This document shows, piece after piece, positions 1 through 64,000 of a stretch of 64,000 bases of DNA. Both the position numbers and the translations under genes were made by a program. The stretch is from Acidobacteriota bacterium. Its GTDB lineage: Bacteria > Acidobacteriota > JAAYUB01. Position 1 is the stretch's first letter, and every line of letters starts with the position of its first letter. The notes under the pieces are model-generated. The model had not been told where the DNA came from, did no database searches, and worked only from the letters and a program-made list of their open reading frames with translations. The stretch is from assembly GCA_029565065.1 (NCBI GenBank), contig JAKQOW010000048.1:1-64000 (forward strand). Reading direction: 5' to 3'.

Positions 1-8
1 TTGGCGGA

Positions 9-3000
9 CTATTTGAATTCGCGCCAGTAGTTCATCCGGACTTCCACGCCGGCCGTGGGATTCATGTCGTAGGTGATGTTGCCGGCCGCGGCGTCGAACT
101 TCTCGAACTTGTCGTGGCTCTGGCTGTAGCCCCAGCCCCACGTCTCGCCGGTGCCGATATCGATCCAGCCTTCGCCGCGGGCGCCCTTGTGGAACGCCGA
201 GGCGCGGCCGTACCAGCTGCCGCCGGATGACAACTCCACCGGAGTGGAGTTGAAGTATCCGCCGTTCAGCGCGTTGAAGATGTACGCCGAGGACGTGCCG
301 GCGCCGACGGTGTGGTTGATCGGATCGCAGCTCGTGCCGCCGACGAAGAACTTGTAGGAGGTGGTGGCGATCCAGGCCCGGTCCTTGGTGAAGAAGATGG
401 TGGGCCGGAAGGGCGAGGACTCACCCTCCGCGGCTCCCGGAAACTCGAAGTAGAAGCCCTTGCTGGTGCTCGGGTTGAAGGTGGTGGTCGCGCCGGTGCT
501 GGCGATCAGGTCGGAGACGGGGATGACGCCGGACGTCGGCAGGTTCTCCTTGACCAGGCAGTACATCACGCCGGCCGACCGGGCGCCGAACGACGAGTCG
601 ATGGGCTTGCCGTACTCGTTGAACGTGATGAGCGTCTTGTAGCCGATGCCGGGCAGGTTGATCGTGGCCACAAACGGCACCGAGTAGATGGGCGTGCCGT
701 TTTTGGCCTGGAACATCAGCCGGGCGGTCGTGTTGGTGATGTCGGCCTTGTCCAGGACGAACTGGTACAGGTTGCCGTCATAGTCGCCGATGTAGACCTC
801 GTCCACGTACGGATCGCGGTCCCGGGGCGACACGAAGGCCACCGGCGGAGCGAAGAAGCAGTTCCCCACCCGGCTGACCAGCGCGGTGGGCGACGCCCCG
901 AACGCGGTCGTGGAGGTGTCGGCCATGTGGTAGGAGTAGATGATCGAGGGCACTCCGTTGGTCGGGTCGGTGAGGTTGAGGATGAACACCGACTTGCCCA
1001 GCTTGGCGGGCTCGGGGAACGACGGATTCAGGTTGAATCCGGATCCCACCACCGCGCCGAACATCCCGTTGGGATAATCGGCGGTGGCCGGACCGAAGCG
1101 GCCCAGCGCCGGCACGGACCAGGTCTCGCCCAGGGGGTTCGCGGTCGTGCCGCTGAAGCGCCACATGAACTCCGGGCTGTCGGGGTTGGTGATGTCCAGA
1201 CAGTAGTATTCGCGGCCGCCCGCGCCGATGCCGAACACGCACAGCGTGTGCCAGTCCCCGCTGCTGTCGCGCGCGTCGATCACCTTGGGCGAGGACGCCA
1301 TGTAGTAGAAGTGCGGGCGGCGGTTGTAGATGCGGGTGCCGTACACGTCGGGCTGCCCCTGGCTGTTGACGTCGCCGGATGCGTACAGCTCGGTGTAAAT
1401 CCGGGCCGGCCGGGAGCTGGTCCCCTCGATGGCCGCCGGGATGATGAAGGACCACAGCTCGGCGCCGGTCTCCACGTCCACACAGTGGAGTTGGCCGTCG
1501 TTGGAGCCGAACAGCAGCATGGGGATGCGGTCCTGCAGGCTCTTGGCCCAATTGAGATACTCGGCGCTGCCGTACGCGGTCAGGGACGGCGGGCCCACGA
1601 ACGCGGGCGTGGAGTAGGTGATGGAGCCCAGCGGCAGGGTGCGCACCCAGGTGATGAACAGCTCGAGCTCATCCTTGGAGAGGCTGCCGAGTCCGGCCGT
1701 GGACGCGATGTCGTTGCCGTTGGTCTTGGTAAATTCCGTCATATCGTCGCCGTCCAGGAACAACATGACCCGATCCGTGTGCGGCGTGGTATCGATCCAG
1801 TCGGCGAAATCCCACAGCTTGTTGTCGGAGTTCTTGGTGAAGTCGGTCAGGAAGTCGATCTTGCCTTCCACCGTGGATGTGGTCAGAGCCTGGAAGGCCC
1901 GCATGTGCCCCTTGAACACGGGGCTGTAGGTCATGGAGGCCTTGAACATCACGTTCTGGAGCAGCACCTTCTCCGGCATGGCTTTCGGGAACGTGATGGC
2001 CGTGGGTTCGATGAAGCCCAGGATGGGCTCGGTGTCGCCGCTGATCTCGCTGCCGAGGCTGCCCAGGATCTTCTCCAGGGAGTTGAGGAGGTCGCCTTCG
2101 TTGTCGGCGAAGTAGGCGTAGTTGGTGCCGCCGGCCTGGGCGATGGAGTCGAGGCCGGCTTTGTCGGATTCCGACTGGAGGCCGAACCCGACAACGAAGG
2201 TGTCCACCTTGTGCCGGCTGCGCAGCGTGTCGGCGGCGTCGACCGCCGCGTCGACGCCGGCGCAGGTGTCGCGGCCGTCGGTGAGGAGCATGATCGCATT
2301 GTAGCGGCAGTCGAAATACTGGTCGGGCAGCGGCGTCAGGCCGGTCTGGCTCTCGTACGGCGACCAGTTTTTGTGGGTGCCGGACGCCAGATCAAAGTAG
2401 TAGCAGGCCTTGGTCGAGTTGTCCAGATTCCGGTTGAACAGATAGCGAGCGATCGACTGGAGCGAATAGCTGATGGGCGTGGAGCCGCGGGCCGGCAGCT
2501 CGGTCGCGAACTTCCAGGTCAGGCCGGGCACGGTGAGAGTGCCGGTGGTGCGGTCGAAGTTGCGGTCCACCCACGACTTGATGGCGCCCCGGTTGTCGTA
2601 GCCGGGATCGACGCTGGACATGAACGGATCGTTGTCGGAGCCGTGCGGCAGAGGCACCAGCAACCGGTCCCGGCTGCCGCTGCAGCCGGAGCCGATGAAG
2701 AAGTAGGTGTCGTAAGTTCGCGTCCTGGTGCCGTCTCTCCGCTCGGTGACGGTGTAGAGGTTGGTGGGGAAGTAGGCGTAATTGCTGTACCACCGGCCGC
2801 GGGAGTAGTACCGATTGATGTCGTGCCCAAGCGCATAGGAATCGGAGTTGGTGTACATCCAGAACGACCAGCGCAGGCGGAGGTTGTCGCGGCTCATGAG
2901 CGAGTTGATGGCCGTCTTGGTGATGTAGATTTTCGAATCGGTGCGCTGCCCGGCGAAGTCGTAGTTGGAGCACTGGCCGCCGCTGGCGCCGTTGGGCTGG

Positions 3001-3167
3001 CAGGACATGGAGCCCGACACGTCGATGACGAAGTGAATGTTCGGGGGCAGCAGCCGGCCGATGGGGTCGTTGGGGTCGTAGACCGGCTGGTTCTGGCCCG
3101 TCTGCGCCACGGCCGCCAGGCCGCTCAGGACCAGAATTATCAGAAACCACAGCCAACGGGTGTTCAT
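9..3167 (-). CDS. pilY1: PilY1-like type IV pilus tip/assembly protein
   Basis: A 1052-residue secreted protein that probably caps or helps assemble type IV pili and may act in adhesion. Residues 1-21 are a signal peptide. A von Willebrand A domain follows, with a MIDAS motif DVSGS (Asp49, Ser51, Ser53) and a later TDGRDTC loop. The C-terminal half has beta-propeller features such as VYIGDYDGNLYQF, typical of the PilY1 C-domain. The start has an excellent ribosome site (AAGGAGG, 7 nt upstream). It is the last gene of the minor pilin operon, 24 nt after the PilX-like gene. Its length fits the PilY1 family. The family call is firm; the ligand is unknown. Confidence 0.9.
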   Translation of the reverse strand: MNTRWLWFLIILVLSGLAAVAQTGQNQPVYDPNDPIGRLLPPNIHFVIDVSGSMSCQPNGASGGQCSNYDFAGQRTDSKIYITKTAINSLMSRDNLRLRWSFWMYTNSDSYALGHDINRYYSRGRWYSNYAYFPTNLYTVTERRDGTRTRTYDTYFFIGSGCSGSRDRLLVPLPHGSDNDPFMSSVDPGYDNRGAIKSWVDRNFDRTTGTLTVPGLTWKFATELPARGSTPISYSLQSIARYLFNRNLDNSTKACYYFDLASGTHKNWSPYESQTGLTPLPDQYFDCRYNAIMLLTDGRDTCAGVDAAVDAADTLRSRHKVDTFVVGFGLQSESDKAGLDSIAQAGGTNYAYFADNEGDLLNSLEKILGSLGSEISGDTEPILGFIEPTAITFPKAMPEKVLLQNVMFKASMTYSPVFKGHMRAFQALTTSTVEGKIDFLTDFTKNSDNKLWDFADWIDTTPHTDRVMLFLDGDDMTEFTKTNGNDIASTAGLGSLSKDELELFITWVRTLPLGSITYSTPAFVGPPSLTAYGSAEYLNWAKSLQDRIPMLLFGSNDGQLHCVDVETGAELWSFIIPAAIEGTSSRPARIYTELYASGDVNSQGQPDVYGTRIYNRRPHFYYMASSPKVIDARDSSGDWHTLCVFGIGAGGREYYCLDITNPDSPEFMWRFSGTTANPLGETWSVPALGRFGPATADYPNGMFGAVVGSGFNLNPSFPEPAKLGKSVFILNLTDPTNGVPSIIYSYHMADTSTTAFGASPTALVSRVGNCFFAPPVAFVSPRDRDPYVDEVYIGDYDGNLYQFVLDKADITNTTARLMFQAKNGTPIYSVPFVATINLPGIGYKTLITFNEYGKPIDSSFGARSAGVMYCLVKENLPTSGVIPVSDLIASTGATTTFNPSTSKGFYFEFPGAAEGESSPFRPTIFFTKDRAWIATTSYKFFVGGTSCDPINHTVGAGTSSAYIFNALNGGYFNSTPVELSSGGSWYGRASAFHKGARGEGWIDIGTGETWGWGYSQSHDKFEKFDAAAGNITYDMNPTAGVEVRMNYWREFK

Positions 3168-3191
3168 GGTGATCCTCCTTCTTGCGCCCGG

Positions 3192-3776
3192 CTATTTCTG
3201 CGGATTGACGTTCCCTTCGCCGCCGCCGAAGGAGTCCTTCGAGGCGTCGACGATGGGCGTGTCCAGAAAAATCATCTCTTCCAGAATCTTGCGGGAGCCC
3301 ATCCAGCTCTCGCCGACCGAGCGGACGTAAAAGTAGCCGTCGGCCTCGATGGGCAGGTTGTTGGTATCCAATTCGGTGGGATCGGTGTTGACCACGTACA
3401 CCGCGTAGCGCCGGTTGGTGCCGCTGTCGATGAGGGCGGCGACATGCGTGTTGCCGCTGTTGGGATCCAGCAGCCGTTTCCACTTGGCGGCGGTGGTGCT
3501 GGTGGGGCCGTAGTCGTAGTCGTTGACGCTGGGATTGATCTGGTACATCGCCGAGATCTGTTCACGGCTGGTGAGGTTGTGGAGCATCCGCCGGGCGTGC
3601 ATCAGGCCGGCTTCGGCGGCGTAGAACGCCTCCTTGCCGTACGCCTGGTTGCGGGTGACATACACCTCGGACGTGGTGATCAGGATGACGCCCGAGGCCA
3701 GCATGGCCAGGGCCATCACGATGAGCAGGGCGATGATCATGGCGACGCCCTTGTTGTTGACGCGTTGTCGTTTCAT
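3192..3776 (-). CDS. pilX: PilX-like minor pilin
   Basis: A 194-residue prepilin-like protein. The N-terminus is a short basic leader, Gly10, then the hydrophobic helix VAMIIALLIVMALAMLASG, followed by the EAFYAAEAGLMHARRML segment typical of PilX/GspK-type pilins. Residue +5 after the predicted cleavage is Ile, not the usual Glu, as in tip-type pilins. I moved the start in from a longer open frame to the ATG at 3776 because AGGAGG lies just upstream and the prepilin leader begins there. It sits between the PilW-like and PilY1-like genes. It probably initiates or primes pilus assembly with them. Confidence 0.82.
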   Translation of the reverse strand: MKRQRVNNKGVAMIIALLIVMALAMLASGVILITTSEVYVTRNQAYGKEAFYAAEAGLMHARRMLHNLTSREQISAMYQINPSVNDYDYGPTSTTAAKWKRLLDPNSGNTHVAALIDSGTNRRYAVYVVNTDPTELDTNNLPIEADGYFYVRSVGESWMGSRKILEEMIFLDTPIVDASKDSFGGGEGNVNPQK

Positions 3777-3804
3777 GCGATGCCTCCTGTGGCGCGCGCC
3801 GCCG

Positions 3805-4929
3805 TCATTCCTCCGGCTCCGGCCGGAGGTTCCGGAACATGACCACCTGCGTGTACACCTCGCGGAATTGCGGGATCGACTGGATGGCGCCGGCGGAGCG
3901 GTCTTCAATGCCCGGCCGCCGGTAGTAAATGTCCTGGGTGCCGACACGCGCCCCGGCCATCACCTCCGGCATGGCGAAGGTCCGGCCGATGAGGGTGATG
4001 CGCATGGCCCGCAGGTGCTGCAACTGGGCGTTGGTGATGTTCTGGAAATTCGTGGTGATCCATTCGGCGCCGGTGATGTTGTTGTCATCGTCGGCGTCGA
4101 TACCCATGGCCACCTGGAGGTCCTCCACGTACCGGGAGACCTCTTCGGGCACGGCGTTGGGCCGGGCCTCCAGCCGCATGAGCCGCGGCACGTCGGGGAT
4201 GTTGGTGTCGATGTAGTACTCCCAGATGCGGATGCGCATGATGGTGGAACCGGGCGGGTAGGACTGGGGAAAGCCGCTCGGCGAGTTCACGCCGTACGGG
4301 TCGTTCGCGCCGGCGTTGAAAGTGACTTCGGTGAAGGGATTGCCCGACTGCGGACCCTGGATGGTGGTGGGGACGAACAGGTCGGCGAAGATCTGGGCGC
4401 CGGGATCCCACGGATTGTCCACTATTGGGGCGTTGGTGATGAGGAGCAGGTCGCCCTCCTGAAAGGGCTCGCCGCTGATCTTCACCGCCTTGAACTGGGA
4501 GCTGGGGGGGCTGTACTCGTCGCGGAGCTGGGCGTCGTTGATGATGTCGGGCTCCACCACGCGGATCCGGTCGGGGATGGTGGAATCGTAGCCGGCGTAG
4601 TGGCCCAGCTGCAGCCCGGAGACGAACGGCTGCCACTGCGCGTTGGTGCACTCCACGATGTTGAACTGGTAAGCGCCCTTGAGGATCTGCAGCGGCGCCC
4701 ACTTGGTGTAGGCGCCCACCACCCGCAGGTCGGAAGACATCGTGTCCAGCGCGAAGCGCATGTTGGTGCGCAGCTCCGCCAGCGCCACGTGGGCGGTGGT
4801 GGCGTTCTGGTTTTCGAAGAAGAGCGCGGTGGCGCCGCCGATGATGACCAGCATGATCACCAGGGTGATCATGGCCTCGAGCAGCGAAAACCCGCGCCGG
4901 TTCGGCCGTCGGTTCGATGTGGGTGTCAT
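3805..4929 (-). CDS. pilW: PilW-like minor pilin
   Basis: A 374-residue protein with a class III signal: a basic leader RPNRRG, then FSLLEAMITLVIMLVIIGGA with the conserved Glu at +5 after cleavage. The long C-terminal region has no motif I recognise, as is usual for PilW. I chose the ATG at 4929 over one seven codons upstream because GAGGAGA precedes it. The gene lies 17 nt after the PilV-like gene and 28 nt before the PilX-like gene, so all four are probably co-transcribed. Expected role: minor pilin linking the tip complex to the major fibre. Confidence 0.85.
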   Translation of the reverse strand: MTPTSNRRPNRRGFSLLEAMITLVIMLVIIGGATALFFENQNATTAHVALAELRTNMRFALDTMSSDLRVVGAYTKWAPLQILKGAYQFNIVECTNAQWQPFVSGLQLGHYAGYDSTIPDRIRVVEPDIINDAQLRDEYSPPSSQFKAVKISGEPFQEGDLLLITNAPIVDNPWDPGAQIFADLFVPTTIQGPQSGNPFTEVTFNAGANDPYGVNSPSGFPQSYPPGSTIMRIRIWEYYIDTNIPDVPRLMRLEARPNAVPEEVSRYVEDLQVAMGIDADDDNNITGAEWITTNFQNITNAQLQHLRAMRITLIGRTFAMPEVMAGARVGTQDIYYRRPGIEDRSAGAIQSIPQFREVYTQVVMFRNLRPEPEE

Positions 4930-4946
4930 GGCCGTTCTCCTCGCCG

Positions 4947-5408
4947 TCAATCGTGGTACCGGTAGAGGACCATCCGGACGATCTGCTCGGACTCGTCATT
5001 CAGCCCGAGCAGCTTCGCATAGTCCTCGGTGTACCTGACCTCCACCGTCACCTTGACCAGTTGGTCGGTTCCCGCCGGCACGTCGGAGGTGCTGGTGGTG
5101 CAGGTGAAGTCGTACTTGTTGGTGTCATACATGTAGTCGGCCACCATGTCGAGGTCGGTGCTCGTGATGGACCCGCTGCCGTCAAGCAGCGCGGAGTCGT
5201 CGGGCAGCAGCATGACCCGTTCCATTACCACCTCGCCCAGGTACATGAGGCCGCTCACGCCGCCCGCGGCGCTGTTGTTTTTCATGGACCGCAGGAACAC
5301 CTGGATCACGCCCAGGACCCCCAGGGCCATGACCACCAGGGCCACCAGCGCGGTGATCAGCGTGGCGCCCCGCCGGTTGAGCCGCAGTCGCTTGCCTGGA
5401 ATCATCAT
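4947..5408 (-). CDS. pilV: PilV-like minor pilin
   Basis: A 153-residue first gene of the minor pilin operon. The N-terminus reads RLRLNRRG, then ATLITALVALVVMALGVLG, a prepilin leader and helix. The +5 residue is Thr instead of Glu, which is unusual for a PilV-type pilin. The rest is a short globular domain with residues such as ERVMLLPDDSALLDG after the helix. The start codon could be 5408 or the adjacent ATG at 5405. The upstream AT-rich stretch holds a good sigma-70-type promoter and inverted repeats. Assignment as PilV rather than another minor pilin rests on gene order. Confidence 0.75.
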   Translation of the reverse strand: MMIPGKRLRLNRRGATLITALVALVVMALGVLGVIQVFLRSMKNNSAAGGVSGLMYLGEVVMERVMLLPDDSALLDGSGSITSTDLDMVADYMYDTNKYDFTCTTSTSDVPAGTDQLVKVTVEVRYTEDYAKLLGLNDESEQIVRMVLYRYHD

Positions 5409-5438
5409 TCACCTCGCAGATAAAGACGCTCGGTTGAA

Positions 5439-5488
5439 ATCAGATAAGTAGCAAAAGACGTGCCGAAGCGCGCGCGCAATTATCTGAT
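5439..5488. repeat. 9-bp inverted repeat in the pilin operon leader
   Basis: ATCAGATAA at 5439-5447 and TTATCTGAT at 5480-5488 are perfect inverted copies with a 32-nt spacer. They lie between the predicted transcription start (about 5493, minus strand) and pilV. They could be two half-sites of an operator or the stem of a leader hairpin. Confidence 0.7.
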
Positions 5489-5499
5489 TGATCACGAGT

Positions 5500-5529
5500 A
5501 TATTACAATTTTCGCAAGGTTGGCGTCAA
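5500..5529 (-). promoter_or_regulatory. Predicted sigma-70-type promoter of pilVWXY
   Basis: On the minus strand, TTGACG (5524-5529) and TAATAT (5500-5505) are separated by 18 nt, giving a start near 5493 and an 85-nt leader before pilV. It is the best promoter match upstream of the operon. Confidence 0.55.
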
Positions 5530-5532
5530 TTT

Positions 5533-5547
5533 AAAATGTAACATTTT
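5533..5547. repeat. 15-bp palindrome upstream of the pilin promoter
   Basis: AAAATGT-A-ACATTTT is a perfect palindrome placed just upstream of the -35 box of the pilin promoter. An overlapping pair GTAAC/GTTAC (5538-5542, 5548-5552) gives a second symmetry. The position suits an activator site shared with the divergent glycosyltransferase gene. Confidence 0.6.
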
Positions 5548-5604
5548 GTTACTATCCCATTGTCGCCCAAGGACCTGTCAAATCCCCCTTCCCCAGGAGA
5601 GACA

Positions 5605-5633
5605 TTGGCATCGGCCGCCGCATCTGTTACAAT
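5605..5633 (+). promoter_or_regulatory. Predicted promoter of the glycosyltransferase gene
   Basis: TTGGCA (5605-5610), a 17-nt spacer and TACAAT (5628-5633) with an upstream TG (extended -10). The predicted start, near 5640, lies downstream of the TTG at 5560 and the ATG at 5632, so the gene must start further in. Confidence 0.6.
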
Positions 5634-5676
5634 GCCCCCTTTGTCGCATTCAAGACCGGCAGCGTCAGACAGAGCC

Positions 5677-6711
5677 GTGAAGATACTCCACATCTGGAAA
5701 CGCATCGACCACCATTCCGCCCATTCCGGCTACGACCAGCTCAGCCGCCACATGGACTGCACCCACTACCGGCCGGGCCGGATCTTCCATTTCCTCTACG
5801 CGCGCAATCCCAAGCGCTTCCGCTGGGTGGGCGCCATCGATCCGGAATGGTACAGCTTCGAGTACTTCTGCACCGAGGCCGAGCTGCTGGTCCGCATCAA
5901 TCTCGTTTCCAAGACCGTGTTCCACATCCTGTACGGCGAAAACCAGTTCCGCTTCCTGGGCCAGGCGCCGCTGCGCCGCGGCAACCGGGTGGTCGCCACC
6001 TTCCACCAGCCGCCGGACGTGCTGCCCCGCGCCATCCCGAAGACCTCGCGGATCGCCCGTGCCGACGCCATCGTCGTGGTGGGGAGCAGCCAGGAGGAGT
6101 ACTTCCGCGGGCTGACCGGCCGGGACAACGTCTACCGCGTGCCCCACGGAATCGATGCCGACTACTTCACCCCCGGCGAGCCGCCGCCCGAAAGCGACGA
6201 GCTCCACTGCGTCACCGTCGGCTGGTGGCTGCGGGACGTGGAGACCATCCGCCGCGTGATCGCCACCACCAGCCAGTTGCGGCGGCCTCGCATCCGGTAC
6301 CACATCGTGACCTTCCCGTGGTGCCAGGAATTTTACCAGGGCCTGCCCCACGTGCAGATGTACAGCGGGATCGCCGACGAGGAGCTCCGGACGCTGTACC
6401 GGCGCTGCGACCTCATGCTGCTCCCCCTGAACGACTGCACCGCCAACAACGCCGTGCTCGAAGCCGGCGCCTGCGGGCTGCCCGTCTTCACGTCGGCGGC
6501 CGGATCCATCCGCGATTACGTGACCGAGGCCGGCGCGGTGATCGCGCCTCCCAAGGACCCCGACTACCTCATCGACGCGCTGGTCGCCGCGGCCGGCGAC
6601 CGGGTGCGGCTGCGGGCCATGGGCCGGGCGGCGCGGCTGCAGGCGGAGCAGTTTGCGTGGCCGCGGGTGGCCGAGCGGATGCGCACCGTTTACGCGCGGA
6701 TCCTCGGGTGA
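5677..6711 (+). CDS. Family 4-type glycosyltransferase
   Basis: A 344-residue GT-B glycosyltransferase. The N-terminus VKILHIWKRIDHHSAHSGYD is the usual first strand and glycine region of GT4 enzymes. Near the C-terminus, NNAVLEAGACGLPVFTS carries the conserved Glu and the nucleotide-sugar binding loop. I start it at GTG 5677: the frame is open from 5560, but a promoter covers 5605-5633 and homologous N-termini usually begin at this strand. The ribosome site is weak, so the start is not certain. It is followed 9 nt later by the Yip1-like gene. The substrate is unknown; cell-surface glycan synthesis is an inference. Confidence 0.8.
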   Translation: MKILHIWKRIDHHSAHSGYDQLSRHMDCTHYRPGRIFHFLYARNPKRFRWVGAIDPEWYSFEYFCTEAELLVRINLVSKTVFHILYGENQFRFLGQAPLRRGNRVVATFHQPPDVLPRAIPKTSRIARADAIVVVGSSQEEYFRGLTGRDNVYRVPHGIDADYFTPGEPPPESDELHCVTVGWWLRDVETIRRVIATTSQLRRPRIRYHIVTFPWCQEFYQGLPHVQMYSGIADEELRTLYRRCDLMLLPLNDCTANNAVLEAGACGLPVFTSAAGSIRDYVTEAGAVIAPPKDPDYLIDALVAAAGDRVRLRAMGRAARLQAEQFAWPRVAERMRTVYARILG

Positions 6712-6720
6712 GGGTGCGCT

Positions 6721-7551
6721 ATGCTGGCCGTCTGCCCCCGATGTGAAAAAGCCCTGGTCGTGGACGACTCCGGCTGGCATACCTGCCGGCACTGCGCCGG
6801 CCGGGTGTGGATTCCCGATCCCGCCAACCCGGACCGCCCCCCCGCCGACGACCCGGCCGCGGCTGCGCCCGCACCCGGCCCGGCCCCGGAGCCGGAGCAG
6901 CCGGCCGCCGTGGCCATCCCGTGGGAGGCCGGCCGCGGGGGCGCGCTCGGCCGCCTGCTGGCGACGGTCTCGCTGTTCCTGTTCCGCAGCCGCCAGGCCT
7001 ATGGCCGTTTCCCGGACCACCCGGAAAACGGCCGGTCCTTCGTCTACGGCCTGCTGATGGTTGCCGTCGGCCTGGTGGTTCATTTCCAACTGCAGGCGAT
7101 GTCCTACGATTTCCTCATGCGCTCGCTGGCGCAGCCGGACGCGTCGGCGGAGATTCCCGCCTGGCTGCAGGGAACCATCCAGGAGATGCAGCGGGTTCAC
7201 CTTGACAGCGCGTTCTTCCAATTCTCGTCGCTCCTGGCCCCCCTGCTCGCCGCAGCCATCGTCATGGGCGGCCACCGCCTGCTGACCATGGGGATGTTCC
7301 TCGCCCGCGGCCGCGCGACGCCATCCGCCGACCGCGCCTTCCGTCCGCTCGCCTACTCCTACACGCCGTTTCTGTTCATCGCCGTGCCCTTCCTGGGACC
7401 CATCTGGTTCATGGTGGTGCAGTACCACGCGCTGCACGCGGGCCTGCAGCTCTCCCGCCGGGCCGCCATGTTGCTGGCGGCGCTGAATTTCCTTTTCTTC
7501 AACTTCGTCCTGTCGTTCTGGAACTTCATCTATACGTTGTTGATCGGATGA
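6721..7551 (+). CDS. Zinc-ribbon membrane protein, Yip1-like
   Basis: A 276-residue protein. Cys5-x2-Cys8 and Cys22-x2-Cys25 form an N-terminal zinc ribbon, followed by a Pro/Ala-rich linker to about residue 60. Four or five hydrophobic segments follow (for example LLMVAVGLVVHF, LLAPLLAAAIVMGGH, FLFIAVPFLGPIWFMVV and a C-terminal FNFVLSFWNFIYTLLIG), in a pattern like Yip1/DUF-type permease-like proteins. It is spaced 9 nt from the glycosyltransferase and is probably co-expressed. The function is unknown; the Yip1 resemblance is judged from topology only. Confidence 0.6.
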   Translation: MLAVCPRCEKALVVDDSGWHTCRHCAGRVWIPDPANPDRPPADDPAAAAPAPGPAPEPEQPAAVAIPWEAGRGGALGRLLATVSLFLFRSRQAYGRFPDHPENGRSFVYGLLMVAVGLVVHFQLQAMSYDFLMRSLAQPDASAEIPAWLQGTIQEMQRVHLDSAFFQFSSLLAPLLAAAIVMGGHRLLTMGMFLARGRATPSADRAFRPLAYSYTPFLFIAVPFLGPIWFMVVQYHALHAGLQLSRRAAMLLAALNFLFFNFVLSFWNFIYTLLIG

Positions 7552-7607
7552 CCGGGTGATGCGCCGCCCGCTGCCGCGGACGGCGCCCGGGGAATGAATA
7601 CGGAAAC

Positions 7608-7634
7608 GGAACCTGTCCGGGCCGCCGACGTATT
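7608..7634 (+). promoter_or_regulatory. Candidate ECF-type promoter of the sigma operon
   Basis: GGAACC at 7608-7613 and CGTATT at 7629-7634 are 15 nt apart, resembling the GGAAC/CGT pattern of ECF sigma promoters and suggesting autoregulation. The 122-nt gap holds no other clear signal. Confidence 0.4.
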
Positions 7635-7673
7635 ATCGGAACGAAGTCACGCGTTGCGGCTTCCGGCAGGCCG

Positions 7674-8321
7674 ATGATGCAGTCAGCGACAATCGAGATG
7701 ATTCAAACGAACGCCTGCGACCGCCTGGCGCATCTGGACGACAACGCCCTCATGCTGTTCGCCCGGAACGGAGACGGCGACGCGTACATGGAGCTGGTCC
7801 GCCGCTACAAGCAGCTCATGGTCAACTACGTCTACCGGCTGGTGTGGGACTACGACTGCGCGACGGATCTGGCCCAGGAGGTTTTCGTGCGGCTGTTCCG
7901 CAACATCGACCGGTACGACAACCGGCTCAAGTTCTCCACCTGGATCTACAAGATCGCCACCAATCTGGCGTTCGACGAGCTGCGGCGGCGCAAGCGGCGC
8001 CAGACCCAGCCGTTCTCCCGCGAGATCGAGTCGCTGCCCGACGACCATGCCGCCCGGCACGATCCCCGGGCGGCCCATCGGCCCGATCCCGAAGAGGCGC
8101 TGCTGCGGTCGGAGGCGGCCCAGGCGATCCTGGCGGCCCTGCAGGAGCTGCCGGCTGAGCACCGCCAGCTGTTCGTGCTCAAGGAGATGGAGCAACTGCC
8201 CCTGGAGGAGATCAGCCACATCACCGGAGTCAAGGTGGGCACGCTGAAATCGCGCCTGTTCCGGTCGCGCGAATTCCTGCGGGAGCGGTTGACGGGATAC
8301 TTTCAGCGAGGTCAAGCGTGA
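7674..8321 (+). CDS. ECF-type RNA polymerase sigma factor
   Basis: A 215-residue group 4 sigma factor. Region 2 spans about residues 25-100, with the core-binding stretch DLAQEVFVRLFRNIDRYD and the -10-recognition segment FSTWIYKIATNLAFDELRRR. Region 4 is C-terminal, with LPAEHRQLFVLKEMEQLPLE and the helix-turn-helix ISHITGVKVGTLKSRLFRSR. Two ATG codons are tandem at 7674 and 7677; either could be used. Its stop overlaps the start of the anti-sigma gene (TGATG), a sign of translational coupling. The signal is probably envelope stress, judged from the downstream membrane anti-sigma and PDZ protein. Confidence 0.93.
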   Translation: MMQSATIEMIQTNACDRLAHLDDNALMLFARNGDGDAYMELVRRYKQLMVNYVYRLVWDYDCATDLAQEVFVRLFRNIDRYDNRLKFSTWIYKIATNLAFDELRRRKRRQTQPFSREIESLPDDHAARHDPRAAHRPDPEEALLRSEAAQAILAALQELPAEHRQLFVLKEMEQLPLEEISHITGVKVGTLKSRLFRSREFLRERLTGYFQRGQA

Positions 8322-8881
8322 TGAACTGCGAACGTTACCGCCGGTTGTATGACGAGTACGACGCCGGCACCCTGCATCCGCAGGACTATGAAGCGGTGCG
8401 TCGACACCTGGACGATTGCCTGTCCTGCCGCCAGTTCTTCCAAGACGCGGGCCAGCTGGCGCGGCTCGCCGCCGCCTGCCCCCGCGTCGCGGCGCCGGAC
8501 GATTTCGAGGACCGCCTCCGGAGCCGCCTGGGGGTGGTGCGCGAGGAACGGCGCCGCCCGCCCGCCCTGCACTGGCACGTGGGCGTGGCCCTGGCGGCCT
8601 CGGTCCTGCTGGCGCTGGGTATCTGGCTCGGCACCTATTTCCAGTCACGTCACCCCATCGACGTGCCGGACCGCCGGCTGGCGCAGCAACCGGCGACCAT
8701 CCCGACCGAGGTGGTCATCCCCGTGGAGCCCGCCCAGCCGGCGGCGGGCGAGGACCAGATCCGCTTCGTGACCCGCGATCCGGCCACCGGCCGGGAAGTG
8801 CTCGTGGAGATGCCCGCCTCGTACACCGTGCAGGACCTGTCCACCCTGGAGGGCCCCTATTTGATGGATGTGAGTCACTGA
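8321..8881 (+). CDS. Zinc-finger anti-sigma factor, single-pass membrane
   Basis: A 186-residue anti-sigma factor. The N-terminal domain has the ZAS-type H-x3-C-x2-C motif in HLDDCLSC, which usually binds zinc and clamps the cognate ECF sigma. One membrane helix lies at about residues 88-107 (VGVALAASVLLALGIWLGTYF), followed by an extracytoplasmic domain of about 80 residues. I use the ATG at 8321, overlapping the sigma stop, rather than the GTG one codon before. It is the direct partner of the sigma gene upstream and is followed after 1 nt by the PDZ gene. Confidence 0.85.
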   Translation: MNCERYRRLYDEYDAGTLHPQDYEAVRRHLDDCLSCRQFFQDAGQLARLAAACPRVAAPDDFEDRLRSRLGVVREERRRPPALHWHVGVALAASVLLALGIWLGTYFQSRHPIDVPDRRLAQQPATIPTEVVIPVEPAQPAAGEDQIRFVTRDPATGREVLVEMPASYTVQDLSTLEGPYLMDVSH

Positions 8882-8882
8882 C

Positions 8883-10331
8883 ATGAGCCGCCCCGCAATC
8901 GCCAGCTCACCCCCGACCCCGCGCCGCTGGATCGGCGCCTTGGCCGCCGTGCTGTCTCTGGCGGTCGGAGGCGCCGCCGCCGGCGCCGAACCGGTCACCC
9001 TGCCGGTCGTCCCGGTGCGCGTCACCATGACCATCGCCGGCTTCGCGCCGGCGGCGGAATCCGGGGCCGCACTCTCCCGGTATGTCACCCTGCCCGGCTC
9101 GGTGATGGACAACTCGGCCGCCCTCTCCATTCAGCAGGAGATCCTGCTACCCGGTGTGGTGTGGGACGACGCGAACCGCGTGGTGGTGGGCCTGCAGTGG
9201 CTGCTGCCGCAGGCCATGCTCTCCGAGACGACGTTCCAGGTGCTGTCGCTGCCCGACCGCCCCGTCAGGCTGGACACGCTGGGCATCGACGAACGCATCG
9301 GGCTGCTCATCGCGGGGGCGGCCGCCCCGGCCGCGACTGACGCGCCGCTCGGGCGGTCGGGCATCCGCATGCCGCCGGTGCCCGACGCCGATTGGAAGGT
9401 GGTCTGCGTGCCCGCGGGCCGGTCGTTCCGGCTGATCCCGGTCCGGGCGCTCTCCGGCCAGGCGCTGGCGCCGCTGGTCCAGGCCGGCGCGCCCCCGATC
9501 CTGGCGCCGGTCTTCCGATCCAACGGCGACTTCGACGGCTTCTGCTATCCGTTCCGGACCGGCAACGTCCCGGCCGACAGCTGGGAGTGGCTGCCTGCTC
9601 CGGACATCCGCAACCGCGTCGATTACATCTCCCGACACCGGATCGACCTGCTCTCGGGCTACCTGGGCGTCTTCTTCGGCTCAGCCGGGAGCACGGACCG
9701 GCGAGCGGGACCGGCGGTGTTCGTCCGCAGCGTCGTGCCGGCGTCGCCCGCGGCCAACGCCGGCCTGCGGCCGGGCGACCGCGTCGGCCGGATCGGCCCG
9801 CAACCGGTGGAATCGGTGCAACAGGCGGTGATGCTGCTGCGCCGCCACGCCCCGAACAGCCAGGTCCGGATCGAGGTCGTCCGGGAAGGCAAGGCGCTGA
9901 CCCGCGACGTGGTGCTGGGGCGGCGGCAGGTTGTTTCCCGGGCGGAGACCGACCGCCTCCTGAAGATGCTGCCGGAATCCCGGCAACGTGACCTGGCGGC
10001 GGTCGCCGCTGGCCAGCGGGCCGACACCGCCGCCGAGCCGGCCGCCGTCCCGACCATGGGCATCTTCATGCACCCGGCCTCCCGGCAGCTGCTGGCGATG
10101 CTGGGATGGACGGGCGAAGGCGGGGTGCTGGTCTCGGCGGTTCTGCCCGGATATCCGGCCGCCGCCGCCGGGCTCCAGGCTGGCGACGTGCTGCTGGACT
10201 TCCAGGGACAACCTACGACCGACCTGGCCGCGGTCCCGAAGCTCCTGCGCAACCTGCAGCCCGGCCGGCAAATCACCGTCCGCTATTTCCGGCAGGGGGA
10301 GATCCGGACCACCCGGGTCACCGTGAAATGA
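8883..10331 (+). CDS. Exported double-PDZ protein, degenerate HtrA-like
   Basis: A 482-residue exported protein with a signal peptide ending near AAAGAEP. Two PDZ domains are clear: one with SVVPASPAANAGLRPGDRVG and one at the C-terminus with AVLPGYPAAAAGLQAGDVLL. The first 250 residues look like a trypsin-like fold without its catalytic residues: where HtrA proteins have the His-containing strand, this reads VVVGLQWLL, and the GNSGGP serine loop position reads GAPPILAPV. This alignment is by eye. As third gene of the sigma/anti-sigma operon it may be a periplasmic sensor or adaptor that binds unfolded peptides. A role in relieving the anti-sigma factor is inferred. Confidence 0.65.
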   Translation: MSRPAIASSPPTPRRWIGALAAVLSLAVGGAAAGAEPVTLPVVPVRVTMTIAGFAPAAESGAALSRYVTLPGSVMDNSAALSIQQEILLPGVVWDDANRVVVGLQWLLPQAMLSETTFQVLSLPDRPVRLDTLGIDERIGLLIAGAAAPAATDAPLGRSGIRMPPVPDADWKVVCVPAGRSFRLIPVRALSGQALAPLVQAGAPPILAPVFRSNGDFDGFCYPFRTGNVPADSWEWLPAPDIRNRVDYISRHRIDLLSGYLGVFFGSAGSTDRRAGPAVFVRSVVPASPAANAGLRPGDRVGRIGPQPVESVQQAVMLLRRHAPNSQVRIEVVREGKALTRDVVLGRRQVVSRAETDRLLKMLPESRQRDLAAVAAGQRADTAAEPAAVPTMGIFMHPASRQLLAMLGWTGEGGVLVSAVLPGYPAAAAGLQAGDVLLDFQGQPTTDLAAVPKLLRNLQPGRQITVRYFRQGEIRTTRVTVK

Positions 10332-10332
10332 C

Positions 10333-10358
10333 AAGGCCCCCGGTTCCGCGGGGGCCTT
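10333..10358. terminator. Hairpin between convergent genes
   Basis: AAGGCCCCCG (10333-10342) pairs with CGGGGGCCTT (10349-10358) around a 6-nt loop. It sits 1 nt after the PDZ stop and between convergent genes, so it may stop transcription from both sides. No U-run follows on either strand. Confidence 0.65.
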
Positions 10359-10413
10359 GGGCATCGTCATGACCGTGCGGAGGCGTGAGCCGCCTCCCGT
10401 CCGGCCGGGCGTA

Positions 10414-11667
10414 TCATGTTCCGGCGGAGTAATCGTCGGCGTACCGGATCTGCTCCTCGGTCAGCGTGTCGATGGACACGCCCATCGTCGCCAGCTTCAG
10501 CGTCGCGATTTCCTGGTCCTGCGTTTCCGGGATGTCATGGACCCTCTTCTCGAGCCCCTGCCCGTGCCGGGCCAGGAACAGCATGCTCATGAACTGGTTG
10601 GCGAAGCTCATGTCCATGACCTCGGACGGATGGCCTTCCGCGGCGGCCAGGTTGACCAGCCGGCCCTTGGCCAGGACGTAGATCCGCCGCCCGTCCGGCA
10701 GCGTGTACTCCTCGTTGTTGGGCCGGATCTCCCGCACGGACTTGGCCAGGCCGGCCAGGTCGTTCAGGTTGACCTCCACGTCGTAGTGTCCGGTGTTGCA
10801 GACGATGGCGCCGTCCTTCATCCGCTCGAAATGGCGTCTCACGATCACGTCCTTGACGCCGGTGGCGGTGATGAAGATGTCGCCCACCGCCGCCGCCTCG
10901 TCCATGGTCATCACCCGGCAGCCGTCCAACACCGCCTTGAGGGCCGCGGTGGCCTTCACCTCGGTGGCGATCACCCGGGCGCCCATCCCCTTGGCCCGGA
11001 CGGCGCAGCCCCGGCCGCAGTGGCCGTAGCCGGCGACCACGAAGTGCTTGCCCGCCAGGAGGACGTTGGTGGCGCGCAGGATCCCGTCCAGGGACGACTG
11101 CCCGGTGCCGTACACGTTGTCGAAGTCCCACTTGGTCTCGGCGTCGTTCACGGCGACCACCGGGTACATCAGCTTGCCGTGGGCGCCCATCGCCCGCAAC
11201 CGATGGACGCCGGTGGTGGTCTCCTCGGTGCCGCCAATGATGGTGGCCGCCAGCTCCGGGTGGCGGTTATGCACGGTGAAGATCAGGTCGGCCCCGTCGT
11301 CCAGCGTCAGGGTGGGCTTGATCTCCAGGGTCTTGTCGATGCACCAGTAGAACTCCTCGACGTTCATCCCGTGCCAGGCGTAGACGGAGATGCCGTCGGC
11401 GACGAGCGCGGCGGCGATGTCGTCCTGCGTGGAGAGCGGGTTGCAGCCCGACCAGGCCACCTGGGCGCCTGCCGCCTTCAGCGTTTTCACCAGCACCGCG
11501 GTCTCCTTGGTCACATGCAGGCAACCGGCGATCCGCATCCCCTTGAGCGGCTGCTCCTTGGCGAACCGCTCCCGCAGAGCCATCATCACCGGCATGCGGG
11601 ACTCGGCCCAGCGGACCTTGAGCGCGCCCTGCTCGGCGAGGGCGATGTCCTTGATCTTGTGTTCCAC
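10414..11667 (-). CDS. ahcY: Adenosylhomocysteinase
   Basis: S-adenosylhomocysteine hydrolase, cytosolic, splitting SAH into adenosine and homocysteine and so clearing the product of SAM-dependent methylation. The 417-residue length and the ending RYADDYSAGT match the short archaeal/Thermotoga-type form, which lacks the insertion and the C-terminal PDHYRY of long bacterial forms. Conserved segments include HVTKET near residue 51, DDGAD near 123 and the NAD-binding AGYGHCGRG at about 212-220. The start is GTG, with GAGGTG upstream. It is probably monocistronic, from the promoter at 11751-11779. Confidence 0.95.
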   Translation of the reverse strand: MEHKIKDIALAEQGALKVRWAESRMPVMMALRERFAKEQPLKGMRIAGCLHVTKETAVLVKTLKAAGAQVAWSGCNPLSTQDDIAAALVADGISVYAWHGMNVEEFYWCIDKTLEIKPTLTLDDGADLIFTVHNRHPELAATIIGGTEETTTGVHRLRAMGAHGKLMYPVVAVNDAETKWDFDNVYGTGQSSLDGILRATNVLLAGKHFVVAGYGHCGRGCAVRAKGMGARVIATEVKATAALKAVLDGCRVMTMDEAAAVGDIFITATGVKDVIVRRHFERMKDGAIVCNTGHYDVEVNLNDLAGLAKSVREIRPNNEEYTLPDGRRIYVLAKGRLVNLAAAEGHPSEVMDMSFANQFMSMLFLARHGQGLEKRVHDIPETQDQEIATLKLATMGVSIDTLTEEQIRYADDYSAGT

Positions 11668-11750
11668 AATTCACCTCGTAGCCGGAGTGTCGTCGGTCCC
11701 GTTCGGGTGGCCCGGTGGCCCGGGCGCCGCATCCGCCGGGCGGACCGCTC

Positions 11751-11779
11751 ATTGTAATGCAGGGGCATCCGATTGTACA
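11751..11779 (-). promoter_or_regulatory. Predicted ahcY promoter
   Basis: On the minus strand, TGTACA (11774-11779), a 17-nt spacer and TACAAT (11751-11756). The start would be near 11744, leaving a GC-rich leader of about 76 nt. In it CGGTCC (11742-11747) can pair with GGACCG (11694-11699). I did not find a known SAH or SAM riboswitch core. Confidence 0.45.
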
Positions 11780-11817
11780 TGAAAACCATCGGCCGGCCGC
11801 CGGGCCAGCCGGCCCGC

Positions 11818-11845
11818 TTGAAATTTCCCGCGCCGCGCATATAAT
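11818..11845 (+). promoter_or_regulatory. Predicted promoter of the GNAT gene
   Basis: TTGAAA (11818-11823), a 16-nt spacer and TATAAT (11840-11845). The start would be about 100 nt upstream of the acetyltransferase gene. Together with the ahcY promoter it accounts for the 285-nt divergent gap. Confidence 0.55.
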
Positions 11846-11952
11846 AAGGAAGCAGCAGACATGGACGAGTCATCGCCACAACGCCGTTTACGCATTGGAT
11901 TCCCGTCAGCGGACTGGATGCCACGCCGTGTGCCCCGCCGGGTGGTGGTCTC

Positions 11953-12408
11953 ATGATCCGGTCGGCGGCGATCGACAACCTGCCGATGCTCATGGATATC
12001 GAGCACCGCTGCTTCCTCCGGGACCAGTTCAGTGAAGCCCTTTACACCGGCTTTCTGTTGCGCCCCGACTGCGAGGTGTTCCTCTGCCTGGCCGGCGAAA
12101 CGCCCATCGGCTCGATGGTTCTGCTCTTCCCCGCCGAGCTGGACGCATGCCATGTGATCTCGGTCGCCGTGGTCCCGGAACACCAGGGTCACGGCTTCGG
12201 CCGTGAGCTCATGGCCTGGGCGGAGGCACGGGCGCTGGCCAAGCGGTGCCGGCAGCTGCAACTGGAGGTCCGGAAGAACAACCGCCGCGCCCGGGCGATC
12301 TACGAAGCCCTCGATTACCGAAAAATCCGTGTCCTGAAAGATTACTACGGCAAGGGCGTCGACGGCATTCTCTACGTCAAATCCCTGCCCGAGTGTTCAA
12401 CCCGTTAG
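11953..12408 (+). CDS. GNAT-family N-acetyltransferase, RimI-like
   Basis: A 151-residue single-domain acetyltransferase. The acetyl-CoA loop VVPEHQGHGFGRELM lies at about residues 73-87, preceded by a strand VISVAV. The C-terminal LEVRKNNRRARAIYEALDYR is the typical motif B of RimI-type enzymes, where NxxAxxxYExLGF is usual. RimI acetylates the N-terminus of ribosomal protein S18, but related enzymes act on other proteins, so the substrate is not assigned. It has its own promoter and is followed after 42 nt by the PAS gene, perhaps in the same transcript. Confidence 0.82.
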   Translation: MIRSAAIDNLPMLMDIEHRCFLRDQFSEALYTGFLLRPDCEVFLCLAGETPIGSMVLLFPAELDACHVISVAVVPEHQGHGFGRELMAWAEARALAKRCRQLQLEVRKNNRRARAIYEALDYRKIRVLKDYYGKGVDGILYVKSLPECSTR

Positions 12409-12450
12409 CCGGACACTGTCGAAAATCTCCCCAGTGCCGGAGGCGCCCGG

Positions 12451-13065
12451 GTGGATAACCGCTACCTCTCCTTCGAGATCGACAAGCTGATGGAGGAAAA
12501 CCGGAAGCTGCGCTCCGAGAACCGCAATTTCCGCGAGATCCTTTCCTGCGACCAGGATCTCATCATCCGCTACCACATTCTCGACCGCTGCTTCCAGTAT
12601 GTCAGTCCGGCGGCCACCACCCTGACCGGGCATCAGCCGTCGGCATTTTACGAAAATCCCGGGCTGCTCGCCGAGTTGGTGGACGCCGAGCACCGGCCGG
12701 CGTTCGACGCGTTCTGGCTGGCGGCGGCCGCCGGCGCGGCCGATACGGAGCTCCAGCTTCGGTTCCGTCACTCCGACGGTCATACGGTCTGGGCCGCGAT
12801 GAGGACATGGCCGGTGATCAACCACATGGGCCGCCAGGTGGCCGTGATCGGCAGCATCCGGGACATCTCGCTGCAGAAACAGATGGAGGAGCGCATCCGC
12901 AAGCTGGAGGGCCTCATCCCCATCTGCGCCGGCTGCAAGAAAATCCGCCTGCCCGATCACACATGGCAGGAAATCGAGAGCTTCCTGGCCCGCCGGTCCA
13001 ACATGGATTTCACCCACGGCCTCTGTCCGGAGTGTCGTCACCGCTACTTCCCGTCGCGCCCCTGA
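12451..13065 (+). CDS. PAS-domain protein with C-terminal cysteine motif
   Basis: A 204-residue cytosolic protein starting at GTG with GGAGG upstream. Residues 1-30 form a coiled coil (FEIDKLMEENRKLRSENRNF). A PAS domain follows to about 145, ending in the PAC-like VAVIGSIRDISLQKQMEERI. The last 55 residues carry PICAGCKKIR, then W-x2-IESFLA, then FTHGLCPECRHRYFP. This Cys4 arrangement is common at the C-terminus of signalling proteins and probably binds a metal. No output domain is present, so it is either a sensor that acts by protein contact or an adaptor for the nearby kinase-type genes. Confidence 0.7.
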   Translation: MDNRYLSFEIDKLMEENRKLRSENRNFREILSCDQDLIIRYHILDRCFQYVSPAATTLTGHQPSAFYENPGLLAELVDAEHRPAFDAFWLAAAAGAADTELQLRFRHSDGHTVWAAMRTWPVINHMGRQVAVIGSIRDISLQKQMEERIRKLEGLIPICAGCKKIRLPDHTWQEIESFLARRSNMDFTHGLCPECRHRYFPSRP

Positions 13066-13068
13066 CCA

Positions 13069-13120
13069 GCGGCCTTGGGCGGCCGCGCGGAGCGGACGTG
13101 AAGTTCCGGCCCGGCCGGGC
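13069..13120. terminator. Hairpins between convergent PAS and HD-GYP genes
   Basis: The 63-nt convergent gap holds GCGGCC (13069-13074)/GGCCGC (13081-13086) and a palindrome GCCCGGCCGGGC (13109-13120). Neither is followed by a T-run. They could serve as weak or factor-assisted terminators. Confidence 0.35.
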
Positions 13121-13128
13121 GGGGACGG

Positions 13129-14226
13129 TCACGGTTGTTTCTGGAGAATGTCGTCCATGTTGGGGGTGGCGGCCTGCAGGTCGGGGAACACCCGCTCCAC
13201 CACCGGCCGCAGATACTCGACCCCGGGAAAGAAGGTCTCGACGAATTTCAGGAAGGCCACCACGATGTCCGGGTCGAACTGGGTGCCGGAGCACTTCTGG
13301 ATCTCCTCGACGGCATAGGAGACCGGGCGGGCGCTCCGGTATGGGCGGTCCGACGTGATGGCGTCGAAGGCGTCGGCCACCGACAGGATGCGGGCGCCGA
13401 TGGGAGTCGCTTCGCCCTTGAGCCCGTCCGGCCGGCCGTTGCCGTCCCAGTACTCATGATGGTGCTTGACGTAGCCCAGGATGTCGCTGTCGCGCAGAAT
13501 GGGTGACAGGATCTTGGCGCTGATAGCCGGGTGATAGTAGATGTGCGAGAACTCCTCGGCGTCGAGCGAGGTGGGCTTGTTGAGAACGCTCTCCTTGACC
13601 CCGATCTTGCCGATGTCGTGCAGCAGGCCGGCGAGATACACCTTCTGGATCTGCTCGCGGGAGATGCCCATGATCCGGGCGATCTCCACGGCGTACCGGG
13701 TGACCCGGCGGGAATGGCCCTCGGTGTACTTGTCCTTGGCTTCCAGCGCCGAGACCAGCGACTTGATCGCGTCCAGGTAGAGGTTCTTGATCTGGACGGT
13801 CTGCTCCTCGACCTTGTCCTCCAGGAACAGTTGGTACTCCCGGTTCTTCAGGATCAGATTGCGCTTCTCCAGGGCCCGCTCCACGGCGATGCACACCTCG
13901 TCCAGGTTGAAGGGCTTGGTGATGTAATCGGAGGCGCCCATCTTGAGCGTTTCGATGGCGATGCTCATGTCGGACACGGCGGTCACCATGATCACCGCCA
14001 GGTCAGGGTCCAGGACGCGGACCTTCTTCAGCAGGTCGATGCCGCTCATGCCCGGCATCCGGATGTCGCTCATCATCAGGTCGAATTTCTGGCCGTTTTG
14101 AAAACAATCCAGTGCGTTCTGGGCGTTGGGCGCCGGCTGGCAGTGGTACCCTTCCTCCATGAGCCGCCAGGTCAGGATCTCGCGCACGCTCGGCTCGTCT
14201 TCGACAACCAGAATGGACGCGGGCAT
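13129..14226 (-). CDS. Response regulator with HD-GYP output domain
   Basis: A 365-residue two-domain regulator. The receiver domain (about 1-120) has the acidic pair Glu9-Asp10, phospho-acceptor Asp54 in MMSDIRMPG, Thr82 and Lys104. A coiled linker follows, then an HD-GYP domain with HSRRVTRYA, LLHDIGKIGV and HHEYWDGNGRPDGLKG. The family normally hydrolyses cyclic di-GMP; here the GYP motif reads GRP, which may still be active. I moved the start to ATG 14226, after GGAGGA. It is the third gene of the Crp-DHp-regulator operon, 1 nt after the DHp gene. The DHp protein is the obvious phosphodonor or partner. Confidence 0.92.
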   Translation of the reverse strand: MPASILVVEDEPSVREILTWRLMEEGYHCQPAPNAQNALDCFQNGQKFDLMMSDIRMPGMSGIDLLKKVRVLDPDLAVIMVTAVSDMSIAIETLKMGASDYITKPFNLDEVCIAVERALEKRNLILKNREYQLFLEDKVEEQTVQIKNLYLDAIKSLVSALEAKDKYTEGHSRRVTRYAVEIARIMGISREQIQKVYLAGLLHDIGKIGVKESVLNKPTSLDAEEFSHIYYHPAISAKILSPILRDSDILGYVKHHHEYWDGNGRPDGLKGEATPIGARILSVADAFDAITSDRPYRSARPVSYAVEEIQKCSGTQFDPDIVVAFLKFVETFFPGVEYLRPVVERVFPDLQAATPNMDDILQKQP

Positions 14227-14227
14227 G

Positions 14228-14443
14228 TCAATCCTCCGGCTCGTGGCAGTTGTCATTGAGCAGCCGCCCGATCTGCTCGCAGCAGATGAGGATCTTGTCG
14301 ATCCGCCGGCGGGCTCCCGGCGACAATTGCTGTTCCTGGAGCAGCAGCAGATCGACCTGCCCCCGGATCGTGGTCAGGGGGGTGTTCAGGTCATGCCGTA
14401 ACCGCCGGAGCCGTTCCGGGTAATCGGGAGGTGCACCGCTCAT
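14228..14443 (-). CDS. Stand-alone histidine kinase DHp domain protein
   Basis: A 71-residue protein that is almost entirely a HisKA-type dimerisation helix pair. The H-box RLRRLRHDLNTPLTTIRGQV has the phospho-acceptor His17, followed by a second helix with RRIDKILICCEQIGRLL. No ATP-binding domain follows: the gene stops 1 nt before the response regulator start. Its ATG overlaps the Crp stop (ATGA), so the overlaps on both sides argue it is real and translated. It may be a histidine phosphotransfer protein or a dimer partner borrowing a kinase in trans. I see no frameshift that would restore a kinase. Confidence 0.75.
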   Translation of the reverse strand: MSGAPPDYPERLRRLRHDLNTPLTTIRGQVDLLLLQEQQLSPGARRRIDKILICCEQIGRLLNDNCHEPED

Positions 14444-15120
14444 GGCTGCACGTTTTTCCAGCGGTCATGGCCCACCAGGACGAACTTATGGGCGCGGATT
14501 TTCAGCATCTTCTGGGTTTGCAGCTTGGAGATGATCCGGCTGATGGTCTCACGGGAAGTGCCGGCGATCTCCGCCAGGTCCTGGTGGGTGATTTTCGTCG
14601 AGATCAGCACCTCATCGGCCTCCCACTGGCCGTCCACGCGGGCGAGGCTCATCAGGACGTGTTTGAGCCGGGTTTCGGCGTCGTTGAATTTCAGAATCTG
14701 GATGGTCTTCCAGGAGTCCCGTAGTTTCCGGCACAGGATGGTCAGCAGGGATTCCACCACCTGGGCGTTCTTCATCAGCACGGCTTCGAAATGCTGCTTG
14801 GAGATCGAAATGATCTTGCAGTCTTCCATCGCCACCACCGTGGCCGGGGTGGTCTCGTTGTCCAGGAGGGAGAGCTCGCCGAACGTGTCGCCGGGCCCGT
14901 GGATCGCGAGGATGTTCTCCCGGCCGTCCGGCGTGGTCTGCAGCACCTTCACCTCGCCGTACTTGACGATGTACATGTACTGGCCGGTCTCTTCCTCGAT
15001 GAAGATGACCTGGTTCTTCTTGTACTCGCGCTCAAGAAAGATGGCCTGAAGATTCTGGAGCTCGGCCGCAGTCAGATTGTGAAACAGGGGGATGCGCTTA
15101 AAAAAATCGATACTGGTCAC
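14440..15120 (-). CDS. Crp/Fnr-family transcription regulator
   Basis: About 226 residues. The N-terminal cyclic-nucleotide-binding-like beta barrel (residues about 10-115) includes GDTFGELSLLDNETTPATVVA, which resembles the phosphate-binding cassette of CRP. The C-terminal winged helix has THQDLAEIAGTSRETISRII. There is no N-terminal cysteine cluster, so it is not an Fnr-type oxygen sensor. The start is unclear: I prefer GTG 15120; a TTG at 15141 is in frame. A symmetric site TTCAAT-AGTAC-ATTGAA lies 33 nt upstream and may be its own operator. First gene of the operon with the DHp and HD-GYP genes. Confidence 0.9.
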   Translation of the reverse strand: MTSIDFFKRIPLFHNLTAAELQNLQAIFLEREYKKNQVIFIEEETGQYMYIVKYGEVKVLQTTPDGRENILAIHGPGDTFGELSLLDNETTPATVVAMEDCKIISISKQHFEAVLMKNAQVVESLLTILCRKLRDSWKTIQILKFNDAETRLKHVLMSLARVDGQWEADEVLISTKITHQDLAEIAGTSRETISRIISKLQTQKMLKIRAHKFVLVGHDRWKNVQP

Positions 15121-15152
15121 GGCACCCGCTCGACCATCCAAGGATCATTTGC

Positions 15153-15169
15153 TTCAATAGTACATTGAA
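15153..15169. promoter_or_regulatory. Symmetric candidate operator upstream of the Crp/Fnr gene
   Basis: TTCAAT (15153-15158), AGTAC, ATTGAA (15164-15169) is a 6-bp inverted repeat with a 5-nt spacer, a form expected of a dimeric winged-helix regulator. It lies between the ferredoxin gene end (15189) and the Crp/Fnr start. Confidence 0.5.
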
Positions 15170-15188
15170 TGCCGCGTATCTGCAACAG

Positions 15189-16859
15189 CTATTGGCCGCC
15201 CGGCAGTGAGATCTGGTTGGCTACCGAGCGGCTCTCGCCCACGCAGGTGACCAGGATCGCGGCCCGGTCGGCGATCGGGCACTTGTTCTCGCAGATCCCG
15301 CAGCCGATGCAGAAGGCCGCGTCGATAACCGGCTTCTGGACGTCGATCCACCGGCCGTCCGGCGCCTGGACCCGGTCCCGGACCAGCTTGATCGCCTTCT
15401 GGCCCTGGATGGTGGGGCACACCTCCTCGCACACGATGCACGGTTTGGCCTGGGCCCACGGCAGGCATCGGTTCCGGTCCACGTACGCCAAGCCCAGGCG
15501 GATCGGCGCCCGGCCGTTCCGGCCGAGCCGGTCGTCCAGCGTGGTCGGCCGGATGGCCTCGGTGGGGCACACCTGTCCGCACAGTGTGCAGCGGTCGTCG
15601 CAATAGCCAATCTTGGGCACCACGATGGGTGTCCACAGGGCGCTCACGCCGCCCTCGAAGGCCGCCGGATGCAGCGCGTTCGTCGGACACACTTTCATGC
15701 ACGCGCCGCACCGCACGCACCGGCTCAGAAAGTCATCCTCGGCCCGGGCGCCCGGCGGGCGAATCAACTTGTCGCTCGCCTTGAAGACCTTCCGGTCGCG
15801 CTCCGCGTTCTCCGCCCCGATGGCCTGCAGGGGCGCCAGCACGAATCCGCCTACGGCCGCGCCCAGCACCGCCCGGCGACTCAGGTCGGCCAGCGGCCGG
15901 CGCTCCGCCGGCACCGGACGCGCGAGGCGGAACCGGAACTCCAGGGCGTTCTCGGGACACACGTCGATGCAGTTGGCGCACAGGTGGCACTCGGACGAGA
16001 TCCAGGGCTCCCCCGGGATCGGCTGATCACCGCCCTGGCACCCCTGGAGGCACCGGTTGCACCGGGTGCAGCGGTCCGCGTGCTTGTGAAGGGTCAGCGG
16101 GGCCCGCGCCGCGCACACCCCCAACCAGGCGCCCAGCGGGCAGAGGTAGCGGCACCAGAACCGCGTTTCCACGCGGTTGAGCGCCAGCACGACGCCGAAG
16201 GTGAGTCCGATGCAGAACGCGTGGAGGAAGAAACGGCTGTCGAATGGGACGACGACGCCCCGCAACCCGGCGATCAGGGTGTCGCCGGTCGTCGTCCATC
16301 CGATCCAGTCCATGAGGCGGACCACCCCGTCCAGGCCCAACCCCATCGACGGGTGCACCCAGACGGCCATGGACCGCGTCAGGAACGAAAACGGATCGAG
16401 CCAGCCCACCTGCTGCAGCCCCAACAGGCTCCCGGCAAGGAAGAACGCGAGGACCAGGTACTTCAGGTTGCGTTTCGCGTTCCAGCGCCAGCGCTCGCTC
16501 CGCACCGCCCGCCGCCGGGCGGTCTTGCCGGCGGAAAGCAGCTGCTGGAGAGTGCCGAACGGACAGACCCAGCCGCAGAATGCCCGGTTGAGCAGGATGG
16601 CCGACAGGATGGTGACCAGGGACCACAGCAGGACCGGCAGGAACTCCCGGGAAGCGATCCACGTCGTCACCGCGAGTAGCGGATCGAGATAAAAGAACAG
16701 GCCCACTGGCGTCTGGATGCGAAAGGCTTCCATCTCGCCCGCAGGTCCGAACGGCGGAAATTCCATCCGGAAGAACAGGTACAGGAACAGCACGAAGCAG
16801 ACGGTCTGGCTGAGCCGGCGAAAGTTCGCCAGCCGGAAGAGGCGTTTCGCGCGCTTCAT
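15189..16859 (-). CDS. NapH-NapG-like fused polyferredoxin membrane protein
   Basis: A 556-residue electron-transfer protein. The N-terminal half resembles NapH: membrane helices with CGWVCPFGT and CRYLCPLGA, then two [4Fe-4S] motifs CTRCNRC and CHLCANCIDVCP. In the middle, SRRAVLGAAVGGFVLAPLQA looks like an internal twin-arginine segment, as at the start of NapG. Four further Cys clusters follow (CVRCGACMKVCP, CTLCGQVCP, CIVCEEVCP, CIGCGICENKCP). It thus looks like a natural NapH-NapG fusion that could pass electrons from quinol to periplasmic carriers. It follows the DUF362 gene with no gap. Confidence 0.85.
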   Translation of the reverse strand: MKRAKRLFRLANFRRLSQTVCFVLFLYLFFRMEFPPFGPAGEMEAFRIQTPVGLFFYLDPLLAVTTWIASREFLPVLLWSLVTILSAILLNRAFCGWVCPFGTLQQLLSAGKTARRRAVRSERWRWNAKRNLKYLVLAFFLAGSLLGLQQVGWLDPFSFLTRSMAVWVHPSMGLGLDGVVRLMDWIGWTTTGDTLIAGLRGVVVPFDSRFFLHAFCIGLTFGVVLALNRVETRFWCRYLCPLGAWLGVCAARAPLTLHKHADRCTRCNRCLQGCQGGDQPIPGEPWISSECHLCANCIDVCPENALEFRFRLARPVPAERRPLADLSRRAVLGAAVGGFVLAPLQAIGAENAERDRKVFKASDKLIRPPGARAEDDFLSRCVRCGACMKVCPTNALHPAAFEGGVSALWTPIVVPKIGYCDDRCTLCGQVCPTEAIRPTTLDDRLGRNGRAPIRLGLAYVDRNRCLPWAQAKPCIVCEEVCPTIQGQKAIKLVRDRVQAPDGRWIDVQKPVIDAAFCIGCGICENKCPIADRAAILVTCVGESRSVANQISLPGGQ

Positions 16860-17810
16860 CTACAGCTCCACGGTCCGGGTCTTGAGGCCGGCCAGATCCA
16901 TGCGCCCGATGCCGCGCCGGCTGGCTTCGACGACGAAGCCCATCTGGGCGGGGTCGATGTCGAACAGGCTGCAGCCGAACGCGTCGACGGCGACCATGTC
17001 CACGCCGGCGACCAGGGTTCGGGAGAGGACGGCGTCGGCGAGCGAGCCCCCCTGCGGACCGTTGCGCACCAGAATGCGGTAGGCGTCGAGGATCGTCAGG
17101 GTGGGCCGCACGAAGCCGCCCAGGTCCGCCAGGGCGGTGTGGATGTTCTGGTGGAACGCCTCGCGCCGACCGCCGATCACGCCCATCAGGTTCTTGAACC
17201 CGAGGCTGAGCCGCGCGGTGCTGTGCTGCTTGGCGACGGGCACGTTGATCACCTTGTCCGCCTCCAGCACGTCGCGGTAGATGGGCCAATTTTTCAGCCA
17301 CTCGCCGCCGAGCGTCATCTCCACGAATTTGCGCTCATCGACAAACTCCAGTTCCACCCCCAGGTCCTGGACGGCCTTGGAGATGCCGCTGCGCGCGTAG
17401 CAATGGCGGGCTTCATAGAGGCTGTGGTCGAAGATCTTGACCGTCTTGGCTCCCGCGTTGAGGATCGCCACGGCCAGCGCCCGGACCACATCCGGGTTGG
17501 TGTTGGCTGCCTGCTCGGGCACGCGATTGAACCCGATGTTAGGCTTGAGCACCACGCGGTCACCCCGGGCGATGAATCGCTGCATGCCTCCCAGCGCCGC
17601 CAAGGCCTCGCGCACCAGCACGTCCGGTTCGCCGTTGCGGACCACCACCAGATCGAGCGCCGGCGCTCCGACGCGCTTGTCGGCGCTCAGTTCCCTGCCG
17701 CCGCCGCACCCCCCCAGGCCTGCGAGGGCGATGCCCGCCGCCGCCGGAACGAGCAAGTCTTCCAGAACCTCCCGGCGGGTCCAGGGCGTGGTGAACGGAC
17801 GTTTGGACAT
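16860..17810 (-). CDS. DUF362-family protein with twin-arginine lipoprotein-like signal
   Basis: A 316-residue DUF362 protein. The N-terminus reads WTRREVLEDLLVPAAAGIALA and then LGGCGGG, that is a twin-arginine motif, a hydrophobic stretch and a lipobox cysteine. The DUF362 core includes DRVVLKPNIGFN, INVPVAKQHSTARLSLGFKN and GVDMVAVDAFG. DUF362 proteins often accompany or carry ferredoxin domains; this one has none of its own and abuts the polyferredoxin gene, which could supply the clusters. The reaction is unknown. Co-transcription is very likely, as the stop and next start are adjacent. Confidence 0.85.
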   Translation of the reverse strand: MSKRPFTTPWTRREVLEDLLVPAAAGIALAGLGGCGGGRELSADKRVGAPALDLVVVRNGEPDVLVREALAALGGMQRFIARGDRVVLKPNIGFNRVPEQAANTNPDVVRALAVAILNAGAKTVKIFDHSLYEARHCYARSGISKAVQDLGVELEFVDERKFVEMTLGGEWLKNWPIYRDVLEADKVINVPVAKQHSTARLSLGFKNLMGVIGGRREAFHQNIHTALADLGGFVRPTLTILDAYRILVRNGPQGGSLADAVLSRTLVAGVDMVAVDAFGCSLFDIDPAQMGFVVEASRRGIGRMDLAGLKTRTVEL

Positions 17811-17823
17811 GGCGACCTCCTGG

Positions 17824-18930
17824 TTATGGTTCCGATGATGGGGCTGCGGGACCGGAACTCGGATTGTGATCCTGAGACCCGGTCACGCCGTCGAGATGCA
17901 GCCGCACGACGTTTTCGACGGCCAGGCCGTCGGGCCGCCGACGGATCCGCCGGAATCCGATGATCGCTCCGTGCACCAGCGCTCCGGCAACCAGCGCCAG
18001 CAGGAGCATCAGGCCGACGAAACGCAGCGCGGCCAGAACCAGATCGGCATAGCTGTAGTTGTCCCGGCGGAAGAACCGGGTGAGATCGATCTCCCCCGAG
18101 GTTTCAGGATGGCGCGCGGCATCGTCCAGCCGGGCGAAAGCCGCCGCGACGGAATCGGGATCCGCCGGGCCCAGGTAAAACGCAAGGCGCCCGCCCACGC
18201 GTTTCAACCGGGGCATGGCGTCCGCCGACTCGAAGCGCGCCAGCAACTGCGCCGCGTCACCCGCCGCGGCCGGCGACAGCCAGCCGGACCAGTAGACCCC
18301 GGCCGCGCTGCGGTACCGGGCGGCCGCCAGGCGATTGCCCCGGTCCAATCCCACATCCGCCTCCGCCCCCGCCAAATCCTCCGCCAGCAATGTCAATTGG
18401 CTGTCCCGAATCAGGTAGCGGCGTGAGGGCCTGTCCAATGCGTCGGCCGGCAGCTTCAGGTACAGGTCGGGTACCGGTTCCAGGCTCCGAAACTGCTCCG
18501 CCAGCCACTCATTGTATTCGGACAGGTGCGCCCGAGCCACCTGCTCGAAGACGGTGCGCACCACCGCGCGTCCCCGCCAGACCACCAGCTCCTGTTCCTG
18601 GAGGTAGCAGCCGACGAGGTCGGACATCGGCTTGGCTCCCGGACGCTGCATGAAGGTGAACAGGCTGAACGCCGCATCCGGTTGCTCGAACCGGAAGACG
18701 TCGATCCGGATGACCTGTCCGTCGAAGGAACGCCGGTAACTGCTCGGTCGGCAGTCCGGCAGCGACGCCAGCGCGCGCGTCTCTTCGGGTCTGAGTGGCG
18801 GCGACACCGCTGCCTCGGGCGCCGGAGGCGGCGCCCCCAGCTCGATCACCTGCCCGGGAATGCTTCCGGCGGCCAGCAGCAACCCGAAGACGGCCCAGGT
18901 GGTCACGCGGCGGCGGCGGTCAGTGCACAT
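17824..18930 (-). CDS. DUF6599-like exported membrane protein
   Basis: A 368-residue protein starting with a signal peptide (residues about 9-26) and carrying one further membrane helix near residues 310-330 (LRFVGLMLLLALVAGALVHGA). Between them is an extracytoplasmic region with FDGQVIRIDVFRFEQPDAAFSLF and KRVGGRLAFYLGPADP, a pattern seen in DUF6599 proteins of Acidobacteriota. It overlaps the end of the amidase gene by 11 nt and precedes the DUF362 gene by 13 nt. The function is unknown; the company suggests an envelope redox complex. Confidence 0.65.
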   Translation of the reverse strand: MCTDRRRRVTTWAVFGLLLAAGSIPGQVIELGAPPPAPEAAVSPPLRPEETRALASLPDCRPSSYRRSFDGQVIRIDVFRFEQPDAAFSLFTFMQRPGAKPMSDLVGCYLQEQELVVWRGRAVVRTVFEQVARAHLSEYNEWLAEQFRSLEPVPDLYLKLPADALDRPSRRYLIRDSQLTLLAEDLAGAEADVGLDRGNRLAAARYRSAAGVYWSGWLSPAAAGDAAQLLARFESADAMPRLKRVGGRLAFYLGPADPDSVAAAFARLDDAARHPETSGEIDLTRFFRRDNYSYADLVLAALRFVGLMLLLALVAGALVHGAIIGFRRIRRRPDGLAVENVVRLHLDGVTGSQDHNPSSGPAAPSSEP

Positions 18931-21031
18931 GGTCGGATCCGGCGGCTGCCGGTGCCCGGGCCAGTGTGCCCAGGCTGGCCAGATAGTCTTCGATGCCCAG
19001 GGAGATGGATTGGGCCACGCGGTTCTGACTGTCCAACTGCGAGATGATCTGCGCCTCCCGCTTGTTGGAGATGAAGCCGATCTCCAGAAGAATGGCGGGG
19101 ATGTCGGTTCCGATCAGCACCACAAACGGCGCCTTTTTGACGCCGCGGTCCCGCACGGACGGTTCCAGCTTGCGCACGGCGCCGATCATCTTGCGATGGA
19201 CCTTGGTGGCGAAATCCCGTGACTCGTTAACCTTCTCGTACATGGTGATCTTCTTGATCACATCCTCGAGCTGGCTCAGGTTCTGCTGCGCGCTGGCGTT
19301 CTCTACCGCGGCCAGCAGCTGGGTGCGTGAATCGCGGGTGAGGCCCAGGTAAAAAGTCTCGATGCCGGCCGCCTTGCTGTCTTTGCTGGCGTTGGCGTGC
19401 AGCGAGATGAACAGGTCGGCGTTCTCCACGCCGGCCATGGCGGTCCGCTGCTCCAGCGGCACGTAGACGTCCGCCTCGCGTGTGAGCAATACCTCGATGT
19501 TCAGACGGCTCTCCAACTCGGCTTTCATCGTCTTGGCGATGGCCAGCGTGACGTCCTTTTCCCGGATGCCGCCGTAGCCGATGGATCCGGTGTCCTTGCC
19601 GCCGTGACCGGGATCGATGACGATCTTCCCCACCTTCATGCCCAGGATGCGGGTCAGCGAGCGCCGGCCGTCCAGATTCGGCTTGGGCGGCGGTAGGGGT
19701 CCGGCCGAACCTGGCTCGCCGGCTGCCGGTTGAGGCTGGGCGCCGCTGCCGGCGGGTTTCGGATGCTCCGCCGCCGGCTTGTTGGCGGCGGTGCCCGCCG
19801 GCGCCGGGGGCTGGGCAGCCGGTTTTGCCGCGGGCGCGGCCGGTTTCGCCGGGGTTTTGGGATCGGGCGAAGTCGCGGCCGTTGGACCGGCCGGTGCGGG
19901 GGTTGCGGACGGCTTGCCGGCAGCCGGCGTCGCCGCGGATTTGTCGGTCGACTTTTCCTTCGGTTTGTCGTTCGACTCCGCCTTGTCCTGACTTTCCTTG
20001 TACAGTCTGGCCAGGCGGCGTTTGCGCTCGTCGAGGCTCTGGCCCTTGCCCAGATCGCGGATGTCCACCACCACCCGGAACGGGTCGTAGAGGGTGAACA
20101 CCGTCAGCGAGCCCTTTTGTTTGAAATCGAGAACCACCCGGGCCACATCGAGCTGGTATTGCCCCACGCGGATGCGATCCAGGTAGGAGTCACCCACGGC
20201 GAAATTCTTGCCCTTGACCGCGGCAGAAAGGATCGTCCGGTTGAAATCCAGGTAGATCCGGTAGGGGTGATCCACTTCGTTATGGGTGAAAGGGACTTCC
20301 CGGTCCAGGTCGATGACCACGCGGGTGTAATCGAGGGTCGACCAGAAGCGGATCTCGGTGATCTGAGAAACGATGGCGCCCGGCGGCGCTGCCGGAGCGG
20401 CCGCGGCCACTGGCACCGGCCGGGCATCGGCAGGCGCGGCCGAGGGGCTCGACGCGGCCGCCGGTGTACCGGTCCCGGCGGCATCCAGAGCCTTCAACTT
20501 GTCCTTTACCACGCGCGCATAACTGGAGCGGGGAAATTTTTTCAGGTACTCCGTCAGAATCTCGCGGGCCTTGTCCGAATCGTGCAAGTCGTCGGCGTAG
20601 ATCTCGCCTTTGAGCCGGAGCGCGTCGTCGCGCAGCGGCGAGGCGGGATACTCCCGCATCAACCAATCGGCCAGCGACAGCGCCCGGTCCGCATGCGCGC
20701 GGGTCCCGGACAACCGGAAGCAGTCCCGGCACAGCCGTGCCGCGGCGTACAGGGCGTCGTCGCAGCCGGCGTAGGTCGGATCCAGCCGCGGCACGGCGTC
20801 GTACAGCTTGACGGCTTGCAGGTAGTCCTCGACGCGCGGCGGCGGAGTGTCGCGCCCCGCCAGCCGGGCCTCCAGCTCCTGCGCCTGCTGGAGCGACTGG
20901 CGCGCCGCCGCGCGGTTGCGCGCCGCGTACGCCATGCCGGCAACGGCGACCAGAACCAGTGAGAGGGAGATCAAACGGGTCGCAGCGCCCCGGCGGACTG
21001 GAGGGGTGAGGTGTCTGCGCATCGGGGCCAT
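18920..21031 (-). CDS. amiC: N-acetylmuramoyl-L-alanine amidase with AMIN domain
   Basis: A 703-residue exported amidase that cleaves the stem peptide from peptidoglycan. An N-terminal signal anchor (about 20-36) is followed by TPR-like helices to about 190, an AMIN domain (about 220-340, with FWSTLDYTRVVIDLDRE), a Pro/Ala/Lys-rich linker of about 120 residues and a C-terminal Amidase_3 domain. Its zinc ligands are visible in DPGHGG, REKD, SLHAN and LLEIGFISN. It is longer than typical AmiC because of the helical N-terminus and linker. It sits between ylxP-like and DUF6599-like genes, so it may be at the 3' part of the rimP-nusA-infB operon. Confidence 0.9.
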   Translation of the reverse strand: MAPMRRHLTPPVRRGAATRLISLSLVLVAVAGMAYAARNRAAARQSLQQAQELEARLAGRDTPPPRVEDYLQAVKLYDAVPRLDPTYAGCDDALYAAARLCRDCFRLSGTRAHADRALSLADWLMREYPASPLRDDALRLKGEIYADDLHDSDKAREILTEYLKKFPRSSYARVVKDKLKALDAAGTGTPAAASSPSAAPADARPVPVAAAAPAAPPGAIVSQITEIRFWSTLDYTRVVIDLDREVPFTHNEVDHPYRIYLDFNRTILSAAVKGKNFAVGDSYLDRIRVGQYQLDVARVVLDFKQKGSLTVFTLYDPFRVVVDIRDLGKGQSLDERKRRLARLYKESQDKAESNDKPKEKSTDKSAATPAAGKPSATPAPAGPTAATSPDPKTPAKPAAPAAKPAAQPPAPAGTAANKPAAEHPKPAGSGAQPQPAAGEPGSAGPLPPPKPNLDGRRSLTRILGMKVGKIVIDPGHGGKDTGSIGYGGIREKDVTLAIAKTMKAELESRLNIEVLLTREADVYVPLEQRTAMAGVENADLFISLHANASKDSKAAGIETFYLGLTRDSRTQLLAAVENASAQQNLSQLEDVIKKITMYEKVNESRDFATKVHRKMIGAVRKLEPSVRDRGVKKAPFVVLIGTDIPAILLEIGFISNKREAQIISQLDSQNRVAQSISLGIEDYLASLGTLARAPAAAGSDHVH

Positions 21032-21044
21032 GATAGATGAAACG

Positions 21045-21340
21045 CTACAAATATTCTACCGCAAAGTGGGAAGGCTCCACGGTTCCGTTCTCTTCGATCT
21101 CCTGGCGAATGCGCGCCACCGCCTGCTGCAGCGGCGGCAGTTCGCCGGAGACCATCACCACCGCCACCACGGCGCGCTGCCACAGATCCTGGTAACCCAC
21201 CTCGGCCACCGACACGTTGAACTTGGCCGTCAGCCGATCCTTGAGACGCCGGAGGATCATCCGCTTCTCCTTGAGCGAATGGACCTCCGGGAAAAAGAAC
21301 TCCATGTGGATCAGGCACAGGTGCGATCGGAACGGTTCGG

Positions 21341-21344
<4 letters not shown>
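21045..21344 (-). CDS. ylxP: DUF503 protein, YlxP-like
   Basis: A 99-residue protein of the DUF503 family with the hallmark LKEKRMILRRLKDRLTAKFN in its first half and a VSVAEVGYQDLWQRAVVAVV strand next. YlxP homologues commonly sit between infB and rbfA in translation operons, and here it overlaps the infB stop by 4 nt. The role is unknown, perhaps RNA binding during ribosome maturation. No rbfA follows; the next gene is the amidase. Confidence 0.85.
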
Positions 21345-23974
<2,630 letters not shown>

Positions 23975-24028
23975 AGTGTCCTCGTTTTAAGACGGGCCGC
24001 GCGCCGGCACACGACGGGCGACCGTCGC

Positions 24029-25240
24029 CTATTCCTTGTCCGTTTCACCCTCGTCCGCGACATCACCTGCTTCGGCCGGCGCATCGTCGGCGGGGGGCGC
24101 AGCTTCCGCGACCGCTTCGGCCGGCTCAACCGGTGCAGCGGGCTCGGCCGGTTCGGCCGGGGCCAGCGTGGCGGTGTTGAGCATCATCTCGTTCTCGATT
24201 TCCTTGCGCTTTTCCTCTTCGCTCTTGATGTCGATGTGCCAGCCGATCAGCTTGGCCGCCAGGCGCACGTTCTGTCCCTTCTTGCCGATCGCCAGCGAGA
24301 GGTTGTCGTTGTCGACGATGACCTCCATGATCCGGCGGGACGGTTCCTTGATGAGCACGCGGACGATCTCGGCCGGGCTCAGCGCGTTGACCGCAAAATC
24401 AACCGAGTCTTCCGCCCACTCGATGATGTCGATTTTCTCGCCGCGGAGCTCCTTGATGATGGTCATGATCCGGGAGCCTTTCATGCCCACGCAGGCGCCG
24501 ACGGGATCGACGTCGGGCTCGCGGCTCGACACGGCGATTTTCGTGCGCTCCCCGGGCTCCCGGACCAGCGCCTTGATCTGGACGGTGCCCTCGTAAATTT
24601 CGGGCACCTCCAGCTCGAAGAGACGGCGGACCAGGTCGGGATGGGCGCGCGACACCGTGATCTGGGGCTCCTTCGGGGACTTGCTCACGTCCAGCACCAG
24701 GAGCCGCATGCGCTCGCCGCGGCTGTAGTTTTCGCCGGGGATCTGTTCGCGGGGCGGCAGATGGGCCTCGGCGTCGCCCACTTCGAAGACCACATGTTTG
24801 TCCTCGTAACGTTTCACCGAGCCGGTGAGCAGATTGCCCTTCTTGTCGATGAAGTTGTCGTAGACATGCTCCCGCTCGGCGTCGCGGACGCGCTGGATGA
24901 TCACCTGCTTGGCGATCTGGGCGGCGATCCGGCCCAGACAGTCGGTGGGCTTGGGGATTTCCACGATGTCCCCTTCCTCGAGGCTTTCGTCTTCCTGCTT
25001 GGCCTCTTCGATGGACATCTCCAGAGACGGATTACCCACTTCCTGAACCACGGTCTTGACCGCGAAGATCTCGATGATCCCCGTATCCTTGTTCAGGCGG
25101 GCCTGAATCTCTTCCTTGGTCTTGAAGAACTTTTTGGCCGCTGTGACCATCGCGTCCTCGATGGCGTGCACGATGATGTCCGGGTCCAGGTTTTTTTCCC
25201 GGCTCACCTGCTCGATGGTCTGAATCAGCAAGTTGGCCAT
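24029..25240 (-). CDS. nusA: Transcription termination/antitermination factor NusA
   Basis: A 403-residue NusA. The N-terminal RNA polymerase-binding domain is followed by an S1 domain (GSVKRYEDKHVVFEVGDAEA) and two KH domains (GACVGMKGSRIMTIIKEL and LAIGKKGQNVRLAAKL). The C-terminus is an Ala/Pro/Glu-rich tail with no acidic repeats, as in many non-proteobacterial NusA proteins. I start at ATG 25240, with GAGGTG upstream, rather than the GTG two codons earlier. It lies 18 nt after rimP. Confidence 0.97.
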   Translation of the reverse strand: MANLLIQTIEQVSREKNLDPDIIVHAIEDAMVTAAKKFFKTKEEIQARLNKDTGIIEIFAVKTVVQEVGNPSLEMSIEEAKQEDESLEEGDIVEIPKPTDCLGRIAAQIAKQVIIQRVRDAEREHVYDNFIDKKGNLLTGSVKRYEDKHVVFEVGDAEAHLPPREQIPGENYSRGERMRLLVLDVSKSPKEPQITVSRAHPDLVRRLFELEVPEIYEGTVQIKALVREPGERTKIAVSSREPDVDPVGACVGMKGSRIMTIIKELRGEKIDIIEWAEDSVDFAVNALSPAEIVRVLIKEPSRRIMEVIVDNDNLSLAIGKKGQNVRLAAKLIGWHIDIKSEEEKRKEIENEMMLNTATLAPAEPAEPAAPVEPAEAVAEAAPPADDAPAEAGDVADEGETDKE

Positions 25241-25258
25241 AGCCACCTCACACTAGAG

Positions 25259-25714
25259 TTAGAATTTGAACCGCAGACGACAGCTCTCGACGGCCGGGTA
25301 CTCGAACCGCACGATGCCGTCCTCCTCGGAGCGGATGACGAATCCGCTGTCGTCCGCCTGTTCCAGAACACCGAGCCATTTCTTTCGCCCCTCGGCCGAG
25401 GCCTGGGTGGTCTTGACCTCGACCTCGCGGCCGATCTGGCCGCAGTAGTGCTCGGGCACGTAGAGGCGCCGCTCGAGACCGGGGGACGACACCTCGAGGT
25501 TGTAGGTGGTCGGGATCGGGTCCTCGACGTCGAGCAGGGCGCTGAGCTCCCGGCTGACCCGCTCGCAGTCAGCAACGGTCACGCCGCCCGGCTTGTCGAT
25601 AAACACCCGGACGATCGCCTTGCGGCCGCGGGCGGCGCAATCGAGGTGATACAACTGCACCTGGCAGATGTCGGCCGCGGTGCGGGCCAGTCGATTCAGC
25701 AGTTCTTGGTTCAT
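25259..25714 (-). CDS. rimP: Ribosome maturation factor RimP
   Basis: A 151-residue protein with the RimP N-terminal alpha/beta domain (VRVFIDKPGGVTVADCERVSRELS then the strongly conserved NLEVSSPGLERRL) and a C-terminal SH3-like domain (LGVLEQADDSGFVIRSEEDG). It assists 30S maturation. First gene of the rimP-nusA-infB operon. Its upstream region has an unusual promoter and terminator arrangement at 25734-25796. Confidence 0.96.
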   Translation of the reverse strand: MNQELLNRLARTAADICQVQLYHLDCAARGRKAIVRVFIDKPGGVTVADCERVSRELSALLDVEDPIPTTYNLEVSSPGLERRLYVPEHYCGQIGREVEVKTTQASAEGRKKWLGVLEQADDSGFVIRSEEDGIVRFEYPAVESCRLRFKF

Positions 25715-25733
25715 GGCGGACTCTCGTGTTCAC

Positions 25734-25757
25734 AAAAAAAGTGGGCCCGGGCCCACT
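25734..25757 (-). terminator. Terminator-like hairpin in the rimP leader
   Basis: A near-perfect palindrome AGTGGGCCCGGGCCCACT (25740-25757) is followed on the minus strand by seven T (25734-25740). It is a textbook intrinsic terminator, 19 nt from the rimP start. It could end the upstream mutarotase-fold gene or attenuate rimP transcription. Confidence 0.85.
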
Positions 25758-25767
25758 CGAAGGGGTC

Positions 25768-25796
25768 ATTCTATGCAAAATGCCGCGAATGATCAA
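25768..25796 (-). promoter_or_regulatory. Predicted promoter of rimP-nusA-infB
   Basis: On the minus strand, TTGATC (25791-25796), a 17-nt spacer and TAGAAT (25768-25773). The start would be near 25761, so the terminator hairpin begins about 4 nt into the transcript. Confidence 0.5.
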
Positions 25797-25834
25797 GAAG
25801 TATTTGCGGATCGGATGGGATTGCCGGCCGATTT

Positions 25835-26875
25835 TCACTCTGCCGGGACGGTCGCTCGCTCCAGCCCGGGCCACCAGGGTGCCCGGCCGTGCAGCGTCCG
25901 CAGCTGCCGGGGCGACAGCAGGTGGAAGTCGTAGCTCACCGACAGATTGGACGGCTGGCCGGCCCCGCCCGCCGGGCCGTGGGCCTCGATCTCCCCATAG
26001 GTGAGCGGCGGCACAGCCCGGTGATTGTAAAACTGGACCGCATCGCCGGACGGCGACGGACGTCCCCCCGGCACGTCGGCGTAGCGCCCGTCCCGCTTGA
26101 TCGCCGTGCGCTGGACGATGCGCAGCCAGCGGCCGGAGCCGGCCAGCGGGTGGAAGTAGTCGACCCGGCTGCGGGCCGGCAGAGCGTCGGCGCGCAGCCC
26201 GACCTTGAATTGCCGGTCGCCCGTCAGCCGGAAGGTCGCCCAACCGTCGCCGCGGGCGTGCCAGGCGTCGGGCAGCGGCTCGAAAAAGTCATCCCGAAAC
26301 ACCGGCACGGTACCCGTACGCCGGCGGAGCGCCACCACCGTCAGGCCGGGCACCGGCACCTGCAGAATCGCCCATGCGCCGTAAGGCCGGGCGGGCGTTT
26401 CGGCCTGGGGCACGGCAACCCGCTGGGCGACTTGCAGGCGGAAGCCGTCGCCGGCAGCCGCCACCCGGATCCGCCGGGTCAGCGCGAACGTGCTCGCGCG
26501 TCCTTGGGGCGACAACCGGAATCGCGACTCCAGCCGGACTGAGGCGGAGCCGGTACGGTCGGAAACCGTGAAACCGCTCGGATCCAACTCCGGCGGACAC
26601 GACCATTCCATCGAACGGTAGAACAGGCTGTGCGGAGCGTGCTCCGGCGCGACCCACGTGCGCTGGCCGCCGGCGTTCCAGCCGGGCGCGCGGTAATTGA
26701 CCGGCACCCGCGGGTCCCGCCAAAGGCATTCGACGCCGTCGAGGACAACCGACAGGACGCGCCCGCCCAGCTCGGGCACCACAACGGCGCTCCCGCGATC
26801 CGTTGTCAGCCGGACCGGCGACAGCCCCTGACGGGTCAGCGCGTCCGTCAACTGTTCGGGTGAATGCGGGCACAT
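25835..26875 (-). CDS. Mutarotase-fold protein, DUF4380-like
   Basis: A 346-residue protein starting at ATG 26875 after trimming an unsupported 41-residue extension. The N-terminal LGGRVLSVVLDGVECLWRDP and the following WNAGGQRTWVAPE resemble the galactose-mutarotase-like DUF4380 family, where GG-R-hLs and GGD-WPAP motifs recur. The rest is a beta-rich fold. The family is inferred from these motifs only. It follows the fused formiminotransferase gene by 28 nt. A sugar-binding or isomerase role is possible, but no substrate can be assigned. Confidence 0.55.
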   Translation of the reverse strand: MCPHSPEQLTDALTRQGLSPVRLTTDRGSAVVVPELGGRVLSVVLDGVECLWRDPRVPVNYRAPGWNAGGQRTWVAPEHAPHSLFYRSMEWSCPPELDPSGFTVSDRTGSASVRLESRFRLSPQGRASTFALTRRIRVAAAGDGFRLQVAQRVAVPQAETPARPYGAWAILQVPVPGLTVVALRRRTGTVPVFRDDFFEPLPDAWHARGDGWATFRLTGDRQFKVGLRADALPARSRVDYFHPLAGSGRWLRIVQRTAIKRDGRYADVPGGRPSPSGDAVQFYNHRAVPPLTYGEIEAHGPAGGAGQPSNLSVSYDFHLLSPRQLRTLHGRAPWWPGLERATVPAE

Positions 26876-26903
26876 GACGGGCTCGGGCGGGTGGCTGCGG
26901 CGC

Positions 26904-28583
26904 CTACCCTTCCAGGTCCTTGCGAACGATGTCCCGGATCTCGGCGGCCAGTTTCTCGGCTTGTGCCAGCAAGTCGCGGGCCTCCCGGCTGGTGGCATCG
27001 CGGAACGCCCCGCCGTCGATGCCCTTCAGGTTGATCATCACGTTGTAGTAGGCCCCCTCGGCGGCGCTCAGGCCCATCAACCCGCCCACGCCGGCGTCGC
27101 TGATGGAGTTCCGGTTACCGTGGCGGGCCATCTCCCGGGCCAGCTCCAGCGCGGGCACGGCGCGCCGCAGCACGCCGAGCGGCACCAGCGTGGCCCCCTT
27201 GTTCGCCGCCTCCATGGCGGCGTCCCGGGCCGCCTTTTCGGCGTCGGTCTTCTTGGGCAGCTTGATGGCCGCCATGACCTCGTTGAATGCCTCGGTGTCG
27301 CGATCGATGTCGTACAGGAATTCATCCTTGAGTCGCTGGCCCTCGACGCCCACGCGCAGCATGCGGTCCCGTTGCTCTTCGTACCCCTTCTTGCCCGCGG
27401 TCAGGTTCGACACCATGGCCGCCAGAGCCGCCGCCAGCGCGCCCGCCAGCGAAGCCACCGAGCCGCCGCCCGGCGCCGGCGAGTCGGAGGACAGCTCGTT
27501 GGCGAACTCGCGCAGGTCCATGCGCTGGAGCCGTGGCGGATTCTCCGCCTCGACGCTGGCTTCGATGATCTTTTTCAGCGGATCGAAGGGAGTCAGTTCA
27601 GCCAGGCCCAGCGATTTCACCGCGATGTGGATCAGTTCCTCATCCGGCACGCCGGCCGGCTTACCCTGGCGGGTCAGGAAGAATGCGCCCGCGTCCAGCA
27701 GCGCCTGTTTGGGGATCAGCCCCACCAGCTCGCTGCCGGTCACCCGCAGGCCGCGCGTCTCGGCCTGGCGGCACACCTCCACGAACACCTCGTGCACGGG
27801 CGAGATTTTGTAGTTGTTGAAATTGATGGACAACTGGGCGCAGCCGTACTGCTCGATGTACCAGCCGATCGCCTTGACGGCCTTAAACTTGCCGGGGGCC
27901 CAGACTTTCTCGCCCTGCGCGTCCTTGACGACGGCGCCCTTGGCGTCCTTCTTCACCCGACCTTTTTCACGGATCTCCAGCGCGATGTCGTTGACCAGCG
28001 CGGCGTCGCGGGTGTTGAAGTTGATGTTGTAGGCGATCAGGAACTCCCGGGCGCCGATCACGGTGGCGCCGGCGCGGGCGTTGAAGGTCGCCGGGCCGAA
28101 ATCGGGCTTCCAGGCGGGGTCCCGGAGCTTGTCGGCCAATCCCTCGTACTCCCCGGCCCGGACGTCCGCCAGGTTGACCCGCTGGGGGCTCGCCGCCGCG
28201 GCTTCATACAGGTAGACCGGGATACCCAGCTCATCGCCGACGCGCCGGCCCACCTGTCGGGCCAACTCGGCGCAGTCGGCCATGGTGACGCCGCTCACCG
28301 GCACAAACGGGCACACATCGGTGGCGCCGATCCGCGGATGGGCGCCGCTGTGTTTCGACATGTCGATCAGCTCGGCCGCCCGGCGGATGCCCTGGAAGGC
28401 CGCCTCGGCCACCGGCGCCGGCTCGCCGATCAGGGTGACCACAGTGCGGTTGGTGTCGGCGCCGGGATCCACGTCCAGCACCTTGACGCCCTTGACGGCC
28501 GCCATGACGGCGACGATCTTGTCGATGAGCGCCCGGTCCCGGCCCTCGCTGAAGTTGGGGACGCATTCCACGAGCTGTTTCAT
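26904..28583 (-). CDS. ftcD: Fused glutamate formimidoyltransferase-cyclodeaminase
   Basis: A 559-residue bifunctional cytosolic enzyme. Residues 1 to about 330 are the formimidoyltransferase, with VECVPNFSEGRD at the start and the catalytic-site segment KHSGAHPRIGATDVCPF. About 350-559 are the cyclodeaminase (FANELSSDSPAPGGGSVASL, the FTCD_C signature). It moves the formimino group of formiminoglutamate to tetrahydrofolate and releases ammonia to give 5,10-methenyl-THF, linking histidine degradation to the one-carbon pool. No hut genes are visible nearby. The ribosome site is AGGAGT. In many bacteria the two activities are on separate genes. Confidence 0.92.
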   Translation of the reverse strand: MKQLVECVPNFSEGRDRALIDKIVAVMAAVKGVKVLDVDPGADTNRTVVTLIGEPAPVAEAAFQGIRRAAELIDMSKHSGAHPRIGATDVCPFVPVSGVTMADCAELARQVGRRVGDELGIPVYLYEAAAASPQRVNLADVRAGEYEGLADKLRDPAWKPDFGPATFNARAGATVIGAREFLIAYNINFNTRDAALVNDIALEIREKGRVKKDAKGAVVKDAQGEKVWAPGKFKAVKAIGWYIEQYGCAQLSINFNNYKISPVHEVFVEVCRQAETRGLRVTGSELVGLIPKQALLDAGAFFLTRQGKPAGVPDEELIHIAVKSLGLAELTPFDPLKKIIEASVEAENPPRLQRMDLREFANELSSDSPAPGGGSVASLAGALAAALAAMVSNLTAGKKGYEEQRDRMLRVGVEGQRLKDEFLYDIDRDTEAFNEVMAAIKLPKKTDAEKAARDAAMEAANKGATLVPLGVLRRAVPALELAREMARHGNRNSISDAGVGGLMGLSAAEGAYYNVMINLKGIDGGAFRDATSREARDLLAQAEKLAAEIRDIVRKDLEG

Positions 28584-28622
28584 GAGTGTGACTCCTGTTG
28601 GCCGGCCGCGCTGCGGGGGGCC

Positions 28623-28658
28623 AAAAAAAACGGCCGCTCCGGCACAGGCTCGGGCGGC
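28623..28658 (-). terminator. Terminator after tRNA-Ser
   Basis: On the minus strand, GCCGCCCG and CGGAGCGGC pair with one bulge (hairpin 28633-28658), followed by eight T (28623-28630). It ends the tRNA transcript and separates it from ftcD. Confidence 0.75.
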
Positions 28659-28669
28659 TCAAGATGAAA

Positions 28670-28759
<90 letters not shown>

Positions 28760-28847
28760 GTGAGGGTTGAATACTCGATGACCGTAAAGAACAGACCCGA
28801 TCGCAGAAGGCGTATTGTAATGAAATTTTCCGAAAAAGAAAGAGAAA

Positions 28848-29612
28848 TTAAAACCGGTCGAGAAACCGCGGATCCATAAGGAAGCGCTCCCTGACGTTGG
28901 CCATGGCGGCCAGGGCGCTGTTCCGAATCCGGGGGACGTGCCGCTCGAGATCGGTCAGCAGTTCCTTCACCCATTGTCGGCGGAGCCGCTGGAGATTTTT
29001 CTCCGGACAGGCTGACGGCACCGCCGCCAGTCCTAGGCCGGCGAAATACCGGGCCACCTCCCGCTCGTAAACGTGACACAGGGGCCGGATCACGGTGTTC
29101 CGGCCATCGTCGGAACGCAGCACCGGCGGCATGCCCGCCAGTTGTCCCGTGAAAAACAGGTTCAGCAGCAGGTTCTCGATGAGATCGTCGGCGTGGTGGC
29201 CAAGGGCGATCTTGTTGCAGCGGTGCCGGGGCGCCGCCGCGTAGAGATGCCCGCGCCGCAGGCGGGAGCACAGGGGGCAGAACGTCGGGGCGTTCGCCCG
29301 CTTCGACTCGAGGATTCCGGCGATGGGCGCCGGCTCCACGACCAACTCCGCGCCCAGGCGGGCCACCTGCTGTCTGACCGCGTCGGTGTCGAAACCCGGG
29401 AAGCCCGGATCCAGCGTGAACGGAACCAGCTCGTAGCGGACCGGCGCCCGGCGCTGGAGGCGCAGGAGCACGTCCAGCATCACCAGCGAATCCTTGCCGC
29501 CGCTGATGGCCACCAGCACCCGGTCGCCGTCGCCCAGCATCCCGTAGCGCCCAATGACCTCCCCCACCCGGCGGCGGAGGTCGCGTTCCGTGAACGTGTT
29601 GTCCGTCTGCAC
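28848..29612 (-). CDS. ttcA: TtcA-like tRNA thiolation PP-loop ATPase
   Basis: A 254-residue PP-loop enzyme. The ATP pyrophosphatase motif is VAISGGKDSLVML, and FCPLCSRLRRG supplies the CxxC pair found in TtcA/TtuA enzymes, which bind a [4Fe-4S] cluster and thiolate tRNA. GHHADDLIENLLLNLF is the second conserved block, as in TtcA. I start at GTG 29612 because GAGGAGA lies 6 nt upstream; an in-frame TTG lies at 29630. TtcA makes 2-thiocytidine at position 32; a different target base cannot be excluded. The third cysteine is probably SACPEKN near the end. Confidence 0.85.
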   Translation of the reverse strand: MQTDNTFTERDLRRRVGEVIGRYGMLGDGDRVLVAISGGKDSLVMLDVLLRLQRRAPVRYELVPFTLDPGFPGFDTDAVRQQVARLGAELVVEPAPIAGILESKRANAPTFCPLCSRLRRGHLYAAAPRHRCNKIALGHHADDLIENLLLNLFFTGQLAGMPPVLRSDDGRNTVIRPLCHVYEREVARYFAGLGLAAVPSACPEKNLQRLRRQWVKELLTDLERHVPRIRNSALAAMANVRERFLMDPRFLDRF

Positions 29613-29682
29613 GCGGTGTCTCCTCGTCAAGCGGTCCGGATGGGGATCCTGCCGTCCCCCGGTCGGTGGACGGACAGGACGT

Positions 29683-29700
29683 GATCTTCGACCGAAGATC
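29683..29700. terminator. Hairpin between the aldehyde dehydrogenase and ttcA
   Basis: GATCTTC (29683-29689), GACC loop, GAAGATC (29694-29700): a perfect 7-bp stem 14 nt beyond the dehydrogenase stop on the minus strand. No T-run follows, so termination is only suspected. Confidence 0.4.
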
Positions 29701-29714
29701 CGCGCTCAGGCGCC

Positions 29715-31469
29715 TCAGTAAGACTTGGAAGCGGGGCGGTCCGGGCCGTCGTCCTCGGTCCATTGGAACACGCGGTGTTGCTCGCCGAGGTCCCGCGCCA
29801 GCGGCGTCATCCGGGTCCGGTCCGAGACGATGATCCGCTGGTTCTGCTTCACCGCCGCCAAAACTTCCTGCTCGCCGACGAAGTCCGCCGGTTTCGGCAG
29901 TTCAACCGGCGCCGGCGGCCGGTCGCTGGCCGGCGGCGTGTTGGGGGCGGGTGGCGCCGCCGGCCGGCCGACCGGAGCGTCCGTGGCCATCATTTCCGCG
30001 ATCACCTGGGCGACGACGCCCCGGACACGGTCGCGGTCCGGGAGCACCGGCCCGGCCGGCGGTGTGGACGGCGCGGGCGGCGCCGCGGCGGGGCGCTCGG
30101 GCGCGGCCCGGGTGAACCGGATGGGCCGGGTGCCGAAGGCCAGCCGCTTGATGTTGATCAAATGGCGCGCCGACACATTGTCGGTGGTGATGTTGTTGCC
30201 CCACGTGCCGCAACCGAGGGTCAGCGAGGGCGTCAGGCCCGTGGCGTACCCGATGGCGCCGTGGGTGCCCGAGGTGTTGGCGAGGATCCGGAAGGCGGGT
30301 TTTTCCAGGGCGAACCTCATGATGACGTCCTGGTCCTGGGAGTGGATCACCATGCTGTGGCCCATCCCGCCGAAGGTGAGCAACTCGATGCACCGCTCAC
30401 ACCCCTCCAGCCAGCCATCCACGACATAGAATGCCAGAACGGGCGAGAGTTTTTCCATGGACAGCGGCTCCTGCGGTCCCACGGCGGCCAGTTCCGCGAT
30501 GAGACAGGGCGTCTCGGCTGGCACCTTGAAACCCGCCAGCTCCGCGATCACCGCCGCGTCGCGGCCGACGATCCGCGGATTGATCCTGCCGCCCTGCACC
30601 ACCGCCGCCTCCAGCAGCCGTTTTTCCGCGGGTGAGCAGAAATGGGCGCCCCGCGCGGCGAACTCGCTCCGCACGGCCTCCAGCAGGGGACGGTCCACGA
30701 TGACCGCCTGCTCCGAGGCGCAGACCGTGCCGTTGTCGAAGCACTTCCCGGCCAGCACGAGCTCGACCGCCGCGGCCACCTGGGCGGTCCGCTCGATGAA
30801 GGCCGGCACGTTGCCCGGACCGACGCCGAACGCCGGCTTGCCGGAGCTGTAAGCGGCCTTGACCAGGCCGTGCCCGCCGGTGGCCAGGATGACGGCCGTC
30901 AGGCGGTGCCGCATCAGCTCCTCTGTGGCCTCCTGCGTGGGGTTGTGAAGGCAGCCGACGATTCCCTCGGGAGCGCCGGCCAGCACGGCCGCCGCGTGCA
31001 GGATGTCGGCGGTTTTGGCGATGCAGTCCTTGGCGGCCGGGTGGGGCGAGAAGACCACCGCGTTGCGTCCCTTGAGGGATATCAGCGCCTTGAAAATCGT
31101 GGTGCTGGTGGGATTCGTCGACGGGATGATGCCGGCGACCACCCCCATGGGCACGGCGATTTCATACACCTGCTGGGCCGGATCCTCGGCGACCACGCCG
31201 ACGGTTTTCAGATTCCTGATATCCTCGAAGATGTCGCGTGCGGCGAAGGTGTTCTTCGTGACCTTGTCCTCGACCCGGCCAAAGCCGGTCTCCTGCACCG
31301 CCAGCCGGGCCAGTTCCTCGGCATGGGCCAGCGCCTCCCGCGAGACCGCCTCCACCACGCGATCCACCTGTTCCTGGCTGAATTCGGCAAAACGGCGCTG
31401 GGCGTCGGCGGCCAGTTGCAGCAGGTGGCGCACTTCCTGCACCGCCATCAGGTCTTGGTCTAATTGCAT
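29715..31469 (-). CDS. CoA-acylating aldehyde dehydrogenase with C-terminal extension
   Basis: A 584-residue protein. The first 440 residues are a CoA-acylating aldehyde dehydrogenase of the EutE/PduP/AdhE type, with [20 protein letters not shown] for cofactor binding and the catalytic Cys in NGTVCASEQ. Such enzymes oxidise acetaldehyde or propionaldehyde to acyl-CoA with NAD. A Pro/Ala-rich linker of about 100 residues follows, then a terminal block [20 protein letters not shown] and [11 protein letters not shown]. That block resembles tail motifs seen in some microcompartment enzymes. I start at ATG 31469 (GGAGAG upstream). No shell protein gene is in the window. Confidence 0.83.
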
Positions 31470-31497
31470 GACGGGCTCTCCGGAATTGAGTGTGCCC

Positions 31498-31526
31498 ACT
31501 GTAGCACGCGACTGACAGCCGGTCAA
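31498..31526 (-). promoter_or_regulatory. Predicted promoter of the aldehyde dehydrogenase
   Basis: On the minus strand, TTGACC (31521-31526), a 17-nt spacer and TACAGT (31498-31503). The start would be near 31491. Confidence 0.5.
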
Positions 31527-31533
31527 CCGGCTG
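31516..31533. repeat. 8-bp inverted repeat overlapping the aldehyde dehydrogenase -35
   Basis: CAGCCGGT (31516-31523) and ACCGGCTG (31526-31533) are perfect inverted copies around CA. The site overlaps the predicted -35 box and lies just downstream of the NusG-paralogue stop. It could be an operator or a terminator stem, but no T-run follows. Confidence 0.5.
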
Positions 31534-31562
31534 GGGATTGCCGCGTTGCCGCCCTCCGATCA

Positions 31563-32102
31563 TCAGATCCGGGGGGTGTGCCGTTCGATGAGCTCCAGAA
31601 CGTCCGCGTCGATCTCCATCCGGGCGCGCTGAAAGATGGTCTGGAGCAGAATGATCACCCGGTCGCGCGGGCGCACCGCCTCGATCCGCCCCTCCAGACC
31701 GTCGAACAGCGTTCCGTGGATCCGCACCCGGTCACCGGGCGCCAGGGCGCGGTCTGCCTCCAGATACCCCTTGGCCGCCATCCGGTCCCGGAGGGTCTGG
31801 ATGATCAGAGGGTCCACCGGCACGGGTTTGTCATTGAAGTTGATGACCTTCTGGATGCCTTCCAGATGATTCACGGTGTACAGCCAGCGCGCCGCGTCGA
31901 ACCGGGCGAACAGATAGCAGGGGAAGAGCGGCCGGATATGATAGCGTCCGCGGCGGTGTGTGCCCGCCAGAGGCAGAAACGTCTCAAAGCCCAGTTGCAG
32001 CAGCTTCACGTCGGCGTAATGCTCCCGCAACCGTTTGGTGTAGATCGCGTACCAGCAGAGGGTGTCCACGTTCTGTGATTCGCTCACGGGTCCTCGGATC
32101 AT
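31563..32102 (-). CDS. NusG-paralogue antitermination protein
   Basis: A 179-residue NusG/RfaH-family protein. The NGN domain begins WYAIYTKRLREHYADVKL and carries FLPLAGTHRRGRYHIRPLFP, the polymerase-binding face. A C-terminal KOW domain follows, with PGDRVRIHGTLFDGLEGRIEAV. NusG itself is usually next to secE and rplK, which are absent here, so this looks like a specialised paralogue (RfaH, UpxY or LoaP type) for long operons. The start at 32102 has GGAG 10 nt upstream; GTG 32087 is an alternative. It is divergent from rodZ, about 5.7 kb from the export cluster. Confidence 0.85.
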   Translation of the reverse strand: MIRGPVSESQNVDTLCWYAIYTKRLREHYADVKLLQLGFETFLPLAGTHRRGRYHIRPLFPCYLFARFDAARWLYTVNHLEGIQKVINFNDKPVPVDPLIIQTLRDRMAAKGYLEADRALAPGDRVRIHGTLFDGLEGRIEAVRPRDRVIILLQTIFQRARMEIDADVLELIERHTPRI

Positions 32103-32122
32103 CCGTCCGTCGTCTCCGTATT

Positions 32123-32150
32123 ATTATACCCATCACCTGAGATATGCCAA
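32123..32150 (-). promoter_or_regulatory. Predicted promoter of the NusG-paralogue gene
   Basis: On the minus strand, TTGGCA (32145-32150), a 16-nt spacer and TATAAT (32123-32128). Strong match; start near 32117, leaving a leader of about 15 nt. Confidence 0.65.
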
Positions 32151-32193
32151 CGCTTCGCCTCCGTTCGGATGAAATAAACGCACGGGCCGGTAC

Positions 32194-32214
32194 AATGTGC
32201 TTTCCAAACACATT
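32194..32214. repeat. Inverted repeat upstream of rodZ
   Basis: AATGTG (32194-32199), a 9-nt spacer and CACATT (32209-32214). It overlaps the -35 region of the predicted rodZ promoter and could be an operator. Confidence 0.5.
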
Positions 32215-32229
32215 CAGATAAGGTATAAA
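32201..32229 (+). promoter_or_regulatory. Predicted rodZ promoter
   Basis: TTTCCA (32201-32206), a 17-nt spacer and TATAAA (32224-32229). Start near 32236; AGGA lies before the ATG at 32260. Confidence 0.45.
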
Positions 32230-32259
32230 TGTCCACATCATCACAATTAGGATTCAGCG

Positions 32260-33126
32260 ATGGCCACGGTTGGAGAGATTCTCAAACAGAAGCGCCAGGA
32301 ACAGAACCTGACCCTTCACGATGTTTCCGAGGTCACCAAGATCAGCACGAATTTTCTGGACGCCATCGAAAACAACGCGTTCAAGAAACTGCCTCGCGGT
32401 GTGTTCCCGAAGATGTTCATCCGCGCCTACGCCCGTCACCTGGGCCTGGATGATGACCGGCTGATCCAGTTGTACTACGAGCAGGTGGCCGAGATCGAGA
32501 GCGAGGAAACGCCCGCCCTTGAAGGACCCCGCATGGCGCCGATCCGCCAGCGCGGCGGACACTGGACGAGGATTCTGGTGGCGGTGGTGGTGATGGGTGC
32601 GCTCCTGGGAACCATCTATCTGGTCTACCAGTCGAGCGAATCCAGTCCGCCGCTGGATGACGCACTCCCGCCGGGGTCCCAGCAGCCCCTTGCCGAACCC
32701 GCACCGGCGCCGGCGCCCGCGACACCCGACAGCCCGGCGACCGCAACTGCGGACGTCGACATTCCGGACGGTGCGCCCCTGCCCGCCGGCTCCCCCGCCC
32801 CGCCGACGCCCGGGGAAATGCCCGTGCCGCCAGCCACCACTGAATCCGATCCGCAGTCACTGGTTCTCGTCCTGCGGGCCAGCGCCGTCTGCTGGGTGCG
32901 CGTCGTGAGCGAGGGCGTTCCCCAGGATTTCATCCTTCAGCCGGGCGAGACTTTCCAATACAGCTATGTCAAACCCATCGTTTTGCAGGTGGGCAACGCC
33001 GGCGGCGTCACCCTGTTCCTCAACGGCCAGGCTACCCGCCCGATGGGCACCACCGGCCAGGTGGTGGAACTGAACCTGTCGCCATCAAACTGGCGGGATT
33101 ACATCGCGGTCCCAGAGGAACCCTGA
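32260..33126 (+). CDS. rodZ: RodZ-like cell-shape protein
   Basis: A 288-residue single-pass membrane protein. The N-terminal helix-turn-helix domain (residues 1-80) has GEILKQKRQEQNLTLHDVSE and PRGVFPKMFIRAYARHLGL, diagnostic of RodZ. One membrane helix lies at about 105-125 (ILVAVVVMGALLGTIYLVY). A Pro/Ala-rich stretch then leads to a C-terminal beta domain like DUF4115 (VLRASAVCWVRVVSEGV and FILQPGETFQYSYVKP). In rod-shaped bacteria RodZ binds MreB on the cytosolic side and tunes wall elongation. It is followed after 1 nt by the next gene. Confidence 0.9.
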   Translation: MATVGEILKQKRQEQNLTLHDVSEVTKISTNFLDAIENNAFKKLPRGVFPKMFIRAYARHLGLDDDRLIQLYYEQVAEIESEETPALEGPRMAPIRQRGGHWTRILVAVVVMGALLGTIYLVYQSSESSPPLDDALPPGSQQPLAEPAPAPAPATPDSPATATADVDIPDGAPLPAGSPAPPTPGEMPVPPATTESDPQSLVLVLRASAVCWVRVVSEGVPQDFILQPGETFQYSYVKPIVLQVGNAGGVTLFLNGQATRPMGTTGQVVELNLSPSNWRDYIAVPEEP

Positions 33127-33127
33127 C

Positions 33128-34210
33128 ATGGCCGTCTCCAATCCTCTGCTGAGCGCCATCCGCTCCGGCGCCGCCCCCAAAATGATCAAGCTCGCCGCCG
33201 CCCGCGGCAGTCTGCCTCTGCCACCGGAGATCCTGCTGGAAGCCCAGGCCTCGCTCCTGAAGGATGGTGATCCGGAAATCCGGCGGGCCGCCGAAGAGGG
33301 CCTGCACGCCTACTCGCCGGCGGAGATGGCGGCATTGATGGAGAACAAGGAGATCACGCCGTTCGCCATCGACCAGGCGGCCGGGTGCTTCCGGGGCAAC
33401 GCCCTGATCGTTGAAAAGATCATCATCAACCCCAACACCGACACCCGGACCCTCGCCGGCCTGGCTCCGATCATCTCGCAGTCCCTGGCTGAGCTCCTCA
33501 TCAACAACCAGGTCCGGCTCATCGAAGCCCCCGAGATCCTCGCCAGCCTCCGCCAGAATCCAAACCTGAGCCCGGGTGATCGCCAGCGGCTGGAGGAAAT
33601 CGAGCACGACTTTCTGGGCGAAGGCGCGGCGATGGCGCCGGCCGCGGCGCCGCTGCCGGTGGAGGAATCGAGAGTCGAGGACATCCCCTTCACCGAGGAG
33701 GAGCGGGCGGAACTTTCGTCACTGGATGCCGACGCCCCGACTGCGCCCTCCAAGGAGGAGCAGGAATACATCAACGAGGTGGCCGAGGGCGATCCGGACA
33801 AGCTCACCCTCTACCAAAAGATGGCCACCCTGTCGGTGAGCGACAAGGTCAAGCTGGCCCTGCTGGGGCGGCGGGAGGAGCGGTCGCTGCTGATCCGTGA
33901 CTCAAACAAGCTGGTGTCGACATCGGTCCTGTCGAGCCCGAAACTCACCGATTCCGAGATCGAGATCTTCGCCCAGCTCCGCAACGTTTCGCACGAAGTG
34001 CTCCGGATCATCGGCACCAACAAGGAGCTCACCAAAAATTACCGGGTGGTCTATTATCTGGTCCGCAACCCGAAGGCCCCCGTTGAAGTCACCATGCCCC
34101 TGCTCAACCGGCTGACGAGCATGGACCTGAAGCTGCTTCAAATCGAAAAATCCGTCCCGGAGTCAGTCCGCGCCCAAGCCAAGCGCATCATCGGCCGCCG
34201 CCAGCCCTGA
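33128..34210 (+). CDS. Uncharacterised helical repeat-like protein
   Basis: A 360-residue soluble protein I do not recognise by name. It has two mostly helical parts joined by an acidic linker (about residues 175-230). The second part has repeats of the form LLGRREERSLLIRDSNKLV, VLSSPKLTDSEIEIFAQ, NVSHEVLRIIGTNKELTKNY and YLVRNPKAPVEVTMPLLNRL, close to HEAT-like or leucine-rich-variant helices. Similar stretches are found in hypothetical proteins of deltaproteobacteria and Acidobacteriota. It lies 1 nt after rodZ, so is probably co-translated. A scaffold role for cell shape or secretion is an inference. Confidence 0.6.
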   Translation: MAVSNPLLSAIRSGAAPKMIKLAAARGSLPLPPEILLEAQASLLKDGDPEIRRAAEEGLHAYSPAEMAALMENKEITPFAIDQAAGCFRGNALIVEKIIINPNTDTRTLAGLAPIISQSLAELLINNQVRLIEAPEILASLRQNPNLSPGDRQRLEEIEHDFLGEGAAMAPAAAPLPVEESRVEDIPFTEEERAELSSLDADAPTAPSKEEQEYINEVAEGDPDKLTLYQKMATLSVSDKVKLALLGRREERSLLIRDSNKLVSTSVLSSPKLTDSEIEIFAQLRNVSHEVLRIIGTNKELTKNYRVVYYLVRNPKAPVEVTMPLLNRLTSMDLKLLQIEKSVPESVRAQAKRIIGRRQP

Positions 34211-34225
34211 TCCCGCAGTTTGTTT

Positions 34226-34254
34226 TTGACAATCCAACGCCTCTCCTCTACAAT
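34226..34254 (+). promoter_or_regulatory. Predicted promoter of the lytic transglycosylase gene
   Basis: TTGACA (34226-34231), a 17-nt spacer and TACAAT (34249-34254): close to consensus. Start near 34261. Confidence 0.7.
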
Positions 34255-34278
34255 TGGTGCGGCCGAAGGGGCCGCCAA

Positions 34279-34995
34279 ATGCGGAAGTCTTTGCTTTTAT
34301 TAACTTTTTGCCTAATCCTGCACCCGTTGCCCATCCGGGCGGAAACGTTTTACTCCTATGTCAACCGCAGCGGCTGCATCGTGTTCAGCAACTACGCGCC
34401 CAAGAGCGGGGAAGCCACATCGGTCAAGGAAATCGAGATCGAGCGCGAACAGGACCGCCCGGACCTGATCCAGTTTGATGAGAGCCGCTTCAACCAGTTC
34501 GACCCGTTGATCAAGAAGTACGGCTCCGAGCTGGAGGTCGATTTCAACCTGATCAAGGCACTGATTCTCGTCGAGTCCAACTTCAACCCGCGGGCGGTCT
34601 CGCCCAAGGGCGCCCGGGGCTTGATGCAGCTGATGCCCGATACGGCCCGCCGGTACGGCGTCTTCGACCTGTTCGACCCGGAGGAGAACATCCGCGGCGG
34701 CACCAACCATCTCCGCATCCTCATCGACATGTTCCAGGGCGACCTGGAATTGGTCCTGTCGGCGTACAACGCCGGTGAAAATCTGGTCCGCAAGTTGAAC
34801 CGGATTCCCCGGATACCGGAAACCATCAAGTATGTCCGGAAAATCGTGGAGATATACGGCAGCACCAAAGTCCGGGGGAACGAACAGTACGCGGTCTACA
34901 CCCCCGGCACCCGGATGTTCCGATATTACGATCAGAACGGCGTACTCACCTTCACCAACATCGATCCGCCGGCCGACGCCCGGCCGGTCAAGTGA
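34279..34995 (+). CDS. SLT-type lytic transglycosylase
   Basis: A 238-residue exported enzyme, signal peptide to about Ala21. A C-type SLT domain at about 80-195 has LILVESNFNPRAVSPKGARG with the catalytic Glu, then GLMQLMPDTARRYGV and LVLSAYNAGEN. It cleaves the MurNAc-GlcNAc bond of peptidoglycan with formation of anhydroMurNAc. Short, similar peptides flank the domain: FYSYVNRSGCIVFSNYAP at the start and MFRYYDQNGVLTFTNIDP at the end, each like a DUF4124 strand pair. It has its own promoter, ahead of glmS. Confidence 0.9.
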   Translation: MRKSLLLLTFCLILHPLPIRAETFYSYVNRSGCIVFSNYAPKSGEATSVKEIEIEREQDRPDLIQFDESRFNQFDPLIKKYGSELEVDFNLIKALILVESNFNPRAVSPKGARGLMQLMPDTARRYGVFDLFDPEENIRGGTNHLRILIDMFQGDLELVLSAYNAGENLVRKLNRIPRIPETIKYVRKIVEIYGSTKVRGNEQYAVYTPGTRMFRYYDQNGVLTFTNIDPPADARPVK

Positions 34996-35063
34996 GTGCA
35001 CGTCCACAGGCTGTATTGGGGATTCTGCGCTTGCTTTGATCACAGGACGGGAGTGCATTCGCC

Positions 35064-36890
35064 ATGTGCGGGATCATCGGTTACACCGGCGGCAAATCCG
35101 CCATCCATGTACTGACCGAAGGACTGAAGCGGCTGGAGTACCGCGGGTACGATTCCTGCGGCCTGGCCACCGTGGGACCGGCCGGTGTGTACGCCGTCAA
35201 AACCTGCGGCACGATCGGTGAACTGGAGTTACGGCTTTCCGCCGCCACGCCGCCGGCCACGACGGGCATCGGGCACACGCGCTGGGCCACCCACGGACGG
35301 CCGTCGGAGGCCAACGCCCATCCGCACTGCGATTGCGGCCGGACGCTCTATGTCATCCACAACGGCATCATCGAGAACTACAGCCTGCTCAAGCGGGAGC
35401 TGATGCGAAAAGGTCACCGGTTCGAATCGGAGACCGACACGGAAGTGCTGGCCCACCTTTTCGAGGAGTTTTACCAGGGCGACCTGCTGGACAGCGTGCT
35501 GCGCGGTCTGGAGCGGGTGACAGGCACATTCGGGATCGCCGTCGTCCATGCCGCCCATCCGGAACAGATCATCGTGGCCCGGCGAGGCTCCCCGCTGGTG
35601 CTCGGGGTGGGCGATCGGGAGATGCTGGCCGCGAGCGACGTGGCCGCCCTGCTCCGCCACACCGACCGGGTGATCTACCTGAACGACGGCGAGGTGGCGG
35701 TGCTGCAACCGGATGATTTCCGCATCCTGTCCATCTCCCATGAGCTGGTCCACCGCGATCCGGTGAAGGTGGAGTGGCAGCTCGAGGAAACCGAGAAAAA
35801 CGGCTTTCCGCATTTCATGCTCAAGGAAATCTTCGAGCAGCCGGAAACGGTCCTCAACGCGTTCCGCGGACGCATTCTCCGCGAGGAGGGGGTCAGCAAG
35901 TTCGGCGGCCTGGAGAGCATCCTGCCGGAACTCAAGAAGATCAACCGCCTGGTCATGATCTCCTGCGGCACGTCATACCATGCCGGCCTGCTGGGCCGGT
36001 ACATCTTCGAGAAGCTCACCGACATCAACGTCGACGTCGAGATCGCCAGCGAATTCCGTTACCGGAATATCAATCTGTCCGCGGGAACCGCCGTCCTGGC
36101 CATCAGCCAGTCGGGTGAAACCGCTGACACCATTGCCGCGGTGCGCGAGGCGCGCCGCAAAGGCGCACTCGCCCTCGGGCTGGTCAACGTCGTCGGCTCC
36201 ACCATCGCCCGGGAAACGATCGCGGGTGTCTATAACCACGCCGGGCCGGAGATTGGCGTGGCCTCCACCAAGATCTTCACGTCGCAGGTGGTCATCCTGA
36301 GCCTGCTGGCGTTGCTGCTGGGCCGGTTCAAGAAACTGTCGATGAACGACGGCATCCAGGTGCTGAACGCCATCCAGGAGCTGCCGGATCAGATCCAGAC
36401 GGTTCTGGAACAGTCGGAGGACATCCGCGCCATCGCCCGCGATTATTACCAGCACCAGTCCTTCCTCTACCTGGGCCGCCTCTACAATTATCCGACAGCG
36501 ATGGAGGGCGCACTCAAGCTCAAAGAAATCAGCTACATCCACGCCGAAGGCTACCCGGCGGGCGAGATGAAACACGGCCCCATTGCCCTGATCTCCCCCG
36601 AGTGCCCCGTCATGGCCGTCTGTCCCAGGGACAGCGTGTACGACAAGATGATCAGCAACATCATGGAAGTTCAGGCCCGCGGCGCCAAGATCATCGCCGT
36701 CGGCTCCCCGGACGACACCAAGCTGGCCGACATCGCCGACCGGGTGATCACCGTGCCGCGCACACTCGATTTCCTCAACCCGATCCTCTGCAACATCCCT
36801 CTGCAGCTGTTCGCCTATTTTTGCGCCTTGTACCGGGGTTGCGCCATCGACAAACCGCGCAACCTGGCCAAGAGCGTCACCGTGGAGTGA
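35064..36890 (+). CDS. glmS: Glucosamine-6-phosphate synthase, isomerizing
   Basis: A 608-residue enzyme making glucosamine-6-phosphate from fructose-6-phosphate and glutamine, the entry to peptidoglycan and amino sugar synthesis. The N-terminal glutaminase begins MCGIIGYTGG, with Cys2 the nucleophile after Met removal, and includes HTRWATHG and HNGIIENY. Two SIS isomerase domains follow (SCGTSYHAG, SQSGETADT, KLKEISYIHAEGYPAGEMKHGP). The C-terminus KPRNLAKSVTVE is canonical. The 68-nt gap upstream is too short for a glmS ribozyme. It is followed by galU after 6 nt. Confidence 0.98.
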   Translation: MCGIIGYTGGKSAIHVLTEGLKRLEYRGYDSCGLATVGPAGVYAVKTCGTIGELELRLSAATPPATTGIGHTRWATHGRPSEANAHPHCDCGRTLYVIHNGIIENYSLLKRELMRKGHRFESETDTEVLAHLFEEFYQGDLLDSVLRGLERVTGTFGIAVVHAAHPEQIIVARRGSPLVLGVGDREMLAASDVAALLRHTDRVIYLNDGEVAVLQPDDFRILSISHELVHRDPVKVEWQLEETEKNGFPHFMLKEIFEQPETVLNAFRGRILREEGVSKFGGLESILPELKKINRLVMISCGTSYHAGLLGRYIFEKLTDINVDVEIASEFRYRNINLSAGTAVLAISQSGETADTIAAVREARRKGALALGLVNVVGSTIARETIAGVYNHAGPEIGVASTKIFTSQVVILSLLALLLGRFKKLSMNDGIQVLNAIQELPDQIQTVLEQSEDIRAIARDYYQHQSFLYLGRLYNYPTAMEGALKLKEISYIHAEGYPAGEMKHGPIALISPECPVMAVCPRDSVYDKMISNIMEVQARGAKIIAVGSPDDTKLADIADRVITVPRTLDFLNPILCNIPLQLFAYFCALYRGCAIDKPRNLAKSVTVE

Positions 36891-36896
36891 GCCACC

Positions 36897-37793
36897 ATGA
36901 GTCAGCCGACACCGGTCAAGGGCGTCATTCTGGCGGCGGGTTACGGGACGCGATTCCTGCCCGTGACCAAGACGGTGCCCAAGGAGATGCTGCCCATCGT
37001 CGAGGTGCCGTCCATTCAGTACGTGATCGACGAATTCACCGCATCTGGCATCCACGACATCCTGATCATCACCAGCCGCCGGAAGAAAGCCCTCGAGGAT
37101 TATTTCGACCGGGACGTGGAGCTGGAGTCGGTGTTCCGGGATGAAGCCGCCGGGGACAAGCTCGCCTGTGTCACGCCGCCGGACGCCAACGTCGTCTTCA
37201 TCCGGCAGCGGGAGATGCGGGGAACGGCCCACGCCTTGATGCTGTGCGAGGGTTTCGCCGGACAGTCACCGTTCGTCGTCGCCTACCCCGACGACCTGAT
37301 GCCCGATCCACCCTGTGCCCGACAACTCATCGAAACCTGGCGGGAGACGATCACTCCGGAGCAGCCGCGCGGCTGCTGCGTGCTCTCCGTGATCGATCTG
37401 AGCGGGCAGGATGTGTCCCGCTACGGCGTCGTCGATTTCGAACTTCGGGGCGGGCGTCATGTTGTCCGCCGGATGGTGGAAAAGCCCCGGCCGGGATCGG
37501 AACCGAGCCACCTCATTTCCCTGGGGCGCTATCTGTACACCCCGGATCTCTTCCCGGTCCTCCACGAGCTGGCACGCGTACCCCGTGACGGCGAGTTTTA
37601 CCAGACGGAGCCCATCAACCGGCTGGCCGGCCGGAACCTGGTCGTGGCCCGACCGTACCCGGGACGACGCTATGACACCGGCGAGCCCATCGGTTACATC
37701 AAAACGATCGTGGAGATGGCGCTGGCCCGACCGGAATACCGGCAGGAGTTATCCGATTATTTGCACAAATTGTCATTGACCGGCCTTTTGTGA
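36897..37793 (+). CDS. galU: UTP-glucose-1-phosphate uridylyltransferase
   Basis: A 298-residue nucleotidyltransferase giving UDP-glucose for polysaccharide synthesis. The signature KGVILAAGYGTRFLPVTKTV and PKEMLPIVEVPSIQYVIDE are clear. Later conserved blocks include AYPDDLMPDPPCARQLIE, VVDFELR and MVEKPRPGSEPS. Length fits GalU. The last 18 nt contain the -35 box of the promoter for the export operon downstream. Confidence 0.95.
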   Translation: MSQPTPVKGVILAAGYGTRFLPVTKTVPKEMLPIVEVPSIQYVIDEFTASGIHDILIITSRRKKALEDYFDRDVELESVFRDEAAGDKLACVTPPDANVVFIRQREMRGTAHALMLCEGFAGQSPFVVAYPDDLMPDPPCARQLIETWRETITPEQPRGCCVLSVIDLSGQDVSRYGVVDFELRGGRHVVRRMVEKPRPGSEPSHLISLGRYLYTPDLFPVLHELARVPRDGEFYQTEPINRLAGRNLVVARPYPGRRYDTGEPIGYIKTIVEMALARPEYRQELSDYLHKLSLTGLL

Positions 37794-37804
37794 CATATTA
37801 TGAT
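37776..37804 (+). promoter_or_regulatory. Predicted promoter of the polysaccharide export operon
   Basis: TTGACC (37776-37781), a 17-nt spacer and TATGAT (37799-37804). The -35 box is inside the end of galU. Start near 37811, giving a leader of about 129 nt. Confidence 0.6.
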
Positions 37805-37824
37805 ACACTGTTTATGCGAAAGAA

Positions 37825-37889
37825 GATGGATGCCATAGGTTTGGTCGTTGGGCAGGGGATCAGTAGCCGCCGGAGCAACCGTATCCATC
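37825..37889 (+). ncRNA. Candidate structured leader of the export operon
   Basis: GATGGATGC (37825-37833) pairs with GTATCCATC (37881-37889), allowing one G-U pair. Inside, GGTT (37838-37841) can pair with AACC (37877-37880) and further GC-rich stems are possible. The element sits between the promoter and the export gene and looks like a cis-acting regulator; no known riboswitch class was recognised. Confidence 0.4.
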
Positions 37890-37939
37890 ATCGGACAACG
37901 CCATCGGCGTGCGTGAAATCGAACGATTGACAGGGGACG

Positions 37940-38923
37940 ATGAAACCAATTGCTCTATTGCTTATATTAATAGGTACACTTCTATTCACTCCGCTGGCCG
38001 GCCAGGACAACCCGCCGGCTGCCGGCGCCATCGACCAGACCGTCAAGAAAAACACCCTGTTGGAGTTCATTCGCATCCGCTCCAATCCGGCGGCCAACTA
38101 CGTGCTGGGTCCCGGCGACATCATCAGCGTCGACGTGTTCGGCGTACCGGAGCTGAAAACCGAGGTGCAGGTGGCCCAGGACGGCACGATCATGCTGCCG
38201 TTCCTCTCCCTGGTCCGGGTGGAGGGTTTGAACACGGCGGAACTTCAGGTGAAGCTGGAGTCGCTGTTGGCGGATTCCGTGCTCAAAGATCCGCACGTGA
38301 TGGTCTCGATCAAGGAGTACCGCTCCCAGCCGGTGCATGTGCTCGGCGAGATCAGCAAGCCCGGCACGTACCAGCTCACCCACTTCATGCGATTGGTTGA
38401 CCTGCTGTCGCTGGCCGGCGGATTCACCGCCACCGCCGGCGACACGTGCACCATCAGCCGCCAGGACGAGACGGGCACATCGCAGCAGGTGGAGATCAGC
38501 CTGGTGGACCTCCTGGAGAACGGCAACCCCGCGCTCAACGTGCCCGTGCAGGCCGGCGACATCATCCACGTGCCCAAGCGGGTGGATCGCATCTTTTATG
38601 TCATCGGCGACGTCGGCAAACCCGGCGCCTATCCCATCCCGCCCAAAAAGGAGATCCGGCTCAGTGAAGCTTTGACCACGGCCGGAGGCTTCACGAAGAC
38701 ATCCGCTCTGGCGAATACACGGCTCGTCCGGGCGCTGCCCGATGGGCAGCGGACCGTCATGGCGATCGACTTCGACAAAATACTGAAGGGCAGCGGCGAG
38801 GATTTATCCCTGCAGGAAAACGACATGCTGTACATACCCAACTCCAAGGCGAAGGGAATCAGCCAAGCCATGCTCTCCAGCGTCCCGAATTTCATTTATT
38901 GGGGATTGCTCCTCGCCTTCTAA
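37940..38923 (+). CDS. Wza-type polysaccharide export protein
   Basis: A 327-residue exported protein with a signal peptide (residues 1-21, no lipobox cysteine seen). The poly-export domain begins NYVLGPGDIISVDVFG and continues with VQVAQDGTIMLPFLSLVRV. Two SLBB repeats follow: VHVLGEISKPGTYQL and FYVIGDVGKPGAYPI. Such proteins form the outer-membrane channel for capsule or exopolysaccharide. The last 20 residues (MLSSVPNFIYWGLLLAF) are hydrophobic. It is followed 2 nt later by the BY-kinase. Confidence 0.92.
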   Translation: MKPIALLLILIGTLLFTPLAGQDNPPAAGAIDQTVKKNTLLEFIRIRSNPAANYVLGPGDIISVDVFGVPELKTEVQVAQDGTIMLPFLSLVRVEGLNTAELQVKLESLLADSVLKDPHVMVSIKEYRSQPVHVLGEISKPGTYQLTHFMRLVDLLSLAGGFTATAGDTCTISRQDETGTSQQVEISLVDLLENGNPALNVPVQAGDIIHVPKRVDRIFYVIGDVGKPGAYPIPPKKEIRLSEALTTAGGFTKTSALANTRLVRALPDGQRTVMAIDFDKILKGSGEDLSLQENDMLYIPNSKAKGISQAMLSSVPNFIYWGLLLAF

Positions 38924-38925
38924 AT

Positions 38926-41265
38926 ATGGGAAACAATCCGAACCTACCCGTTCTGTCGCCTGGCGAACCCGAGCCCCGGCACCCTGCTGTCCTGACGACG
39001 CCCACATACCAACTGGTCGTTCCGCCGGCGCCGGAAAACGAGATTCACCTGCTCGACTACTGGAAGATCATCGTCAAGCGCAAATGGCTCATCGTGCTTT
39101 GCTTTGTGGTGGCCGCCGCCACCGCGTACCTGTGGACGCTGCGTCAGACCCCGCTGTATACCGCGACGGCCACGTTGCAGATCGAAGTCAGTTCGCCCAA
39201 CATCCTCCCCTATCAGGATTTTGTCAATGAAGCCGCGCCCTGGCAGCAGGCCGAATATATTCAGACCCAGTGCGCCATCCTCCAGAGCAAGTCGCTGGCG
39301 TCGCGGGTCGTCCAGGCGCTCCATCTGGACCAGGACCCGCGGTTCGTCGGTCAGCGGGCCGGGACGACCCCATCGATAAAGAAAGAGGAGCCCCCCTCCC
39401 GGGCTGATTCCGCAATCGATCCGGACCTGGACGTGGCCTTGGCTGATCCTGATGCGGACGAGGCCTATTCACCCCACTCCGGAATCGTGCAGGGCGGGCT
39501 GCAGGTTGAGCCGGTCCGGGACAGTCATCTGATCCGCGTCAGCTATGTTTCGCCTTATCCCGAACTCGCCAGCCAGGTCACGAACACCGCCGCCGATGAA
39601 TTCATTCAGCTCAATTTCGAGGCGCGTTACAACGCCGCCCTGCAGGCCACGGAGTTTCTGAAACGCCAGCTCACCAGCCTGAAAGCCAGGCTGGAGAAAT
39701 CCGAAGAAAACCTCATCAATTACTCCCGCGAAAAAGGGATCATGGTTTCGGCCAATCAGCAGGACGTGGTCCTGCAAAAGCTCAACGAGCTGAGCACGGC
39801 CCTGACCGAAGCCCAGACCGACCGGATCCGGCGGGAATCCCTGTATCTCACCATTCGCGGGATCAAGGATCCGCTGGTCAATTTCCCGTCCAGTCTGCGC
39901 AACGCGTTGATCGAGGACCTGGAGCGCAAGCTGTCCGGCTTGAATCAGGAACTGGCCAAGCAGTCGTCAAAATTCAAGGATGACTGGCCGGCCATCCAGG
40001 AGCTGAAAAACCAGATCACGGAAACGTCCTCCCAGTTGAATCGGGAGAAGCAGACGGCGATGAAAGCGATCATCACCGAGTACGAAACGGCGGCCAAGCG
40101 CGAAAAGCTGCTCCAGGAGGCATTGGACGAGCAGAAGATCCAGGCCAACCTGCTCAAAGAGAGTCTGATCCAGTACAATATCCTCCAGCGCGAAGTGGAG
40201 ACTAACAAGAACGTTTACGAGGGGATGCTGTCCCGCCTGAAAGAGGCCTCCATCGCCGCCGGCCTCAAGTCCAGCAACATCCGGATCGTGGAGCGCGCCG
40301 AAACGCCCGCGGCACCCTTCAAGCCGAATCCGGTTAGGAACCTGCTCCTGGGCATGCTCATCGGCCTGCTGCTCGGTGTCGGACTGGCATTTTTCATCGA
40401 GTATATGGACAATACCGTCAAGACTCCGGATCAGGTGGAGCAACTCACCACCCTGCCCTCCTTGGGGGTCATTCCTCAGGCGGAGTCCATGCCTAAAGCG
40501 ATAGCCGCCGCAAGCAAGGCCAAGGTCATGCAGGTGGTGCCCACAGCAACTTCCAGAAACGGGCATTCCATCGAACTCATCGTCCATTACGAGCCCACCA
40601 CCAGTCTGGCCGAGGCCTTCCGCTCGCTCCGGACGTCCATCATGCTCTCCAACTCGGATGGACCGCCCCACACCGTGCTGTTCACGTCGCCGCGTCCGGC
40701 GGAGGGCAAAACCACCGTCTCGACCAACACCGCGATCGCCTTCGCTCAGACAGGCAAGCGCGTGCTCCTGCTGGATCTGGATCTGCGCAAGCCGCGCCTG
40801 CACAACATATTCAAGCTGGACAACTCGATCGGCTTCAGCAGCTTCCTGGCCGGGGCATCCGAAATCTCGCCCCTCATCCATCCCACCGAGATCGAAAACC
40901 TGTTTACCATCACCGCCGGGCCCATCCCGCCGAATCCGGCTGAACTGCTCTCGTCCATTCGGCTCAAGCAGGCGCTGGAGATACTCAAGGAATATTTCGA
41001 CCACATCATCATCGACAGCCCTCCGATCCTGTCGGTGAGCGACTCGCGCATTATCTCGCGGTTCACCGACGGGATCATCCTAGTCATCCGCAGCGGTGAA
41101 ACACCGAAACAGGTGCTGCGCCAGGCGCAGAAAGACCTCCAGTTGATCAACGCGAAGGTGCTCGGCATCCTGATCAATGCTGCCAATCTGCGCAGTTCCG
41201 ACTATTATTATTCGAAGTATCACTATTACCAATATGGTGACAAGTACCACTCAAAGCATGCTTGA
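38926..41265 (+). CDS. wzc: Wzc-type copolymerase and BY-kinase
   Basis: A 779-residue inner-membrane protein. Residues to about 60 are cytosolic, a Wzz domain with two membrane helices brackets a large periplasmic coiled coil (for example RQLTSLKARLEKSEENLINY), and the second helix lies near 475-495 (LLGMLIGLLLGVGLAFFIEY). The C-terminal BY-kinase has Walker A SPRPAEGKTTVSTN, Walker A' LLLDLDLRKPRLH and Walker B IIIDSPPIL. The tail SSDYYYSKYHYYQYGDKYH has eight Tyr for autophosphorylation. It controls polymer length and export. Start trimmed to ATG 38926. Confidence 0.94.
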   Translation: MGNNPNLPVLSPGEPEPRHPAVLTTPTYQLVVPPAPENEIHLLDYWKIIVKRKWLIVLCFVVAAATAYLWTLRQTPLYTATATLQIEVSSPNILPYQDFVNEAAPWQQAEYIQTQCAILQSKSLASRVVQALHLDQDPRFVGQRAGTTPSIKKEEPPSRADSAIDPDLDVALADPDADEAYSPHSGIVQGGLQVEPVRDSHLIRVSYVSPYPELASQVTNTAADEFIQLNFEARYNAALQATEFLKRQLTSLKARLEKSEENLINYSREKGIMVSANQQDVVLQKLNELSTALTEAQTDRIRRESLYLTIRGIKDPLVNFPSSLRNALIEDLERKLSGLNQELAKQSSKFKDDWPAIQELKNQITETSSQLNREKQTAMKAIITEYETAAKREKLLQEALDEQKIQANLLKESLIQYNILQREVETNKNVYEGMLSRLKEASIAAGLKSSNIRIVERAETPAAPFKPNPVRNLLLGMLIGLLLGVGLAFFIEYMDNTVKTPDQVEQLTTLPSLGVIPQAESMPKAIAAASKAKVMQVVPTATSRNGHSIELIVHYEPTTSLAEAFRSLRTSIMLSNSDGPPHTVLFTSPRPAEGKTTVSTNTAIAFAQTGKRVLLLDLDLRKPRLHNIFKLDNSIGFSSFLAGASEISPLIHPTEIENLFTITAGPIPPNPAELLSSIRLKQALEILKEYFDHIIIDSPPILSVSDSRIISRFTDGIILVIRSGETPKQVLRQAQKDLQLINAKVLGILINAANLRSSDYYYSKYHYYQYGDKYHSKHA

Positions 41266-41290
41266 CATAATTGTGGTTCTGTATTGAAAT
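41262..41290 (+). promoter_or_regulatory. Possible internal promoter before the FecR-like gene
   Basis: TTGACA (41262-41267), a 17-nt spacer and TGAAAT (41285-41290). The -35 is consensus and overlaps the wzc stop; the -10 is 4 of 6. Confidence 0.4.
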
Positions 41291-41340
41291 CAAGGTAATT
41301 CCACGATGATTACGCTCATTAGATCGATATGAGGTGAACG

Positions 41341-41994
41341 ATGAGAAAGCTAGTGAGGTTGTGTGCTGTGCTGGCTATGCTTGCCGCACTCGCCGTCGTT
41401 CCGGCTCAGGGCCAGATGACGCCGCTCGGAGAGATCGTGGCCGGAAGTCCTGCCCTGATCGGGTCCACGGAGATGCCGGTGGGCGGAACCATTTTTCAGG
41501 GGGACCGGCTGACCGCGCACAAGGATTCCACGGTGATCGAACTGGCCAACCGTGGCACCATCCAGTTGTTCCCGCACACGCGCATCCAGGTGCTGTCACA
41601 GGACGGCGAAATCCAGGTGCGGCTGGAACAGGGCAAGGTGGCCTTCATCTTCCCCAAGGATGTCCGGACTTCCATCCAGAGTGCGACATCCGTCATGACC
41701 CCGTTGAAAACCGATTCCCGGTATTTCGGGGCGATGGAAAACACCGACAAGCAGGATATCGTACAGGCGTACGAAGGCGAGTTGCAGGTGCAGGCGGTGC
41801 CATCGGGTGAAAAGGCGACCGTCCGGCCCCGTCAGGAAGCCTGCGTCGGAGCCACGGCGTGGACAGGTCACGGGGATCCCATCCGCGGTCTGCGTCTGCC
41901 GATCATCGTCGGCCTCATCGAGGGCGGCACGGCGACCGGCATTATCATTTACACCATAATCGACGACGACGAACCGGTGGCCAGCCCCAGCTGA
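41341..41994 (+). CDS. FecR-like exported protein
   Basis: A 217-residue exported protein with a signal peptide ending near AQGQ (residue 25). A FecR-type domain spans about 40-115: MPVGGTIFQGDRLTAHKDST, ELANRGTIQLFPHTRIQVL and EIQVRLEQGKVAFIFPK match the TGxxAxV-type FecR pattern loosely. A hydrophobic segment near the C-terminus (LPIIVGLIEGGTATGIIIYT) could anchor it, followed by an acidic tail. It has GAGGTGA for translation. The function is unknown; FecR-like domains often sit in envelope or cell-surface polysaccharide clusters. Confidence 0.65.
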   Translation: MRKLVRLCAVLAMLAALAVVPAQGQMTPLGEIVAGSPALIGSTEMPVGGTIFQGDRLTAHKDSTVIELANRGTIQLFPHTRIQVLSQDGEIQVRLEQGKVAFIFPKDVRTSIQSATSVMTPLKTDSRYFGAMENTDKQDIVQAYEGELQVQAVPSGEKATVRPRQEACVGATAWTGHGDPIRGLRLPIIVGLIEGGTATGIIIYTIIDDDEPVASPS

Positions 41995-42013
41995 TGATCG
42001 GGAGTTTCCGCCC

Positions 42014-42934
42014 ATGACGCCGATCAGCCGTCACCGATCCTTGATCGTTTGGGCCGCATTGTGCGGTTGCGCATGCGGCCTGCCTTGGGTGACGGCTGGC
42101 GTGTCCGCGGACGGGTCCAGCATCGTCTTTCACCGTTGTCCCCCGCACGCGGGTGTGTTTCTCGACGGGACGTGGATCGGCACAGTGCCGGAACAGGGAG
42201 TGTTCTCCCTGTCCGCAATCCCGGCGGGACACCATCGCTTCGTCTTCACAATGTCCGGCGCTTCTGGAATAGAACGAGAAGTGAACTGCCAGCCTGGTCA
42301 GGCGCTGACGATCGAGCTGCTCCCCGCTCCCGCTCCTTCACCCGTGGTCGAGCCGCCGGCGGTTGCCCCGGATCAACGTCCACAGGCGGCCGTCGCTGCG
42401 ACAGCCGCGCCGCGGTCGCAGTCTCCAGTGCCAGCCCCCGTCCGGCCGGCGCGCCAGATCGCGCTGGTGCGCCAACAACCCAAGCCGGCAGTCACATTCG
42501 CGCCAACTCCCACACCTGTGCAACAGTCGAGCACATTCGCATCCATTCAGGCCGTCTCGGCGCATCCGCCCTTCCCGCCGTCCGAACCGGCCATCGAGTT
42601 GGCGCCGGCCGAAGGATTGAATGGCTGGCTCCTGGTGCTCTCCATCGTTTCCGCATTGGGCCTGGGTGTTTTCTTTCTACTGATCAGCCGGTATCGCAAG
42701 CGGCCCGACGCTTCAGCCCCGGATCGGTTGCCGGGAGTGCCGGCTGCCGAGGACAACGATTCCGTATTCAATGCCTGTGAAGCCGAGTTGCCCGTATCGA
42801 ACGAACCTGAATTCCTCGATGACCTCCGTTGGCGGGAAATGATGGCCGCCAAAGGATTCCGGGTTTTCCGAGGCAAAGACCTGCCCGAACACTTTATCGA
42901 AATTGAAGAGGTGAAGCATGAAAGACCCTCATAA
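42014..42934 (+). CDS. PEGA-like, single-pass membrane protein
   Basis: A 306-residue protein. A signal peptide (about 8-32) precedes a PEGA-like beta domain, with VFLDGTWIGTVPEQGVFSLS and IPAGHHRFVFTM, the DG-x-x-x-G-T pattern typical of PEGA. A long Pro/Ala/Gln-rich linker leads to one membrane helix near 215-235 (GWLLVLSIVSALGLGVFFLLI) and a cytosolic tail of about 70 residues. PEGA domains occur in S-layer and surface proteins. Its end overlaps the SUMF1-like start by 17 nt. Confidence 0.55.
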   Translation: MTPISRHRSLIVWAALCGCACGLPWVTAGVSADGSSIVFHRCPPHAGVFLDGTWIGTVPEQGVFSLSAIPAGHHRFVFTMSGASGIEREVNCQPGQALTIELLPAPAPSPVVEPPAVAPDQRPQAAVAATAAPRSQSPVPAPVRPARQIALVRQQPKPAVTFAPTPTPVQQSSTFASIQAVSAHPPFPPSEPAIELAPAEGLNGWLLVLSIVSALGLGVFFLLISRYRKRPDASAPDRLPGVPAAEDNDSVFNACEAELPVSNEPEFLDDLRWREMMAAKGFRVFRGKDLPEHFIEIEEVKHERPS

Positions 42935-43982
42935 GCTCCCCATCATTTTACTTCTGGTGATCAGTTTCGCCGTTTGCGTGAGCGCGGCGGAAGTCGCCGC
43001 GTCCATCGAGCGGATTCAGACTGACGGGCAGATGCTGCTCAAGGTGCCCAATGCCGGACTCCTGAAGGGCGCCCAGGGTGAAGTGTATTACACGGTCGTC
43101 GCGGAAGGCGCCTCGCGGGACATTGTGGTCGGCACCATTCAGGTCGCGCAGGTGGTCGATGCCACCCACGTCCTGGCCCGACTGGCCCAGTCCACCGCGC
43201 CCATCCAAACGAGCTTCAAGGTGCGGCTCACGCCTACCCCGATTCCGGCGGACAAATTCCTGGAGAACATGGTTTACATTCCCGGCGGGACCGCCACCAT
43301 CGGACTGGACCGCAACAAAGCCAAGTTCTGGAACGAGACTCCGGCCCACCCGTACAATTTGGAGCCTTACTACATCGAGCGCACCGAGGTCACCATCGGC
43401 CAGTACGCCAAGTTTGTCCAGGAGACCGACCACCGCCTGCCGCCCGGCTGGGAGGACGACACCCCGCCGGTCGAGGATGAGCCGCTGCCCGTGACCGGCG
43501 TGACCTGGGAAGACGCGATGGCCTATTCCCGCTGGGTGCTCCGCCGTATGCCCTCGGAGGAAGAATGGGAATGGGCCGGCCGAACCAGCCGCAGCTACAT
43601 GTTCCCGTGGGGCAACGATTTTATCAAGAACTACGCCAACACCGAAGAGGCGGATCGCGACCACGCCCTGCCCGTGACCTCGTTCGCAACCGACTTGTCC
43701 CAGTTCGGGGTTTCCGACTTGGCTGGGAACGTCGCCGAGTGGACGCTGTCAGTCTACCGTCCCTATCCCGGCAACTCGCATGACGAGGATTACAATCCGG
43801 ATCATTACGTGGTGCGGGGCGGCGCGTTCACAGTGGAAAACAAGTATTGCCGGCTGCCTTTTCGCGCCTCGAAACCGAACAATTATCACTGCTCGGATGT
43901 GGGCTTCCGCACCGCGATCAGCCTTCGGGAGCTGGACAAGCTGATTGCGGAAGGACTGGTGGCGGCCTCACCGACCAAGTAA
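42918..43982 (+). CDS. SUMF1/FGE-family exported protein
   Basis: A 354-residue exported protein with a signal peptide (to about Ala23), a small N-terminal region and a formylglycine-generating-enzyme-like domain (about 120-340). Signatures include VYIPGGTATIGLDRNKAK, ERTEVTIGQYAKF, VTGVTWEDAMAYSRW, MPSEEEWEWAGR, GVSDLAGNVAEWT and DVGFRTA. True FGE enzymes use a Cys pair near the end; here the corresponding segment reads VENKYCRLPFRAS, with one cysteine only. So it is more likely a non-oxidase member (EgtB/PvdO-like or structural). GAGGTGAAGC precedes the start. Confidence 0.8.
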   Translation: MKDPHKLPIILLLVISFAVCVSAAEVAASIERIQTDGQMLLKVPNAGLLKGAQGEVYYTVVAEGASRDIVVGTIQVAQVVDATHVLARLAQSTAPIQTSFKVRLTPTPIPADKFLENMVYIPGGTATIGLDRNKAKFWNETPAHPYNLEPYYIERTEVTIGQYAKFVQETDHRLPPGWEDDTPPVEDEPLPVTGVTWEDAMAYSRWVLRRMPSEEEWEWAGRTSRSYMFPWGNDFIKNYANTEEADRDHALPVTSFATDLSQFGVSDLAGNVAEWTLSVYRPYPGNSHDEDYNPDHYVVRGGAFTVENKYCRLPFRASKPNNYHCSDVGFRTAISLRELDKLIAEGLVAASPTK

Positions 43983-44001
43983 GGGCGGTCGACATTTCTG
44001 A

Positions 44002-44772
44002 ATGATTGATCTCCACAATCATCTTCTGTGGGGATTGGATGACGGACCTCGCGACCGCGCGAGGTCCGTTGCTATGATCCAAGCCGCTCGCGCAGTCGGA
44101 GTGACCCAGATCATCTGCACCCCCCACCTGTTTCACCCCGGGTTTGCCGGGATTCGGATGGACGAGGCCCGATCCCGGCTGGCCGAGCTGCAGCCTGAAA
44201 CCGAAATCCGCCTGATCCTGGGCGGTGAACACTACCTGAGTTCCGACTTCGTCCAGGCGCTGGCCGAGCAAGGGCGCGCCAAACTCCAGACTCTCCGTGA
44301 CCTGTTCATCCTGGTTGAATTCGGTCCGTTCTGCCAACCGGTCACCACCGGAAACATCCTGCGCCGCCTGCGGGAGCTCGGACTCTTCCCCCTGATCGCC
44401 CATCCGGAACGATACGAATCAGGCAAACGATTGCTGCAATGGATGTCCACCCTGAAGGAGCTGGGCTGCCTGTTTGTGGTCAATACCCGCAGCCTCATGG
44501 GCATGGACGGCCGGAAATGCGAGCGCGCCGCCCGGGAGCTGATCAGCCACGGGCTGATCCATTGCGTGGCCAGTGACGCACACACGCCCGAAGACCTGAC
44601 CACGCATTTCCCGGACTGCCGCGCGTGGATCGAGCGGGAGTATGGCAGCCGCATGGTCAAGCTGTTGTTCATCGTAAACCCGTGGCTCATCGCGCAGGGT
44701 CGTCTGCCGGTGGATTTTGCGGACGGTGACCAACTGGACCGCATCCTGTCCCAAGGCGACTGCAACGCATGA
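44002..44772 (+). CDS. PHP-type protein-tyrosine phosphatase, CpsB/YwqE-like
   Basis: A 256-residue metal-dependent phosphatase. It begins MIDLHNHLLWGLDDGPRD, the PHP metal-binding start, and continues with CTPHLFHPGF, GEHYLSSDF, ILVEFGPFC, LIAHPERYES and CVASDAHTPEDLT, all conserved in the CpsB/CapC/YwqE family. These enzymes dephosphorylate the Tyr-rich tail of the BY-kinase. The ATG at 44002 has no obvious ribosome site, so coupling to the upstream gene is possible. It overlaps the TPR gene by 4 nt. Confidence 0.92.
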   Translation: MIDLHNHLLWGLDDGPRDRARSVAMIQAARAVGVTQIICTPHLFHPGFAGIRMDEARSRLAELQPETEIRLILGGEHYLSSDFVQALAEQGRAKLQTLRDLFILVEFGPFCQPVTTGNILRRLRELGLFPLIAHPERYESGKRLLQWMSTLKELGCLFVVNTRSLMGMDGRKCERAARELISHGLIHCVASDAHTPEDLTTHFPDCRAWIEREYGSRMVKLLFIVNPWLIAQGRLPVDFADGDQLDRILSQGDCNA

Positions 44773-46040
44773 GAGTTTTCGCAGAGATGATCGGTCGGCT
44801 GGTTGTGACCCTCCTTCTGCTGGGTCTGCTGACCGTGTCGCTGCTGTTGTTCCTGGCCCAGATTGCGGAGACCCCCGAAGCCGATCGGACGGCGGCGGAG
44901 CGAAAGACGCGACTGAACCCGCTCGATCCCGAGGGCTGGTACGCACTCAGCGTCATTCACCGTTTCGATCGGCAAGGGTCGTCCGCGACCGAGGCCCGAC
45001 AATATCTGACGCGGGCTCTGAGCCTGCATCCGTGGAGCTATCGGTATTGGACCACGATGGCCCAGATCCAGGCTGACCGGAACGACACCCGGGCCGCCAC
45101 GGCCTGCCTGCGGATGGCGCTGGCGCTGAACCGCGCCTACTCGCCCCTGTATTGGTTCGCCGGAAACTACTTCATCCGCACCGGTGACCGGTCGGCCGCC
45201 GCCCGCTGTTTTCACCAGGCGCTCATCGGCAATCCGGCGCTCGTCCGGCCGGTCCTGGCCATCAGTTGGCGGATGTATCCCGAACGCCAGGTCATCATTC
45301 GCGACATCATCCCACAGACCGCGGCCATGCAATTCGGCCTGCTGAGCTGGTGCATTCAGCAGGATGATCCCGCCGCGGCCCGCCAGTGCTGGCTCAATCT
45401 GACGGGGCTCCCGGAGTCCTTCGATCCGCGGTCCGCCTTTCCGTACGCCGACTACCTGCACCGGCGGGGCGAGCATCGAGCGGCGCACGACGTGTGGCGG
45501 CGCAGCCTGGAGCCGATCGGCGCCTGGCCCGAGGGCTCCCCGGGCAACCTGATCTTCAACGGCGGATTTGAGAAACCCAGATGGAACGGCGGATTCGACT
45601 GGATCGGCCGCGAAACCGTGCACACCCGTTTTCTGGACACCCGCCGCGGCCGTTACCAGGGCATGCACGCGATGGCCATCGCGTTCGACGGGACGGAGAA
45701 TGTCGGCGGGGTGATCCTCAGTCAGCGCGTGTTCGTTGAGCGGCCCGGACTGTACCGGTTCCGGTATGCCATCCGGACCGATCCGCTGACCAGCGATCAG
45801 GGTGTTTATTTCGACATCCTCAACACCACCCAGCCCGCCCAGCCCAGGGAAATCGCCCACGGCGACAAGCATCTCGCCGAAGAGAGCTGGCGATTGTGCA
45901 CCGTGCTCCTGGAAGTGACCGCACCCGACTCCATGCTGCAGGTGAGGCTCCGGCGGGATCGCTCGACCAAGTTCGACAAGGAGCTCCGAGGCCGGATCTG
46001 GCTGGACGCGGTGGAACTGGCGGCGGAGGAGGTCCAGTGA
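44769..46040 (+). CDS. TPR membrane protein with C-terminal beta domain
   Basis: A 423-residue protein. One N-terminal membrane helix (about 10-32) precedes TPR-like repeats (residues 45-180: LNPLDPEGWYALSVIHRFDR, LHPWSYRYWTTMAQIQADR, ALNRAYSPLYWFAGNYFIRT). The C-terminal third starts NLIFNGGFEKPRWNGGFDW and looks like a carbohydrate-binding jelly roll, ending in IWLDAVELA. TPR proteins next to an O-antigen ligase often assist it. The role is inferred from the neighbours. The downstream ligase start overlaps its stop. Confidence 0.65.
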   Translation: MRVFAEMIGRLVVTLLLLGLLTVSLLLFLAQIAETPEADRTAAERKTRLNPLDPEGWYALSVIHRFDRQGSSATEARQYLTRALSLHPWSYRYWTTMAQIQADRNDTRAATACLRMALALNRAYSPLYWFAGNYFIRTGDRSAAARCFHQALIGNPALVRPVLAISWRMYPERQVIIRDIIPQTAAMQFGLLSWCIQQDDPAAARQCWLNLTGLPESFDPRSAFPYADYLHRRGEHRAAHDVWRRSLEPIGAWPEGSPGNLIFNGGFEKPRWNGGFDWIGRETVHTRFLDTRRGRYQGMHAMAIAFDGTENVGGVILSQRVFVERPGLYRFRYAIRTDPLTSDQGVYFDILNTTQPAQPREIAHGDKHLAEESWRLCTVLLEVTAPDSMLQVRLRRDRSTKFDKELRGRIWLDAVELAAEEVQ

Positions 46041-47476
46041 TCGGTCGCCGCATACTCGAAGGCTGGCTCTTCCTGACCATCGCATTCGCCGTGATCGCAT
46101 TCGGCGCCACGCCGGCCTGGGCCCGCTCCGTGTTCAGCATGGCGGCTTTCATCGCCGCCATTGCGGCCTTGTGGATCTGCCGGCGGCGGCCGGACCCCAG
46201 CCGGATGCCGGTCCTGGTCGCCTGGTCCATCCTGCTCATCGTCCCGCTCCTGCAGCTGACGCCGCTACCTGCGGCGGTCCAACAGGTGATCAGCCCGGTG
46301 CACGCCCAGTTCATGTCGCGCGTCCAGGCCACCGGTCTGGTCGATTCCCGCGCACTGCACACCGCCGCCAGCATCTTTCCCGGCCGGACCGTGGAACAGC
46401 TCCTGCTCTTCGCCGCCCTGGCCGCCGTGTTTTGGGTGGGCCGGGAGCTGCTGCGGGACGCCGGCGCCCGCTGCCGGTTGGGCATCGGGCTGATCGTCCT
46501 CGCCTCGGGTGAAACCTGCTTCGGCCTGTTCCAGTATCTGGGCAAGATCCCGCACGTCTTCCTGGCCCCCGGCCGGGAGGTGGCGGAGGTGGCCTCGGGC
46601 ACGTATATCAACCGCAACCATTTCGCCGGATTCCTCGAAATGGCTTTCCCGGTGGTCATCGCCATGGCCTACGGGCTGTTTTATTCCCGCATCCGCCCCG
46701 CCATCGACACTTATTCCGGCCGCTGGCGGAAACTGTTCACCCATCCGCGCACGCCGGTTTTCACCCTGCTGTTGTTCGCCGGCGCCTGGTTATGCCTGGG
46801 CCTGATTTTTTCGATGTCCCGAGGCGGCATCCTGGCCATGCTGCTCACCGTCGCCTTTCTGAGCGTGCTCACCGCGATGCGTCACAGCCGCCGGCGGATC
46901 CAGCTGGTCGCCCTGCTATTCGTTCTGCTGGTGGGCGGGTATGCCGTCTGGCTGGGTCTCGATCCGGTTCTCACCCGGTTCGAAAAGATCATGGCGGAGG
47001 AAGGGGTCATGGCGGAGGGGCGTCTCCCCGTCTGGAAGGACACCGTGGACCTGATCCGCGATTTTCCCCTGCTGGGCGTTGGGCTGGGCAACTACCGGTA
47101 CGCCTTCCTGAGCTACAATGAGACGCCCATGAACGTGGTCTACGACCATGCCCATAACGATTTCCTGCAGTACACCGCCGAGTTGGGCATACCGGCCGGC
47201 TTCACGCTCATCGCCTTCGTGCTGGCGGCGGTTTTCTTTGCCTGCCGGGGCTTCATCCGCTCCCCCAGCGTATCGCGGCAGGCGGCGCTCCTCGGCGCCG
47301 CCGGCGGCGTGTTCAGCATCCTGGCCCACAGCGTCACCGACTTCAACCTGCAGATCCCCGCCAACATGGCCATCTTCACCATGCTGCTGGCGGTCATCAG
47401 CGCGGTACTCGCCGAGGAGCGGGCGGCTGAGGAATCCGCCCTCGCCGATGACCCAGCCGTGGATGAGGAATTGTAA
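46037..47476 (+). CDS. O-antigen ligase/polymerase-family membrane protein
   Basis: A 479-residue polytopic membrane protein, about twelve hydrophobic segments. The Wzy_C/O-antigen ligase region includes GTYINRNHFAGFLEMAFPVV, then GLIFSMSRGGILAMLLTVAF and RLPVWKDTVDLIRDFPLLGV with GLGNYR and YDHAHNDFLQYTAELGIPAG. The His in HAHNDF is the hallmark. It either ligates polymer to lipid A or polymerises repeat units. The GTG start overlaps the TPR stop (GTGA) and GGAGGAGG precedes it. Last gene of the export cluster. Confidence 0.9.
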   Translation: MIGRRILEGWLFLTIAFAVIAFGATPAWARSVFSMAAFIAAIAALWICRRRPDPSRMPVLVAWSILLIVPLLQLTPLPAAVQQVISPVHAQFMSRVQATGLVDSRALHTAASIFPGRTVEQLLLFAALAAVFWVGRELLRDAGARCRLGIGLIVLASGETCFGLFQYLGKIPHVFLAPGREVAEVASGTYINRNHFAGFLEMAFPVVIAMAYGLFYSRIRPAIDTYSGRWRKLFTHPRTPVFTLLLFAGAWLCLGLIFSMSRGGILAMLLTVAFLSVLTAMRHSRRRIQLVALLFVLLVGGYAVWLGLDPVLTRFEKIMAEEGVMAEGRLPVWKDTVDLIRDFPLLGVGLGNYRYAFLSYNETPMNVVYDHAHNDFLQYTAELGIPAGFTLIAFVLAAVFFACRGFIRSPSVSRQAALLGAAGGVFSILAHSVTDFNLQIPANMAIFTMLLAVISAVLAEERAAEESALADDPAVDEEL

Positions 47477-47480
47477 TTTT

Positions 47481-47510
47481 TTCTCATCGATCCTCCCGGC
47501 GTGTTATAAT
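47481..47510 (+). promoter_or_regulatory. Predicted ffs promoter
   Basis: TTCTCA (47481-47486), an 18-nt spacer and TATAAT (47505-47510), with an extended -10 TGT. Start near 47517. Confidence 0.55.
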
Positions 47511-47549
47511 TCGGTTTGCGGATATTTGAAGACACGACGAATTGGTTTT

Positions 47550-47642
47550 GGCTCTGGGGCATCAATCCAACGCCTTGAACCCTGCCAGATCCGGAAGGAA
47601 GCAACAGTAAGAGGTCCTCTTGGATGTGGTGTCTCCAGAGCC
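47550..47642 (+). ncRNA. ffs: Signal recognition particle RNA, small bacterial type
   Basis: The ends GGCTCTGG (47550-47557) and CCAGAGCC (47635-47642) pair. The apical loop carries CAGATCCGGAAGGAAGCAAC, the Ffh-binding signature with the conserved GGAAG tetraloop region. A TTTT follows at 47643-47646. The gene lies directly before dnaX, a common arrangement. The exact ends may differ by a few bases. Confidence 0.95.
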
Positions 47643-47676
47643 TTTTACTATTGCCCTAATCCCCGGCCAATCAGAA

Positions 47677-49305
47677 ATGGTCCCTAAATCATACCAAGTC
47701 ATCGCCCGCAAATGGCGCCCCCAGCAATTCGAGGAGGTGGTGGGTCAGAAGACCATCACCCGCACCCTGCAGAACGCCATCCGTCTCGGCCGGATCGCCC
47801 ACGCCTACCTGTTCACGGGCACCCGGGGCGTCGGCAAGACATCCACGGCCCGCATCCTGGCCAAGGCGCTCAACTGCCACCAGGGCCCCACTCCCAACCC
47901 GTGCGACGCCTGCCCGTCCTGCCTGGAGATCGCCCAAGGCAACGCGATCGACGTCCTGGAGATCGACGCGGCCTCCAACCGCGGCATCGGAGAGATCCGC
48001 GAACTGCGCGAGAACGTCCAGTACGCCCCCTCCCGGGACCGGCACAAGATCTTCATCATCGATGAAGTCCACATGCTGACCACCGAAGCGTTCAACGCGC
48101 TACTCAAGACGCTCGAGGAGCCGCCGGCCCACGTCATCTTCATCCTGGCAACCACCGAACTGTACAAGATCCCGCAGACCATCGTTTCCCGCTGTCAGCA
48201 ATTCGATTTCCGGATCATCCCCTTCGATGAGATCTACGAGCGGTTGCGCAACATCCTCGCGGAGGAAGGCACCCGGATCACCGACCAGTCGCTGCGCTTC
48301 GTGGTGAAGGCCAGCGGCGGGAGCATGCGGGACGCCGAATCCGCCCTGCAGAAGATCGTGTCGCTCGGCGGCGAGGGGGTCAGCGACGAGGACGTCTCCG
48401 CCCTGCTGGGCGTAGTGCAGCAGGATTTTCTGAACCAAACCATGCGGATGATCCTGAGCCAGGACCACGCCGGCATCCTCGATCTCATCGACCGGTTGTA
48501 CGACCGCGGCCACGATCTTCAGAATTTCCTCCGGGCCTTCATGGAATTCGTCCGGCATGTCATCGTCCACAAGGTCACCGGCAGCCAGCAGCATCTGCTC
48601 TTTCTGTCGGAAGAGGACATCGCGGTGATCCGCGAGATTGCCGGGCAACTGTCCGTCGAGGAGTTCATCCGCCATTACGACCTCCTGCTGCAGGCGGACA
48701 ACCAGCTCCGGTGGACACCCTTCGTCCGTTTCCACGTCGAGATGGCATTTCTGAAGCTGGCCTCGCTGCCCAAGCTGGCGTCGCTGGAACAGATCCTGAC
48801 GGCCTTGCAGGAAGCGCCCATCCCGGTGCGGCCGGCCGCGCCGGCCGCCGGGCCGCCGGTCGCGGAATCCGCGCCCAAACAGCCGCCGCCGTCTGCCGCC
48901 CCGCCGTCCGAGCCGAACCCCGATCGCGACCGGATCCGCATCTTCCGGGATGCGATCGGCAAGCAGCATGCGCCGCTCAAGGCCATGCTCCCCCACGTCG
49001 AGTTTCACCTGTCGGGCCGGCGGCTCGAGATCGTCGTCCCCGAGAATACGTTCTACGAGCGGAATTTCCGGCACCCGAACACCCAGAAGCAGTTGGAGGA
49101 GATCTTCATGGAGCTCTTCCAGACGACTCCGGAAATCACCATCCGCACCAAGACGCGAACCCCGGAGAACCATGTCCGGCAGGAGGACACACAGCGTCTC
49201 CGCGAGGAGCAGAAGCGGGTGGAAGCCCTGTTCATGGAAGACCGTGTGGCCCGCGCGCTCATCGACAAGGTGAGCGGCAAATGGATTTTCAAGCGCCAAC
49301 CCTGA
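47677..49305 (+). CDS. dnaX: DNA polymerase III subunit gamma/tau
   Basis: A 542-residue clamp loader ATPase. Walker A GTRGVGKTSTARI, the zinc module C-x8-C-x2-C-x2-C in CHQGPTPNPCDACPSC, Walker B IFIIDEVHML and sensor 1 FILATTELYKIP are visible. The C-terminal tau part is shortened, with a Pro/Ala-rich linker and a domain ending VSGKWIFKRQP. I start at ATG 47677: the frame runs back to 47620 but that would overlap the SRP RNA, and the family N-terminus is VPKSYQVIARKWRPQQF. It lies 34 nt after the SRP RNA. Confidence 0.96.
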   Translation: MVPKSYQVIARKWRPQQFEEVVGQKTITRTLQNAIRLGRIAHAYLFTGTRGVGKTSTARILAKALNCHQGPTPNPCDACPSCLEIAQGNAIDVLEIDAASNRGIGEIRELRENVQYAPSRDRHKIFIIDEVHMLTTEAFNALLKTLEEPPAHVIFILATTELYKIPQTIVSRCQQFDFRIIPFDEIYERLRNILAEEGTRITDQSLRFVVKASGGSMRDAESALQKIVSLGGEGVSDEDVSALLGVVQQDFLNQTMRMILSQDHAGILDLIDRLYDRGHDLQNFLRAFMEFVRHVIVHKVTGSQQHLLFLSEEDIAVIREIAGQLSVEEFIRHYDLLLQADNQLRWTPFVRFHVEMAFLKLASLPKLASLEQILTALQEAPIPVRPAAPAAGPPVAESAPKQPPPSAAPPSEPNPDRDRIRIFRDAIGKQHAPLKAMLPHVEFHLSGRRLEIVVPENTFYERNFRHPNTQKQLEEIFMELFQTTPEITIRTKTRTPENHVRQEDTQRLREEQKRVEALFMEDRVARALIDKVSGKWIFKRQP

Positions 49306-49321
49306 ATCCCGCGAGCATGTC

Positions 49322-49627
49322 ATGGATTTTCAAAAGCTCTATCAGCATGCCCAGCAGATCCAAACCCGTCTCATGGACGAAATGGAGCAGGCCGAAGTCG
49401 AGGGGGACAGCGGCGGGGGCATGGTCCGGGCCCGCATGAACGGCAAGAAGGAGCTCCTGAGCCTCACCATCGATCCCGAAACCCTGCGGCACGTGGAGCC
49501 CGCGATGCTGCAGGATCTCATCGTCGCCGCGGTGAACCAGTGCGCCCGCAAGGTGGATGAGCTGCTGGCGGAAAAACTCGGCGGGCTGGCCGGCCGGATG
49601 AACCTGCCCGGATTGTTCGGTTTATAA
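49322..49627 (+). CDS. ybaB: YbaB/EbfC nucleoid-associated protein
   Basis: A 101-residue protein with the YbaB core: LYQHAQQIQTRLMDEM in the first helix, GGGMVRARMNGKKELLSLTI in the sheet and LQDLIVAAVNQC in the second helix. It binds DNA as a dimer. The position between dnaX and recR is conserved in bacteria. No strong ribosome site is seen. Confidence 0.95.
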   Translation: MDFQKLYQHAQQIQTRLMDEMEQAEVEGDSGGGMVRARMNGKKELLSLTIDPETLRHVEPAMLQDLIVAAVNQCARKVDELLAEKLGGLAGRMNLPGLFGL

Positions 49628-49671
49628 AGCCGGCCGGTTTTCGCCCCGATAACCCCGAGGACACTGCTGCC

Positions 49672-50271
49672 ATGAACCCATATTCCGAACCGCTGGCCGA
49701 TCTGATCGACGTGCTCAAGCGTCTCCCCGGCATCGGCGCAAAATCCGCCCAGCGGATCGCCTTCTACATGCTCCGCGCCGAACCCGCCTACATCGACGCG
49801 CTCGTCCAGGCGATCCAGTCCACCCGCCAATCCGTGCAACTCTGCCCCCGGTGCAACAACTACACCAACCTGCCGGTGTGCGACATCTGCGCGGCCGCCC
49901 GGCGCGATCACGCCGTGATCTGTGTCGTCGAGAAACCGTTCGACATCCCCGCCATCGAGCGGAGCGGCCACTTCCACGGCACCTATCACGTGCTCCACGG
50001 CGCTCTATCGCCCATCAACGGGATCGGGCCCGACGACCTGAAGATCACCAACCTCCTCAGCCGGCTGAAGGACGAGCACGTCCAGGAGGTGATCGTGGCC
50101 ACCAATCCCGACGTCGAGGGCGAGGCTACGGCGATCTACCTGTCCCGTCTGCTGAAGCCGCTGGATGTCCGGGTCAGCCGCATCGCCCTCGGCCTGCCGG
50201 TGGGCTCCAGCCTCGAATACGCCGACGAAGTGACCATCAGCCGGGCGCTCGACGGCCGGACGCCGCTCTGA
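49672..50271 (+). CDS. recR: Recombination protein RecR
   Basis: A 199-residue protein loading RecA on gapped DNA with RecF/RecO. The helix-hairpin-helix DVLKRLPGIGAKSAQRIAFY, the C4 zinc finger CPRCNNYTNLPVCDIC and the Toprim domain VVEKPFDIPAIE and NPDVEGEATAIYL are all present. Length is typical. Confidence 0.97.
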   Translation: MNPYSEPLADLIDVLKRLPGIGAKSAQRIAFYMLRAEPAYIDALVQAIQSTRQSVQLCPRCNNYTNLPVCDICAAARRDHAVICVVEKPFDIPAIERSGHFHGTYHVLHGALSPINGIGPDDLKITNLLSRLKDEHVQEVIVATNPDVEGEATAIYLSRLLKPLDVRVSRIALGLPVGSSLEYADEVTISRALDGRTPL

Positions 50272-50318
50272 TCCAATCCAGGGACGTCGGCGCCGAATAC
50301 CCGATGATCATTTTTTAC

Positions 50319-50347
50319 TTCAATCGCGCCCGCAAATCTGATATATA
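50319..50347 (+). promoter_or_regulatory. Weak candidate promoter of the ferredoxin oxidoreductase operon
   Basis: TTCAAT (50319-50324), a 17-nt spacer and TATATA (50342-50347) in an AT-rich stretch that contrasts with the flanks. The -35 match is poor. Confidence 0.3.
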
Positions 50348-50390
50348 ACATGGTTTGATATTTTCATTTATTCTGTATTGGAGGCGAACG

Positions 50391-50969
50391 ATGAGCAATT
50401 ACCTGGAAGTTCGCTGGCACGGCCGCGGCGGGCAGGGTACGGTCACCGGCGCCAAGACGCTGGCCGAGGCCATCCTCAGCAAAGGCAAACACATACAAGC
50501 CTTTCCCGAATACGGCCCCGAACGGCGCGGTGCTCCGGTCCGTGTGTTCAACCGCTTTTCGGACAACCCCATCCGCATGCACACGCCGGTGAAGACACCC
50601 CACATCGTCCTGGTGGTGGATCCCACCCTGATCGGTGCCACCAACATCACCGAAGGACTCCGCGAGGATTCCATTGTGATCGTCAACACCACGGACACGC
50701 CGGCGCAGATCCGGAAAACCCTCGCTCTCAGTCCGAAGCAGAAGGTGTTCACTCTGCCGGCCACCAAGATCTCCATCGACGCAATCGGCCGGGCCCTGCC
50801 CAACGCGCCCATGATGGGCGGGTTCGTGAAGGCGGTGCCCATCATGTCCATCGACGATCTCCTCGTGGAGATCCGCGCCAGCTTCGAGGGGAAGTTCCCC
50901 GAGAAGATCATCGAAGGCAATCTGTCCGCCATTCGGCGGGGCTATGAGGAGGCGATCAGCGATGTTTAA
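50391..50969 (+). CDS. porC: 2-oxoacid:ferredoxin oxidoreductase, gamma subunit
   Basis: A 192-residue gamma subunit. It starts MSNYLEVRWHGRGGQGTVTGAK, with the RGGQG motif of this family, and contains FPEYGPERRGAPVRVFNRF. The enzyme decarboxylates a 2-oxoacid to acyl-CoA and reduces ferredoxin; pyruvate is most likely. I start at ATG 50391 (GGAGG 7 nt upstream), trimming a 12-residue extension. Its stop overlaps the delta subunit gene by 8 nt. Confidence 0.93.
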   Translation: MSNYLEVRWHGRGGQGTVTGAKTLAEAILSKGKHIQAFPEYGPERRGAPVRVFNRFSDNPIRMHTPVKTPHIVLVVDPTLIGATNITEGLREDSIVIVNTTDTPAQIRKTLALSPKQKVFTLPATKISIDAIGRALPNAPMMGGFVKAVPIMSIDDLLVEIRASFEGKFPEKIIEGNLSAIRRGYEEAISDV

Positions 50970-51249
50970 ACTGAAGAACTGGAAAGAGGTCCCCATCGGG
51001 GGCGCCGTCGACCAGCCGGGTTCCGCCATGGAAAACAAGACCGGCTCGTGGCGCGTGGAACGCCCCGTCTGGAACAGCGAGAAGTGCATTCACTGCCTGC
51101 GGTGCTGGGTGTACTGCCCCGACATGAGCGTCAACACCCTTGACGGCAAGATCACCGGGATCAACTATGACTACTGCAAGGGCTGCGGCATCTGCGCGCA
51201 GGTGTGCCCGGAAAAGGTGAAGGCCATCACCATGCAGCCGGAGCAATAG
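50962..51249 (+). CDS. porD: 2-oxoacid:ferredoxin oxidoreductase, delta subunit
   Basis: A 95-residue ferredoxin-type subunit with two [4Fe-4S] motifs, CIHCLRCWVYCP and CKGCGICAQVCP. It carries electrons from the TPP centre to external ferredoxin. The start at 50962 follows GAGGAGG and overlaps the gamma stop by 8 nt. Confidence 0.95.
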   Translation: MFKLKNWKEVPIGGAVDQPGSAMENKTGSWRVERPVWNSEKCIHCLRCWVYCPDMSVNTLDGKITGINYDYCKGCGICAQVCPEKVKAITMQPEQ

Positions 51250-51269
51250 CGGGGCCAAGGAGAGATCAC

Positions 51270-52451
51270 ATGGCAAAAATCGTTGCAACCACAGGCAATT
51301 CCGCCATGGCATACGCCATGAAGCAAATCAACCCCGATGTGTGCGCGGCCTACCCCATCACCCCCTCCACCCAGGTCATGGAGGAATTCTCGAAGTACGT
51401 GGCCGACGGGGTGGTCAACACCAACCTGGTGACCGTGGAGAGCGAGCACAGCGCCATGAGCGCCTGCATCGGCGCCGCCGCGGCCGGCGGGCGCGTGCTG
51501 ACCGCCACCAGCGCCAACGGGATGGCCCTGATGTGGGAGATGCTGTACATCGCCGCCGGCATGCGGCTGCCCATCGTCATGGCGCTGGTCAACCGGGCCC
51601 TGAGCGCGCCCATCAACATCCACTGCGATCACAGCGATTCGTTCGGCGCCCGCGACTCCGGCTGGATCCAGCTGTACTCGGAGAACGCCCAGGAAGCCTA
51701 TGACAATCTCATTCAGGCCGTCCGGATCAGCGAGCATCCCGACGTGCGCCTCCCGGTGATGGTCTGCCAGGATGGCTTCATCATCAGCCACTCCATCGAG
51801 CGGATGGAATACCTGGAAGACGACGAGGTTCGGAAGTTCATCGGCGACTATAAGCCGATGTACGCCCTGCTCGACATCGACAAGCCGGTCACGCTGGGCT
51901 CGCTTGACCTGCAGGACTACTACATCGAGCACAAGCGCCAGGAAGCCGAGGCGATGAAGCTGGCGACACCGGTGATCACCGCCGTCGCCAAGGATTTCGA
52001 GAAGATGACCGGCCGTGCTTACGGGTTGTTTGAAACCTATCACCTGGACGACGCCGAGGTCGGCATCGTGGCGGTGAATTCGGCGGCCGGCACGATCAAG
52101 GAAATCATCGATCAGTACCGCCGCAAAGGGATCAAGGTCGGCCTGCTCAAACCGCGCCTGTACCGACCGTTCCCGACCGAGGCGTACGTCAAGGCGCTCG
52201 GCCACCTCAAGGCGATCACGGTCCTGGACCGGGTGGACTCGTTCGGCGCCATGGCCGGCCCGCTGATGCTGGAAGTGCGCGCCGCGCTCTACGATCTGCC
52301 CAAGCGCCCCGTGACCATCGGCAAGATCTACGGGCTGGGCGGCCGCGACCTGGAGGAAAGCCACTGCCAGTACGTCATCGACGAGCTGGTCCAGATCGCC
52401 GCCAGCGGCAAGTACCGCGAGTTGTGCGAGTACATCACGGTGCGGGAATAG
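51270..52451 (+). CDS. porA: 2-oxoacid:ferredoxin oxidoreductase, alpha subunit
   Basis: A 393-residue alpha subunit beginning AKIVATTGNSAMAYAMKQIN, with AAYPITPSTQVMEEFS binding and TVESEHSAMSACIGAAAAGG, both hallmarks of the family. FHGDKTSFGAR-type residues are present as HCDHSDSFGARDSGW. Start at ATG 51270 after AAGGAGA. It combines with beta to form the TPP-binding active site. Substrate specificity (pyruvate, 2-oxoisovalerate or 2-oxoglutarate) is not settled by sequence alone. Confidence 0.95.
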   Translation: MAKIVATTGNSAMAYAMKQINPDVCAAYPITPSTQVMEEFSKYVADGVVNTNLVTVESEHSAMSACIGAAAAGGRVLTATSANGMALMWEMLYIAAGMRLPIVMALVNRALSAPINIHCDHSDSFGARDSGWIQLYSENAQEAYDNLIQAVRISEHPDVRLPVMVCQDGFIISHSIERMEYLEDDEVRKFIGDYKPMYALLDIDKPVTLGSLDLQDYYIEHKRQEAEAMKLATPVITAVAKDFEKMTGRAYGLFETYHLDDAEVGIVAVNSAAGTIKEIIDQYRRKGIKVGLLKPRLYRPFPTEAYVKALGHLKAITVLDRVDSFGAMAGPLMLEVRAALYDLPKRPVTIGKIYGLGGRDLEESHCQYVIDELVQIAASGKYRELCEYITVRE

Positions 52452-52475
52452 CTTCAAGAGAACCGAGGTAAAGAC

Positions 52476-53420
52476 ATGGCTAACTTAAAAGAACTTTCCA
52501 AGAGACCCGATGGCTTCTCGCCGGGTCACCGGCTGTGCGCCGGATGCGGCATTCCCATCATTCCCAAGCTGCTGTACAAGGTGACGGATTACGACATCGT
52601 GGTCGCCAGCGCCACGGGCTGCTTCGAGGTCGCCACCACGATCTACCCGTACACCTCCTGGCTGAAGCCTTTTGTCCACAGCGCGTTCGAAAACGCCGCG
52701 GCGACGATCAGCGGCGTCGAGGCGATGTACCAGTCGCTGAAGAAGCAGGGCAAGATTCCCGCGAACCGCAAACTGAAATTCGTGGCGTTCGGCGGGGACG
52801 GCGGCACGTACGACATCGGCCTGCAGTCGCTGTCCGGCGCCCTCGAGCGGGGCCATGACATCGTGTACATCTGTTACGACAACGGCGCCTATATGAACAC
52901 CGGCATCCAGCGCTCCAGCGCCACTCCCTACGGCGCATCCACCACCACATCCCCCGCCGGCAAAGTCATCCCCGGCAAGATGCAGCGCCGCAAGGATCTC
53001 ACCAACATCGCCCTGGCCCATCACATCGAGTACGCCGCCCAAACCGCGGTCAGCCACTGGAACGACCTGGCCACCAAGCTTCAGAAGGGCCTGGACATTG
53101 ACGGTCCGGCCTTCATCTGCGTCATGTCCCCCTGCGTCCCGGGCTGGATGTATCCGTCGGACCAGAGCATCGAGGTGACGCGCATGGCCGTGGAAACCGG
53201 CTACTGGCCGCTCTTCGAGATGGACCACGGTGTGTTCCGGGTCAACTACAGGCCCAAGCAGAAGCTGCCGGTTGCCGACTGGTTGAAGCTGCAGGGCCGT
53301 TTCCGCCACCTCTTCCGCCCCGAGTACACCTACGTGATCGAGGAGATCCAGCGTCAGGTGGACGACTACTGGGAATACCTGGCGCACATGGAGCAGGCGT
53401 TCCCGGCTCCGCCGAAGTGA
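52476..53420 (+). CDS. porB: 2-oxoacid:ferredoxin oxidoreductase, beta subunit
   Basis: A 314-residue TPP-binding subunit. HRLCAGCGIPIIPKL and SATGCFEVATTIYPYTSWL are the Cys-containing TPP region, followed by FVAFGGDGGTYDIGLQS, the diphosphate/Mg motif GDGxxxDIG, and YICYDNGAYMNTGIQRSSAT, typical of pyruvate synthase beta subunits. A cysteine in the later VMSPCVPGWMYP fits the single extra cluster ligand of this subunit. It closes the gamma-delta-alpha-beta operon. Confidence 0.95.
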   Translation: MANLKELSKRPDGFSPGHRLCAGCGIPIIPKLLYKVTDYDIVVASATGCFEVATTIYPYTSWLKPFVHSAFENAAATISGVEAMYQSLKKQGKIPANRKLKFVAFGGDGGTYDIGLQSLSGALERGHDIVYICYDNGAYMNTGIQRSSATPYGASTTTSPAGKVIPGKMQRRKDLTNIALAHHIEYAAQTAVSHWNDLATKLQKGLDIDGPAFICVMSPCVPGWMYPSDQSIEVTRMAVETGYWPLFEMDHGVFRVNYRPKQKLPVADWLKLQGRFRHLFRPEYTYVIEEIQRQVDDYWEYLAHMEQAFPAPPK

Positions 53421-53428
53421 TCATACCC

Positions 53429-53459
53429 CCGGGGGGCGGCCACCCGCCCCCCGGGTTTC
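53429..53459 (+). terminator. Terminator of the ferredoxin oxidoreductase operon
   Basis: CCCGGGGGGCGG (53429-53440) pairs over 12 bp with CCGCCCCCCGGG (53445-53456), loop CCAC, followed by TTT. The remaining 190 nt of the 226-nt convergent gap hold no feature I can support. Confidence 0.85.
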
Positions 53460-53646
53460 CTCGTCTTAAAACACACCCCCGGCTCCACCCGGTTCAGGCG
53501 CTTCTTCCGCGCAACCCACCGTCCATCCTCCGCCTGCTCGCCCCGGCCGAAAGCCGCTTCGCAGCGACCGCGACCCATCCGCATAGCGGCAAACCCGACC
53601 GTCCGGAACCGCTCCGGCGATCTTCAGCGTGCGACATTGGCAGGAA

Positions 53647-53991
53647 TCAGGATTTGACGAAGGACGCGATCGCTTCGCGCTCGTTCTTATAGGATTCGAA
53701 GACGGTGAGCAGCTTGGTCATCTGGAGCAGGCTGCCGATCTTTTCGGCCGCCTTGACCAGCTTGACGGCTCCCCCCTGGGTGCTGACCAGCGTGTAGCAG
53801 TTGACCAACTCGCCGATCCCGGAGCTGTCCAGGTACGTGACGTTTTCCATGTTCAGGAGTATCCGGGTGAATCCTTCGTTCAGCGTGTCGCGGATCGTGT
53901 TGCGGAAATCGTACAATGCTTCGCCGATGACCACCCGCCCGGACAAGTCCAGGATGGCCACCTGCTCCACCTTCCGAACGCTGACGTTCAT
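53647..53991 (-). CDS. STAS-domain anti-sigma factor antagonist
   Basis: A 114-residue SpoIIAA/RsbV-like protein. The STAS domain includes VAILDLSGRVVIGEALYDF and the phosphorylation motif TYLDSSGIGELVN. It would be phosphorylated by the RsbW-like kinase encoded 1 nt upstream. Start at ATG 53991. No sigma factor or PP2C phosphatase lies next to it, so the target is encoded elsewhere. Confidence 0.9.
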   Translation of the reverse strand: MNVSVRKVEQVAILDLSGRVVIGEALYDFRNTIRDTLNEGFTRILLNMENVTYLDSSGIGELVNCYTLVSTQGGAVKLVKAAEKIGSLLQMTKLLTVFESYKNEREAIASFVKS

Positions 53992-53992
53992 C

Positions 53993-54433
53993 TCACGCCC
54001 GCTCCCCCGCCGGAATCGTCAGTTTCTTGAGCATGACCAGCCGGGTTCCCGACGGCTGGACAACCTCATAATCCACGTTGTCCATAAAAGACCGGATGTA
54101 GAAGATGCCCCGGCCGGATGGCTTGAGAATGTTCTCGTCGTTGAGGGGATCGGGTACGTCGTCGATGTTGAAACCCGTCCCCTGGTCCGCCACCTCGATC
54201 CGCAACTGCTCGCCCTGAAGACCCACCGAGAAATCCACATACTTGCCGGCATCGAAGTTGTTGCCGTGCTTCACGGCGTTGATGACCGCCTCCCGCACCG
54301 CCAGGCAAATCCAGAAGATCTCATCCTCGATGACCTTGAGGTTTTCAAGGATCTTCTGAACGACTTCTTGGGCAATGTCGATGAACAGGACTTCGCTGCT
54401 GAACCGCATTCGGATGAGCTCGTGTTTGGGCAT
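53993..54433 (-). CDS. RsbW-like serine kinase/anti-sigma factor
   Basis: A 146-residue GHKL protein with the N-box WICLAVREAVINAVKHGNNF, the G1 box VADQGTGFNIDD and the G2 box GRGIFYIRSFMD. Members bind a target, often sigma factor or another regulator, and phosphorylate a STAS protein. The STAS partner is the next gene. Start ATG 54433, with GGGAG 11 nt upstream. Confidence 0.92.
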   Translation of the reverse strand: MPKHELIRMRFSSEVLFIDIAQEVVQKILENLKVIEDEIFWICLAVREAVINAVKHGNNFDAGKYVDFSVGLQGEQLRIEVADQGTGFNIDDVPDPLNDENILKPSGRGIFYIRSFMDNVDYEVVQPSGTRLVMLKKLTIPAGERA

Positions 54434-54461
54434 CCCGCGGAGCTCCCAAGCAAGATGAGAT

Positions 54462-54491
54462 AACTTACTCTGGCATCGGGGGAAATGTCAA
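54462..54491 (-). promoter_or_regulatory. Weak candidate promoter of the RsbW-STAS pair
   Basis: On the minus strand TTGACA (54486-54491) is consensus, with TAAGTT (54462-54467) 18 nt away. The -10 is poor, so this is tentative. Confidence 0.3.
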
Positions 54492-54553
54492 GCCCGAATC
54501 GGATGCCGGACGAACCGTCTCGTCCCACAATCGCGCCGCCCGGCCCGAAACGA

Positions 54554-56086
54554 CTAATCCACCCCCAGCAGGATGCCGACGTTTTTCTGGAAATCGACGA
54601 TTCGGAACGGCTTCATCATGAACGCGACCGCGGCCCCATCGGTGAACAGCTGGGGATTCTGCCGCGGCAGGTCCTGACCGCTGATGAACAGCACCGGCAC
54701 GTCGGGTTTCCGGCGGCGGATTTCCAGATAGAGTCCGACGCCCGACATATCCTCCAGGATGGCATCCAGAATGATCAGGTCGATCCGGTCCAGATCGCTG
54801 TCCAGAATCGCCTGGGCGGTCCGGCCGCTGCCGGCGATGTGCACCCGGAGCCCCATGTCCAGCAGCAGGCGCTGGAGAATTTTGACAATGTCCGGCTCGT
54901 CGTCCACCACCAAGGCGGTCAGCCCGTCCAGGGCGGCCTTCCGGCTTCGGGTGGCGGGCACATCCGCCGTTGCGGCGACCGGGACTTCATAGACCGGCAA
55001 CTGGATCCGGGCGGTGGTTCCCCGCCCCAGCGTGCTGGCCAGGCGGATTTCACCGCCATGGTTCCGAACGATGCCCATGGCCATCGACAGTCCCATGCCC
55101 AGCGCTTCGTTCTGTGTTTTCGTCGTGAAGAACGGATCGAACGCCCTGGCCAGCTCGTCGCGGGTCATGCCGCGTCCGGAATCGGCGATGCAGATCTCGA
55201 TCCAGCGCTGTTCCGGGTGCGCGGCGGCCGGCTGCGGATGCCGGCGGCGCCGCCGGGCCAGCGCCGCCTTGATGAGCACGCCACCCGGTTCGTCCTCGAT
55301 GGACTCGATGGCGTTGGCCAGGATGTTCATGAACGCGTCCGTGAGCTGAAACGGGTCACCGATCATGTACAGGTCGCGCGCCAGCGGTTTCACACTGACC
55401 CGGCAGCGCTCGGGACCGGCCAGCACCGACGATTTCGCCACGAGTTCAAGCAGAAACTCGTTGACGGACATCGGCGTGTTGCTCCGGCGCGCGGGAGCGG
55501 CAAAGGCAAGCAGCTTCTGGTTCAAGCCGGCGCCCCGATCGGCCAGATGGGTGATGCCGTCGGCGTACGCGCGGATCATGGCTGTGTTGGGATCCGGATA
55601 TCGGCTGATGAGTTCGGCGTATCCCTTGATACCGGCCAAGATGTTGTTGAAGTTGTGGATGATCCCGGCCGCCAGCGTGGTCAGGGATTGGCGTTTTTCA
55701 CGCTCAAAATCCTGCCGGACCTTGTCCGTCTGGCCGGCCCCGGTCGCCAGGCGGAGGTAGAACAGTGTGGGCGAACCCGGCAGGAAATCGGCCTCGAACG
55801 CGCACGCCTCGCCATGAAGCTGAAGGTTTCCCCGCGCCGGCCCGTTCGCATGCGGCCCGTGGCGGAATTTATCGAGGATCCGCTGGGATGCCGGCGGCTC
55901 CAGTTGTTCGAGCACATCCGCCAACGTCTGGCAACCGGCCACGCGTTCGAGAAATGCGCCGTTGGACTTGATAGCGCGCCCGTCCGCGCCGAAGATCACC
56001 ATGGGTTCGCCGACCAGTTCCACCAGATACGTCTCCAGACACCTGGTCGCGTCCGGAGCCTGTCCATCGCGGATGCGTCTCGCCAT
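54554..56086 (-). CDS. Hybrid histidine kinase with C-terminal receiver
   Basis: A 510-residue soluble kinase. An N-terminal PAS-like region (about 20-120, EPMVIFGADGRAIKSN) precedes the H-box LAAGIIHNFNNILAGIKGYA, phospho-acceptor about His144. The ATPase domain has the N-box AFMNILANAIESIED, G1 DSGRGM and G2 GMGLSMAMGIV. A receiver domain at about 390-510 has VVDDEPDIVKIL and LIILDAILEDM with the acceptor Asp. No membrane helix is seen, so the sensor is cytosolic. I use ATG 56086 (GGGGG upstream). Its relation to the neighbouring RsbW-STAS genes is unproven. Confidence 0.9.
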   Translation of the reverse strand: MARRIRDGQAPDATRCLETYLVELVGEPMVIFGADGRAIKSNGAFLERVAGCQTLADVLEQLEPPASQRILDKFRHGPHANGPARGNLQLHGEACAFEADFLPGSPTLFYLRLATGAGQTDKVRQDFEREKRQSLTTLAAGIIHNFNNILAGIKGYAELISRYPDPNTAMIRAYADGITHLADRGAGLNQKLLAFAAPARRSNTPMSVNEFLLELVAKSSVLAGPERCRVSVKPLARDLYMIGDPFQLTDAFMNILANAIESIEDEPGGVLIKAALARRRRRHPQPAAAHPEQRWIEICIADSGRGMTRDELARAFDPFFTTKTQNEALGMGLSMAMGIVRNHGGEIRLASTLGRGTTARIQLPVYEVPVAATADVPATRSRKAALDGLTALVVDDEPDIVKILQRLLLDMGLRVHIAGSGRTAQAILDSDLDRIDLIILDAILEDMSGVGLYLEIRRRKPDVPVLFISGQDLPRQNPQLFTDGAAVAFMMKPFRIVDFQKNVGILLGVD

Positions 56087-56127
56087 GCAGCCCCCTGAGT
56101 CCACAAACAATTGTTGAAATTGGGTAG

Positions 56128-56139
56128 TATTTTAAAATA
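56128..56139. repeat. AT-rich palindrome in the divergent regulatory region
   Basis: TATTTTAAAATA is a perfect 12-bp palindrome. AACAATTGTT (56107-56116) is another. They lie in the 169-nt divergent gap between the hybrid kinase and coiled-coil genes, an unusually AT-rich stretch for this window. Confidence 0.5.
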
Positions 56140-56174
56140 AAATTGTTTCCGTTTTCATTAAATTCGTTTCATTT

Positions 56175-56203
56175 TTGACAATTTTATCGACCCCAGGTAT
56201 AGT
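56175..56203 (+). promoter_or_regulatory. Predicted promoter of the coiled-coil membrane protein
   Basis: TTGACA (56175-56180), a 17-nt spacer and TATAGT (56198-56203): one of the strongest matches in the window. Start near 56210. Confidence 0.7.
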
Positions 56204-56255
56204 CCGAAATTCTGTCAGTTCGCAAATTCGATCACATACGGAGGAATGATCGACC

Positions 56256-57197
56256 ATGAGTGACCAATCCAGACCCCCCATGCCACCGCCGCCCAACGAC
56301 CCGATGTTCCGCAGTCTCGACAAGACCGGGCCGCTGGAGAAAGCGGTGCGCAACGCCAAACAAGGCGGCAGCGGGTGGGTGTTGCCCACCATCCTGTTTG
56401 TCTGCATCGCCCTGCTGCTGGGTTACTGCATCTTTCTGACGGTCAAGCTCAGCCGGACTCACGAAGCCACCGAACTGCTGAATCGCGATCTGGACAACTC
56501 GGAAAACCGCATCAGCCAGCTCGAGGAAGAGCTGTACAAGACCGAGAACAAGCTGGTCCAGCAGATCGATGCCACCTCGAAGGAACTTTCGTCGGTCCAG
56601 GCCCAGCAGGAAAACGAGGTGCAGACCATCAAGGCCGCCGTCACCCAGAAGGCGGACAAGGACGCGCTGGCCTCCGTGGATCGCAAGGCCCAGAGCATCC
56701 AGAGCGACGTGGGTGAGATCAAGCAGAATGTCACTGCCGTCGACTCCAACGTCAAGCAGGTCGACACGAAGGTGGGTGAGCTGGATAAGCGCGTCGAGGA
56801 ACAGGCCAAGACCATCGAAGAACAGCGCAAGCTGCTGGAACAGAGCATCCACAACATCAACGCCACACGGGAAATCCTGGATTCCACAAGGGAGTCGCTC
56901 TTCAATCTGAAAACCTCGCTGGATCGCGACTACTTCGTATTCCAGCTGCACAAGAAGTCCGGCATCATCCGGGTCAAGGACGTGGGCCTGCGCCTCAAGA
57001 AGACCAGAAAGAAGGACCAGCGCTACGACACCGAGATCTTTTACGACGACAAGAAGATGTCCAAGGACAAGGTGGCCGCCAACGAACCCATCTATTTTCT
57101 GAAAATGGGCTACAAGAAACCGTACGAACTTGTGGTCACCCAGGTGTTAGACGACAAGGTCAACGGCTACCTGTCGGTTCCGAAGGTGGCTGAATAA
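56256..57197 (+). CDS. Coiled-coil single-pass membrane protein
   Basis: A 313-residue protein not assigned to a family. A Pro-rich cytosolic N-terminus (MPPPPNDPMF) is followed by a membrane helix at about 43-63 (VLPTILFVCIALLLGYCIFL). A long coiled coil spans about 70-225, with heptads in LNRDLDNSENRISQLEEELY and KVGELDKRVEEQAKTIEEQ. The last 90 residues are a basic, beta-like domain with YFVFQLHKKSGIIRVKDVGL and YELVVTQVLDDKVNGYLSV. It has a strong promoter of its own. It may be an envelope tether or a sensor that spans the periplasm; this is inferred from shape only. Confidence 0.6.
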   Translation: MSDQSRPPMPPPPNDPMFRSLDKTGPLEKAVRNAKQGGSGWVLPTILFVCIALLLGYCIFLTVKLSRTHEATELLNRDLDNSENRISQLEEELYKTENKLVQQIDATSKELSSVQAQQENEVQTIKAAVTQKADKDALASVDRKAQSIQSDVGEIKQNVTAVDSNVKQVDTKVGELDKRVEEQAKTIEEQRKLLEQSIHNINATREILDSTRESLFNLKTSLDRDYFVFQLHKKSGIIRVKDVGLRLKKTRKKDQRYDTEIFYDDKKMSKDKVAANEPIYFLKMGYKKPYELVVTQVLDDKVNGYLSVPKVAE

Positions 57198-57249
57198 CCG
57201 CTGGTTGCCCTCGGCCGCCGGTCCGATGCCGGCGGCCGTTTTATATCCG

Positions 57250-57729
57250 ATGAAAAAATCTGTCTGGTGCATCACCGCCGTCGGCTTCCTGCTGGCGGAC
57301 ATCGTCTCCAAACTGGCCGCGGTGCGGCTGCTGGTGCCGCATGTGGAGCGGCACGTCATCCCGGGCTTTTTCAGCCTGACCCTCACCACCAACCGCGGGA
57401 TCGCGTTCAGCATGCTGGCCGACGTGGACAGCCCGTTCAAGACCGCGCTCCTCACCCTGACCGCCGTGCTGGCGCTGGGTTACATCTGCTGGACCGTGGC
57501 CACGGAAACATCTCTGCCGTGGGTATACGGGATCGCTCTGGCCATGATCGCCGGCGGCATCGTCGGCAACGCCGGCAACCGGCTGCTCACCGGTTCGGTG
57601 GTTGACTTTCTGGATTTTCATGTCGGCGCCTACTACTGGCCGACGTTCAACCTGGCCGACACGTTCATCTGCGTGGGCGCCGTCGCCGTCCTCTGGGCGA
57701 TCCTCCTGCAAGGACGGACCCGCCCATGA
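57250..57729 (+). CDS. lspA: Lipoprotein signal peptidase
   Basis: A 159-residue, four-helix membrane aspartyl peptidase (SPase II) that removes lipoprotein signals. Conserved blocks: ADIVSKLAAV near the start, TNRGIAFSM, GNAGNRLLTGSVVDFLDF and PTFNLADTFI. The two catalytic Asp lie in VVDF and LADTF. The usual GNLIDR reads GNAGNR here, so the Asp of that motif is Asn. I start at ATG 57250 instead of 57205. Its stop overlaps the lolA start by 4 nt. Confidence 0.92.
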   Translation: MKKSVWCITAVGFLLADIVSKLAAVRLLVPHVERHVIPGFFSLTLTTNRGIAFSMLADVDSPFKTALLTLTAVLALGYICWTVATETSLPWVYGIALAMIAGGIVGNAGNRLLTGSVVDFLDFHVGAYYWPTFNLADTFICVGAVAVLWAILLQGRTRP

Positions 57730-58352
57730 TCCGGCTGACCGCCTGTCTCGCCATCGCCTGGATCCTGTCCGCCGGTGCAGCGGGAGCCGACACCTTCGAC
57801 CGATTCCTCGAGCGATTCCACGGATTTCGCACCCTCGAGGCCCGGTTCAGCCAGTCGGTCCAGACGCCGCTCGGCATCGAGCAGGCCTCCGGGCGGATCT
57901 GGATCCGCCGACCCCACCTGATGCGGTGGGATTACCAGGACCCCGAACCGAAGATCTTCCTGCTCCGAAAAAACGAATACCGGATGTACATCCCCGCGGA
58001 GCGGCAATTGGTGATCCAGAAACTGGACGGTCTCGACGCCGAAGAATCCCCGCTGGTGTTCATCCTGGGCGGCCGGAGACGGCTGGACGAGTTCTTCGAC
58101 CACGACCCGCCGGCCGTCGACGGCGCCCGCACCGCCTATGTGCTGCGCGCCCGGGCGAAGGATCCGGTGTTCGCGCGGGCGCTGCTCGTGCTGTCCGGCG
58201 ATCCGCCCTTCATCGAGGAGCTGACCCTGTACGAGAGCAGCGGGTCCACCCACACCTACCGCTTCTCGGAAGTCCGTCTGGACGTCCCCGTCCCCGCCGG
58301 GCGGTTCGAATTCACGCCGCCGGCCGACACCGAAGTCCTCCGGCCGGAATGA
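57726..58352 (+). CDS. lolA: Outer membrane lipoprotein carrier protein LolA
   Basis: A 208-residue periplasmic chaperone with a signal peptide (to about Ala21). The LolA fold shows in LEARFSQSVQTPLGIEQASG, IWIRRPHLMRWDYQDP, RKNEYRMYIPAERQLVIQKL and LPVPAGRFEFTPPADTEVL-like final strands. It carries lipoproteins to the outer membrane, which supports a diderm cell. It overlaps lspA, so the two are translated together. Confidence 0.9.
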   Translation: MIRLTACLAIAWILSAGAAGADTFDRFLERFHGFRTLEARFSQSVQTPLGIEQASGRIWIRRPHLMRWDYQDPEPKIFLLRKNEYRMYIPAERQLVIQKLDGLDAEESPLVFILGGRRRLDEFFDHDPPAVDGARTAYVLRARAKDPVFARALLVLSGDPPFIEELTLYESSGSTHTYRFSEVRLDVPVPAGRFEFTPPADTEVLRPE

Positions 58353-58356
58353 GCCC

Positions 58357-58386
58357 TTGATTTTTCGTCGCGACTGCGCCTAAATT
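58357..58386 (+). promoter_or_regulatory. Candidate promoter of the DnaJ-like gene
   Basis: TTGATT (58357-58362), an 18-nt spacer and TAAATT (58381-58386). The CCCTTGA start of the -35 also resembles a heat-shock sigma-32 type box. Start near 58393, with a short leader. Confidence 0.4.
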
Positions 58387-58409
58387 GGGCGCGGAAAAGG
58401 TCCGCACCG

Positions 58410-59450
58410 ATGGAGTACAAGGACTACTACAACATCCTGGGGGTGGCCAAAGGCGCCACCCCGGCCGAGATCAAGAAGGCTTATCGCCGGCTGGCCCGGA
58501 AATATCATCCCGACTTCAATCGGGACAATCCGAATGCCGAGCGGCGATTCAAGGAGATCAACGAGGCCTACCAGGTGCTGGGCGACGCCGACAAGCGCCA
58601 GAAATACGACCACCTCGGCGCCAACTGGCAGGATTTCCAACGATTCGGCGGCTCCCGGGGCGGAACCGGCGACAACGATTTCTTCCGCCACTTCGCCGGC
58701 GCGGGCCGCGCGGATTTCGGGTCGGGGCGCCAGACGGGATTCAGCGACTTTTTCAGAATGTTCTTCGGCGGCGCCGACCCGTTCGGCGACACCATGGCGG
58801 CGGACGCGCCGGAAGGACGACGGGGCGGCCGGGCGGCCGCGGATCTGAACGCCGAAATCCGGATCCCGCTGCGGGATGCGGCGCAGGGCCGGACCATGCG
58901 GATCACCCTGCAGTCGGAGAGCCCCTGCCCCCAGTGCGGCGGGCGGGGCGCCACCGGCCGGAACGTCTGCCCGGCCTGCCAGGGCGCCGGCTCCACCTAC
59001 CAGCCGGAAGAGGTCGAAGTCAAAATCCCGGCTGGCGTCCACGACGAGTTCAAGATCCGGCTCCGGGGCAAGGGGCGCACCGGCGCCGGCCAGCGGGAGC
59101 GCGGCGACCTCTATCTGACGGTCCGCGTGGAGGACGACGCCTTCTTCCGGCTGCAGGGCCGGGACATCCACTGCGAGGTGCCGGTCACATTCTGCGAAGC
59201 GGCGCTGGGCGCCCAGATCGAGGTGCCGACGCTGGGGGGCAAGGTGCGCATGCGCATCCCGCTCGAAACCCAGAATGGCCGCACCTTCCGCCTAAAAGGA
59301 AAGGGCCTGCCGGCGCTGGGCCGCCACCCAGCTGGTGATCAGATCATCCATGTCCGCGTGGTGGTGCCCACGAACCTGAGCCCGCGCGAGAAAGAGCTGT
59401 TGCACCAGCTGGCGGCCACGCGGACCGAAAATCCGCGCGAGGGACTGTAG
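58410..59450 (+). CDS. DnaJ-like co-chaperone with a half zinc finger
   Basis: A 346-residue J-protein. The J domain (1-70) has KKAYRRLARKYHPDFNRDN with HPD, then a Gly/Phe-rich stretch (GGSRGGTGDNDFFRHFAGAG). The zinc region has only two CxxCxGxG repeats (CPQCGGRG and CPACQGAG), enough for one zinc site, whereas DnaJ has four. C-terminal peptide-binding domains follow, with GVHDEFKIRLRGKGRTGAGQ. It works with DnaK. It is thus between DnaJ and CbpA types. The neighbours lspA-lolA and a radical SAM gene give no further hint. Confidence 0.9.
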   Translation: MEYKDYYNILGVAKGATPAEIKKAYRRLARKYHPDFNRDNPNAERRFKEINEAYQVLGDADKRQKYDHLGANWQDFQRFGGSRGGTGDNDFFRHFAGAGRADFGSGRQTGFSDFFRMFFGGADPFGDTMAADAPEGRRGGRAAADLNAEIRIPLRDAAQGRTMRITLQSESPCPQCGGRGATGRNVCPACQGAGSTYQPEEVEVKIPAGVHDEFKIRLRGKGRTGAGQRERGDLYLTVRVEDDAFFRLQGRDIHCEVPVTFCEAALGAQIEVPTLGGKVRMRIPLETQNGRTFRLKGKGLPALGRHPAGDQIIHVRVVVPTNLSPREKELLHQLAATRTENPREGL

Positions 59451-59457
59451 CGCAACC

Positions 59458-59484
59458 GAGGCCAGGCCTCCGGGCGGCCCGGAG
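59458..59484 (+). other. Overlapping hairpins between dnaJ-like and radical SAM genes
   Basis: GAGGCC-A-GGCCTC (59458-59470) and CTCCGGG-CGG-CCCGGAG (59468-59484) share three bases and cannot form together. There is no T-run. They may act as a weak terminator or a switch. Confidence 0.3.
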
Positions 59485-59495
59485 CGAGCATCTGT

Positions 59496-60431
59496 ATGGC
59501 ATACCGATACCTGTTTGGACCCGTTCCTTCCCGCCGGCTCGGCATCTCGCTGGGCGTCGACCTGGTTCCGCCCAAGACCTGTTCCATGAATTGCGTGTAC
59601 TGTGAGTGCGGGCCGACGACGACGTTCACCACCGACCGGGCGGAGTATGTGCCGACCGGCGAGGTTCTGGCCGAGCTGGACGACTTTCTGGACCGGTACC
59701 CTCGTCCGGACTTCATTACCTTCTCCGGATCCGGCGAACCCACGCTCCACTCCGGTCTCGGCCGGATCGCGTCCCATCTCAGGGCCCGCGGTGCGGCACC
59801 GGTCGCCCTGCTCACCAACGCGTCGCTCATGGACCGGCCAGACGTCCGGTCCGAGGCTGCGGCGGCCGATCTCATCCTCCCCTCGCTGGACGCGGTTTCC
59901 GACGCGGCCTTCCACGCCATCAACCGGCCGGTGCCCAGCGTCCGCAGCGAGGCGATCATCGACGGACTGGCCGCTCTCCGGGAGATCTTCACCGGCGAGA
60001 TCTGGCTGGAGATCTTCGTCCTGGCCCCGCTCAACACCGAGCCGGACGAGCTCGCGCGGTTTCGGGACGCCATCCGACGGATCCGGCCCGACCGCGTCCA
60101 GCTCAACACCCTCGACCGGCCGGGCACGGAGCCGTGGGTCCGGCCCGTGCCTCTGGCTGAGCTGGAAGCGATGATCCCGCAGCTCGATCACCCGCGGGTG
60201 GAAGTGATCGCCCGGTACCGCCGCCGGAGGGACATGGCGACTTTCCGACCCGACCTGGAGAGCGCCATCATCGAGACCATCGCCCGGCGTCCCTGCACCG
60301 CCGAAGATCTGGCGGCGGGGCTGGGGATCCGCCCGGCGGAGCTGAACAAGTACCTGGACATCCTCGAAACGGAGCGGCGGATCCGGGCCGAGATCCAGGA
60401 CCGCGGCATCTTTTATCGGACGCTGGCATGA
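59496..60431 (+). CDS. Radical SAM protein with C-terminal winged helix
   Basis: A 311-residue radical SAM enzyme. The cluster motif is CSMNCVYCEC (Cys-x3-Cys-x2-Cys) in GVDLVPPKTCSMNCVYCECG, which binds a [4Fe-4S] and SAM. GEPTLHSG follows as the SAM-binding GGE-type motif, with FSGSGEP. The C-terminal 60 residues (DLAAGLGIRPAELNKYLDIL) form a winged-helix-like domain. This arrangement is typical of uncharacterised radical SAM proteins of the YfkB/DUF-type; the substrate is unknown. Its stop overlaps the nitrilase start by 4 nt. Confidence 0.85.
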   Translation: MAYRYLFGPVPSRRLGISLGVDLVPPKTCSMNCVYCECGPTTTFTTDRAEYVPTGEVLAELDDFLDRYPRPDFITFSGSGEPTLHSGLGRIASHLRARGAAPVALLTNASLMDRPDVRSEAAAADLILPSLDAVSDAAFHAINRPVPSVRSEAIIDGLAALREIFTGEIWLEIFVLAPLNTEPDELARFRDAIRRIRPDRVQLNTLDRPGTEPWVRPVPLAELEAMIPQLDHPRVEVIARYRRRRDMATFRPDLESAIIETIARRPCTAEDLAAGLGIRPAELNKYLDILETERRIRAEIQDRGIFYRTLA

Positions 60432-61285
60432 GCGGCGCTCCGGGCGGTTCCGCCGGCGTCAACGGGAGCCTCATGCTGGCCGCCGCCATCCAGATGGAAT
60501 CGGGCCCCGACTTCGAGCGGAACCTGGACCGGGCCGTGCAGCTGGTGGAGCTGGCCCGCTCCCGCGGCGCCGAACTGATCGCCCTGCCCGAGAATTTCTC
60601 CTTCCTCCGCGTCGGTGACGTCCCGTTCCTGACTCACCGTCTGGATTCGCCGCTGGTCCGCCGGCTCCGCGAGCTGGCCGGCCGCCTGGGGATCTACCTG
60701 CTGGCCGGTTCCTTCCACGAGGAAGTCCCGGACGCCGACAAAATGTTCAACACCAGTCTGCTGCTGGGCCCCGACGGCGGCATCCTGGCCGCCTACCGCA
60801 AGATTCACCTGTTCGACATCGGGCTGGAAGACGGGCACGGCTTCCGGGAATCGGCCCGCTTCCACGCGGGGGATGAGGCGGTGGTCTGCGCCACGCCGCT
60901 GGCCACCTTCGGTCTGTCCGTCTGCTATGATCTGCGGTTTCCCGAGCTGTACCGGCGGCTGTCGGCCGCGGGCGCCGAGGTGCTCCTGGTCCCGTCGGCG
61001 TTCACCGAGGCGACCGGCAAGGACCACTGGGAGGTTCTCGTCCGGTGCCGGGCCATCGAGAACCTGTGCTACGTCATCGCTCCAGCCCTGACCGGCCGGC
61101 CCGCGCCCCGGATCCGCAACTGGGGACACAGCCTGATCGTGGACCCCTGGGGGAACGTCCTGGCCGGCGCCGGCGAGCGGGAGGCGGTGATCACCGCCGA
61201 GATCGACCGCGCCTATCTGCTGGAAAAACGCCGGCAGCTTCCCGCTCTGGACCACCGTCGGCTGGATATCCACTCCGCCGAATGA
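60428..61285 (+). CDS. Carbon-nitrogen hydrolase, Nit1-like
   Basis: A 285-residue nitrilase-superfamily amidase. The catalytic triad appears as Glu in LIALPENFSF, Lys in AYRKIHLFD and Cys in VCYDLRFPELYR. The full signature GLSVCYDLRFPELYRRLSA fits the Nit/DUF-type clade that repairs deaminated glutathione, though other amide substrates are possible. It follows the radical SAM gene with a 4-nt overlap. Confidence 0.88.
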   Translation: MSGAPGGSAGVNGSLMLAAAIQMESGPDFERNLDRAVQLVELARSRGAELIALPENFSFLRVGDVPFLTHRLDSPLVRRLRELAGRLGIYLLAGSFHEEVPDADKMFNTSLLLGPDGGILAAYRKIHLFDIGLEDGHGFRESARFHAGDEAVVCATPLATFGLSVCYDLRFPELYRRLSAAGAEVLLVPSAFTEATGKDHWEVLVRCRAIENLCYVIAPALTGRPAPRIRNWGHSLIVDPWGNVLAGAGEREAVITAEIDRAYLLEKRRQLPALDHRRLDIHSAE

Positions 61286-61395
61286 CCCTCCCTCGGACAG
61301 GTTGGTCGGACAGCCCGGCGGCAGCCGCCGGCGAGTGCGCGCGCGCCGGTGGTGGCGCAGCCTCCGCGCACCGTCGGCGCCGGGCCGGCCGACGG

Positions 61396-61424
61396 TTGAA
61401 ACGCCGGGGCCCGTATGTTATAAG
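61396..61424 (+). promoter_or_regulatory. Predicted promoter of meaB
   Basis: TTGAAA (61396-61401), a 17-nt spacer and TATAAG (61419-61424). Start near 61431, 27 nt before meaB. The 172-nt gap is otherwise featureless. Confidence 0.6.
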
Positions 61425-61457
61425 GGTGCGTTTGACCGCAAGGGACAGCAAGGACTC

Positions 61458-62399
61458 ATGGACGATATGCTGGAACTCATCCGCAACGGCGACCGCCGCC
61501 TCCTGGCCAAGGCCATCAGCCGGATCGAAAACGGCTCACCGGACGCCGTCGATCTCCTGAAGCAGGCGTTCCCCCTGACCGGCCACGCCTGCGTCATCGG
61601 CATCACCGGTTCGCCCGGCGCCGGCAAGAGCTCGCTGGTGGACCGGCTCACGGAGCACGTGCGGCGGCGCGGGCACACGGTCGCCGTGGTGGCGGTGGAC
61701 CCGTCCAGCCCCTTCACCGGCGGCGCCATCCTGGGGGATCGCGTCCGGATGCAGCGGCACGCCACCGATCCCGGCGCCTTCATCCGGAGCATGGCCACCC
61801 GCGGCAACATGGGCGGACTCTCGGCCACTACCGCCGACGTGGTGTTGCTGCTGGATGCCGCCGGTTTCGACTTCATCCTCGTCGAAACGGTGGGTGTGGG
61901 CCAGGACGAGGTGGACATCGTCAAGACCGCCCGGATCTGCGTGGTGGTGCTCGTCCCCGGCATGGGTGATGACATCCAGGCGATCAAGGCGGGAATCATG
62001 GAAATCGGCGACATCTTCGTGATCAACAAATCGGACCGCGACGGCGTGATCAAGACGGAGCAGGAGATCCGGGCGATTCTGGCCATGAACACCCGGGCCG
62101 ACGGCTGGGAGCCCCCGGTGGTCAAGACGGTGGCCATCCGTGACGAAGGCATCGACTCGCTTTTCGCGGCGATCGCGGATCTCCGGCAGCAGCAGGCTTC
62201 CGGCCGCGACCCGGGCCGCTTCGCCCTGCCCGCCGCCCGGGAGAAGCTGCTCCAGCTCTCGCGCGACCGCGTGTTTCAGGAGTTTCTGCGCCGCACCGGC
62301 TTCGAGGAGCAGCTGGACGCGCTGGCGCAAAAAGTCTTGGACAAATCCGCGGATCCCTATTCTATAATAGACACTTTCCTGAGTAAGTTTGGCCGTTAG
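61458..62399 (+). CDS. meaB: Methylmalonyl-CoA mutase-associated GTPase MeaB
   Basis: A 313-residue GTPase of the MeaB/ArgK type that protects and reloads adenosylcobalamin-dependent methylmalonyl-CoA mutase. The G1 motif is GITGSPGAGKSSLVD, then AVVAVDPSSPFTGGAILGDR, ETVGVGQDEVDI and INKSDRDG. I start at ATG 61458, with AGGA upstream. It is followed after 11 nt by mce, but no mutase gene is in the window. Confidence 0.95.
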   Translation: MDDMLELIRNGDRRLLAKAISRIENGSPDAVDLLKQAFPLTGHACVIGITGSPGAGKSSLVDRLTEHVRRRGHTVAVVAVDPSSPFTGGAILGDRVRMQRHATDPGAFIRSMATRGNMGGLSATTADVVLLLDAAGFDFILVETVGVGQDEVDIVKTARICVVVLVPGMGDDIQAIKAGIMEIGDIFVINKSDRDGVIKTEQEIRAILAMNTRADGWEPPVVKTVAIRDEGIDSLFAAIADLRQQQASGRDPGRFALPAAREKLLQLSRDRVFQEFLRRTGFEEQLDALAQKVLDKSADPYSIIDTFLSKFGR

Positions 62400-62410
62400 G
62401 AGGCGCCAGC

Positions 62411-62821
62411 GTGTTCACCAAGATCGATCATATCGGGATCGCCGTCACGGCTCTTGACGACATCCTGAAATTCTATCAGGACGCCCTCGGGCTGCACCTT
62501 CACGAAATCGAAGAGGTGCCCGAGCAGAAGGTTAGGGTGGCCATGTTCCCGGTCGGCGAGACCAACCTGGAGTTCCTGGAACCCACCTCCCCCGATTCCC
62601 CCATCGCCAAATTCCTCGAGAAAAAGGGACAGGGCATCCACCACGTCTCGATCGGCGTGGAGGATATCGACCGCGTACTGGCGGAGCTCAAGGCCCGCGG
62701 CGCCCGACTGATCAATGAGACCCCGGTCATCGGCGCCGGCGGCAAGCGGATCGCCTTCGTCCACCCGGCGTCCACGTCCGGCATCCTCCTGGAACTCAGC
62801 CAGGCCCCCCTCCCCCGCTGA
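62411..62821 (+). CDS. mce: Methylmalonyl-CoA epimerase
   Basis: A 136-residue glyoxalase-fold enzyme with metal ligands His in DHIGIAV and HHVSIGV and the acidic residue in ILLELSQ. It converts the 2S and 2R forms of methylmalonyl-CoA, feeding propionate/succinate metabolism with the mutase. GTG start after GGAGGCGCC. It is probably co-transcribed with meaB and the MTA phosphorylase gene. Confidence 0.94.
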   Translation: MFTKIDHIGIAVTALDDILKFYQDALGLHLHEIEEVPEQKVRVAMFPVGETNLEFLEPTSPDSPIAKFLEKKGQGIHHVSIGVEDIDRVLAELKARGARLINETPVIGAGGKRIAFVHPASTSGILLELSQAPLPR

Positions 62822-62846
62822 ACCCCGGCCAGGCAGGAGACACGTC

Positions 62847-63728
62847 ATGCTTCCCATCACCATCGGCATCATCGGCGGCAGCGGCTTGTACAAGATGAAG
62901 GATCTCTCCGACGTGGAGGAGATCAAGGTCGAGACTCCGTTCGGCCCCCCCAGCGACAATTTCATCGTCGGCACGCTAGCCAAGCGCCGGGTGGCGTTCC
63001 TCCCGCGCCACGGCCGCGGCCACCGGTTCCTGCCCTCCGAGATCAACTACCGGGCCAATGTGTTCGGCTTCAAGAAACTGGGCGTACGCCAGGTGATTTC
63101 CATCTCGGCGGTCGGCTCGCTGAAAGAGGAGCACCAGCCGCTGGACATCATCCTGCCCGACCAGTTCATCGACCGCACCTTCCGGCGCGCCGCCACGTTT
63201 TTCGGCGACGGCGTCGTCGGTCACATCGCGTTCGGTGATCCCCTCTGTCGCCATCTGGTTAACAGCGTCGCCCAGGGCGCGCAGAACGCCGAAATCACGG
63301 TGAAGGTCAGGGGAACCTACCTCTGCATGGAAGGGCCCGCGTTTTCCACCCGGGCCGAGAGCCAGCTCTACCGCAGCTGGGGGCTCGATATCATCGGCAT
63401 GACCAACGCCACGGAGGCCAAGCTGTTCCGCGAGGCGGAAATCTGCTACGCGACCATCGCCCTGGTCACCGACTACGACTGCTGGCATCAGTCCGAAGCG
63501 CCGGTCACGGTGGACATGATCATCGAGAACCTGAGCCGGAACAACGAGAACGCCCAGCGGATCCTGAAAGAGACGGTGAAGGTGCTGCCCGAAGACCGGG
63601 ACTGCACCTGCCACCACGCGCTCAAGGACGCGCTCATCACGCAGCCCGACAGCATCCCGCAATCCACCCGGGAGAAGCTGGCCCTGATCATCGGCCACTA
63701 CCTGCCGGAGAAATCCAAGTCGGAGTAA
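62847..63728 (+). CDS. mtnP: S-methyl-5'-thioadenosine phosphorylase
   Basis: A 293-residue nucleoside phosphorylase. The phosphate-binding IGIIGGSGLYKMKD, PRHGRGHRFLPSEINYRAN, CMEGPAFSTRAESQLYR and GMTNATEAKLFREAEICYAT with VTDYDCWH match the MTAP clade. It releases adenine and methylthioribose-1-phosphate from MTA, so complements AhcY in SAM-product recycling. The ATG at 62847 follows GCAGGAGA. It precedes a PfkB kinase, perhaps acting on a related sugar or nucleoside. Confidence 0.93.
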   Translation: MLPITIGIIGGSGLYKMKDLSDVEEIKVETPFGPPSDNFIVGTLAKRRVAFLPRHGRGHRFLPSEINYRANVFGFKKLGVRQVISISAVGSLKEEHQPLDIILPDQFIDRTFRRAATFFGDGVVGHIAFGDPLCRHLVNSVAQGAQNAEITVKVRGTYLCMEGPAFSTRAESQLYRSWGLDIIGMTNATEAKLFREAEICYATIALVTDYDCWHQSEAPVTVDMIIENLSRNNENAQRILKETVKVLPEDRDCTCHHALKDALITQPDSIPQSTREKLALIIGHYLPEKSKSE

Positions 63729-63789
63729 CCGCCGGCGCCGTCGCCCATCACCATCGCCGCGAACCCGGAAGTCTCATCGGAGGACGCCC

Positions 63790-64000
63790 ATGTCCCTGCT
63801 CGCCATCGGATCCGTCGCGTTCGACAGTGTCACGACCCCCTTCGGCCGGGCGGAGCGGGTGGTGGGGGGTTCCGCCACCTACTTCAGCCTGGTGGCCAGC
63901 TTCTTCACCGACGTCGCCGTCGTCGCGGTGGTCGGCGAGGATTTCACCGACGAGCACCTCCGGATCTTCCTGGACCACGGGATCGATATCCGCCAGATCC
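63790..64000 (+). CDS. PfkB-family sugar/nucleoside kinase, 3' end outside window
   Basis: The first 70 residues of a ribokinase-type enzyme: MSLLAIGSVAFDSVTTPFGR, GGSATYFSLVAS and VVGEDF are the family N-terminal blocks. The stop codon is beyond the window edge. GGAGGAC precedes the start. Its position after the MTA phosphorylase hints at a nucleoside or thioribose substrate, but the specificity cannot be read from this fragment. Confidence 0.8.
   Translation, partial: MSLLAIGSVAFDSVTTPFGRAERVVGGSATYFSLVASFFTDVAVVAVVGEDFTDEHLRIFLDHGIDIRQI

Follow-up and report, generated by a model that had tools for sequence, protein, structure and literature searches.

HisKA-type histidine kinases carry in their DHp domain the motif H-E/D-x-x-T/N, in which the acidic residue following the His (+1) is needed for the kinase reaction only, and the Thr or Asn at +4 for the phosphatase reaction only (PMC3510030). 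For EnvZ and NtrB, the isolated DHp domain suffices to dephosphorylate the regulator, and the phosphatase activity of EnvZ is much higher with the CA domain (PMC3510030). HisKA proteins devoid of the HATPase domain have been counted before: SMART contains 1556 of them among 42417 HisKA proteins (~3.7%), 711 of which possess the phosphatase motif (PMC3591291), and a census of Archaea recorded CA-less HisKA proteins with PAS/GAF sensors, for which phosphatase activity was proposed (PMC5847659). In the split kinase pair CheA3/CheA4, free CheA3 acts as a phosphatase (PMC3591291). For the HD-GYP regulator RpfG the partner is a full sensor kinase, RpfC, and the REC domain of RpfG has been proposed to inhibit HD-GYP as long as it is unphosphorylated (PMC3749722).

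The window analyzed here (the whole stretch of 64,000 nucleotides from an Acidobacteriota bacterium) contains on its minus strand three tightly packed genes in the order Crp/Fnr, DHp, REC-HD-GYP. Their features are given below, together with their occurrence in six genomes of the taxonomic order and in a wider clade of 16 CA-less DHp proteins encoded next to response regulators.

14440..15141 (-): regulator of the Crp/Fnr family, 233 aa, opening the three-gene unit; Pfam cNMP_binding and HTH_Crp_2; same place in all six genomes
14228..14443 (-): 71-aa CA-less DHp (HisKA) protein; Pfam PF00512, no HATPase; AF2 helical hairpin; present in each of the order's six genomes
14393..14395 (-): His17 codon (predicted phospho-acceptor); residue unchanged in 16/16 clade members (alignments A1, A3 without its out-of-frame row L074, and A4, and motif table)
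14381..14383 (-): Thr21 codon; +4 in H-E/D-x-x-T/N, the phosphatase residue; T/T/T/S/N/N in the order (residue role from PMC3510030)
14279..14281 (-): codon of Cys55, helix 2; common to the regulator-coupled clade, invariant in A4
13129..14226 (-): REC-HD-GYP response regulator of 365 aa and predicted partner of the DHp protein; Pfam matches to Response_reg (102 bits) and HD_5 (130 bits)

The middle gene begins with ATG and ends with TGA. Its 71-aa product matches the Pfam family HisKA (PF00512) alone, with 44.4 bits over residues 13-64 against a curated cut-off of 26.9 bits, and the same scan found no HATPase (CA) domain in it; without this domain the protein is unable to use ATP or to phosphorylate itself. 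The H-box reads LRHDLNTPLTTI, with His17 as the predicted phospho-acceptor. A whole-genome HisKA search also matches this locus (E = 1.6e-10; open frame of 78 codons), which is the sole HisKA match in the organism's own genome to lie in a frame shorter than 250 codons. The AF2 model of a single chain, calculated from a six-sequence alignment, consists of two helices (residues 8-36 and 42-64; mean pLDDT 82.6, ~90 in the cores of both), and the best PDB folds identified with Foldseek are DHp domains (the RetS-GacS complex 7n0e and the isolated DHp domains of ERS1, EnvZ and GacS), with weak E-values (0.07 for the top match, 7n0e), as expected for a two-helix hairpin. No solved protein close in sequence was found; the nearest include the DHp domains of KdpD, GacS and EnvZ. 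Presumably, the modeled hairpin dimerizes into a four-helix bundle. The earlier note, made from the sequence alone, had described a 71-residue DHp-only protein with a His17 H-box, a second helix and no ATPase domain, and this description agrees with both the Pfam scan and the predicted helices.

The DHp gene overlaps the Crp gene by 4 nt, and 1 nt lies between its stop codon (14228-14230) and the ATG of the REC/HD-GYP gene (first base 14226). The arrangement Crp-DHp-REC/HD-GYP is kept in all six genomes of the order examined, with genes that overlap or are spaced by a few bases and with DHp lengths of 67-82 aa. Identity to the window's protein is 90-96% in two congeners, 44% in one other genus of the family and ~29% in the sister family (n = 2); the orthologue from G003 scores 28.9 bits against PF00512, and those from G004 and G005 fall below the cut-off. 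Fourteen alignment columns are invariant in the six genomes, including His17, Leu23, Thr24, Gly28, Gln29, Leu32, Leu33 and Cys55, and dN/dS values of 0.09-0.18 among congeners (Nei-Gojobori) indicate purifying selection on the DHp protein sequence. The mechanical ORF list contains many chance ORFs of this size, to which the Pfam match, the six-genome conservation and the dN/dS values show that the DHp ORF does not belong; conservation, selection and lack of space also rule out a sequencing error. The earlier note had argued from the overlapping or abutting ends that the gene is neither a random frame nor a decayed kinase, and had suggested looking for the same gene order, for conservation of His17 and for an adjacent frame encoding a CA domain. 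The gene order and His17 proved conserved, the latter in the order as well as in the wider clade, and there is no room between the genes for a CA frame, none of which was found. Taken together, these observations support a genuine, pared-down DHp module that is under selection and linked to the REC/HD-GYP gene.

The downstream regulator is a predicted c-di-GMP phosphodiesterase with an altered GYP motif. Its receiver residues are present, its HD domain contains HDIGK and HHE-x2-DG with conserved His/Asp positions, and the GYP motif reads GRP (GRP or GGP in the orthologues, GGP in G003); overall it is 61-66% identical in G003 and G004. A regulator-based ortholog search among named genomes gave best matches in a Gemmatimonadetes bin (L076) and a deltaproteobacterium (L077), neither with a DHp-only gene in front. 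In the former a cystathionine gamma-synthase-like gene (L076 2631-3809) adjoins the regulator gene, and in the sister family such a gene lies divergently to the regulator unit (L030 3461-4645, L029 1575-2819).

At the other end of the unit, the Crp homologue (14440-15141, minus strand) reads GELSLLDNETTPATV at the site of the Arg-Ser with which E. coli Crp binds cAMP, so its ligand is probably other than cAMP. Upstream (15189-17810, minus strand) are genes for a DUF362 protein and a NosR/NapH-like 4Fe-4S membrane protein, which hint that the input may be anaerobic or redox-related; both genes are kept with the three-gene unit in family f1, and they were not found in front of it in the sister family. 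Convergent to the operon is a gene for a PAS protein (12451-13065, plus strand) with a Cys-rich end ('CAGCKKIR...CPECRHRYF'), kept in two congeners.

The relatives of the 71-aa protein are not confined to its order. When six-frame translations of the retrieved loci were searched with a profile of family f1 alone, the top matches outside f1 turned out to be CA-less DHp proteins encoded directly before response-regulator genes, rather than full kinases (G286, E = 4e-13; members of family f5, 8e-11 to 2e-8; sister-family orthologues, 2e-9 and 3e-7). A search of 396 genomes of the phylum with a profile of this regulator-coupled group (A4) gave 16 matches of 101 to 59.7 bits, followed by a gap down to 50.6 bits, where mixed other sequences appear. 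The maximum likelihood tree of 72 DHp domains places the clade on one side of a branch with bootstrap/aLRT support of 97/95, recovered in 96% of bootstrap trees, in a tree that rests on ~53 columns and whose deep forks are unresolved. The clade, which includes the 71-aa protein and went unmentioned in the earlier note, spans three lineages of one phylum. The next gene encodes a response regulator in 15 of the 16 members, the divergent G192 being the only one without it, and the regulator start mostly overlaps the DHp stop or follows it by a few bases (the widest gap, in G048 and G222, is ~55 nt, depending on the start codon chosen). These regulators are of the HD-GYP type in the window's order; in the other lineages, those that were scanned are NtrC-type sigma-54 activators, and the upstream genes there also differ from those of the window. 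Members of f5 have ~125 additional N-terminal residues, PAS-like by eye but with no Pfam match at 1e-3. The pattern around Cys55, expressed as a loose regular expression, occurs in all 16 clade members, in none of 13 other CA-less DHp proteins and in 6 of 63 full kinases.

CA-less DHp proteins as a whole do not form a single family: f21, f26, f9, f69 and f49 fall outside the clade, mostly without an adjoining regulator. Family f21 is a separate conserved group of stand-alone CA-less DHp proteins of the same phylum (98-134 aa, H-E-[IV]-N-N-P; L034 5161-5457, L066 4213-4617, L067 4740-5075, L068 4201-4512), and no regulator was found adjoining any of these four loci.

Analysis of the catalytic motif reveals opposite losses in different branches. 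The +1 acid is retained in 14 of the 16 clade members, and the residues at +1/+4 are D/T in the window's genus, D/S in G003, N/N in the sister family and D/N in G286. Hence +4 is Thr, Asn or, as a conservative change, Ser throughout the order, and the sister family has replaced the acid with Asn while keeping the Asn at +4. The NtrC-linked f5 branch has instead kept Asp or Glu at +1 and lost the Thr/Asn in all nine members (Gly in eight, Ala in one), which makes a single function for the whole clade unlikely. In the wider sample, a non-acidic +1 was found in 5/29 CA-less and 0/63 CA-bearing DHp domains (Fisher 0.002), and a +4 residue outside T/N/S/Q in 9/29 and 2/63, respectively (Fisher 0.0004); related sequences enter these counts as if they were independent and the kinases were picked by likeness to the clade, so the values are indicative only. 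Outside this sample is the hybrid HisKA-CA-REC kinase of the window (54554-56110, minus strand), which has H-N-F-N-N, i.e. Asn at +1 despite its CA domain. Further CA-less DHp proteins (L185, L054/L193, L074) have Ser, Gly or Lys after the His and thus no acidic kinase residue.

We tentatively suggest, as a reading somewhat less likely than not, that the clade is a vertically inherited, kinase-dead DHp family, each member of which would be the private partner of the downstream regulator, with opposite halves of the motif lost: a phosphatase type for HD-GYP regulators and a phosphoacceptor type for those of the NtrC type. If so, it would add a further kind of two-component partner to kinases and HPt proteins, and the two branches would provide a natural test of the kinase, phosphatase and phosphotransfer residues.

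For the protein of the window itself, we give about an even chance to the reading that it is a stand-alone DHp module which lost its ATPase half long ago and has been kept as the dedicated partner of the adjoining regulator, most likely as its phosphatase. The regulator is the likely partner because the DHp gene is coupled to its gene, and response-regulator dephosphorylation, which the earlier note did not consider, is in our assessment the activity with the best precedent for a DHp domain on its own. The surface of helix 1 around His17 would bind the REC domain of the HD-GYP regulator and phosphate would be removed from Asp54~P, either by a T/N-type phosphatase reaction (Thr21) or by back-transfer to His17, which would set the lifetime of the phosphorylated form of the predicted c-di-GMP phosphodiesterase. 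The regulator may receive its phosphate from a small phosphodonor or from a kinase whose gene lies elsewhere; if unphosphorylated REC inhibits HD-GYP as proposed for RpfG, the DHp phosphatase would keep the enzyme inactive until overridden by such a distant kinase. A phosphatase is favored over a phosphate donor because +4 is kept in all of the order, while +1 has been lost in one family. Against this, the loss of the acid is one event in one family, the window's own family has Asp at +1 and thus has not lost the kinase residue, and the invariance of His17 in the whole clade fits phosphotransfer at least as well as a pure phosphatase, which leaves room for phosphotransfer or back-transfer.

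A role as phosphorelay carrier, in which His17 would be loaded by a separate kinase (through its CA domain in trans) or by a phosphorylated REC and would pass the phosphate on to the HD-GYP regulator, in the manner of Spo0B or HPt proteins, appears to us rather unlikely. It would account for the invariant His and for the acid kept at +1 in most of the clade, the genome encodes many full-length kinases, and the DHp and CA domains of EnvZ are known to function on two chains (PMC3591291). However, the operon has no second REC, the Asn at +1 in the sister family speaks against direct phosphorylation by CA there, and Pfam SPOB_a gave no match at E<=10 in the three clade members tested. Moreover, no CA-only histidine-kinase partner was found among the 38 HATPase_c matches in the organism's own genome (93.5% complete): the matches without HisKA that were checked are other protein types, namely HATPase_c_2 (RsbW-like), LytS-like, NtrY-like, HisKA_3-type and MutL. 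The check for a CA domain lacking its DHp, proposed in the earlier note, turned up no such histidine-kinase partner among the matches checked, which weakens the split-kinase form of its idea. Conversely, the HisKA matches without a HATPase match are full-size pseudokinases with a degenerate CA region, and apart from the 71-aa protein no DHp lacking any CA was found in this genome. CA searches in four relatives yielded weak small HATPase frames (~138-164 codons) and, in G003, one frame of 212 codons. In the window, a 146-aa stand-alone HATPase_c_2 protein (RsbW-like; 53993-54433, minus strand) is encoded directly behind the hybrid kinase, and in the organism's own genome there are at least four pseudokinases with HisKA followed by a degenerate CA region (L161, L162, L163, L164).

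It is improbable that the protein acts as a heterodimerization partner or decoy, pairing with the DHp domain of a full-length kinase or occupying REC and thereby blocking or redirecting signaling, as RetS does on GacS. The RetS-GacS DHp complex is indeed the top fold match, but at this E-value it reflects the common DHp fold only; in the organism's own genome the protein finds no similar paralogous kinase DHp (only itself at E<=1e-3), a plain decoy would not need the His and the +4 residue, both of which are retained in the order, and the gene is coupled to a regulator, not to a kinase.

The 4-nt overlap upstream and the 1-nt gap downstream would also suit a structural leader, i.e. a short ORF whose translation only couples the synthesis of Crp and the regulator and whose peptide does little, yet the low dN/dS, the invariance of His17, Thr24, Gly28, Gln29 and Cys55 over the order, and the presence of homologues in other lineages, where both the regulator and the genes upstream are of other kinds, make this very improbable. 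A decayed or frameshifted kinase, suggested by the missing CA domain, is hardly credible, as intact Crp and regulator genes flank the ORF without space and the same arrangement, with the same short length, is conserved in six genomes under purifying selection.

If the phosphatase reading is true, nature has already cut a kinase down to its DHp domain, as was done experimentally with EnvZ, and kept the product as the private partner of a regulator, and a lone DHp would be tied to a predicted c-di-GMP phosphodiesterase. Genes of ~70 residues for DHp proteins are easily overlooked or labeled 'histidine kinase'. We found no description of a stand-alone DHp gene coupled to a regulator in the open-access papers searched; CA-less HisKA proteins as such are a known kind, and the conserved clade of lone regulator-coupled DHp proteins with branch-specific motif loss therefore appears to be a new variant.

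Compared with the DHp domains of HisKA kinases (EnvZ, NtrB, HK853, CrdS), the 71-aa protein has a domain match over the cut-off, an H-box of the form H-D-x-x-T-P-L-T and a helical hairpin, and the EnvZ DHp construct (1joy, 67 aa) is close to it in size; it differs from these kinases in lacking CA, sensor and linker, in being encoded naturally by its own gene, and in the helix-2 Cys, while the sister family has H-N-x-x-N and stays below the Pfam cut-off. It resembles Spo0B and HPt proteins as a small, helical, His-bearing non-kinase with a regulator partner, and would work alike if it were a phosphate carrier. Spo0B, however, has a degenerate CA domain, which the 71-aa protein lacks, and the operon offers no intermediate REC. 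With the proteins listed as 'HisKA, no HATPase' or 'possible incomplete histidine kinase', proposed to be phosphatases or phosphoacceptors (P2CS; PMC5847659; PMC3591291), it shares the conserved His and the missing HATPase, but where the archaeal ones carry PAS/GAF sensors, it is sensorless, belongs to a well-supported clade and is translationally coupled to a regulator. In CheA3/CheA4 the phospho-acceptor likewise lies apart from the catalytic domain; that pair is of the CheA type and has a known CA partner, which was not found for the 71-aa protein. Finally, in the RpfG/Clp pathway of Xanthomonas an HD-GYP regulator and a Crp-family regulator also act together, whereas here a DHp stub stands in the place of the kinase and the Crp homologue is encoded in the same operon.
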